This document shows positions 1-35,774 of a stretch of DNA of 35,774 bases, piece by piece. The stretch covers positions 1 to 35,774 of IMG/VR virus record IMGVR_UViG_3300020421_000068; one strand, given 5' to 3'. Positions within the stretch are counted from its first letter, which is position 1. Each line of letters opens with the position of its first letter. The DNA is from a virus. The notes under the pieces were generated by a model. The model was not told the origin of the DNA. It searched no databases and saw only the letters and a program-made list of their open reading frames with translations. The position numbers and the translations under genes are program-made.

Positions 1-545
1 TGAGTTTATTTGGAGGATCACGAGACATATCACTTTTTAATACAGTAAGTAAAGAACTTATTAATGATATTATTCAAACAGAAGTTGGATATTATAAATT
101 TGTTCTTGAACGTACAACATCTAATGTTTATGGTGAATCTACAGGTAAAGTATTTTATGAACCCGTAAGAATCGCGTGTTTAATGAAGAAAGAAGACCAA
201 GCATGGTCGGCTGATGATTTTGGATCTGATGTGGATCAAAACATTGATTTTCGTTTTTTAAAAAAAGAACTTAAAGATATAAATTTAGTACCTGAAGTAG
301 GAGATATATTATTATTTAAAAATAATTTTTATGAAATTGATACTAGAGTAGAAAATCAACTAATACTAGGTAAAGACCCAGACTATGCTATATCTACAGG
401 TGCAACTGATTTTGGTAATAGCCATTCAATAATACTAACAGGTCATCTATCAACAGTAGAAAAATTAAATTTAATACCTTTAAGAGGTGGAAAATATCCT
501 TCTACAACTAAAATAACTGATGGAACAGCTAACTTACTTGGATAA
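1..545 (+). CDS. Neck protein, T4 gp14-like (start codon cut by one base)
   Basis: This probably encodes a neck protein that closes the portal and joins head to tail. The ATG at 183 is internal. The frame is open to the window edge, which begins TGAGTTTATTTGG, so the true start is almost certainly an ATG whose A lies one base outside (protein begins MSLFGGSRDISLF, about 181 aa). The segment VPEVGDILLFKNNFYEID, followed by a tyrosine/glycine-rich 'LILGKDPDYA', resembles the gp14 segment 'EGDLIYFPMDNSLFEI...YQLGQ'. An upstream 'FYEPVRIACLMKKEDQAW' also fits the gp14 layout. T4 gp14 is longer (256 aa). The next gene is gp15-like, as in T4 gene order, and overlaps this one as TAATG at 545. Family placement is by remembered pattern, so another head-completion or neck family remains possible. 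Confidence 0.6.
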   Translation, partial: SLFGGSRDISLFNTVSKELINDIIQTEVGYYKFVLERTTSNVYGESTGKVFYEPVRIACLMKKEDQAWSADDFGSDVDQNIDFRFLKKELKDINLVPEVGDILLFKNNFYEIDTRVENQLILGKDPDYAISTGATDFGNSHSIILTGHLSTVEKLNLIPLRGGKYPSTTKITDGTANLLG

Positions 546-1597
546 TGACAGATTTTAAAAGACCCATACCACAAAGACAAAATGAGCTTTTAAGAAAAAA
601 TTTATCAGCCCCTGCTTATGATTTAGATTCATTATCTGATAAAGCAAAGGGAAGAAATAATTACGCTAGAGAATCTTCTAAATTAGAAGAAATTGATTTT
701 CCTATAGAAGGACTAGTTCCTGATACTAAACCCCCAGGACTTTTAAAAGATAAAGTTAATAGAGCTAATGTTACTCGTAGAGATGATGATGATGTAAAAG
801 ATGTAACAATTGGAATACAAGATCATGATGAAGCTATACAATATTATTTTGATAATGTAATACAACCTTCTGTTGTATTAAACGGAGAAAGAATTAAAGC
901 TCCTTTAATTTATGGTTCCCCTGAAAGATGGAAAGGAGTTCAACGAGATGGGTATTTTAGAGATAAAAATGGTAAGATACAGACACCTCTTATTATGTTT
1001 AAAAGAAATAGTATTGAAAAAAGAAGAGATTTAGGTAATAAAATGGATGCTAATAATCCTCAATTATATTATTCTTTTCAAAAACAATATTCAAAAAGAA
1101 ATCAGTACGATAATTTTTCAGTATTACAAGGTAGAGTGCCTCAAAAAGAAATGTATAATGTAGTGATACCTGATTATGTTAAATTAAAATATTCATTTAT
1201 TATTTGGACCGACTTTATTGCTCAAAATAATAAAATAGTAGAAGCTGTAAATTATGCTTCAGATTCTTATTGGGGTGATCCTGAAAGATTTAAGTTTAAT
1301 GCAAGAATAGATTCATTTGCAAACAATACAGAAATATCACAAGGTAAAAATAGAATGGTAAAAACTAATTTTGAAATGACATTACAAGGATATATTATTC
1401 CTGATGCTATGGGTGCTTTATTAAAACAATACTCTAAAAAAACATTTACAAAATCAGTACATAATACTACTTCTTTTGTAGAAAATACTAGAGGAAATGA
1501 TATTCAAAATGATAGAAAAAGACAACCTATAAATAAAGTAGGAGATGGAGGAGCAGGTATAGGTTACGATAGAATAGGACAACAACAAATAAGATAA
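545..1597 (+). CDS. Tail completion/sheath-stabiliser protein, T4 gp15-like
   Basis: This 350 aa protein likely caps the tail tube and sheath at the neck. Residues about 205-285 read PDYVKLKYSFIIWTDFIAQ, then NKIVEAV, then an 'R..K.NF.MTLQGYIIPD' strand. T4 gp15 has the same order: 'P.PIKM.YELSIFTRYEDDM..IVE', then 'RRIEWSLTFEVNGWMYPP'. The N-terminal 110 residues are charged and low in hydrophobics, with an acidic DDDD run near residue 79, so they may be flexible. The C-terminus is Gly/Arg/Gln-rich. Its start overlaps the upstream stop (TAATG), which suggests translational coupling. It ends 4 bp before the first fibre gene. The neighbour order (gp14-like, gp15-like) supports the call, though the similarity is distant. 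Confidence 0.6.
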   Translation: MTDFKRPIPQRQNELLRKNLSAPAYDLDSLSDKAKGRNNYARESSKLEEIDFPIEGLVPDTKPPGLLKDKVNRANVTRRDDDDVKDVTIGIQDHDEAIQYYFDNVIQPSVVLNGERIKAPLIYGSPERWKGVQRDGYFRDKNGKIQTPLIMFKRNSIEKRRDLGNKMDANNPQLYYSFQKQYSKRNQYDNFSVLQGRVPQKEMYNVVIPDYVKLKYSFIIWTDFIAQNNKIVEAVNYASDSYWGDPERFKFNARIDSFANNTEISQGKNRMVKTNFEMTLQGYIIPDAMGALLKQYSKKTFTKSVHNTTSFVENTRGNDIQNDRKRQPINKVGDGGAGIGYDRIGQQQIR

Positions 1598-1601
1598 TAT
1601 A

Positions 1602-2111
1602 ATGGCAAAACAAAATAGAACAACGTTAAAAGGATATTTTGAAACAGGAGACATACCAACAGGAGCAAATTATGTTGATTTAATAGATACTCCTGTAGTA
1701 ATGGATACTGAAAACACAGGTAGTATAGATATTTTAGGCCCTATAACAGCATCAGGTGATATTAGTTCAAGTGGAACAGGTTCATTTACAGGAGGAGTTC
1801 ATTCTTTATTTGGCTCGGGTTCTTTTGGATCATTAGCAGGTACTTTATCAACAGCAACTCAACCAAACATAACAAGAGTAGGTACTTTAAGTGAATTATC
1901 TATAAGTGGTAATATAACAACAGTAACAAATATAACAGCTACAGGAAATATAAGTGCAAGCGGAAATATTAGTGCAAGTGGAAATATAAGTGCTTTTGGA
2001 AGTTCTTCATTAGTAGGTTTACCAACAACAGAACCTTCAGTAACAGGAGCTTTATGGTTATCTGGTAGTGCAGGTGCTGGTTCAAAATATTTAATGGTGT
2101 TTACAGGATAA
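1602..2111 (+). CDS. Short fibre-like virion protein with SASG repeats
   Basis: A 169 aa protein. The N-terminus KGYFETGDIPTGANYVDLID matches the N-terminus of the large fibre at 6509 (KTHFQTGDRPTQTQFENFLD), so it is probably a docking module. The middle contains ITASGDISSSGTGSFTGG and three back-to-back NISASG units (about residues 112-130). These strand-turn repeats are typical of trimeric beta-structured fibres. The C-terminal 'GLPTTEPSVTGALWLSGSAG' resembles fibre ends I recall from marine myoviruses. No enzymatic motif is present. It sits between the gp15-like gene and the cysteine-rich protein at 2116, with no room for a promoter, so it is probably co-transcribed with the neck genes. 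The exact position in the virion is unknown. Confidence 0.65.
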   Translation: MAKQNRTTLKGYFETGDIPTGANYVDLIDTPVVMDTENTGSIDILGPITASGDISSSGTGSFTGGVHSLFGSGSFGSLAGTLSTATQPNITRVGTLSELSISGNITTVTNITATGNISASGNISASGNISAFGSSSLVGLPTTEPSVTGALWLSGSAGAGSKYLMVFTG

Positions 2112-2115
2112 TAAG

Positions 2116-3927
2116 ATGGCTAATTACACACAACCCTCACCTACATTACCATCTACTTCATCAGCATATATTGATGAAAGAGGAAGACAAATAGCAATGT
2201 CTATTTATAATCCTTTGTATAAAGGTAGTAAAAAAGACTATTTATCTTATAGTTCAATGGGGTTAACAGCTTCTTTAGTTATTAGTGCTTCTGAAAGAAC
2301 ACCAACTTCTTCCGTAGCATTTTATTCTGGTTCTAATCAAGTTTTTTTATTATCAGCAAGTGCAGCTTTTACTGCAGGAATTAATTTAGAAGTAGGATAT
2401 ACATTATCAAATTCTTCAATATCATTTACATCTACAACTCATACATCATCAGTTACTATTGGAGATGTTGAAAGAGAATATGATAGACGTGAACAAGAAT
2501 TTCTTGAAGAAGATGAAAGAGTAGAAAAACTTATTGAAGATGTAGCAACTTCAACAAAAAGACAAATATCTCGAGTTGCTTTTTCAAAAAACATAGAGGG
2601 TCCTTTAAGAATAACAACAGGAAGCTCAGGAACTACAAGAACAGGTAGTTTAAGAATAAAAGATGGAGCATCATTAAGAATTATAGATGGGGTTAATTTT
2701 ACAATATATGGAGGATGTACAGATCCTACTTCATTAAATTATAATCCTTCTGCAACATTAGATAATGGTTCATGTAGATATCCAGTTTATGGATGTACAG
2801 ATCCCAATGCATATAATTATAATCCAGGAGCAAGTGTTGATGATGGTTCATGTGGTTATCTTGGATGTACAGATCCTACTGCTATTAATTATAATCCTCA
2901 AGCAACAATTAATAATGGAGCTTGTCATTATGCTCCTATAGGAGGAGAAGTTCCACGTCAAGACTTCTTTATTACAAATGATAGTAGTACTATTTATGAA
3001 AGTGCACCAAAAGATAGAAGTTTAGTAGCAGAAGTAAGACCTAAAATAGTTGTAAAACCTAATAAACCTAATCCTGGAAATTCTTTAAATATTCCTTCAG
3101 CAAGAAAAAGAATATCTAAAGGACAAAAATTTGTACTTAATACTACAGGAGCTGTTTATAAAGGGGCTTATTATATTTTTAATAATAATAATTTAAAAAA
3201 TAGTACTGTACTTAAAGGTAAAAGAGTTAAGGGAAATGCTCCTTTACTTATACCTACAGAATTTCAAGCTAATGCCCTTTTATCTTCACGTAATGGTGAT
3301 AGAATATATGCTGATACAAATCAAGCTATATCTTCTAATTTACCATTAGCATATGGTTTACCTACAAATGGAGGTCAAAACTGTATGGGTTGTGCTTTTT
3401 ATAAAAATAATAATTGTTCAAACTGGAATGCACAAGTAAGACAACAATACTATTGTGCATCGTGGTTACCACCAGAATTATTAATACCAGCAGGAGATAT
3501 TTTTAGATTAGAATATCCTGGTATTACTCAAACAGGATTTTATACTAATGGTAATGAATTTTTATTACCTCATCAAATGGTTCGTGGAGCTAAACAAAAA
3601 TATTATGTAGGACATTATCATATATTACCAGATGGAGCTTATAAAGCAGATAATTCTTCAACAATTCCTTTTGGAACTGCTTTAACTTTAAAACAATCTT
3701 TAAAATCAGGACCTAATGTACATTTTACAAAAATTACTTTATCAAGTTTACAACAACAATTAGCAACAACAACACAAACCCCAGAAATAACAACACAAAC
3801 AACAGAAATAACAACACAAACAACACAAACAACAACAACTTCTCCTGTCACTGTAAGTTCAACACAAACAACTACACAACCAGTGTCAAATAATACAAGT
3901 GGAACAGGAACAAGTTATAGTTATTAA
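2116..3927 (+). CDS. Large virion protein with GCTDP cysteine repeats and HiPIP-like four-Cys motif
   Basis: A 603 aa structural protein of mosaic build. Residues 1-110 are Ser/Thr-rich beta-type sequence. Residues about 120-155 form a charged coiled-coil-like segment (EREYDRREQEFLEEDERVEK). Residues 200-272 hold three repeats of GCTDP..xNYNP.A...(D/N)GSC. Residues 423-450 hold C-x2-C-x7-C-x12-C-x2-W, close to the cluster-binding pattern of high-potential iron-sulfur proteins. Shortly after comes YYVGHYHILPDGAY, a motif I recall from marine phage baseplate and tail proteins. The last 60 residues are Thr/Gln-rich low complexity. There is no signal peptide, which fits a virion component made in the cytoplasm. 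Its neighbours are fibres on both sides, so it is likely a tail, neck or fibre-network component. The specific role is not known. Confidence 0.6.
   Translation: MANYTQPSPTLPSTSSAYIDERGRQIAMSIYNPLYKGSKKDYLSYSSMGLTASLVISASERTPTSSVAFYSGSNQVFLLSASAAFTAGINLEVGYTLSNSSISFTSTTHTSSVTIGDVEREYDRREQEFLEEDERVEKLIEDVATSTKRQISRVAFSKNIEGPLRITTGSSGTTRTGSLRIKDGASLRIIDGVNFTIYGGCTDPTSLNYNPSATLDNGSCRYPVYGCTDPNAYNYNPGASVDDGSCGYLGCTDPTAINYNPQATINNGACHYAPIGGEVPRQDFFITNDSSTIYESAPKDRSLVAEVRPKIVVKPNKPNPGNSLNIPSARKRISKGQKFVLNTTGAVYKGAYYIFNNNNLKNSTVLKGKRVKGNAPLLIPTEFQANALLSSRNGDRIYADTNQAISSNLPLAYGLPTNGGQNCMGCAFYKNNNCSNWNAQVRQQYYCASWLPPELLIPAGDIFRLEYPGITQTGFYTNGNEFLLPHQMVRGAKQKYYVGHYHILPDGAYKADNSSTIPFGTALTLKQSLKSGPNVHFTKITLSSLQQQLATTTQTPEITTQTTEITTQTTQTTTTSPVTVSSTQTTTQPVSNNTSGTGTSYSY
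2713..2931 (+). repeat. Three tandem GCTDP-NYNP cysteine repeats
   Basis: These are three in-frame repeats of 23-26 residues (positions 200-272 of the protein). Each has the form GCTDPxxxNYNPxAxxx(D/N)(N/D)G(S/A)C, so each carries two cysteines that could form a disulfide or bind metal. From memory, similar repeats are common in secreted proteins of marine Bacteroidetes and some other marine microbes. The function of the repeat is not established to my knowledge. Confidence 0.8.
3382..3465 (+). other. HiPIP-like four-cysteine (possible [4Fe-4S]) motif
   Basis: The codons for C423, C426, C434 and C447, followed by W450, give C-x2-C-x7-C-x12-C-x2-W. The motif includes CMGCAFY and YYCASW. HiPIPs use C-x2-C-x(8-16)-C-x(10-13)-C followed by an aromatic, so spacing and aromatics nearly match. 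The cluster itself is inferred. A structural zinc site or paired disulfides are the alternatives. Confidence 0.5.
3763..3860 (+). repeat. Thr/Gln-rich low-complexity coding tract
   Basis: This run is built from ACA, CAA and ACT codons. It encodes TTQ/TTE/ITTQ units, including two near-identical 'EITTQTT' units. It sits close to the C-terminus of the protein at 2116 and is likely flexible. Slippage-prone repeats of this kind could vary in length between relatives. Confidence 0.7.
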
Positions 3928-3943
3928 CATAACATAATATAAT

Positions 3944-6493
3944 ATGAGTACATTATTCGTAAATACAATTTATCCAGACTCAGGATCCTCAGTAAACATA
4001 TCAGGATCTTTAATAATATCACAGAGCTTAATAGTAGCTGATAATATTACTATGAGTGGATCTATTAAATTAGGAGATGCAGATACAGACTCAGTAAGCT
4101 TAACAGCAGAAATAAGTTCTAGTATAATACCAGATGCAGATTTAACATATAATTTAGGTTCTTCAGCAAAAAAGTGGAATAAACTACATGTAGGAAACAT
4201 AACAGCCTCACACAATATAAGTTCAAGTGGAATAGTATATGGAGCTGTAGGTCAATTTGATGAATTAACATTACCTCCTTTTACTACAATTACAGCTAGT
4301 GGAGGTATATCAGCAGCTTCTTTTGTAGGAGATGGTAGTCAATTAACAGGAGTAGGATCAACAGGTTCTGTTTTAGATGTAGTTAGTGTAAGTGTAGATA
4401 CTTTTGTAAGTGGAGCAGGAACAGGATCATTTAATCATTTCTTTGTAAGTGGTGAAATTAGTGGATCAGTTAGTGCGAGTGGTACTGGATCTTTTCAAGG
4501 AGGAGTAAACGCAGCAGGAACAAATAGTACATTTGGTAACATAACAGCTTCAGGTAATATAAGTGCTAGTGGATATGTCTTTAGTAATAATTTAGTTTTA
4601 CCTGTTGATGAGGGTGGTGCTGAAGAGGCAAGAATAGTATTTTCTAAAAACTGGACAGGTAATGTATCAAACCAAAAAGGAGATAATGGGTATATTTTTG
4701 ATGATGATCAATCTATACAAATAGGATATGCAGATTCAGATTATGTTGCAATAGGACATCAAGACCCAACCAATACTGATTCTGATGGGATGAGAATATA
4801 CCTTCAAACAGGAGTTAGAGTAAAAGGAAGTGTAAGTGCAAGTGGAACAGGTTCATTCCAACATGGAATAGATGCAGCAGGAGCTACAGGTTCCTTTGGT
4901 ATGATATCTGCAAGTGGAGATATATCGGCTTCAGGTACAGGATCTTTTGAATTTTTAACAGTACCAGGTGAAGTTAGTGGTAATATAAGTGCTAGTGGAA
5001 CAGGTTCTTTTGCAGGAGGAATAGATTGTATAGGGGATGGAACAGGAATGTCTCCAGCTTCAGGAGCTTTTGGATATATTAGTTCAAGTGGAGAAATTAC
5101 AAGTATAACAGCTTCTATGGATCATCTTATATTAAGTGGATCTAGTTCTATGGGATATATGTTTATATCAGCATCTGATGAATTAAATTATACAATAAGT
5201 TCTAGTGGTACTATTTCTTCTAGCTACTTTGCAGGAGATGGAAGATATTTATTTAATGTAACAGCTAGTGTGGGTGTTGCTAATGCACATGGTTCAGATA
5301 CATTTGTACAATTTAATGATGGAGGTACAAACTTAGGAAGTGATTCTGGATTAAGATATAATAAATCAACAGATACTTTATCTATATCTGGATCTTTAAT
5401 AGTAGGAGGTAATGGTACCCCAGGACTAGGAGCTGTAAGTGCAAGTAGAGTTAGTGCGAGTTTAGGATTTGAAGCAGATACATTAAGTACAAGTTCGTTT
5501 GGGTTTATTTCTTGTAGTGGAGATATTAGTTCAAGTGGAACAGGTTCTTTTGCGGGAGGTATAAATTGTATTTCTCCAGGAGGAGATAATGTTGATGGAA
5601 CAGGTTCATTTGGGTATATTTCTTGTAGTGGAGACATAAGTATGAGTGGAACACTAGCTGTAGATGGAAATATGACTGCAAGTGGAACTATAAGTGGAAG
5701 TTTACTAAAAGGACAATCAGTTCAAGCCCAACAAGGTGATAGTTTAGGATTTAGATTTAATTTAAATAATGATTCAGTAGTAAATGCTTTAAGATATAAA
5801 GAAATATCTACAGTAGGACATGCAGATATAAATGCTTTACCTTTAACAGTAACTAAAGATATTTCAGGTAGTGCAAATCTTTTAATAGGTGGAACTGCAA
5901 GAATAGAAGGTGCATCAACGCTTGGTGGAGCTATAACAGCAAATGGTGCTTTAAATGTAAAAGGTGGTTTTCAAATAGGAGAAGTAGCAGTAACAGCAAC
6001 AGCAGCTGAGTTAAATGTAATGGATGGGTTTCTTGGAACAACAGACCAATTAAATGCCTTTATAAAAACAGCAGATGCAGATATTGAACCTTCTAAAGCA
6101 GTAAAATATGATTCAGAGGGAGCAGTAAGATCTAAAAAAGTAATAAAATCTTCAGGAGCAACATTAACTGCTGGAGATAGTGATGCATTATTAGCCCCAT
6201 CAGGATCAGATGCACAAACATTTACATTACCAGCTGTATCAGATGCTAAAGGAGTAAGATTTGAATTCGTAGCTGCTAGTGCTGCAGCACATATAATACA
6301 AAGTGAAGCTTCAGATATATTTGGTCAAATAATAGATAATTCAAATGCAGCCACATTAGCAAGAACTGAATTAGAAGGAAGCAGTAGAATAATATTGCAA
6401 AACCCAAAAATTGGAGACAGAATAACTATAATAAGTGATGGAAGTAGATATTTTGTTGAGGGAAGAACAAATGACACACCAGGATTAGCATAA
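3944..6493 (+). CDS. Large tail fibre protein with SASG repeats (paralogue of the 9399 gene)
   Basis: An 849 aa fibre. The N-terminus holds an 'ISGSLIISQSL...GSIKLGDADTDSVS' segment, then SSSIIPDADLTYNLGSSAKKW. This corresponds closely to the fibre at 9399 (SSSILPDANITYDLGSASKQW), and the 'DLGSS.kkW..i....I.A' form is familiar from marine T4-like fibres. Residues about 85-560 are repeats of (I/N)SASGTGSF, GYISCSGDIS and 'GGI(D/N)CI'. Around residue 690 comes VTATAAELNVMDG, a common fibre motif, and the C-terminal 120 residues form a distinct beta domain (AQTFTLPAVSDAKGVRFEF... GDRITIISDGSRYFVEG). It starts 17 bp after the previous stop with no Shine-Dalgarno sequence. It is likely a trimeric receptor-binding or connecting fibre. 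The receptor is not predictable. Confidence 0.75.
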   Translation: MSTLFVNTIYPDSGSSVNISGSLIISQSLIVADNITMSGSIKLGDADTDSVSLTAEISSSIIPDADLTYNLGSSAKKWNKLHVGNITASHNISSSGIVYGAVGQFDELTLPPFTTITASGGISAASFVGDGSQLTGVGSTGSVLDVVSVSVDTFVSGAGTGSFNHFFVSGEISGSVSASGTGSFQGGVNAAGTNSTFGNITASGNISASGYVFSNNLVLPVDEGGAEEARIVFSKNWTGNVSNQKGDNGYIFDDDQSIQIGYADSDYVAIGHQDPTNTDSDGMRIYLQTGVRVKGSVSASGTGSFQHGIDAAGATGSFGMISASGDISASGTGSFEFLTVPGEVSGNISASGTGSFAGGIDCIGDGTGMSPASGAFGYISSSGEITSITASMDHLILSGSSSMGYMFISASDELNYTISSSGTISSSYFAGDGRYLFNVTASVGVANAHGSDTFVQFNDGGTNLGSDSGLRYNKSTDTLSISGSLIVGGNGTPGLGAVSASRVSASLGFEADTLSTSSFGFISCSGDISSSGTGSFAGGINCISPGGDNVDGTGSFGYISCSGDISMSGTLAVDGNMTASGTISGSLLKGQSVQAQQGDSLGFRFNLNNDSVVNALRYKEISTVGHADINALPLTVTKDISGSANLLIGGTARIEGASTLGGAITANGALNVKGGFQIGEVAVTATAAELNVMDGFLGTTDQLNAFIKTADADIEPSKAVKYDSEGAVRSKKVIKSSGATLTAGDSDALLAPSGSDAQTFTLPAVSDAKGVRFEFVAASAAAHIIQSEASDIFGQIIDNSNAATLARTELEGSSRIILQNPKIGDRITIISDGSRYFVEGRTNDTPGLA

Positions 6494-6508
6494 TAAATAA
6501 ATAATATA

Positions 6509-9268
6509 ATGATACAGGGAAGAGCAGCTTTAAAAACACATTTTCAAACGGGGGATAGACCAACACAAACCCAGTTTGAAAATTTCTTGGACTCTTATGT
6601 CCACATGACAGAAGTCAACCATGGAACTGTTACTATTAGTGGTACTATATCCGCTACAACAGGTAGTTTTGCTTATCTAGATATCACAGGAACAACAGCA
6701 TTTGATAGTATTACTGTTGGAGGTGGATTTGGGAACACAGGATTAACTATAGATACAGATGGAAAATTAGAAACCAATGCATCTATATATTCAGATACTT
6801 TTATAAAAGCAGGTACTTCTTTTATAATTGGTAATGCCAATATAAATGAAGCAGAATTTATAGTTTTAGATAATGTAACTCCAGGAGTAGCTCAAGCAGA
6901 AAAAGCTTTAGTATTAGATGGGGATAAAAACATAGCAACTATAAATAGTTTAACATCTACATCTGGTTCCTTTAGTATGTTATCTGGTAGTTCAGGTTAC
7001 ATTAAAAATATAGATATTGATAATTCAACTATAGGATTTGGAGGGCCTTCTTCTGCTAGTTTTACTCAAATAACAGCCTCAGGTGATATAAGCTCAAGTG
7101 GAGGAACTTTATTTGCAAAGCATGGTTATTTTGCAAATAATGTAAGATTTGGTCAAGCAACAGTAATAATATCTGGTTCTTCAGGTAATATAACAGCTTC
7201 TGGAAATATATCTGCAAGCGGAACGGGATCTTTTGGAACTTTAGATGTTTTAGATTTCGGTGATATAAGTGCTAGTGGAGATTTAATTGTACGTAACATA
7301 ACTGCTAGTGGTGAAATAAGTGCAAGTGGAATGTTATATGCTAATGGAGCTGATTTTGGAGACGCAAACATAGATAATGTTGGGTCCATAAGTTTAGACC
7401 GAGTACTACCAGATCAAGCTCAATCTCTTCAAATAGGAGCTGATGATCAATCTACTATGGTAAACATATCAGGGCATCTTTTTGCTCAAACATCTGTTAC
7501 AGCTAGTGGAAATATAAGTGCAAGTGGTGGTAATAATATAATAGGAAATGATGTAATAATAGGAGAAGATTGTGATTCTAGTCTTCAAATTAGAGCTAAT
7601 GTAACAGCAAGTTGTAATATTAGTGCTAGTGGAACAGGTTCGTTTGGTTATATAATGGGAGATGGTAGTGGTTTAACAAATTTAGGTAGTGATGAACATC
7701 ACGGAAATCAACCAACCATAACAGGAAGTATTACTGTAAATTATAATTCAAATCAAACATTAGTTACAAATAATACAGGTGAATTTACAATACCAGCAGA
7801 TTCAAATTATACAGTACAACAAGGTGCACAAATAGATTTACAATACACACCATTAGCTGAAAGATTATTTAGGTATGATGTTGATTCAGGTGACTTTATT
7901 CCTTATGCTCAGGCAAACATAGATTCTGAAACTACATTAATGAAAGGTTTTGGTGCTGGAACTGCAGGGGTAGGTAACGATGTAACTATAAGACACAATG
8001 CAACAGTCCCAGAAAATTTTGTTACAATTTTACATACAACTACAAATGTAACACAATCAGAAGACCCTAACAATAATCCTATAACAACAGATCCTCATTC
8101 AATCACAATACAGGATCAATCTACTTACACTATAAAAGCAGGAGCAGACGTAACAGTAGATGGAGTTCATCACGGAGTTGTTAGAAAAGATATAGCCCTA
8201 GTAGGACATATAGGGATAGGAGACACACAAGCAATTGGTCCTTCAGGAAGTAATTCTTTTAATGACCAATATAATAATTTATACCCTTCAGCTTCTACTC
8301 ATTTACATATATCAGCAAGTAGTCCAATTGTAAAAATAGAAGATAGTACAAATACATGTTCAGGATTACTAACTATAGAAGGAAATATAGAAGCCCTATG
8401 TGGTACTGGTTCATTTGGACATTTAGTAGCAAGTGGGATTAGTGCAAACCTAATAATTAATGGTAATCAAACCTCTACAACAGAAAGTGTAGAAATCCCT
8501 CAAAACTTTAATAATACTATAGTCACAAATAATACAGGTGAATTTACAGTAAATGCTGATTATACAGTAAGAGCAGGAGCACAAGTTGATTTACAATATA
8601 CTCCAATAGCAGAAAGACTATACAGATATGATGTTGATACAGGTGATTATATCCCTTATGCACAAGCTAATATAGATTCAGAAACAACCTTGATAAAAGG
8701 ATTTGGAGCAGGAACAGCGGGAGTAGGTAATGATTCAACAGTAAGACATAATGCTACAGTTCCAGAAAACTTTACAGCGATCTTACATACAACTACAAAT
8801 GTAACACAGTCTGAGGATCCAAATAATAATCCAATGACAACGGATCCCCATTCTATAACGATCCAAAATAATTCTACTTACACAATAAAATCAGGAGCAG
8901 ATGTAACAGTAGATGGTGTACATCATGGTGTTGTTAGAAAAGACATAGCTTTATTCCAAACTTTAGGAATAGGTGATACTCAAGCAATAGGCCCTTCAGG
9001 AAGTAATCATTTTAATGATCAGTATAATAATATCTATCCTTCAGCTTCTGCACATTTACACATTTCAGCGAGTAATCCTTTAATAAAAGTAGAAGCATCT
9101 TCAGGAGCAGGATTATTAGATATGCAGGGTAGTGTTAGTGCAAGTTTAGATGTAAATGTTTTAGGAACAGGTTCATTTGATGGAGGAATAATATTAACAG
9201 CTCCTAATGGAACTCAATATAGAGTAACAGTCGACAACAGTGGAAATTTAACAACTTCTTCTGCATAG
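6509..9268 (+). CDS. Large tail fibre protein with internal domain duplication
   Basis: A 919 aa fibre. The N-terminal module ALKTHFQTGDRPTQTQFENF matches that of the small fibre at 1602 and is a probable docking domain. Residues about 40-400 are SASG-type repeats. Residues 419-611 and 672-862 are two copies of one domain of about 190 aa. Both copies contain TNNTGEFT, AERL(F/Y)RYDVD, IPYAQANIDSETTL, KGFGAGTAGVGND, TVDGVHHGVVRKDIAL and GDTQAIGPSGSN, in the same order. The C-terminus ends with GTGSFDGGI and a short beta cap. The copies are well conserved as protein but differ at many synonymous sites, so the duplication is old or has been maintained by selection. The 130 bp gap after it carries the promoter element at 9285. 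The domain may be the receptor-contacting part; I do not recognise its family. Confidence 0.75.
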   Translation: MIQGRAALKTHFQTGDRPTQTQFENFLDSYVHMTEVNHGTVTISGTISATTGSFAYLDITGTTAFDSITVGGGFGNTGLTIDTDGKLETNASIYSDTFIKAGTSFIIGNANINEAEFIVLDNVTPGVAQAEKALVLDGDKNIATINSLTSTSGSFSMLSGSSGYIKNIDIDNSTIGFGGPSSASFTQITASGDISSSGGTLFAKHGYFANNVRFGQATVIISGSSGNITASGNISASGTGSFGTLDVLDFGDISASGDLIVRNITASGEISASGMLYANGADFGDANIDNVGSISLDRVLPDQAQSLQIGADDQSTMVNISGHLFAQTSVTASGNISASGGNNIIGNDVIIGEDCDSSLQIRANVTASCNISASGTGSFGYIMGDGSGLTNLGSDEHHGNQPTITGSITVNYNSNQTLVTNNTGEFTIPADSNYTVQQGAQIDLQYTPLAERLFRYDVDSGDFIPYAQANIDSETTLMKGFGAGTAGVGNDVTIRHNATVPENFVTILHTTTNVTQSEDPNNNPITTDPHSITIQDQSTYTIKAGADVTVDGVHHGVVRKDIALVGHIGIGDTQAIGPSGSNSFNDQYNNLYPSASTHLHISASSPIVKIEDSTNTCSGLLTIEGNIEALCGTGSFGHLVASGISANLIINGNQTSTTESVEIPQNFNNTIVTNNTGEFTVNADYTVRAGAQVDLQYTPIAERLYRYDVDTGDYIPYAQANIDSETTLIKGFGAGTAGVGNDSTVRHNATVPENFTAILHTTTNVTQSEDPNNNPMTTDPHSITIQNNSTYTIKSGADVTVDGVHHGVVRKDIALFQTLGIGDTQAIGPSGSNHFNDQYNNIYPSASAHLHISASNPLIKVEASSGAGLLDMQGSVSASLDVNVLGTGSFDGGIILTAPNGTQYRVTVDNSGNLTTSSA
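7763..8341 (+). repeat. Fibre domain duplication, copy 1
   Basis: First copy of the domain of about 193 aa repeated within the fibre gene at 6509. It runs from VTNNTGEF to SPIVKIE. Compared with copy 2 it has two extra residues near its start (IPADSNYTV against VNADYTV) and many silent differences. Confidence 0.85.
8522..9094 (+). repeat. Fibre domain duplication, copy 2
   Basis: Second copy (about 191 aa), from VTNNTGEF to NPLIKVE. Several blocks are identical in protein to copy 1, for example GFGAGTAGVGND and DVTVDGVHHGVVRKDIAL. The copies are separated by about 60 residues, including a GTGSFGHL repeat unit. Confidence 0.85.
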
Positions 9269-9284
9269 TTTCTGAAATAAAAAT

Positions 9285-9351
9285 ATATTTATAAATGATA
9301 AAAATAATCACTATATTAGTTTAGGTTTGTAAATTTTTTTCATATTTATAT
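9285..9351 (+). promoter_or_regulatory. Duplicated promoter/leader element, copy A (upstream of fibre gene 9399)
   Basis: This is homologous to 19081-19148. It contains nonamer ATATTTATA at 9285-9293, a weak inverted repeat (TGAT...ATCA), the box TAGGTTTG at 9322-9329, and a second ATATTTATA at 9342-9350. The 41 bases 9311-9351 match 19108-19148 with one mismatch. TAGGTTTG fits the Bacteroidetes -7 consensus TAnnTTTG, and the nonamer fits the motif repeated across the window's other gaps. The fibre ATG lies 48 bp after the second nonamer, the same distance as at the sheath gene. Confidence 0.65.
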
Positions 9352-9398
9352 ACGTGAACAGCAAAAGTATAACAACTATTAAATAAAAATAAAAAATA

Positions 9399-11846
9399 AT
9401 GAGCAATATTAATGTAAATAATTTAACCCCTCTATTAGGATCGGGTTCATCAGTTAGTGTATCCGGATCTTTAGTAGTTAAAAATGATGTAACTATAGGT
9501 GGTCATTTATACATTGGAGACGCGAATACAGATTCAGTAACTTTCTCAGCAGAAGTAAGTTCAAGTATATTACCAGATGCAAATATAACATATGATTTAG
9601 GATCTGCATCTAAACAATGGAGAGAAGTATTCTTAAATTCATTAGTAGTAAAACATATTACTGCAAGTGGTAACATTAGTGCAAGTGGTACTGGTGTAAA
9701 CGGAACAGGCTCATTCCATCATTTATACTCAAACGGAAATATACATGCTACAGGAACAGGTTCATTTGATCAAGCAGTAATAGCATCAAATTCCTCATCC
9801 TTTACTTATGTTTCTATGAGTGGTGCTCTTGATACTTCTTATCATGTAAGTGCTAGTAGAATTTTAATACATGGAGGTAATAATGCAACAGGTTCAGTAG
9901 GAACAGCTCCATCACTTGAAGTAAGAGCAACAGCTTCGATTGGATATATTTCAGCAAGTGGAGACATGACTATGAGTGGAACAGCTTCCTTCGGAGGAGG
10001 TGTTGATGCTTTAAATGCATCAGGTTCATTCCTATATGTTCACGTTCAAGAAAATTTAAGTGGTAGTGCTTCAGGATCATTTAACGATTTATTTGTAAAT
10101 GATAATGTAGAAATACAAGGAGTTACTAATTTACATGGAAATATTAGCTCAAGTAATAGCGTAACAGCTTCATTTGGATATTTAAGCTCAAGTGGTGATT
10201 TAAATGTAGTAGGTCAAATAAGCTCAAGTAGAGTAAGTGCAAGTAATGGGTTTGAAGCTGATTTAACAAGTACAAGTTCATTTGGACACGTTTCAATGAG
10301 TAGTGTACATACTTTACCTACTTTAACAAGTTCATTTGGACATGTTACAATGAGTGGAGATTTAGGAGTTGGAACAACAACCAGTCCATTAGGACATGTA
10401 CATATTAAAGATGGTAATTCTAACGGTGAAACACCAAGTCTTAACGCAAATGATTTAATAATAGAAGGAAATGGAAATACTGGTTTAACCATTATGACCA
10501 ACACAACATCACAAGGAGCTATTTACTTCGGTGATGATAGTAAAAATGATGGTAGAATAATTTACCAACATGGAGTTGCTCCACGTATGAGTATTTACAC
10601 ACAAGCTCATGAATTTAGATTATCAGGTTCAGGTGCAAGTTTCTCAGGAGACGTTAGTTCTAGTGGTAGAGTAAGCGCAAGTTCAGGATTTGAAGCAGAT
10701 GGTGGAACTACAAGTAATTTCGGAGCTATTTCGATGAGTGGTAATTTAACACTAGCAGGTCAAATAAGCTCAAGTAGAGTAAGTGCAAGTGCAGGATTTG
10801 AAGCAGATACATTAAGTTCAAGTTCATTTGGATATGTTTCTACAAGTGGAACAGTAAATGCATTAGGTAATGTAAGTTCAAGTGCAAATGTATATGGTAC
10901 ACAATTCTTTGTAGGTAGTGGTGGAGCTATGGCTGTTTTAAGTGGAGATGGTGCAGCAAATACAGTAAAAATGGGAGGTGCTTCAAGTGTAACACAAATT
11001 CACGGTATATCAATTGATGTAACTGGATCCATTTCAATGAGTGGTGAAATTAGTATGAGTGCTGCTAATAGTATTACAATAGATGCAGGAAATTTAAGTG
11101 TTAATACTGGAGATGGTATTTTTGGAGCAGCTGTAAGTGCAAGTGAAACAGTAACTGCCAACAGTTTAGCTATCCATAATGCGGGAGTTTCAAATGCAAC
11201 AATTTCAGCTGATGGAACAGGTTCATTTAGAGGAGGAATTGATTGTATAGGAGGTGGTTCAGGATTTAATGCTACAGGTTCATTTGGATATATTTCATGT
11301 AGCCAGGATGTTAGCTCAAGTGGAACAGTATTTGGTGAAACATTAATAGTAGGAACTGGAAATAGTATTGTTAATGGTAATATTAAATTTAATGGTGGTA
11401 TAGTAAGACCATTAAAAAACATTACAGCAGATACCGTTTTAGATGCTACATCGGGAGTATTTGCAGATGCAGGTAAAACAATTGTACTTAATGCAGCAGC
11501 AGGTTGTGATATTACTTTACCACCAGCGGAAGGAACAGGAAATGTTTATAAATTCTTTGTAGGAACTGCAATTACCTCAAACCAATACAGAATTAAAGTG
11601 CAAAATTCAAATGATACATTTGTAGGAGCAGTACATATGGTAGATGCAGATGATGATTCTCAAACAACAATAACAGCAAAAGGCACAGATGATACAATAT
11701 CATTAAATGGTGGTACAACAGGAGGTGGATTATTAGGAGATTGTATAACATTTACAGATATAAAATCACAATTATTTGTAGTAGAAGGAAATCTGGTAGT
11801 ACCTGCAGGTTCTAATCCAGCAGATCCATTCTCAGCTAACGTATAA
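9399..11846 (+). CDS. Large tail fibre protein with SASG repeats (paralogue of the 3944 gene)
   Basis: An 815 aa fibre. The N-terminal segment 'VSGSLVVKNDVTIGGHLYIGDANTDSV', then SSSILPDANITYDLGSASKQW, parallels the 3944 fibre. The middle is made of repeats such as HITASGNISASGTG, SSRVSAS.GFEAD, TSSFGHV(S/T)MS and GYISCSQDVSSSGT. A non-repeat insert at about residues 325-410 includes TSPLGHVHIKDGNSNGE and GAIYFGDDSKNDGRIIY. The C-terminal 135 residues (TIVLNAAAGCDITLPPAEGTG ... DTISLNGGTTGGGLLGD ... PADPFSANV) form a compact beta domain that I recall from marine phage virion proteins. It has its own strong-looking promoter element and is followed by a terminator at 11875, so it is probably a monocistronic, highly expressed unit. 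Its receptor is unknown. Confidence 0.75.
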   Translation: MSNINVNNLTPLLGSGSSVSVSGSLVVKNDVTIGGHLYIGDANTDSVTFSAEVSSSILPDANITYDLGSASKQWREVFLNSLVVKHITASGNISASGTGVNGTGSFHHLYSNGNIHATGTGSFDQAVIASNSSSFTYVSMSGALDTSYHVSASRILIHGGNNATGSVGTAPSLEVRATASIGYISASGDMTMSGTASFGGGVDALNASGSFLYVHVQENLSGSASGSFNDLFVNDNVEIQGVTNLHGNISSSNSVTASFGYLSSSGDLNVVGQISSSRVSASNGFEADLTSTSSFGHVSMSSVHTLPTLTSSFGHVTMSGDLGVGTTTSPLGHVHIKDGNSNGETPSLNANDLIIEGNGNTGLTIMTNTTSQGAIYFGDDSKNDGRIIYQHGVAPRMSIYTQAHEFRLSGSGASFSGDVSSSGRVSASSGFEADGGTTSNFGAISMSGNLTLAGQISSSRVSASAGFEADTLSSSSFGYVSTSGTVNALGNVSSSANVYGTQFFVGSGGAMAVLSGDGAANTVKMGGASSVTQIHGISIDVTGSISMSGEISMSAANSITIDAGNLSVNTGDGIFGAAVSASETVTANSLAIHNAGVSNATISADGTGSFRGGIDCIGGGSGFNATGSFGYISCSQDVSSSGTVFGETLIVGTGNSIVNGNIKFNGGIVRPLKNITADTVLDATSGVFADAGKTIVLNAAAGCDITLPPAEGTGNVYKFFVGTAITSNQYRIKVQNSNDTFVGAVHMVDADDDSQTTITAKGTDDTISLNGGTTGGGLLGDCITFTDIKSQLFVVEGNLVVPAGSNPADPFSANV

Positions 11847-11874
11847 TAAGAGAATAATTAATATAAAAATAATT

Positions 11875-11900
11875 AAGACCCCTTTATGGGGTCTTTTTTT
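11875..11900 (+). terminator. Intrinsic terminator after fibre gene 9399
   Basis: The stem AAGACCCC (11875-11882) pairs perfectly with GGGGTCTT (11888-11895) around the loop TTTAT, followed by a T run to 11900. It lies 29 bp after the stop at 11846. Confidence 0.92.
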
Positions 11901-11909
11901 ATATGTATA
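11901..11909 (+). promoter_or_regulatory. Promoter nonamer ATATGTATA
   Basis: A copy of the nonamer ATAT[T/G]TATA, directly after the terminator T run and 55 bp before the ATG at 11965. It would restart transcription for the next fibre gene. No -35 box is obvious. Confidence 0.5.
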
Positions 11910-11951
11910 ATAAAAAATAGTTATAAAAGTAGCTACTTCTGCAAAAGTAAT

Positions 11952-11960
11952 ATATTTATA
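11952..11960 (+). promoter_or_regulatory. Promoter nonamer ATATTTATA, very close to a start codon
   Basis: This nonamer ends only 4 bp before the ATG at 11965. If it acts as a -10 element, transcription would start at or just inside the start codon, giving a leaderless or truncated message. The copy at 11901 is therefore the better candidate for this gene. Confidence 0.4.
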
Positions 11961-11964
11961 ATAT

Positions 11965-12528
11965 ATGGCAAGTACAATAATTATAAAAAACGGAGCAGGA
12001 GGATCAATACCAAATTCTTTAAAACAAGGAGAATTAGCAATTAATGTTGATTCGGGTTCTTTATATTATGGAACTTCAGGTTCTAGTAATTCTGTTTCAT
12101 CAAGTTTTTTCTTTCAACACATAACAGCCTCGGGCAACATAAGTGCTAGTGGTACTATATTTGGAAATCAAATTAATGTAGGAGGAGGAACTTTTACTTC
12201 AGCTTCATTAGCAGGAGGAGGAGGTGGATCAGCTGACAATTTAGGAAACCATACAGCTACCCAAAATTTAAATATGGGTAATTTTGATATAACATCATCA
12301 AAAAATATAATAGGAATTACAGGTTCATTTAACCAAACAGTTGTAACATTAAAAGCAGGAGCTCAAGACTCACCTTTTATAATAACAATAGCAAACAATA
12401 ATGGACAAGATAATAAATTAGAAGTAACAAAAGATGGTATTTTAAAGTTTGGTGCATTAGACACTTTACCAACAGCTATAACTGGTGGTTTAGCTTATTC
12501 TGCTTCAGCATTTTATGCAGGACTCTAA
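11965..12528 (+). CDS. Small fibre-like protein with GELAIN N-terminal domain
   Basis: A 187 aa protein. The N-terminus (STIIIKNGAGGSIPNSLKQG, then ELAINVDSGSLYYG) resembles the 'P..L..GELAIN...G.LY.G' fold start found in many phage receptor-binding proteins, including the N-terminal domain of major tropism determinant. Residues 50-60 contain HITASGNISASGT, tying it to the other fibres. A glycine hinge (GGGGGS) follows at about residues 86-91, and the C-terminus ends LPTAITGGLAYSASAFYAGL. It has its own promoter region and starts a new transcript after the terminator at 11875. It may be a short fibre or an adaptor. No enzyme motif is visible. Confidence 0.65.
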   Translation: MASTIIIKNGAGGSIPNSLKQGELAINVDSGSLYYGTSGSSNSVSSSFFFQHITASGNISASGTIFGNQINVGGGTFTSASLAGGGGGSADNLGNHTATQNLNMGNFDITSSKNIIGITGSFNQTVVTLKAGAQDSPFIITIANNNGQDNKLEVTKDGILKFGALDTLPTAITGGLAYSASAFYAGL

Positions 12529-12536
12529 ATAATTAC

Positions 12537-12545
12537 ATACGTATA
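12537..12545 (+). promoter_or_regulatory. Promoter nonamer variant ATACGTATA
   Basis: This one-base variant (C for T) of the ATAT[T/G]TATA nonamer lies 34 bp before the ATG at 12580, in an A-rich leader. It begins 8 bp after the preceding stop codon. Confidence 0.4.
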
Positions 12546-12579
12546 ATAAACATTAAAAACTAAATAAAATTTATATAAA

Positions 12580-14484
12580 ATGGCAGAATGGAAAAAGGTC
12601 ATAGTTTCGGGTTCAACAGCAGATCTTCATATAGTATCAGCATCAAGATTTCACGGAGCATTAGAAGGAACACTAGTAGATGGTAATGGTATTGCTGATT
12701 TTACATTTGATGGAACTGCTAATGCTACAGTTACAGTAGATCTAGATGGATCTACTTTAGCATTAGGATCTAGTGGTGTAAAAGTTGCGGATGGGGGTGT
12801 TGGTACAACTCAATTAGCAGGAGACGCAGTAACAGGAGCTAAAATAGCAGACGATGCCGTAGACTCAGAACACTACACAGATGGTTCTATTGATGCAGCT
12901 CACATAGCTTCCAATGCAGTTACAACAGCTAAAATTAACGCTGATGCAGTTACTGCTGCAAAATTAGCTGACGATGCTGTAGTTACTGCAAATATAGTAG
13001 ATGCAAATGTAACAACAGCTAAAATTGCAGGAGATGCCATAACAGGTGCTAAAATTGCAGATAATGCCATTGATTCTGAACATTATACAGACGGTTCTAT
13101 TGATACAGCGCATATTGCAAATTTACAAGTAACTACAGGTAAAATTGCGGCAGATGCTATAACAGGTGCTAAAATAGCAGACAACGCTATAGATTCAGAA
13201 CATTATACTGACGGATCTATTGATACAGCCCATATTGGAGATAATCAAGTTACGGGTGATAAATTATCAGATGATATTACAGTTGCTGGAGCTCTAACAA
13301 TAGTAGGAGGTGTAAGTGGAAGCTTCATTAGTGCAAGTGGAGAAATAGTAACATCAGGAAAAATAATATCAACTTCAGGATCCTTTGTAGGTGATGGTTC
13401 TACTTTAACAGGGGTTACTGCAACATTATCAAACAACCTAACAGTTGATAATGCAACGATACAATTAAATTCAGGAACTACATTTAATGGGGGTGCAGCA
13501 AGAACTATTAGTGTAAAAGATGGAGGAATAGACACAGACGCATTAGGTGCAGATGCTGTAACAGGAGCTAAAATTGCAGACGATGCTATTGACTCAGAAC
13601 ATTATACAGACGGATCTATTGATGCAGCTCATATAGCTTCCAATGCAGTTACAACAGCCAAAATTAATGCAGACGCAGTAACAGGCGCTAAAATTGCAGA
13701 CAATGCTATTGATTCAGAACATTATACAGATGGTTCTATTGATACAGCGCATATTGGAAATGATCAAGTTACTATTGCAAAAATGGCCGGATTGGCTAGA
13801 GGAAAAATAATAGCAGGTGATGCGTCAGGTGACCCAGCTGCTTTAGCATTAGGTAGTGCAAATACTGTTCTTCAATCAGATGGAACTGATTTATCATATG
13901 GTACTATAGCAGCCGCTATGATAGCAAGTAATGCTGTAACTACAGCAAAGATTAATGCAGATGCTGTAACAGGAGCTAAAATAGCAGATGATGCCATTGA
14001 TTCTGAACACTATACAGATGGCTCTATTGACACAGCCCACATTGGAGATAACCAAGTTACGGGTGATAAATTAGCAGATGATATTACGATAGCTAATGAT
14101 TTAACAGTAACAAGAGATTTAATAGTTAATGGTACCAGTGTTACTGTTAATACAGCCAACTTAAATGTTGAAGATCCATTTATATTATTAAAATCAGGCT
14201 CTTCTAATACAACTGATTCAGGTATTGTATTTGGTGGTTCAACTGGTACAGCTAATTCAGGTAAAGCAATTGTATGGGATGCTAGTTATAATAGTAATGA
14301 TGGTAGATTAGCAGTTTCTACAACAGCCGTAGCGGGTGATGCTACTGCTAATTTTGGTGCTGGTACAGCAGGATATTATGTAGCAGGTGTGTTTGAAGGA
14401 GCTGCAGATGATGCTGCAACAGCAAAAGCTGACCACCCAGGTAATATTAGAATTGAATCAAGTGAAATTTATGTCTATGTGTAA
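12580..14484 (+). CDS. Tail fibre protein with TGAKIAD / SEHYTDGSID repeats
   Basis: A 634 aa fibre. The N-terminus MAEWKKVIVSGS matches the fibre at 14985 (MPNWKKLLTSGS), a shared docking motif. From about residue 77 it contains repeats of 'DAVTGAKIAD(D/N)A(I/V)', SEHYTDGSID and 'HI(A/G)', with six SEHYTDGSID copies in three blocks. The blocks are separated by a SASG-type section (GSFISASGEIVTSG) and by ARGKIIAGDASGDPAALALG. The C-terminal part (VTRDLIVNGTSVTVNTANLN, then VEDPFILL) resembles T4-like cyanophage fibre domains. The repeats are hydrophilic and regular, as expected for a trimeric shaft. Near-identical DNA copies make intragenic recombination possible. The receptor is unknown. Confidence 0.75.
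   Translation: MAEWKKVIVSGSTADLHIVSASRFHGALEGTLVDGNGIADFTFDGTANATVTVDLDGSTLALGSSGVKVADGGVGTTQLAGDAVTGAKIADDAVDSEHYTDGSIDAAHIASNAVTTAKINADAVTAAKLADDAVVTANIVDANVTTAKIAGDAITGAKIADNAIDSEHYTDGSIDTAHIANLQVTTGKIAADAITGAKIADNAIDSEHYTDGSIDTAHIGDNQVTGDKLSDDITVAGALTIVGGVSGSFISASGEIVTSGKIISTSGSFVGDGSTLTGVTATLSNNLTVDNATIQLNSGTTFNGGAARTISVKDGGIDTDALGADAVTGAKIADDAIDSEHYTDGSIDAAHIASNAVTTAKINADAVTGAKIADNAIDSEHYTDGSIDTAHIGNDQVTIAKMAGLARGKIIAGDASGDPAALALGSANTVLQSDGTDLSYGTIAAAMIASNAVTTAKINADAVTGAKIADDAIDSEHYTDGSIDTAHIGDNQVTGDKLADDITIANDLTVTRDLIVNGTSVTVNTANLNVEDPFILLKSGSSNTTDSGIVFGGSTGTANSGKAIVWDASYNSNDGRLAVSTTAVAGDATANFGAGTAGYYVAGVFEGAADDAATAKADHPGNIRIESSEIYVYV
12808..14094 (+). repeat. Coding repeat region with six SEHYTDGSID units
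   Basis: The blocks lie at about 12808-13280, 13522-13785 and 13918-14094. Each unit reads roughly ADAVTGAKIADDAIDSEHYT, then DGSIDTAHI. The DNA of the six copies differs mainly at third positions, so the protein sequence is being kept while the DNA drifts. Confidence 0.85.
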
Positions 14485-14491
14485 TAGATAA

Positions 14492-14713
14492 ATGTTAAAA
14501 AAATTAATAAAAGTTATGTTTCACAGTAAAATTAATAAAGATAAAGAACCAATAAAAGGTCAAGTATCTGTACATTTGTCGAAAGAAGAAATAGAGATTT
14601 TACTTCAATCAATAAAAAATTCAAATTTTAGTGGTTCTGTACTAGATATTTTATATAATCTAGTATATAAACTACAAACAAATTATAATAAAATAAATAA
14701 ATTAAAAAAATAA
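14492..14713 (+). CDS. Small hypothetical protein (73 aa)
   Basis: Not recognised. It is basic at both ends. The centre, SVHLSKEEIEILLQSIKNSN, then FSGS and VLDILYNLVYKLQ, reads as two amphipathic helices and resembles small proteins I have seen among marine phage tail genes. It starts 7 bp after the fibre stop and ends 3 bp before the next ATG, so it is likely translated from the fibre transcript. The end of the gene and the following start (ATTAAAAAAATAAGTTATG) repeat almost exactly at the end of the small ORF at 16544. A fibre assembly or chaperone role is possible from position only. Confidence 0.55.
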   Translation: MLKKLIKVMFHSKINKDKEPIKGQVSVHLSKEEIEILLQSIKNSNFSGSVLDILYNLVYKLQTNYNKINKLKK

Positions 14714-14716
14714 GTT

Positions 14717-14899
14717 ATGTATACTCCAAATGAGTGGACAGTTATACGTCAAGGTCTTGACTTAGTAACAATCACAGGAAAAAATGCTAAAGATTTAGCT
14801 GCATTACAAGTTAAAGTAGAAAAAGACATTCAAAAATCTAAAGCTAAAAAAGAAAAAGAATTACAAAAAATTATAAAAGCAGAAAAAACTAAGAAATAG
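14717..14899 (+). CDS. Small hypothetical protein (60 aa), lysine-rich
   Basis: Not recognised. The N-terminal half (MYTPNEWTVIRQGLDLVTIT, then GKNAKDLAAL) is compact. The second half is a charged helix rich in Lys and Glu. It follows the 73 aa ORF by 3 bp and has an A-rich leader ending TAAGTTATG. The tight spacing and clean helix-forming composition support a real gene. The gap after it holds a promoter nonamer and a structured leader. Confidence 0.5.
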   Translation: MYTPNEWTVIRQGLDLVTITGKNAKDLAALQVKVEKDIQKSKAKKEKELQKIIKAEKTKK

Positions 14900-14909
14900 A
14901 TTTTTTTAT

Positions 14910-14918
14910 ATATTTATA
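14910..14918 (+). promoter_or_regulatory. Promoter nonamer ATATTTATA
   Basis: This nonamer follows a T run after the 60 aa ORF and lies 66 bp before the ATG at 14985. The longer leader leaves room for the GC-richer structure at 14927-14967. Confidence 0.5.
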
Positions 14919-14926
14919 ATAAATTA

Positions 14927-14967
14927 TTGGCCCTCCATAGGGAAGTGGGCTCACAGTGAGTAACCAA
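14927..14967 (+). promoter_or_regulatory. Possible structured 5' leader before fibre gene 14985
   Basis: This is a GC-richer patch in an otherwise A/T-only leader. CCCT(CCAT)AGGG at 14931-14942 can form a hairpin, and CTCA(CAG)TGAG at 14950-14960 can form a second. TTGG at 14927-14930 can pair with CCAA at 14964-14967 to close a three-way junction. The stems are short (4 bp), so the structure is tentative. Confidence 0.35.
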
Positions 14968-14984
14968 CCATAATAAAATAGAAT

Positions 14985-16544
14985 ATGCCAAATTGGAAAA
15001 AATTATTGACCTCAGGGTCTAATATACAAATATCAGAATTAACATTACAAGCAGCGGGAGTTCATAAAACTTCAATAGACACATCAGGAAATATAGCTAC
15101 AGAAGGATATGTAAGTTCAAGTTCAGAATTATCAGGTAGAGCTCTTACACTAGGTACTAATGGTACTACTGCAGCTTTTATAGATACATCAGGAAATGTA
15201 GTTTCACAAACAGGATATGTAAGTTCAAGTGGAGATGTAGCAGGTACATCATTAACCTTAAAAGTAAATGGTTTACATAGAGCAACTATAGATACTTCAG
15301 GAGATTTTTCATGTAGAACAATAAGTGGAAGTGGAGTATTAATTGCAAACACAGCTCAATTTAGACATAATGGTATAAACACATTTGACATATCCAACGC
15401 TGGAGCTATTAGTGCAAGTTCAACAATACAAGGTACAGCTTTAACATTAGCTACAAACGGATCAGTTAGATCAACTATTGATGCATCAGGTAATTTATTT
15501 GCAGCAGGAGATATAAGCTCAAGTGGGGGGATGATTATAGGTAGAGATATGACATTATCTACGAATGGTGTTGGTGCATTTAGTGTAATAGCTAATGGGG
15601 TTGTAAGTGCAAGTGGATTAATACAAGGTACTGCATTTAAACAAGAAAATAATGGTAACCTTACATTTGTAGTAGACACTTCAGGAAATGTAAGTTCAAG
15701 TGGAACATTATCAGGTACTGCTTTAACATTAGCAACAGCAGGTACACAAAAAGCAGCTATAACAGCAGATGGATCAGCTTCATTTGCAGGGGGTATAGAC
15801 ACATTTTATGATGCTACAGCATCTTTAGGGTATATTACTGCTTCACAATTAATTATACAAGGTACAGATCAAGATGCCGCCATTAGTTTAAAAGATAACG
15901 ATGGTAATCAAATTGGGGCAATTGCAAGGTGTGGTTCTGGAGGAAATGCACATAAAGGTAGACTAGTATTAAGAGATAATACTGATATTAAAATAGAATT
16001 AACCCCAATTGGTACAAGTTATGTTATGGGTGCTTTTAGTTCAAGTGGAGCAATGACAGCTAATTCATTTCATCAATCATCAAATGGAACAACAATAGCT
16101 TCAATATCTAATCAAGGAGTTATAAATGCTAAGATGGGGTTAATTACACATACTATTGGAGCTAATACAGGTGATGTTGTTTATTTTGGAGGCACAACAT
16201 CTATGACTACCGGTAAAATTTATCATTATAAAAGTGATGGTACTTGGGAACTTGCTGACTGTAATGCAGCAGCTAACAGTGATGGTTTACTAGCTGTAGC
16301 ACTAGGTGCTGCTTCAGATACTAATGGAATGTTATTAAGAGGAATGGCTACACTTCATACTATTGATGGAACAGAGGCAGTTGGTGATGTTTTATATCTT
16401 TCTGAAGACACAACAGGTAATGCTAATTCAGTAGCTCCCGCTGGTAATGGTGATATAGTAAGAGTGATAGGATACTGCTTACATGCAACTGATCAAACTG
16501 TATGGTTTAACCCTGATAGTACATTTGTAGAAGTAACAGCGTAA
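14985..16544 (+). CDS. Tail fibre protein with MPNWKK docking motif and SASG repeats
   Basis: A 519 aa fibre. The N-terminus MPNWKKLLTSGS matches that of the 12580 fibre. Residues about 20-270 are repeats of 'TLxTNGTxxAxIDTSGN(V/I)', GYVSSSGDV, 'GTALTLAT' and ISAS units, with the recurring theme 'DTSGN'. The C-terminal 140 residues form a separate domain (GANTGDVVYFGG, KIYHYKSDGTWELADCNAA, GMLLRGMATLHTID, GDVLYLSEDT, GDIVRVIGYCL) of a type I recall at the ends of marine phage fibres. Its stop overlaps the next small ORF as TAATG. Expression is probably from the nonamer at 14910. The receptor is not predictable. Confidence 0.75.
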   Translation: MPNWKKLLTSGSNIQISELTLQAAGVHKTSIDTSGNIATEGYVSSSSELSGRALTLGTNGTTAAFIDTSGNVVSQTGYVSSSGDVAGTSLTLKVNGLHRATIDTSGDFSCRTISGSGVLIANTAQFRHNGINTFDISNAGAISASSTIQGTALTLATNGSVRSTIDASGNLFAAGDISSSGGMIIGRDMTLSTNGVGAFSVIANGVVSASGLIQGTAFKQENNGNLTFVVDTSGNVSSSGTLSGTALTLATAGTQKAAITADGSASFAGGIDTFYDATASLGYITASQLIIQGTDQDAAISLKDNDGNQIGAIARCGSGGNAHKGRLVLRDNTDIKIELTPIGTSYVMGAFSSSGAMTANSFHQSSNGTTIASISNQGVINAKMGLITHTIGANTGDVVYFGGTTSMTTGKIYHYKSDGTWELADCNAAANSDGLLAVALGAASDTNGMLLRGMATLHTIDGTEAVGDVLYLSEDTTGNANSVAPAGNGDIVRVIGYCLHATDQTVWFNPDSTFVEVTA

Positions 16545-16666
16545 TGAACGTAGATAATATTTTATTCAAATATAATGAACTAAACAATATAGTAATAACA
16601 TATCCACAAGAAAATACCGTGAAATTTGGATTATTATACCATATATTTAAACAATTAAAAAAATAA
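16544..16666 (+). CDS. Small hypothetical protein (40 aa), coupled to the upstream fibre gene
   Basis: This ORF begins in a TAATG overlap with the stop of the fibre gene and ends 3 bp before the next ATG, so it fills the apparent gap exactly. The protein starts MNVDNILFKYNELNNIVITY and ends KFGLLYHIFKQLKK. The end is a basic amphipathic helix that echoes the 73 aa protein at 14492 (LYNLVYKLQ...KK). The same ATTAAAAAAATAAGTTATG junction follows both genes. There is no known family. It could be a small assembly factor or a remnant of a duplicated small gene. Confidence 0.5.
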   Translation: MNVDNILFKYNELNNIVITYPQENTVKFGLLYHIFKQLKK

Positions 16667-16669
16667 GTT

Positions 16670-18094
16670 ATGGCAACTCAACATATTACAGTAAATGGAG
16701 TAGCTGCCAGTGATGGTGGATTTAGTCCGTCTGCTAATAGCGAAATCGTATCCAATGCATCTGATGGGGACACTGGATCTTCTTTTCAAAACACCTCCAT
16801 AAACCAATCTATTACCTTTCAACTAGAGGGTGTTAGTGACTATTCAGTATTGAGTGGAGCAACAATTACATCAGTACAAGCAATAATTACAATGGCGGCA
16901 AGTGGTAAGGGCTCAGCACAAGCCACAGTAAGATTAAAAGATGGAACTGGTGAGGACGCAGAAGTATACCAACAGGACTCACTTGATACTTCCAATTCTT
17001 CACAAACAGACCTTTCGGGCACAACAACTAACAATGGTGGTTCAGGTTTTTCTGCAGATCAACTAAATGACATGCTTATTGAAGTTGCAGGAATTGAGGG
17101 TGCACTTAATATTATTTCCCGTGTAAGAGTATTAGTAACATTTACCGCAGCGGCTAATCCTTTTATATCAAAAATATCTGGTCTTGTTATTGGTTCAGTT
17201 AATAAAGTATCTGCTTTAGCAAAAACATCCATAGCAAAAGTAGTTGCTGTAGCTAATTATTTTGATCGTTCAGCAGTAGCCAAATCAATATCTACTGGTA
17301 CTAGTGAAGCAGTATATATTTCAGATTCAAATGGAAGTTATAGAATAGATCATAACGATGCATTTTCAGTTTCTTTTTGGATAAAAGTAGGATGGAATGT
17401 AAGTCTAAATACAACGATCCATTTGTTTTCATCATCTGATGTAGCAGCCGCTGGTGCTAACGCAGATACATTTCGAGTCTTTTATATTGAAAATCAAAAT
17501 AGACTTATGGTAGAGTGGAGATCAGGCTCTTCAGAGAAAAAACATAATTTTTGGTTTTTTCATTCAAATTCTTCTTCTAACAACAATTCAGCAGATGCTT
17601 TTAATGCAGCGGGTTTAGGTACTACATTTTGGAATTCAAGTAATAGAGGAAATGTAAATAGTGATGGGTATACTTTAATAACAGTTACTCGAGGTACTAC
17701 AAATTCAGCTGCAAGTTCTAATCTGAATGCATATTGGAATGCTACTTCTCTTGGTGTAGGATTTTATGCTAGTGGTGGTGGAACTGGTACACCTAATATG
17801 GGTAATTCAACTGACAAACAGATAACGTTAGGTTCAAGTTCGTGGAATTTCCTTCAAAGTGGTAATAATACTGAGACTAAATTTAATGGGGTTACTGTTT
17901 GGGATAAAAAATTAACTTCAGCAGAGGTAACAGAATTATACAATAGTGGTACTCCAATGGATGTATCAACTCATTCAGCATACGCGAATTGTACTGGTTG
18001 GTGGAATTTTGAAGACACTAATGGTACAAATTTAATATCAGGAGGACCTGATTTCGATCAAATAAATGGCAACTCAAATATAGGACCAATCTAA
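16670..18094 (+). CDS. Receptor-binding adhesin with LamG-like lectin domain
   Basis: A 474 aa protein. Residues 1-160 form a beta-rich domain (SITFQLEG.SDYSVLSGATIT, then VQAIITMAASGKGSAQATVR). A short linker follows. Residues about 205-465 look like a LamG/concanavalin A-like jelly roll: AFSVSFWIKVGW near the start, a 'GYTLITVTRG' strand, then FNGVTVWDKKLTSAEVTELY, NSGTPMD and TGWWNFED near the end. 'VWdkkLt..Ei..LYN.G' and 'gwW.fed' are hallmark LamG_3 strings. It lacks the SASG repeats of its neighbours, so it may be the sugar-binding tip or a separate adhesin. The likely ligand is a surface polysaccharide of the host, which is an inference. It starts 3 bp after the 40 aa ORF and overlaps the next gene (TAATG). 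Confidence 0.75.
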   Translation: MATQHITVNGVAASDGGFSPSANSEIVSNASDGDTGSSFQNTSINQSITFQLEGVSDYSVLSGATITSVQAIITMAASGKGSAQATVRLKDGTGEDAEVYQQDSLDTSNSSQTDLSGTTTNNGGSGFSADQLNDMLIEVAGIEGALNIISRVRVLVTFTAAANPFISKISGLVIGSVNKVSALAKTSIAKVVAVANYFDRSAVAKSISTGTSEAVYISDSNGSYRIDHNDAFSVSFWIKVGWNVSLNTTIHLFSSSDVAAAGANADTFRVFYIENQNRLMVEWRSGSSEKKHNFWFFHSNSSSNNNSADAFNAAGLGTTFWNSSNRGNVNSDGYTLITVTRGTTNSAASSNLNAYWNATSLGVGFYASGGGTGTPNMGNSTDKQITLGSSSWNFLQSGNNTETKFNGVTVWDKKLTSAEVTELYNSGTPMDVSTHSAYANCTGWWNFEDTNGTNLISGGPDFDQINGNSNIGPI

Positions 18095-18354
18095 TGAATT
18101 ATTATATAGTAACATCAGAAGTATTTGATACTTTAACAAAAGACAATATAACATTTATGCATAAAAGTATGGATGGAACACAAAGACTAATAGGAACGAC
18201 AGACGAAGTAACTGATAGAGTAAGAAAATTCCAGAATGTAACGACATGTTCAAATTATACATTTACAAACCACTCTGATTGGACAGGAGATGGTGCAGGT
18301 ATAGAAGAATGGATGCTTGAAGAAATCATATACGTACCAGAAATAGATGATTAA
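18094..18354 (+). CDS. Small hypothetical protein (86 aa) coupled to the LamG adhesin
   Basis: Not recognised. MNYYIVTSEVFDTLTKDNIT, then KSMDGTQRLIGTTDEVTDRV, and an acidic C-terminus. It starts inside the stop of the LamG gene (TAATG), suggesting coupled translation. Small genes directly behind phage receptor-binding proteins are often fibre chaperones or accessory tip proteins. That is the best guess from context only. Confidence 0.55.
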   Translation: MNYYIVTSEVFDTLTKDNITFMHKSMDGTQRLIGTTDEVTDRVRKFQNVTTCSNYTFTNHSDWTGDGAGIEEWMLEEIIYVPEIDD

Positions 18355-18363
18355 ATATGTATA
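18355..18363 (+). promoter_or_regulatory. Promoter nonamer ATATGTATA
   Basis: It begins one base after the stop codon and lies 19 bp before the ATG at 18383. The surrounding 13-mer AATATGTATAACA recurs exactly at 25722-25734, again next to a stop codon and about 20 bp before an ATGGG start. Confidence 0.55.
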
Positions 18364-18382
18364 ACAATACAACACATTTAAA

Positions 18383-18736
18383 ATGGGAAAGGTAAAAGTA
18401 AAAATAGGAGTTCCTAAAATATACGAATTTGGTAGTAGTGATCTAATGATAGACATAGACGCTGGTGATATCTATTTTAAAGACAGAAAAGGAAAACTAA
18501 GAAAAATACTAAGCCAAGAAACTTTACCACTTACAAAAGCTTTACCACAATTAAATTCCCCAACAGTATCTGCATCATTTGCAGTAATTACAAAAAATGT
18601 AACAGCCTCCGCAAATATAAGTTCAAGTGGAAATATTATAACAACTCAAATAACAGCTTCAGGTGACCTAAGTGCAAGTGGAGAAGTAATAGCATTAACA
18701 GGTAGTTTTGATATAATAGAAGGTGGCGTCTTTTAA
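18383..18736 (+). CDS. Small fibre-related protein (117 aa) with SASG repeats
   Basis: Residues 1-50 form a basic beta-type head (GKVKVKIGVPKIYEFGSSDL, then MIDIDAGDIYFKDRKGKLRK). It resembles the 'D...G.lyf.d..g....i' N-terminal modules of phage fibres. Residues about 70-115 contain NVTASANISSSGNI, QITASGDLSASGE and ALTGSFDIIEGG, the same vocabulary as the large fibres. It ends the fibre island. Its short length suggests a truncated fibre, a half-fibre connector or a peg. There is a promoter nonamer 19 bp upstream of its start. Confidence 0.65.
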   Translation: MGKVKVKIGVPKIYEFGSSDLMIDIDAGDIYFKDRKGKLRKILSQETLPLTKALPQLNSPTVSASFAVITKNVTASANISSSGNIITTQITASGDLSASGEVIALTGSFDIIEGGVF

Positions 18737-18745
18737 AATCCGCAT

Positions 18746-18754
18746 ATATGTATA
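18746..18754 (+). promoter_or_regulatory. Promoter nonamer ATATGTATA
   Basis: It lies within the 13-mer CATATATGTATAT (18743-18755), which recurs exactly at 22278-22290. It ends 29 bp before the ATG at 18784, followed by an A/T-only leader ending AAGTTATG. Confidence 0.55.
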
Positions 18755-18783
18755 TAGGAATAATAAATAATAAATTTTAAGTT

Positions 18784-19062
18784 ATGGCAGTAAAAGAAAA
18801 AACAACAAAAAAAGCATCAACAAAATTTGAAGATAAAGATCTTCAAACTCTTAGAGATCTTCAAGGACAAACAGACAAAATTGTATATAGTTTAGGACAA
18901 ATTTCAATACAAAGAGAAAGACTAAATATGTCAGAAAACCAGTTAAAAGAAGAGCTTAAAAAAATAGACCAAAAAGAAGCAGAATTAGGTAAAGAATTTG
19001 CCTCAAAATATGGTGTAGGAAATGTTGACATAGAAACAGGAGACTTCACACCTGCTAGTTAA
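18784..19062 (+). CDS. Small coiled-coil protein (92 aa) upstream of the sheath gene
   Basis: The N-terminus is Lys/Thr-rich (VKEKTTKKASTKFEDKDL). Residues about 20-75 form a long amphipathic helix (LRDLQGQTDKIVYSLGQISI, then QRERLNMSENQLKEELKKID, then QKEAELGKEF). The C-terminus is KYGVGNVDIETGDFTP. I recall small proteins with this 'LG.i..q...l...e..lk..l...........YG.G..d..tG.f.p' layout beside tail genes in marine phages, but no function is known to me. It sits between the fibre island and the sheath gene with its own promoter nonamer. Confidence 0.65.
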   Translation: MAVKEKTTKKASTKFEDKDLQTLRDLQGQTDKIVYSLGQISIQRERLNMSENQLKEELKKIDQKEAELGKEFASKYGVGNVDIETGDFTPAS

Positions 19063-19080
19063 TTTTTTAAGATATATTTT

Positions 19081-19148
19081 ATATTTATAGGTGACTAAAA
19101 TAGTCGCCTATATTAGTTTAGGTTTGTAAATTTCTTTCATATTTATAT
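19081..19148 (+). promoter_or_regulatory. Duplicated promoter/leader element, copy B (upstream of tail sheath)
   Basis: This is homologous to 9285-9351. It contains nonamers ATATTTATA at 19081-19089 and 19139-19147, the box TAGGTTTG at 19119-19126, and a hairpin between them at 19087-19111. The second nonamer ends 48 bp before the sheath ATG, exactly as at the 9399 fibre gene. A strong double promoter would suit the most abundant tail protein. Confidence 0.68.
19087..19111 (+). other. Hairpin within promoter element B
   Basis: ATAGGTGACTA (19087-19097) pairs with TAGTCGCCTAT (19101-19111) across the loop AAA, an 11 bp stem with a single G-U pair. No T run follows, so a simple intrinsic terminator is unlikely. 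The corresponding inverted repeat in copy A is much weaker. Confidence 0.75.
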
Positions 19149-19195
19149 ATGTAAGCAAATACAGAATATATAACAATTATCAAATATAAAATAAA

Positions 19196-21685
19196 ATGGC
19201 AGAAAATATAATTTCACCAGGTGTATTTACCAGAGAAAACGATTTATCCTTTTTACCACAAGGTATTGGACAAATTGGAGCATGTGTAATTGGACCGACA
19301 GTAAAGGGACCAGCGTTCGTACCAACAGTTATCCGTAGAGGTTTTGCAGAATTTGAAGCAAGATTTGGATCTTATGATAAAGACACTTATGTTCCTTTAA
19401 CAGTAAGAAACTATTTAAGAAACGCAGGTACTGTAACTATAGTAAGAATACTTGGTGGTGGTGGATGGAGATTTGATTCAAATGGTTTAGTAGCACTTAG
19501 AAATGCAGCCGTTGATGATTCTGGTGTTAAACGTGTATTAACAGTACTACACCCATCTAAAAATGATGACGCAGCACCTTCAGGTTCTGGGTTTAATTTA
19601 GATTTATCCAAATTAGCAGGTGGAGGTTCAGCAGCAGGTATTAACGGAGGTACAGCAGCTGCTTTTAATAGTACTTTTTGTTTAAATTTAGAAGGAGATG
19701 CCTTTACTTTAAAAGAAGTATCAATGTCATTAGATCCTTCTTCACCTAATTATATTACAAGAGCTTTAGGAAAAAACGCAGATAATTCAAAATCAGGTTC
19801 AAATGCTTTTGTAGATCAAGCATTCCCTTATATCAATTTTAAAGAATATCAAAGTACATTTGATGGAACTGAAAATTTAGAAATGATAGGATTACCAGAA
19901 CATATATTTGCAGGAGGTACAAATAACGGTGGATTTACAGAAGGATATGATCATGCTGCAACTCCATGGATTGAATCAGGATATACATCAACTGCAGGAG
20001 CAGTTTCACCTTTATTTAAATGTCATAAATTAGCAGATGGTACTCAAACAAATACAGATTGTAAAATTAGTATTTTAAACCTTAAAGAACCAGCTGATAT
20101 TGATGGTGAAGAACAATATAGTAGATTTTCTTTACAAGTTAGAAAATTTGATGATACAGATAAATCACCAAAAGTATTTGAACAATATGATAATTTATCT
20201 TTAGATCCAAATAATCCAAATTACATTGCAAGAGTAATTGGAGACAGATACGCTGAATGGAATGAAAGTATGCAAAAAGTAATCATATATGGTGATTATC
20301 CTAACAAATCAAGATATATTAGAATTGAAGTAGATGCAACTATAGATCAAGGAGCAGCTTCACCTAAATTATCACCAAAAGGATTTGCAGGATTATTAGA
20401 TCCAATTGTTTCAGCAAGTGGAGGTACTGCACAATCAGTATTAGTTCCTTATGTAACTAAATCAGTACAAACACTTAATAGTGTATATAGTAAAAAAGCT
20501 TATTTAGGATGGGATTTTAGCAAAAAAGATAACATGATGTGGAATATGCCTATCCCACAAAATACAATAGTTAATTCAACAGGTAGATTTAATTTATCTG
20601 CTTTCAATGGACACCCATCAGCATCATGGACAGGATCATTAAGTGCTTCAATAGATCAATCAATGGCATCAGGTCCTAATGCAGCTCAAGTTAAATTCTC
20701 AGTACCATTCCAAGGAGGTACAGATGGTATGGGACCACATATTGTTAAAAAGACAGGAGAATTTATTACAGAAACTAACTTACATGGATTAGATTTAAGA
20801 GTAGGTCAGCCAGGTGGTTTAGCTTATGATAAAGCATTAGATATAATGTCTAATCAAGATGAGTATGATATTAATATGTTAGCTTTACCAGGAGTAATGA
20901 ATAAATATCACTCTTACGTAACTACACAAGCTTATACATTTGCTGAAGATAGAGGAGATTGTTTCTATATTATGGATTTAGTAGGTCAAGAAGACAACGT
21001 ATCATCAGCAGTAAGTGAAGCAGATGGAATAGATACAAATTACGCAGGTTCATATTATCCATGGGTTAAAGTATTAGACCCAGCTTTAAATAAACCAACA
21101 TTTGTTCCACCATCAGTAATTGTACCAGGAGCAATAGCTCAATCAGATAGAATTGCTGCAGAATGGTTTGCACCAGCAGGTTTAAATAGAGGTATTTTAG
21201 GAAATGTAATTGAAGCTAGAACAAGATTAAACCAAGCTGAAAGAGATCAATTGTATGAAGGAAAAGTAAACCCAATTGCTACATTCCCAAGAACAGGAGT
21301 TTGTATTTGGGGTCAGAAAACATTACAAGCAAGACCAACAGCTCTTGATAGAATTAATGTAAGAAGATTATTAATTGAAGTTAAGAAATTTATTGCAAGT
21401 TCTTCTAAATACTTAGTATTTGAACAAAATACAGTACAAACAAGAAATAGATTCTTAAACATAGCAAATCCATATTTAGAGTCAATTCAACAAAGACAAG
21501 GATTATTTGCATTTAGAGTAGTAATGGATGAAAGTAACAATACACCAGATGAAATTGATAGAAACAGATTAATTGGTGGAATTTATTTACAACCAACTAG
21601 AACAGCTGAATTTATAATCTTAGACTTTAACATTCTTCCAACCGGAGCAACATTTGATGGTGGAGGAGGTGGTTCAAGCTACTAA
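19196..21685 (+). CDS. Tail sheath protein, T4 gp18-like
   Basis: This encodes the contractile sheath subunit that polymerises around the tail tube. The N-terminus is classic: ISPGVFTRENDLSFLPQ, then IGQIGACVIGPTVKGPAFVP and FGSYDKDTYVPLTVRNYLRN, with GTVTIVRILGGGGW. The C-terminal domain contains GVCIWGQKTLQARPTALDRI, NVRRLLIEVKKFIASSSKYL and RTAEFIILDFNILPTG, the region that locks neighbouring subunits. At 829 aa it is longer than T4 gp18 (659 aa). The extra length lies in the middle (residues about 100-560), where surface-exposed domains are inserted in this family. It is preceded by the 68-bp double-promoter element and followed by the tube gene, as expected. Confidence 0.95.
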   Translation: MAENIISPGVFTRENDLSFLPQGIGQIGACVIGPTVKGPAFVPTVIRRGFAEFEARFGSYDKDTYVPLTVRNYLRNAGTVTIVRILGGGGWRFDSNGLVALRNAAVDDSGVKRVLTVLHPSKNDDAAPSGSGFNLDLSKLAGGGSAAGINGGTAAAFNSTFCLNLEGDAFTLKEVSMSLDPSSPNYITRALGKNADNSKSGSNAFVDQAFPYINFKEYQSTFDGTENLEMIGLPEHIFAGGTNNGGFTEGYDHAATPWIESGYTSTAGAVSPLFKCHKLADGTQTNTDCKISILNLKEPADIDGEEQYSRFSLQVRKFDDTDKSPKVFEQYDNLSLDPNNPNYIARVIGDRYAEWNESMQKVIIYGDYPNKSRYIRIEVDATIDQGAASPKLSPKGFAGLLDPIVSASGGTAQSVLVPYVTKSVQTLNSVYSKKAYLGWDFSKKDNMMWNMPIPQNTIVNSTGRFNLSAFNGHPSASWTGSLSASIDQSMASGPNAAQVKFSVPFQGGTDGMGPHIVKKTGEFITETNLHGLDLRVGQPGGLAYDKALDIMSNQDEYDINMLALPGVMNKYHSYVTTQAYTFAEDRGDCFYIMDLVGQEDNVSSAVSEADGIDTNYAGSYYPWVKVLDPALNKPTFVPPSVIVPGAIAQSDRIAAEWFAPAGLNRGILGNVIEARTRLNQAERDQLYEGKVNPIATFPRTGVCIWGQKTLQARPTALDRINVRRLLIEVKKFIASSSKYLVFEQNTVQTRNRFLNIANPYLESIQQRQGLFAFRVVMDESNNTPDEIDRNRLIGGIYLQPTRTAEFIILDFNILPTGATFDGGGGGSSY

Positions 21686-21701
21686 AAAAAAGAAAAGTAT
21701 T

Positions 21702-21710
21702 ATATTTATA
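21702..21710 (+). promoter_or_regulatory. Promoter nonamer ATATTTATA
   Basis: Between the sheath and tube genes, 24 bp before the tube ATG. The leader after it is A-rich (ACGGAATAAAATAAAACAAT) with no Shine-Dalgarno sequence. Confidence 0.55.
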
Positions 21711-21734
21711 ACGGAATAAAATAAAACAATAAAG

Positions 21735-22220
21735 ATGGCAATATTAAACACAAACGAAATTATGTTCACAGCATTTGAACCTAAAGTACAAAATAGGTTT
21801 ATAATGTATATAGATGGAATACCAGCATTTTTAGTGAAAAAAATATCAAGACCAAATATTCAATTTGGAGACGTAACTCTTGACCATATCAACGTGAAAA
21901 GAAAATTAAAAGGAAAAGCTGATTGGCAAAATGTTACAGCTACTCTTTATGACCCAGTAACACCTTCAGGTGCACAAGCAGTAATGGAGTGGGTTCGTTT
22001 ATCACATGAATCAGTTACAGGTAGAGATGGTTATTCTGATTTCTATAAAAAAGACATTAGATTTAATGCTTTAGGTCCTGTAGGTGATATAGTTGAAGAA
22101 TGGATTATGAAAGGAGCTTATGTACAACAAGCTAACTTTGGAGAAATGGATTGGAGTGTTGATACACCAGTTGAAATTTCATTAACTATTAGAATGGATT
22201 ACGCTATCTTAAATTACTAA
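21735..22220 (+). CDS. Tail tube protein, T4 gp19-like
   Basis: This is the subunit of the inner tail tube. Its length (161 aa) matches T4 gp19 (163 aa). Characteristic segments are PKVQNRFIMYIDGIPAFLVK, then 'I.RP...FG.VTLDHINVKRKLKGK', WQNVTATLYDPVTPSGAQAV and a C-terminal 'GEMDWS..TPVEISLTIRMDYA'. It follows the sheath gene and has its own promoter nonamer and a strong terminator, consistent with high expression. Confidence 0.95.
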   Translation: MAILNTNEIMFTAFEPKVQNRFIMYIDGIPAFLVKKISRPNIQFGDVTLDHINVKRKLKGKADWQNVTATLYDPVTPSGAQAVMEWVRLSHESVTGRDGYSDFYKKDIRFNALGPVGDIVEEWIMKGAYVQQANFGEMDWSVDTPVEISLTIRMDYAILNY

Positions 22221-22243
22221 TATAAAATAACATTTATATAAAG

Positions 22244-22272
22244 AAAAGCGCCTATTTTGGCGCTTTTTTATT
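22244..22272 (+). terminator. Intrinsic terminator after tail tube gene
   Basis: AAAAGCGCC (22244-22252) pairs with GGCGCTTTT (22259-22267) around the loop TATTTT, followed by more T. It lies 24 bp after the tube stop codon. Confidence 0.92.
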
Positions 22273-22280
22273 TTCTACAT

Positions 22281-22289
22281 ATATGTATA
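22281..22289 (+). promoter_or_regulatory. Promoter nonamer ATATGTATA
   Basis: Directly after the tube terminator and 31 bp before the ATG at 22321. It lies within a 13-mer identical to 18743-18755. Confidence 0.55.
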
Positions 22290-22320
22290 TCTGAACAAGT
22301 TTTAAAAATTAAATAACGTT

Positions 22321-23139
22321 ATGGAACAAAACAAATTTGCAAACACACAACAACCAGTTACCCCTCAAAATGAAGAACAAACATATCAGTTCCCTACAGA
22401 GGAAGTAACATTACCTTCAAAAGGATTATTATATCCAGAAGGCCATCCATTAAGATCAGGAGTTATACGAATGAAATATATGACTGCTAAAGAAGAAGAT
22501 ATCTTAACAAATCAAAATTACATTAAAAATGGTACAGTAATAAATAAATTACTTCAATCTGTTATTGTTACACCTTGTGATTATAATGATTTATTAATAG
22601 GAGATAAAAATTCACTATTAATAGCTGCTCGTATTTTAGGATATGGTAGTGACTATACTTTTACTTATAGAGACCCTTCAACAGGTGAAGAAGAACAAGT
22701 AACAGTAGATTTAACAGAATTAGACGATAAAGAACTTGATGAAAGTTTAATGAAAGAGGGTAAAAATGAATTTGATTTTCAATTACCTCATTCAAAAATC
22801 AACATTACTTTTAAAATGTTAACCCATGGTGATGAAGAAAAAATTACTAAAGAACTAAAAGGTCTTAGAAAAATAAATAAATTTACATCAGCAGAATTAA
22901 CTACACGTTTAAAACATATGATTTTATCTGTAAATGGAGATTATGAGAAAAAAACAATTAGAGAATTTGTTGATAATGCTTTATTAGCAAGAGATTCTAA
23001 ATCTCTTAGAAACTATTTATCTGAAATTATGCCTGATATTGATTTAAAAGTCGACTTAGACTTTTCTAGTGGAGCGACTGCGGAGGGCGTAAGCATTCCC
23101 TTGGGACTCAACTTTTTTTGGCCTGACGCAGACATATAG
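22321..23139 (+). CDS. Tail assembly chaperone / T4 gp26-like protein (G-type frame)
   Basis: A 272 aa protein. Residues about 25-60 read FPTEEVTLPSKGLLYPEGHP, then 'IRMKYMTAKEEDIL', the signature I associate with T4_baseplate (gp26/gp51-type) proteins. It lies between the tube and tape-measure genes, the standard site of tail assembly chaperones that coat the tape measure. The C-terminus is LGLNFFWPDADI. At the TTT TTT codons before WPDADI, a second frame with conserved sequence takes over (see 23110-23121), so a second, longer product of about 350 aa is expected by frameshift. The last 15 or so codons before the site (gcg, gag, ggc, agc, ccc, ttg, ctc) are much more GC-rich than the rest of the gene. 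Confidence 0.75.
   Translation: MEQNKFANTQQPVTPQNEEQTYQFPTEEVTLPSKGLLYPEGHPLRSGVIRMKYMTAKEEDILTNQNYIKNGTVINKLLQSVIVTPCDYNDLLIGDKNSLLIAARILGYGSDYTFTYRDPSTGEEEQVTVDLTELDDKELDESLMKEGKNEFDFQLPHSKINITFKMLTHGDEEKITKELKGLRKINKFTSAELTTRLKHMILSVNGDYEKKTIREFVDNALLARDSKSLRNYLSEIMPDIDLKVDLDFSSGATAEGVSIPLGLNFFWPDADI
23110..23121 (+). other. Probable programmed frameshift site (AAC TTT TTT TGG)
   Basis: The upstream gene reads AAC TTT TTT TGG, whereas the downstream frame reads ACT TTT TTT GGC. A +1 slip of the last Phe tRNA (or a -2 slip) on the seven-T run joins ...LGLNFF to GLTQTYRKSMFDAIHDL. The second frame is open from 23093 to 23374 but has no ATG before 23147, yet its pre-ATG codons encode sequence typical of the T-type chaperone extension. 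A homopolymer sequencing error is the main alternative. Confidence 0.65.
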
Positions 23140-23146
23140 AAAGTCA

Positions 23147-23374
23147 ATGTTCGATGCCATCCATGATTTAGTATTTCATGGTGGTGGTGGTTTTATACAC
23201 TCAGAAGTTTATAATATGCCAGTATGGATGAGAACCTTCCATATAGATAGAATAAATCAACATAATAGAAAACAAGAAGAAGAAGCAGAAAAACAAAGAG
23301 GACAATCTGAATTACATGAAAATAAAGTTATTCATAGACCCAATATAAGTCCTTCATCAACATTTAATATTTAA
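23147..23374 (+). CDS. Tail assembly chaperone extension (T-type frame; likely expressed as frameshift fusion)
   Basis: From the first ATG this frame encodes 75 aa. The open frame reaches back to 23093, and the residues before the ATG (FFGLTQTYRKS) continue naturally into MFDAIHDLVFHGGGGFIHSE, then VYNMPVWMRTF. This 'yr..l...ihdlv.hG.GGf...evYnMPvwlR.F' layout is what I recall for the frameshifted extension before the tape-measure gene in other phages. The remainder is a charged helix (INQHNRKQEEEAEKQRG). Initiation at 23147 would remove part of the conserved region, so the fusion with the 22321 gene is preferred (266 + 84 residues). A terminator follows 2 bp after the stop. Confidence 0.65.
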   Translation: MFDAIHDLVFHGGGGFIHSEVYNMPVWMRTFHIDRINQHNRKQEEEAEKQRGQSELHENKVIHRPNISPSSTFNI

Positions 23375-23376
23375 AT

Positions 23377-23405
23377 GAAAGGTATCATAGATACCTTTCT
23401 TTTTT
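23377..23405 (+). terminator. Intrinsic terminator after chaperone genes
   Basis: GAAAGGTATC (23377-23386) pairs perfectly with GATACCTTTC (23390-23399) around the loop ATA, followed by six T. The promoter nonamer for the tape-measure gene follows within 2 bp. Confidence 0.92.
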
Positions 23406-23406
23406 C

Positions 23407-23415
23407 ATATTTATA
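23407..23415 (+). promoter_or_regulatory. Promoter nonamer ATATTTATA
   Basis: Immediately after the T run of the chaperone terminator and 19 bp before the tape-measure ATG, forming a compact terminator-promoter junction. Confidence 0.55.
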
Positions 23416-23434
23416 AGGGAACAATTATACAAAA

Positions 23435-25723
23435 ATGGCTGAAAAGGACGACGAAAAATCATTAGATCTAGGTAAACAATTAGTACAATCTTATAAAGAG
23501 GCTAATGTTGAACTTATGAATAGAGTATCTATAATAAAAAATTCATACAGTGAAGCAGCTAAAGAATATTCTTTAGTAAAACAAGTCCAACAAGAAACAG
23601 AAAAAGCTATTAAAAGTAAAAAACTACTTTTATTATTAGAAGAAGAAATAACTGAAGGTACTGTTAAATCAACTGATATTGAAAGAGAAAGAGAAAAACT
23701 TTTAGATAGAATAAAAAACCTAACAGCAGATAAGTCATTAGCGGAACAAGCATCAACAAAAGCTCAACAAGATGGGTTAAAAGAAGAATCTGAATTATAT
23801 CAAGATATAGTTAAAGAAATAGAAGAATCTATTGATAAATTAGAAAAAATGGAAGCTGCTGCTAAAGGAGTAGAAGATCAAGCTAAAAAATTAGAAAAAG
23901 GAGGTGGAGCAGGATTTTTTACACAATTAGATAAAGCTTTTGGATCAGATGGTAAAGGCCAACAAAAAGGATTTTTCTCATCACTAAGAGAAGGATTTAG
24001 TGAAGCTGCTAAAGAAGCTAAAAAAATAAGATTTCAACAAGATCAAGCAAAAGAAGCTTCAAAAGAAAGAGAAAATATTAAATTTGATGAAAGATTAGGA
24101 GCTAATGCAAAAGACCCTGCAAAAAGAGGAAGATTTGTAGATCAAACCACTAAAAAAATGGTTGGTAAAGATAAAGTTAAAGCTTTAGATGCTAAAATAG
24201 CTAAAGGAGGAGGAGGATTTGCTAAAGTTTTTGGAGGAGCTATGAAAAAAGTAATAAAATCATTAGGACCAATGATTAAAAAATTACTTGGACCTATGGG
24301 ATTAATTCTTGAAGTAATACAGGCAATAGGTAAAGTAGACGCTGAACTTACAGAAATGAGTAAATCTCTTAATATGTCTAAAGGAGAAGCACAACAATTA
24401 AGGGGTGCTATGTCTGTGTCTGCATCTGCTTCTAGTGATATGTTTGTTACTACTTCAAAACTAGTAAAAGCTCAGGCTACTTTAAATCAACATTTAGATT
24501 TAGCAGCAACTTATTCAGGAGATATATTAGTTAAATCTACTCAATTACTTGAAAAAGTAAAAATGACAGGACAAGCAGTAGCAGGATTAGCAGCTCAATC
24601 CTTAATTACAGGAGAATCTATGGATGAAACCTATAAAAGTGCTTTAAGTCTTTCTTATGAAATGCAAAGAGGAGCTAAAATACCTCTTGATATGAGAAAA
24701 GTATTAGAAGAAGTAGGTAAAACACAAGGAGTAATAAGAGCACAACTAAAAGGTAGCACTGAAGAAATTACAAAAGCAGTAACTCAAGCTAAACTTTTAG
24801 GAACAAGTTTAAAAGATGTAGCAGCTGCAGGTAAACAAATATTAGATTTTGAATCATCTATAGCAGCTGAAATGGAAGCCGAATTATTATTAGGTAAACA
24901 ACTTAACTTAGAAAGAGCCAGATTAGCTGCATTAACGGGAGATTATGAAACATTAACACAGGAAATAGCCAAAAATGCAGGCTCTTTTACTGAATTTACC
25001 CAAATGAATGTTTTACAACAAGAGGCATTAGCTAAATCTTTAGGGATGCAAGCAGACCAAATGGCAGACATGTTATTTAAACAAGAAACCCAAAATAAAA
25101 CAGCTCGTGAATTAAGAGCTATGGGTAAAGATGATTTAGCAGATAGATTAGAAGCAACAACAGCACAAGATAAATTTAATGCTTCTATGGATAAATTAAA
25201 AAGTATCTTAGCTGATATAGTGACACCATTAATACCATTATTAGATTTAATTATGTCTGTATTAAATCCTGTTTTTAAAGTATTAACATTTTTAGACCCT
25301 CTTGTAAAAGCAATTCAATTAGTGATAACTTCTATAGTTGATACTATAGGACTTTTATTTGGAGGAAATTATGATGCTACTAAAGCAGGAGCTAAAGACG
25401 TTGTAGCTTCTACAAAAGTTAGTGGAGAAATGTTAGGAATGGGGGACGAAGATAGGGGTGAAGGAGCAATGGGATATTCATATGCAGATGAAGGGATAGC
25501 AATGACTCCACAAATAGCTTCAATAGCAGAAAAAGGACCAGAAGTAATTCTTAATCCAGATAGGATAGACAATACTGAAACAAACGCATTATTAAAACAA
25601 TTAGTAAATAAAGATGTAAATGTTCATTTAGAAAATAAATTTGTTCATGATTCTCACAATGATGCTAATTACTATAAAGGACCAAGAAGCAGGGAAAAAA
25701 GTGACTCAGGAATATTTACCTAA
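23435..25723 (+). CDS. Tail tape measure protein
   Basis: A 762 aa protein predicted to set tail length and to pass through the tube. Residues about 15-150 are long charged helices or coiled coil. Glycine-rich 'GGGAGFF' and 'GGGGFAKVFGGAMKK' segments follow. Hydrophobic helices lie at about 277-298 (GPMIKKLLGPMGLILEVIQA) and 590-646 (SILADIVTPLIPLLDLIMSV onward), as is usual for tape measures that insert in the host inner membrane. The C-terminal 'SIAEKGPEVILNP' is a typical tape-measure ending. Position after tube and chaperones and before baseplate genes is diagnostic. T4 gp29 is shorter (590 aa), so a longer tail is possible. No lytic domain was noticed. Confidence 0.85.
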   Translation: MAEKDDEKSLDLGKQLVQSYKEANVELMNRVSIIKNSYSEAAKEYSLVKQVQQETEKAIKSKKLLLLLEEEITEGTVKSTDIEREREKLLDRIKNLTADKSLAEQASTKAQQDGLKEESELYQDIVKEIEESIDKLEKMEAAAKGVEDQAKKLEKGGGAGFFTQLDKAFGSDGKGQQKGFFSSLREGFSEAAKEAKKIRFQQDQAKEASKERENIKFDERLGANAKDPAKRGRFVDQTTKKMVGKDKVKALDAKIAKGGGGFAKVFGGAMKKVIKSLGPMIKKLLGPMGLILEVIQAIGKVDAELTEMSKSLNMSKGEAQQLRGAMSVSASASSDMFVTTSKLVKAQATLNQHLDLAATYSGDILVKSTQLLEKVKMTGQAVAGLAAQSLITGESMDETYKSALSLSYEMQRGAKIPLDMRKVLEEVGKTQGVIRAQLKGSTEEITKAVTQAKLLGTSLKDVAAAGKQILDFESSIAAEMEAELLLGKQLNLERARLAALTGDYETLTQEIAKNAGSFTEFTQMNVLQQEALAKSLGMQADQMADMLFKQETQNKTARELRAMGKDDLADRLEATTAQDKFNASMDKLKSILADIVTPLIPLLDLIMSVLNPVFKVLTFLDPLVKAIQLVITSIVDTIGLLFGGNYDATKAGAKDVVASTKVSGEMLGMGDEDRGEGAMGYSYADEGIAMTPQIASIAEKGPEVILNPDRIDNTETNALLKQLVNKDVNVHLENKFVHDSHNDANYYKGPRSREKSDSGIFT

Positions 25724-25731
25724 TATGTATA
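25723..25731 (+). promoter_or_regulatory. Promoter nonamer ATATGTATA
   Basis: It begins at the last base of the tape-measure stop codon and lies 21 bp before the ATG at 25753. The enclosing 13-mer AATATGTATAACA is identical to 18354-18366. Confidence 0.55.
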
Positions 25732-25752
25732 ACAAAATAAAACAATAAAATT

Positions 25753-26640
25753 ATGGGATTAAAAGATTTAAAATCAAATTTAGACATACACGGAGGTAAT
25801 CAAGCAGGTTTAATAGGTGGAAATCCAGCAGGTTTTGCTTCAAACCCAAACTCACCTTTTGATGGAGGAGCTTATAAAGCTACAGGACCAGAAGTAGGAG
25901 TAAATGATTATGATTATGATAATTATAGAGACAGTGGAGCTAATGATGATCCGTTTGAATATAAGAAAAATTCAGCTACAAATGGTGTTTATCCATCTAC
26001 AGATGATCATTTAGTAGCTATGTTAGAAAGAAGAAAAACAAAAAGTAGAAATGAAGTACCTTTAGGACCTCCTACAAATTATAATTTACCTATGGAATAT
26101 GTAGATGCTGCAGGAAACTCTGGAGGATCAGGACAAGGTACTTTAAATTCAGTTCCTAGTTTAAATAATAATACACCAAATACATTTGGTGATTCTATAA
26201 GTTCTCCTAGAAAAACAGTCAATGGAGAAGACTTACATATAGCTTTATTACAAAATGAATATACAAACACTTCACCTTATTTAGGGTTAGGTGCTAATCC
26301 TTCTTATGCTTATGGAGCAGGTCAACCAACGTCTGTTTATCCAACGTTAAATCCTTCTCCAGTAACAAGAGATACACCTAATTTTCAAGATATGAATGGA
26401 GCTGAAGGACCTTTATTTGACCAATATAGAAACATTAGAGGAAATGCATCAGCAGAACCTATACAAAGTGTTGGAGGATTAGACACAGTATCAGAAAGGG
26501 GATTAGAAGGACTATACACTAGTACTGTAAATGCAGGTACAGTATATAATAATAATTGGCCAACACCATCAAGACAAACACCAGATTTAGATATAAACGG
26601 AAATACTCCAAGTAAATATCAGAATAACTTACCTTCATAA
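25753..26640 (+). CDS. Baseplate-associated structural protein (295 aa), MGLK N-terminus
   Basis: A low-complexity protein rich in Asn, Gly, Pro, Ser and Tyr, without predicted membrane segments. The N-terminus MGLKDLKSNLDIHGGN parallels that of the next gene (MGLKTLLSNLEAGG), which suggests a shared short docking peptide or common ancestry of the 5' ends. The remainder looks mostly disordered (for example NDYDYDNYRDSGANDD). It lies between the tape-measure and tube-cap-like genes, so it is probably a virion component at the tail tip. The specific role is unknown. Confidence 0.6.
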   Translation: MGLKDLKSNLDIHGGNQAGLIGGNPAGFASNPNSPFDGGAYKATGPEVGVNDYDYDNYRDSGANDDPFEYKKNSATNGVYPSTDDHLVAMLERRKTKSRNEVPLGPPTNYNLPMEYVDAAGNSGGSGQGTLNSVPSLNNNTPNTFGDSISSPRKTVNGEDLHIALLQNEYTNTSPYLGLGANPSYAYGAGQPTSVYPTLNPSPVTRDTPNFQDMNGAEGPLFDQYRNIRGNASAEPIQSVGGLDTVSERGLEGLYTSTVNAGTVYNNNWPTPSRQTPDLDINGNTPSKYQNNLPS

Positions 26641-26649
26641 AACAAAGAT

Positions 26650-29094
26650 ATGGGGTTAAAAACACTTTTATCTAACCTCGAAGCAGGAGGAATTAAGAAT
26701 TCATCAGGGGATTCTCCGGGATTTCCTAACCATGAAAATCCAGGGGCTTATAACTATGGTCAAAGTGTGTCTGTATTTGATAGTGGTGTTACTAATAATG
26801 CTTATTTTCCTTTTAGACAAAGATCTATGGGATATGGTCCTGGAGGTATCGATATAGGAACAGGAGCTTTTTTTAGAGGAACTTCTCCAGAGCCTTTTTT
26901 AAAACAACAATTACCAGGTTTAAATACATCACAAGGATCAGGAGTATTTGATGTAATAGATGATGTTTCTGATAGTTTTGTAAGAGGAGGTTTAATAACA
27001 GCAGGAAAAAGAGCACTTAAAGATACTGAAAGAATAGGTAGATTTTTAATTTCAGGTAATGGTTTAGCTTTTATAGCTAAAAATGTAGGTATGCAAAGAA
27101 TGAATCCTAAACTACAAGAAGGAGCAGGATTCTTAGGAAGAAATAGAGTATATAATGCAGGAGTAAATACATTAGCTCAAACATTAACTGCTTTTACAGG
27201 ACTTCATGTTAATAGAGCAGGATTACTTCCTATAGGAAAAGCAAATTATAGAGTAGAACAAGGATATAGAGTTGATACTAATAATGATACAAAATATGAA
27301 CTTAATGTAAGAGGAGGATCAGCAGGAACACAATTTGGAGGAGGACAAGGAGCAGGACTATTAGGATTAGGAGGTACGGGTAATGTAACAGATAAAACAA
27401 ATGTATATAAAGGAAATAGATTAGCTAGTTTATATAATAAATTAGTAAATCCTGCTAAATATACAACTCGTGCATCAAAAATAGGAGTAGGAAGTGGTGG
27501 TAATCCTGAATTATATGAATTTAGTGGTGGTCCTCACTCTGTTTATGGTATAGGTAAAACTCGTTTAAAAAGATATAATTTTACTAATAGAGATACTGCT
27601 TTAATATTAGATAATTTAGAAAAAAATCCTACACCAGGTTATCAAACATCAAGACATTTAGGAAGTATAGGGGGAAGAGCTCCTGGTGTATTAAATGATC
27701 TTATAGATTTTAGAAAACCAAAAGGTAAAGCACACACTGATTATGAAAGAAAACAAGGTATTAATAATCCTAAACTTTTAAGAGACATATATGGTCATCC
27801 TAAATTAGTAATGGAAAAAAATGTAACTAGTTTACAAGCATCTTTTGGTGAAGGAGATGTAAATAAGTTTCCAAACATACCTACAAATAAAGATGGAACT
27901 ATATCTGTATCTCAAAGAGGATCAGAGGGGGGAGTAGCGGATGATGCTGGATATAAACCAACTCAATTTTATTGGGTAGGAGATGCAATTAATAGGATGC
28001 CTATAATTAGATCTACTCCATATGATGCATCTTCTATACAAAAAACAGAAGCACATAAAGGAATTAAAGATTATATAAAATTTATGATAGAAGCAGTAAA
28101 TGCTGATGATCCAGAAGAAACGGACACAATGGTATTTAGAGCTTATTTAGAATCTTTAGATGATGATTATTCTGCAAATTGGAATGAGTTTAGATATAAT
28201 GGTAGATCAGAACCTTTTTATACTTATGGTAATTTTAAAAGAACAGTCAATTTTAGTTTTAAAATAGCAGCTCAATCTAGAGCTGATTTAAAGCCTTTAT
28301 ATGTAAAATTAAATTACCTATTAACTCAAACAGCAGGAGATTATAAAAAAACAAGATTAAGAGGAAATTGGAATAGAGTTACAATAGGAGATTATTTAGA
28401 TAGAGTTCCTGGTGTTTTTACAAACATAAAAGTAGCATGGTCTAAAGAATATCCTTGGGAAATAAAATATTTTAATTATACTGATGAAAGTAGTGGTGAT
28501 ATGAATATAGATGGAGACGTAAAACAATTACCTCACATGTTAGATGTAAGTTGTACTTTCCAACCAGTTCATGACTTTATTCCAAGAAAATCTATTTCAA
28601 ATTCTCCATTTATAGGACCAACAAGAGATCTACAAATAGGAGTAGATGTTGGTTCACCAAAGTGGTATGGTGAAGGAGGAAAAGACTTTGGAGCAGGTAC
28701 TCAAAATATAGCTGGTAAGGATATCTTACGTAATGATAGAGATGATAAAGAAGAATTAAGAGAAGCTGAAGAAGAAAGACAAGCAGAACTTGATGCAGAT
28801 ATGGCTGAATTAGAAGCAATGGAACAAGCAGCAAGAGAACAACAAGAAGAAGAAGACAGATTAGCAAGAATAGCAGAATATGAAGCAGAAGAAGAAGCAG
28901 AAAGAGATGCAAATGAAGCAGCTGGTTTAGGACGTAAAACAAATTACGAAATCCAACAAGAAGAAGAGGAAGCAGCTATGTATGCTGATTTAGAGGAAGA
29001 AGAAGATGTAGAATGGGATATAGGAGAACAAGGTCCTATGAATTATGATCAAGATGGTTCAGGAAATCCACCTCCAACACCTCCAGCAGTTTAA
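26650..29094 (+). CDS. Baseplate tube-cap-like protein (gp48/gp54-type) with acidic coiled-coil tail
   Basis: An 814 aa protein. Residues about 475-655 contain 'VFRAYLESLDDDYSANWNEF', GRSEPFYTYGNFKRTVNFSF, LKPLYVKLNYLLTQTAGDY and VTIGDYLDRVPGVFTNIKVA. This is the tube-like fold I associate with the proteins linking tail tube and baseplate (T4 gp48/gp54 group). Residues about 697-786 are a very acidic helical stretch (EELREAEEERQAELDADMAE and similar), followed by a Pro-rich end. The N-terminal 470 residues are Gly/Asn-rich with basic patches and no recognised domain. The shared MGLK N-terminus with the preceding gene is notable. The order (tape measure, this, gp53-like, hub-like) supports a baseplate role. 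The exact T4 equivalent is uncertain. Confidence 0.6.
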   Translation: MGLKTLLSNLEAGGIKNSSGDSPGFPNHENPGAYNYGQSVSVFDSGVTNNAYFPFRQRSMGYGPGGIDIGTGAFFRGTSPEPFLKQQLPGLNTSQGSGVFDVIDDVSDSFVRGGLITAGKRALKDTERIGRFLISGNGLAFIAKNVGMQRMNPKLQEGAGFLGRNRVYNAGVNTLAQTLTAFTGLHVNRAGLLPIGKANYRVEQGYRVDTNNDTKYELNVRGGSAGTQFGGGQGAGLLGLGGTGNVTDKTNVYKGNRLASLYNKLVNPAKYTTRASKIGVGSGGNPELYEFSGGPHSVYGIGKTRLKRYNFTNRDTALILDNLEKNPTPGYQTSRHLGSIGGRAPGVLNDLIDFRKPKGKAHTDYERKQGINNPKLLRDIYGHPKLVMEKNVTSLQASFGEGDVNKFPNIPTNKDGTISVSQRGSEGGVADDAGYKPTQFYWVGDAINRMPIIRSTPYDASSIQKTEAHKGIKDYIKFMIEAVNADDPEETDTMVFRAYLESLDDDYSANWNEFRYNGRSEPFYTYGNFKRTVNFSFKIAAQSRADLKPLYVKLNYLLTQTAGDYKKTRLRGNWNRVTIGDYLDRVPGVFTNIKVAWSKEYPWEIKYFNYTDESSGDMNIDGDVKQLPHMLDVSCTFQPVHDFIPRKSISNSPFIGPTRDLQIGVDVGSPKWYGEGGKDFGAGTQNIAGKDILRNDRDDKEELREAEEERQAELDADMAELEAMEQAAREQQEEEDRLARIAEYEAEEEAERDANEAAGLGRKTNYEIQQEEEEAAMYADLEEEEDVEWDIGEQGPMNYDQDGSGNPPPTPPAV

Positions 29095-29106
29095 AAATAA
29101 AATTAT

Positions 29107-29427
29107 ATGCCTTACTTATATAGAAATATAAAAACAAAACTTAACTTAGAAAATAAAAAAAGAAATTATGTAAACGTAGTTTACCCTGATATAATATATA
29201 ATGAAGATGATTCATATGTTATGACAACAGTAGGAGATAGACTTGATTTACTAGCAGATCAGTTTTATAGAGATCCTAATTTATGGTGGGTTATTAATAA
29301 TGCTAATCCTGATACAACTAGAGGAGATAGTCTTGTAGTTAAAAAAGGAGTACAATTAAGAATACCTTCAGAAAATTCAATACCGGATTTAATGAGAAAA
29401 TTTGAAAAATTAAACACTTATAGGTAA
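29107..29427 (+). CDS. Baseplate wedge protein, gp53-like with LysM-type fold
   Basis: A 106 aa protein. The central segment 'VGDRLDLLADQFYRDPNLWW' followed by VINNANPDTTRGDSLVVKKG and VQLRIPS is the typical gp53/LysM-like signature ('GDrLd.lA..fY.dp.lWWvI...N.......l..G..lriP'). T4 gp53 is about 196 aa, so this is the shorter form seen in many marine phages. In T4 gp53 ties the baseplate wedges together. It sits 12 bp after the tube-cap-like gene and 6 bp before the hub-like gene, consistent with one baseplate operon. Confidence 0.85.
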   Translation: MPYLYRNIKTKLNLENKKRNYVNVVYPDIIYNEDDSYVMTTVGDRLDLLADQFYRDPNLWWVINNANPDTTRGDSLVVKKGVQLRIPSENSIPDLMRKFEKLNTYR

Positions 29428-29433
29428 AAAGTT

Positions 29434-32400
29434 ATGGGAATATTTAAGGATACATTAGCCCCTTTTGTACATGATCAACTTTATATTAGACAAAGCTTAG
29501 CAGCCTTTGGAAATATGCAGTATGGAAGAGCCTTATCTGATAAAGATGGTAATGTAATTGATCCAGGAAATTTAGATATGAATACTATGCTTGGGTTACA
29601 ATGGGGATCTAGATTTAACGAATATAATATACCTATTGGAACAGGGGTAGATCAAAATGATGCAGAAGTACAAGTTACAAATACAAAAGGAGAATTAAAA
29701 TATGTAGACTTTAGAAGTAAAGATGAATTTATAAAAGATGCTAAAGCAAGAGGTAGTAAAACAATACCCGGTCAATATTGGCATTCTTGGATGCTTAATA
29801 AATCATGTACTATAAGAATGGCTTCTATGGTAGATTTAGTTAGTGAAGATATATTAGATTTAGATTATGAATTTAATGGAGTAGTTTTAGAAAAAGAATT
29901 ACTACAATATGGTTTAGCTAGAAATTATATGCTTGAAGGAGGAACTCTTTTAAATGTAGAAGGACAAGATACACCCTTAATGAGAGAAGGATTTCCTAAA
30001 AAAGGAAAATTATTAGGAACAGCATATGGAGACCCATTAAGTAGATCAGATGGTAGAAACGATGCATATGGAGAAAGTTATGGTATAGTTCCTATGCCTG
30101 GTATTACCCAAGTAAATATAAGAACAAAATCAGCTTATGGTTCTTTAAGAGAAGCAAAAGTAGAATTTGTGTGTCACAATTTAAGACAACTTTCTGTAAT
30201 GGAATTACTTTATATGAGACCTGGTTATCCTGTTCTTTTAGAGTGGGGATGGACTCCTTATATAACTAATGAAGGAGAATTAGAAACAGATTTTGAATAT
30301 ATTTCAAATAAGGATAGATTTTGGGGGAGGTCAGGAACAAGTACACAAACAATGGAACAACAAGAAATTGTAGATACCATTATGAATAAAAAAAGTGAAT
30401 CCTCAGGAAATTATGATGGACTTTTAGGATTGTGTAAAAACTTTAGTTACACAGCAAGGGATGATGGGGGTTTCAATTGTGTTACTGAATTAATAGGAGT
30501 AGGAGAGGTACTTACTACTTTAAAAGCAAAAACAACACCAGTACATATTACAGAAGGAGGTCAATCACAAGGAGGTAATGTGTCCAATTTGGAACTTAAA
30601 AAAACAATGCATTTATCTTCTTTAGAAGATTTTATTACTCAAACTTATGATTATAAATTAGGAGGAAAAAATGATGATTCTAATGAAGATGATGATTATA
30701 TAACTAAACAAAAACCAGGGGATGATAATGAATATGGAACAGAAGATGATCCACCTGAAATAAGAGGAGATCAAGCTAATTATAGTGAAAGATATCTTGA
30801 ACAACCAGAAGTTTATGATCCTTGGTTAGGAGCAGAGTATAAATGGAGAAAAAATAAACCACGATCTACAGTTGATCAAGGTTATAAAAAACAATATTTT
30901 GATGGTTCTACATTCAATGGAAAGAAAATTTTTGATGATAAGTATTTTCTTACTTTTAAAGAATATGCAAAAGGAAGTTGGCTTTCAAGTGTAATTTTAA
31001 GAAATCCCCCTCTATTAATTGCAACAATAGGTCTTTATGCTGCTGGTTTTACTAATATTTGGAATTTATTTAATGAAAAAGAACGATGTATATCTGAGGG
31101 ATATATTAGATTAGATGCTTTATTATTTAATATAAATAAACATATGATAGATAATGTTCCTAAAAGTATAGTTAAAGGAGCTAAAATAACTGCTTATCAA
31201 ACTTTACATTATAATCCTAATTCAAAGGAACCATATAGAATGCATACTTTTAACACATACCATGAAAAAATAAAAAACCAATGGAAAGCCTTATGGTTAG
31301 ATGATAATTGGGACAAACCAACAGGAAGAATAGGAGAATATATGGATAGATCTGATGAAACAGATATTCTAGATTGTTCTATAAATCCTTATGTTTGTTT
31401 AATGCCAAATCAATGTCCAGATAAGTTTAATAATCCAGATTCGGGAGATGCTCAAAAAGAGTTTATAAAACCTATAAGAAATTATATAGGATATAATAGT
31501 GGTGATTTTAAAAAGGATAAAGCATTTGATAAATCTTTTAAATTTGAGGGAAATGAAACGAAAAGAATGGCAGAAGCTAAAAGTTCTATAGGACATATTA
31601 TGGTAAATATAGAACACATGATAGAAATTCATTTTGAATTATTTAAAAAAGATAAAGATTATGGAATAGGTCAGTTTTTAAATAGATTATTAGCTGATAT
31701 AAATAAATCATCTGGGGGTTCTGTAAATTTAAGTATAGTAACAGATAATGAATATTCTCATATTGGTAATATAATAGATCTAAATAAAGAGGAAAAAAGC
31801 CACTTTAAAGATATATTTAAGTTTAATGTTTTAAGTAATGATTCAGCAGTAAAAAATTTTTCATTTAACACAGCTATTCCTACAGCAATGTCTTCTACAA
31901 TAGCAGTATCAGCTATGAATCCTGATAGTGCTAAGAATTTAGACAATGTTTCTTTTGCTGCCTTAAATAGAGGAATATCTAATAGATTATATAGAAATAC
32001 TCCTCCAGACATTAAAGAACAAACAGAAGAAGAAAAAAAGAAGCTTTTGTATGATATGAGAAAACAAATGCATGAATTAAATGTGTTAATTAACCAACAA
32101 AAAATGTATCAGATGAGGTTGGTAAGTGGAAATCATTTTAGAAGAGGTAATAACCAATATATGAAAAAAGTATCAGAAATGTCTGGCGCAATGGGAAGAA
32201 TCTACTCGTTAACAGATTCAATAAGTACTAAAGATAAATTTGGTAACATTGTACAAAACCCTATGTCTAATACTCCTATTCCTATCAATGTAGATTTAGA
32301 ATTAGAGGGAATTTCAGGAATGGTTATTGGTCAAATGTTTAGAGTAAATGAAAGTAGATTACCTAAACATTATAGAAACAAACAAATAATGTTTTTAATA

Positions 32401-32877
32401 GTAAATGAAGATCAAAATATAAATGCTGATGGAACTTGGACCACTAAAATTAGTGGTCAAATGCATTTATTCCCAGGAGAGGCTAAAAATTTAGAAAATA
32501 AAAAATACATTGAAGAAAAACCTGTAAAAAAACAAAAGTTAAATCTTCAACAAGCTCCAAAGAATGCATCAGGAGGACATTACAGAACAGATTGTACAGG
32601 AAAAACTTATAGAGTTAAATTAACAGGTAATGGGTATAAAGTTGAACAAGGATGGGTACCAGGTCCAAATGGAGAAGGTCAAGTATGGTCAAACGGACCT
32701 GATCCATCATGTCAACCTTTTGATGGAGGAGACCCAACTCAAAAACGATTAGAGTTAAAAAGAAAAGAAAATGGAGAGCCAGATTTTGGCCCACAAGTTC
32801 AATATACAGACGAGGAGAGGGAAGAGATATGGAAAATTATAAATGAAACGTATGGAAATAATCAATCTTCTGAATAA
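29434..32877 (+). CDS. Large baseplate hub-like protein (1147 aa)
   Basis: This is probably the central hub under the tail tube. Residues about 221-275 read MPGITQVNIRTKSAYGSLRE, then VEFVCHNLRQLSVMELLYMR and PGYPVLLEWGW. This pattern ('i..f...L..ly..pG..vlle.GW') matches hub proteins of the gp27 type. Near the C-terminus, residues about 955-1010 (ISGMVIGQMFRVNESRLPKH, then MFLIVNEDQN and GTWTTKISGQMHLFPG) match the late hub segment 'G.f.v....LP..Y....fl.v......g.W.T.i.g'. Residues 524-539 (NPPLLIATIGLYAAGF) are hydrophobic. A large middle insertion is poorly recognised and has acidic runs (NDDSNEDDDY). No lysozyme or cell-wall-cutting motif was seen, unlike T4 gp5. It overlaps the next gene (TAATG). 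Confidence 0.6.
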   Translation: MGIFKDTLAPFVHDQLYIRQSLAAFGNMQYGRALSDKDGNVIDPGNLDMNTMLGLQWGSRFNEYNIPIGTGVDQNDAEVQVTNTKGELKYVDFRSKDEFIKDAKARGSKTIPGQYWHSWMLNKSCTIRMASMVDLVSEDILDLDYEFNGVVLEKELLQYGLARNYMLEGGTLLNVEGQDTPLMREGFPKKGKLLGTAYGDPLSRSDGRNDAYGESYGIVPMPGITQVNIRTKSAYGSLREAKVEFVCHNLRQLSVMELLYMRPGYPVLLEWGWTPYITNEGELETDFEYISNKDRFWGRSGTSTQTMEQQEIVDTIMNKKSESSGNYDGLLGLCKNFSYTARDDGGFNCVTELIGVGEVLTTLKAKTTPVHITEGGQSQGGNVSNLELKKTMHLSSLEDFITQTYDYKLGGKNDDSNEDDDYITKQKPGDDNEYGTEDDPPEIRGDQANYSERYLEQPEVYDPWLGAEYKWRKNKPRSTVDQGYKKQYFDGSTFNGKKIFDDKYFLTFKEYAKGSWLSSVILRNPPLLIATIGLYAAGFTNIWNLFNEKERCISEGYIRLDALLFNINKHMIDNVPKSIVKGAKITAYQTLHYNPNSKEPYRMHTFNTYHEKIKNQWKALWLDDNWDKPTGRIGEYMDRSDETDILDCSINPYVCLMPNQCPDKFNNPDSGDAQKEFIKPIRNYIGYNSGDFKKDKAFDKSFKFEGNETKRMAEAKSSIGHIMVNIEHMIEIHFELFKKDKDYGIGQFLNRLLADINKSSGGSVNLSIVTDNEYSHIGNIIDLNKEEKSHFKDIFKFNVLSNDSAVKNFSFNTAIPTAMSSTIAVSAMNPDSAKNLDNVSFAALNRGISNRLYRNTPPDIKEQTEEEKKKLLYDMRKQMHELNVLINQQKMYQMRLVSGNHFRRGNNQYMKKVSEMSGAMGRIYSLTDSISTKDKFGNIVQNPMSNTPIPINVDLELEGISGMVIGQMFRVNESRLPKHYRNKQIMFLIVNEDQNINADGTWTTKISGQMHLFPGEAKNLENKKYIEEKPVKKQKLNLQQAPKNASGGHYRTDCTGKTYRVKLTGNGYKVEQGWVPGPNGEGQVWSNGPDPSCQPFDGGDPTQKRLELKRKENGEPDFGPQVQYTDEEREEIWKIINETYGNNQSSE

Positions 32878-33839
32878 TGGCATATTTACCTAAATCACAA
32901 TACAAATATAAAACGGCTGCTTCAAATGAATTTGTCTATAAGAAGGATAAAACACCTTTTTTAGGCACATATTTTGAATTAAGTGATGGAACCTATAAAG
33001 AAGGAAAATCTTTTGACAAATTAGGAAAAGAAATAGTCCCTAAAACAACTCCAAAAAAAGATAACACATACAAAATAAATATTGAATTAGGAGAGCTCTC
33101 CATACAAAACAGTAATGTTAATCAATATAATGTTTTAAAAAAGGATATATTTCAAGACCATGATAATTTTGAACCTATAGTATTTACAAAACCAATCCCC
33201 ACAGAAAAAGATTATAAACAAGGATCCTTTATTAGATATTTTTGTTTACGTGCTAATACTTTAAATGATTATAAGGAAATAAATAAAAAAACTTATGAAA
33301 GTATTAAAAATGAAGAAAAAAAATATGATGATAAATTACATTATGTAGGACAAATAGAATGGAGTTTATTAGAAGAATACGCTAGTAAAGCAAATTCTAC
33401 TTCTATTAGAAAAACAAAAAAATCCTTTCCTAATGTAAATATATTATTTCCTGATTTAAAAGAATATTCCATGCCGGATTCTTTACTCAGACCAAAAACA
33501 CAATTAGAAAAAATAGAAGAACAAGATAATCCTCCTATTTTACCTGTAGGAGCTAAAATTTCAACACCAAACACAAGAAAACATCCAAAACTAAAAGCAG
33601 TACAAGATAAAGCAATAGCAGAAGTAAAAGATAAAAATAAAAAAGAAAAAAAGACAGGTACCCTTAAAAGAAAAAAATTGTTTAAAGAAGTAAGTAAAAG
33701 AATTAACTCAGGAGGACCAGGTTTAAAAGCATCAATATCACATTTAAAAATGTTTAAAGGCCCTAAAGGAACACCTTCAGGAGGATCTTCAGGAGGATCT
33801 TCAGGTGGTTCTTCTGGTGGTGGAGGAGGTGGTTATTAG
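32877..33839 (+). CDS. Structural protein (320 aa) with Gly-Ser C-terminal tail
   Basis: Probably a tail or baseplate protein. The N-terminus (MAYLPKSQYKYKTAASNEFV, then YKKDKTPFLGTYFELSDGTY) follows a pattern I recall from proteins next to baseplate genes in marine phages ('lPkS.Y....T....F.......Y.G.y.e.s.G.y..G'). Residues about 115-165 include YFCLRANTLNDYKEINKKTY. A basic Lys-rich stretch follows at about 245-275. The protein ends with three GGSS units and a glycine run before the terminal Tyr. Translation is probably coupled to the hub-like gene through TAATG. The function is unknown. Confidence 0.6.
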   Translation: MAYLPKSQYKYKTAASNEFVYKKDKTPFLGTYFELSDGTYKEGKSFDKLGKEIVPKTTPKKDNTYKINIELGELSIQNSNVNQYNVLKKDIFQDHDNFEPIVFTKPIPTEKDYKQGSFIRYFCLRANTLNDYKEINKKTYESIKNEEKKYDDKLHYVGQIEWSLLEEYASKANSTSIRKTKKSFPNVNILFPDLKEYSMPDSLLRPKTQLEKIEEQDNPPILPVGAKISTPNTRKHPKLKAVQDKAIAEVKDKNKKEKKTGTLKRKKLFKEVSKRINSGGPGLKASISHLKMFKGPKGTPSGGSSGGSSGGSSGGGGGGY

Positions 33840-33865
33840 AAATCCTTTTATTACGTGAATAAGGT

Positions 33866-35149
33866 ATGTTCTATCTTATTGAAACAAAAAATCAACTAAA
33901 ACAACTAGAATCAAATTTATCCTCTAGTTTAACACGCTATCTTGAATTTATTCAAGGCAATGACAACACACATCCTGCGTTAGCAGAAATAATAGCTATA
34001 TATCTTAATATTGATAATAAAGATTTTATTATACCATTAAATCACACAGAATGTATAAATTGGGATAAAGATGCTATATTGAGTATATTGGCAAATTATG
34101 AGTTTTGCGTTTTAGATAAAAAAGCCGCTCTACACGCGGCCCCACATATCTCTTATACGGATATACAACATTCAATACCTCTCTTAGAACAACATACAAC
34201 CCAAGCACACGCATGGTATTACCGAAAATTCCCACATACTAAGGTGAATAAAATGATACCTATCGGGAAACACTTAGAGCGTTGCAAACAAAAAACACAC
34301 AGTATATTCCAAGAGTATCGCGGAGAAACTAACGAGTACTTTGACAAAATATTATTGCCTGTATTATATGAATTAGAGAAGAATGCATTAAAATTCAATA
34401 GTAAGTTTGACGATTATTTTACACTAAAAAACAAAAAATTCTCTATAAAAGAAGATCATATATACGGATGGTATAATCCATACACTACAACCGGAAGACC
34501 TGTAAATAATTTTAACGGATTAAATTTTGTAGGACTAAAACACGACAATGGAGAACGTGATTGTTTCGAACCAGACAATGACTTTTTTGTAGAAATGGAT
34601 TATGATGGTTATCATCCCCGCCTAATAGGCGATATAGTCGACTACCAGTTCGAGGGCAACGTACACAACACACTTGCGGAAATTTACTTTAAATCCAAGG
34701 AAATTACTCCACAACAATATAAAGAAAGTAAAACGCTTACATTCAAACAAATATATGGAGGTATAGACAAGGCGAACTTACATCATCCTTTTTTCCGTAA
34801 AACACAAGATTTTATAAATATTATTTGGGAAGAATTTAATAATAAAGGAGAAATCAAATGTGGTAGTTATACAATTAAGAAAAAAGATCACCCAAAAATA
34901 CATTCTCAAAAATTATTTAATTATTATATACAGGCAACTGAAACAGAAACCAATATTCGTAAGATAAAAAAGATACAAGATTATTTAAAAACAAAACAAA
35001 CAAAATTAGTTCTTTACATATATGATGCATTTATATTTGATATATCTAAACAAGATGGTAAACAGATATTAGTCGATTTAGAAAACATACTTAGTGATAA
35101 ATTTCCAATAAAATGGAAAATGGGCTATCACTATGGTGCTTTAAGTTAG
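33866..35149 (+). CDS. Short family A DNA polymerase (PolA-like), no recognisable exonuclease active site
   Basis: A 427 aa protein with a PolA-type polymerase domain at about residues 195-425. NPYTTTGRPVNNFNGLNFVG (204-223) corresponds to 'TATGRLSS..PNLQNIP'. Motif A is DYDGYHPR (245-252; DYSQIELR in E. coli Pol I). The O-helix is K289-x3-F293-x3-Y297-G298. Motif C is YDAFIFD (386-392; HDELVFE in Pol I). Both catalytic aspartates (D245, D387) are present. Three usual residues differ: Glu of motif A is His250, the O-helix Arg position is Tyr285, and HDE is YDA. The N-terminal 190 residues include FIIPLNH, like the exonuclease-domain 'yyiP..H', but I see no D-x-E pair. It is much shorter than Klenow (about 600 aa). 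Codon use is more mixed (cgc, cgg, gcg) than in the tail genes. It starts the replication module. Confidence 0.8.
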   Translation: MFYLIETKNQLKQLESNLSSSLTRYLEFIQGNDNTHPALAEIIAIYLNIDNKDFIIPLNHTECINWDKDAILSILANYEFCVLDKKAALHAAPHISYTDIQHSIPLLEQHTTQAHAWYYRKFPHTKVNKMIPIGKHLERCKQKTHSIFQEYRGETNEYFDKILLPVLYELEKNALKFNSKFDDYFTLKNKKFSIKEDHIYGWYNPYTTTGRPVNNFNGLNFVGLKHDNGERDCFEPDNDFFVEMDYDGYHPRLIGDIVDYQFEGNVHNTLAEIYFKSKEITPQQYKESKTLTFKQIYGGIDKANLHHPFFRKTQDFINIIWEEFNNKGEIKCGSYTIKKKDHPKIHSQKLFNYYIQATETETNIRKIKKIQDYLKTKQTKLVLYIYDAFIFDISKQDGKQILVDLENILSDKFPIKWKMGYHYGALS

Positions 35150-35154
35150 ATTTT

Positions 35155-35163
35155 GTATTTATA
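35155..35163 (+). promoter_or_regulatory. Promoter nonamer variant GTATTTATA
   Basis: It begins 5 bp after the polymerase stop codon and lies 21 bp before the ATG at 35185, differing from the consensus only in its first base. Its last three bases overlap the hairpin at 35161. Confidence 0.45.
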
Positions 35164-35182
35164 ACCGGAAAATTCTGGTTAT
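35161..35182 (+). other. Hairpin covering the ribosome entry region of the gene at 35185
   Basis: ATAACCGGAA (35161-35170) pairs with TTCTGGTTAT (35173-35182) with one G-U pair. Sterically the loop would be AAAT closed by nine pairs. The stem ends 2 bases before the ATG. No long T run follows. It could repress translation of the next gene or act as a weak terminator or 3' end for the polymerase message. Confidence 0.65.
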
Positions 35183-35184
35183 TT

Positions 35185-35577
35185 ATGAACAATCGATTAT
35201 ATTGTACTTTTACAACAGTAGATGCATATGAAGAAATAGCAAACACTATTCAAACATCTTATGTTATTCTCTTTGATAAACTTTTTGTGTTAGAAAGTTT
35301 GGATAGGGAAAAAATTATGATTACATATAATGTAGATATGAATAATTCAGCAAGAGATTCTATGATGGATAATACTATTTTAGTGCATAGAAAAAAACAA
35401 ACAAACACTTTATACACAATTAATGCGCTTAATGAAGTAATAAAGAGTTTAAATAATGGGGTTTTAGATAAATCATTTACAGTAAATTGGAATGATTATA
35501 GAAATTGTATTTTATTAATACAAACAGAGGGTTTTAATCGTATAGATACGAAAGTAAAAGAAATTATAAATCTTTAG
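35185..35577 (+). CDS. Conserved-looking small protein (130 aa) of the replication module
   Basis: I choose the ATG at 35185 (MNNRLYCTFTTVDAYEEIAN). The earlier in-frame ATG at 35113 overlaps 37 bp of the polymerase gene and lies before the promoter-like nonamer and hairpin, and its extra N-terminus looks like read-through of non-coding sequence. The C-terminal half (TLYTINALNEVIKSLNNGVL, then DKSFTVNWNDYRNCILLI) has a pattern I recall from small proteins of marine myoviruses, without a known function. The mixed alpha/beta composition and hairpin-masked start are reminiscent of autoregulated early proteins, but I see no real match to RegA. It sits between PolA and the gp32-like gene. Confidence 0.6.
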   Translation: MNNRLYCTFTTVDAYEEIANTIQTSYVILFDKLFVLESLDREKIMITYNVDMNNSARDSMMDNTILVHRKKQTNTLYTINALNEVIKSLNNGVLDKSFTVNWNDYRNCILLIQTEGFNRIDTKVKEIINL

Positions 35578-35584
35578 TAGAAAA

Positions 35585-35622
35585 TTTGGTTTAGCCAAAA
35601 ATGCTTCATATATTACATGAAG
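35585..35622 (+). other. Two small inverted repeats before the gp32-like gene
   Basis: TTTGG (35585-35589) pairs with CCAAA (35595-35599), and CTTCAT (35604-35609) with ATGAAG (35617-35622). Neither is followed by a T run. They fill the 83 bp gap and could form a structured leader or a weak terminator. Confidence 0.35.
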
Positions 35623-35660
35623 TAACAAGAGTATTCACAAATATTAATTAAAAATAAGTT

Positions 35661-35774
35661 ATGAATTTAGATGAAATCAAGAAACGTTTAGACAAACTAA
35701 ACAACAAAGGGGGAGGTGGCTCTAGCGACTTCAAAAACAATTTTTGGAGACCACCAGTAGGTGAAAAATCAGTA
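35661..35774 (+). CDS. Single-stranded-DNA-binding protein, T4 gp32-like (3' end outside window)
   Basis: Only the first 38 codons are present. The protein begins MNLDEIKKRLDKLNNKGGGG, then SSDFKNNFWRPPVGEKSV. A short basic helix, a glycine linker and then 'FW+P..G...v(R)' is the start I recall for gp32-type proteins of marine T4-like phages. There the basic N-terminus drives cooperative binding and the FW.P strand opens the OB-fold. The leader AAAAATAAGTTATG is the same translation-start context seen at 14717, 16670 and 18784. Position after a DNA polymerase gene agrees with a replication role. Confidence 0.65.
   Translation, partial: MNLDEIKKRLDKLNNKGGGGSSDFKNNFWRPPVGEKSV

Follow-up and report, generated by a model that had tools for sequence, protein, structure and literature searches.

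A programmed +1 ribosomal frameshift, to which we assign a probability of about 0.92 on comparative grounds, appears to join the frame of a gene related to T4 gene 26 to the frame of a short downstream domain in the tail gene cluster of a T4-like virus. The virus is represented by a 35.8-kb metagenomic record (35,774 nt), and "the window" refers to the whole of this stretch. Its tail genes are arranged in the order sheath, tube, gp26-like gene, short open reading frame (ORF) in the +1 frame and long, presumed tape-measure gene, with the gp26-like gene and the small domain (T domain) lying between the tail tube and tape measure genes:

21735–22220, plus strand: tail tube protein gene (gp19-like; PHROG tail tube, 1.6e-26)
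22321–23139, plus strand: gp26-like gene in frame 0, candidate short tail assembly chaperone of 272 aa (Pfam T4_baseplate PF12322, 8.3e-10; PHROG baseplate hub, 2.7e-16)
23069–23133, plus strand: stretch of peak GC content in the window (60-nt window scan)
23082–23086, plus strand: GGAGG element, its last base 29 nt before the P-site codon
23113–23127, plus strand: putative recoding site TTTTTTTGGCCTGAC, conserved across relatives
23116–23118, plus strand: presumed P-site codon, UUU here and CUU in a number of relatives; its tRNA would re-pair one base downstream (YTT followed by Y at the placed sites)
23119–23121, plus strand: presumed frame-0 A-site codon UGG (TGG in 144 of 151 listed sites)
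23120–23122, plus strand: predicted new A-site codon GGC after the +1 shift
23120–23374, plus strand: T-like domain in the +1 frame, 84 aa, predicted to be read only after the shift and to give a fusion of 350 aa (conservation, AF2 model, weak DUF6760 match)
23137–23139, plus strand: frame-0 stop TAG, the end of the short product
23435–25723, plus strand: tape measure protein gene (position and length; the corresponding homologue in phage immuto carries the annotation tail tape measure protein)

The gp26-like protein matches PF12322 with 39.2 bits (curated cut-off, 24.5); a second match to this family was absent among the eight window proteins scanned in the 35.8-kb piece, where the long form would be reached through the +1 frame. 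The tape measure gene (23435–25723) gave no family match, and a tRNA search of the window found none. The 3' end of frame 0 reads AAC TTT TTT TGG CCT GAC GCA GAC ATA TAG (C-terminus FFWPDADI, then stop), and the +1 frame, which reads ..TFFGLTQTYRKSMFDAIHDLVFHGGGGF.., is open from 23093 to 23374 with its first ATG at 23147. This open frame and its late ATG had been described in an earlier note on the same DNA, as had the seven-T run at 23113–23119 with TTT TTT across it and the GGAGGG at 23082–23087, and all are borne out. The stretch before the run is also as unusually GC-rich as the note had claimed: the 60-nt windows starting at 23069–23074 have a GC content of 0.57, the highest in the 35.8 kb, compared with a mean of 0.32.

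The conservation of the site among relatives goes far beyond chance. Relatives in IMG/VR were collected by a blind search, in which the query consisted of gp26 residues ending 25 codons before the T run and the search peptides excluded the run itself; at least 600 rows matched. Among the matches listed, TTTYTTTGGCCTGA is present in register at 74 of 79 complete loci; the remaining five have the close variants TTTTTTTACCCTGAC, TTTTTTTTCCCTGAC, TTTCTTCTCCCTGAC (twice) and TTTTTTTGGCCAGAC, and each of these likewise places the downstream domain in the +1 frame. In the window, TTTYTTTGGCCTGAC occurs once, against an expectation of 0.00 from dinucleotide shuffles. The arrangement recurs in 178 motif-containing sites, which were partly selected by motif and used for frame relations only: a frame-0 stop lies 15–81 nt past the first T in all 178 (at 18 or 24 nt in 163), and the +1 ORF spans 57–196 codons in all but two. 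The T run and both frames thus persist in homologues, and conservation at about 150 non-redundant listed sites gives strong support to the programmed frameshift proposed by the earlier note, here between the gp26-like frame and the frame of the T domain.

These sites form a set of 151 complete and non-redundant sequences, combining the blind sets with Microcystis-type and jumbo-phage-type relatives among the matches listed, in which the site is maintained across about 21 clusters at 60% identity of the T domain. The presumed P-site codon is TTT at 143 and CTT at 8 of the 151 listed sites; the A-site codon is TGG at 144, TAC at four, CTC at two and TTC at one, and is followed by CCT at 150 and by CCA at one. 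Exactly seven T cover the P site at 128 of the 151, and runs of only two to six T are present at 21. The poly-T run that the earlier note took for the slip site is therefore usual but not essential: in the sequences compared, the invariant core across the wider lineages, which is also the pattern (YTTY) required for placement of the 151 sites, consists of YTT in the P site and a pyrimidine after it, mostly in the form of UUU_UGG_C or CUU_UGG_C.

Selection at the nucleotide level is evident from a codon alignment of 80 sequences, in which the columns of the gene with the strongest synonymous bias cluster at the site. Both Phe codons are TTT wherever Phe is encoded (TTC makes up 17% in the rest of the gene), 77 of the 80 sequences have C or G as the last base of the codon before the T run, and the codons at 23077, 23083, 23086 and 23110 have a third-position GC content of 0.60–0.96 across relatives, compared with a background of 0.18. 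The bias at GAC, CCT and the next codon follows from dual coding, but dual coding cannot explain the choice of TTT, the C or G before the run or the GC-biased codons at 23077, 23083 and 23086. The C or G may serve to block a –1 site of the type T TTT TTT. A conserved RNA structure was not found by RNAalifold in an ungapped alignment of 79 sequences around the site, and the single-sequence z-score is about –0.45.

In the proposed mechanism, most ribosomes would read the gp26-like frame to the TAG at 23137 and release the short protein of 272 aa. Some would pause with tRNA-Phe (tRNA-Leu in the CUU variants) on the YUU codon at 23116–23118 in the P site and UGG in the A site; re-pairing of the P-site tRNA one base downstream would turn GGC (23120–23122) into the A-site codon and lead to a fusion of 350 aa with a small, helical T-like domain at its end. 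Gene anatomy, the conservation of the site and of both frames, the lack of starts and the direction indicated by re-pairing can be read from the alignments, whereas slippage and its rate are what we infer, with +1 slippage in the P site while UGG is slowly decoded as the favoured route because of the likeness of the site to those of RF2 (CUU_UGA_C) and Ty1 (CUU_AGG_C). In the RF2 gene (prfB), the tRNA on CUU or UUU in the P site moves by one base to pair with UUU, and some of the relatives studied here have CUU_UGG_C; sites with CUU_U or UUU_U are known for RF2 shifting, those with UUU_U being found in a minority of species, and the prfB site is retained in Bacteroidia in the form of AGGAGGUAUCUU_UGA_C (PMC5009743, PMC8710568). 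The A site of RF2, however, is occupied by the stop codon UGA, whereas that of the phages is a sense codon (UGG at 144 of 151 listed sites), and autoregulation as in RF2 found no evidence here. Ty1 shares the YUU P-site codon, a sense codon in the A site and GGC in the new frame (PMC5009743, PMC8710568) but differs in having AGG instead of UGG, in being a eukaryotic (yeast) element and in encoding an unrelated protein. The presence of a sense codon rather than a stop in the frame-0 A site counts against +1 slippage, as does the weaker performance of UUU_U compared with CUU_U in +1 tests in E. coli (PMC5009743). The upstream gp26 codons of relatives contain a single UGG in about 17,700, but the codon is not generally rare in this phage, because the window has 6.7 per 1000 codons; its slow decoding is a presumption.

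The alternative that the T domain is a small gene in its own right, translated from the ATG at 23147 or another internal start, perhaps by termination–reinitiation after the TAG at 23137, draws on the position of that ATG only 7 nt past the stop, on three relatives (L294, L299 and LR756511) in which an ORF with an ATG of its own encodes the domain, and on the public annotation of immuto, which has a separate gene of 36 aa. In most relatives, judging from the alignments, the second domain is nevertheless without a usable start of its own. Between the opening of the +1 frame and position +70, ahead of the domain core, 97 of the 151 listed relatives have no ATG and 45 have none of ATG, GTG and TTG, and the first ATG is usually the conserved YNMP methionine within the domain. 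The conserved GLTPEYR lies upstream of any start, and the impression of the earlier note that the residues before the ATG are conserved proved correct: in 39 relatives, each residue of GLT either does not vary or reaches a conservation of at least 90%. Past the frame-0 stop, divergence by codon position of the +1 frame is 0.51, 0.35 and 0.58, lowest at the second and highest at the third position. In 43 of the 178 motif sites, a stop just 2 or 8 nt before the T run closes the +1 frame, and because of such limits across relatives, the shift must fall within –5 to +12 of the P-site codon if one site is common to all. Separate initiation also leaves the nucleotide-level constancy of the T run unexplained, and drift of the site is seen in the L294/L299 lineage, whose T domain begins with an ATG of its own (TTC TTG TAT CCT and TTC CTT TGG CCA GAT at the site). 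An independent start, which the earlier note had named as a possible refutation, is therefore real in a few lineages, but as a general explanation it is very unlikely.

The remaining alternatives concern how the second frame is reached, for which the earlier note had left a choice between +1 and –2. A –2 shift, with two bases read twice and one residue added, leads to the same downstream frame, and its P-site re-pairing is possible at 141 of the 151 listed sites; –2 frameshifting has been reported for Mu-like phages. Re-pairing after –2 nevertheless breaks at the other 10 (e.g., TTC TTT TGG and GCT TTT TGG), and tandem slippage would need a conserved codon before the T run, which varies (AAC, AGC, ACG, CAG, TCA). 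A +1 shift of the P-site tRNA retains three base pairs at all 151 listed sites, albeit partly by construction because the placement pattern required YTTY, and –2 is accordingly highly improbable. Slippage of RNA polymerase on the T run, resulting in mixed mRNAs, would agree with the exactly seven T at 128 listed sites, but it is hardly credible given that the frame relation is identical at the 21 sites with two to six T and that the C or G selected at the end of the preceding codon bounds the run. Since the window is a metagenomic virus record, a miscounted run of six T or a decayed gene also had to be considered; however, the same frame relation exists in many independent contigs and in the isolate genomes NC_055915 and PP395634, it extends to sites without a long homopolymer, and selection acts on both frames. 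The miscount suspected in the earlier note is ruled out by relatives with TTTCTTT or TTCTTTT, and sequencing error or decay can be practically dismissed. The short T runs and the failure of –2 re-pairing together argue for a +1 ribosomal shift over –2, transcriptional slippage and error alike.

The upstream GGAGG is under strong selection at the RNA level. It is present within 42 nt upstream in 58 of the 80 aligned sequences, with a spacer to the P-site codon of 29 nt in 45 and of 26 nt in 8 of them, whereas synonymous resampling gave a mean of 2.8 sequences with GGAGG and a maximum of 8 in 1000 runs. The bodies of gp26 genes contain one copy in 53 kb. Elsewhere in the window, GGAGG is not rare and falls mostly in Gly-Gly codons, and the argument therefore rests on position and codon choice rather than on rarity alone. 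Among Microcystis-type relatives, 21 of 72 have GGAGG; other purine-rich strings (e.g., AAGGAG) occupy the equivalent place, followed in some by a frame-0 ATG. In L324, L332 and L394 of this type, the purine-rich element AAAGGAGAG precedes an in-frame ATG, resembling an internal initiation site. An internal start of translation prompted by GGAGG was rejected for the +1 frame, which lacks a conserved start codon and, in many relatives, is closed just upstream.

The idea of the earlier note that GGAGGG is a constrained signal is thus upheld by RNA-level selection, but the spacing of 29 nt does not fit stimulation of the RF2 type or any known Shine-Dalgarno stimulator: the Shine-Dalgarno-like element of RF2 lies about 3 nt from the P codon, whereas the spacings seen here are 29, 26 or 30 nt. 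Shine-Dalgarno cores precede only 2 of 24 gene starts in the window, which is consistent with a Bacteroidetes host, and none of 80 gp26 starts in relatives; in Bacteroidia, the anti-Shine-Dalgarno sequence is sequestered (PMC9976891). Strong RNA-level selection in spite of the near absence of such cores at starts makes it conceivable that GGAGG represents a new kind of frameshift control through the anti-Shine-Dalgarno of 16S rRNA, although ordinary Bacteroidia ribosomes hide this sequence; we regard this as doubtful. If it were true, the ratio of the chaperones would be set by the state of the ribosome, for instance by whether ribosomes late in infection are depleted of bS21 or carry phage bS21.

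The 272-aa protein and the 350-aa fusion are most likely tail assembly chaperones resembling G and GT, which would bring tube subunits to the tape measure, given the position between tube and tape-measure genes and the kinship to gp26 and gp51 of T4. Lambda-type phages make gpG and gpGT by a frameshift between the same two genes. The sequence evidence from the window agrees in that a short protein and a form with a C-terminal extension in another frame, reached at a conserved slippery site, would arise from one start; the difference lies in the direction, which is –1 in lambda and most other phages (PMC5009743) but +1 at YUU_UGG_C in the phages studied here. Since members with +1 or –2 have been reported, a direction other than –1 marks a variant of the G/GT class. 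The haloarchaeal myovirus HSTV-2 is considered very likely to use +1 (PMC5009743), whereas the chaperone of SPP1 has a putative –1 site at UUUUUUC (PMC6316719). Other +1 shifts in structural genes of phages, those of Listeria phage PSA and SPP1, involve slippage at proline codons in tube or capsid genes rather than chaperones (PMC5009743, PMC6316719).

In T4, gp26 and gp51 both match PF12322, and gp51 combines this domain (residues 1–201) with a C-terminal extension, which is the layout of the 350-aa fusion; T4 encodes the two proteins by separate genes, 26 and 51. The T domain aligns with the correct end of gp51, its C-terminus, with an hhalign E-value of 0.057, which is suggestive only, and the whole fusion compared with gp51 gave no support (E 0.42). 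The two parts of the fusion were folded separately. The AF2 model of the gp26-like part has a pLDDT of 88, and its highest-probability Foldseek match is weak (HK97 tail assembly chaperone 2ob9; probability 0.18, TM (target) 0.44, E 3.5). The T domain is modelled as three helices with a pLDDT of about 81–92 over residues 1–60; Foldseek with this domain and sequence searches of the PDB returned nothing useful. DUF6760, which occurs beside phage-tail-like injection systems, is matched by 13 of 39 members of the T domain (best, 1.2e-6), with a weak match in the window (23120–23371).

The carriers of the site appear to be T4-related viruses, mainly of marine and freshwater Bacteroidetes. The T4-like, probably Bacteroidetes-infecting phage suggested by the earlier note is supported by the PF12322 match, by relatives among isolates and by those within bacterial bins (MAGs of Winogradskyella, Flavobacteriales and Sphingobacteriales; a genome collection gave four loci). 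The isolates Flavobacterium phage immuto (TTT CTT TGG CCT GAC) and Microcystis phage Mel-JY01 (TTT TTT TGG CCT AAG) possess the site without annotation. In the record of immuto (NC_055915.1), the T domain (L081:6851–6961) is listed as a hypothetical protein of 36 aa, probably because the gene caller picked an internal start, and the predicted frameshift product is absent.

Complete exceptions to the placement pattern were noticed in six cases. In L294 and L299, the T domain is in a different frame and has an N-terminal extension behind its own ATG; L299 still has GGAGG although the shift seems to be lost. LR756511 likewise has a T domain with its own ATG. In LR756508, a +1 relation is seen at TTT CTA TTC CCT. 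In a distant gp26 relative (L283:3625–3700), which seems to use –1, GAT TTT TTC precedes a T-like domain in the –1 frame, and the direction of the shift may thus differ between lineages. The frames of Streptococcus phage GXN1 are in a +1 relation near CGT CCC C, and a search from its gp26 found just one distant locus. Together, these exceptions point to evolutionary changes in how the long form is made.

A large and widespread group of T4-type phages thus appears to frameshift. According to a review, long-tailed phages "except T4" have kept the G–T frameshift (PMC5009743), whereas Vladimirov (2022), as summarised in PMC10885494, concluded that T4-like phages use a mechanism other than frameshifting, some of them having one short and one long chaperone gene. 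What is new here is a very probable +1 instead of a –1 shift in T4-type phages said not to frameshift, together with a GGAGG signal at the RNA level. The direction is unusual, and so is its setting, a short site like those of RF2 and Ty1 with a sense codon in the A site. The relatives offer a compact, naturally varied set of +1 sites combined with GGAGG in hosts whose translation normally does without Shine-Dalgarno pairing, and isolates such as immuto are currently annotated without the candidate long chaperone. Phage-tail-like injection systems may have an equivalent split chaperone, given the likeness of the T domain to DUF6760. Apparent transitions among related phages include the gain of a start codon by the T domain and a possible –1 site, and the comparison with T4 suggests that one need is answered in alternative ways, by the gene 26/51 pair or by a single frameshifted gene.
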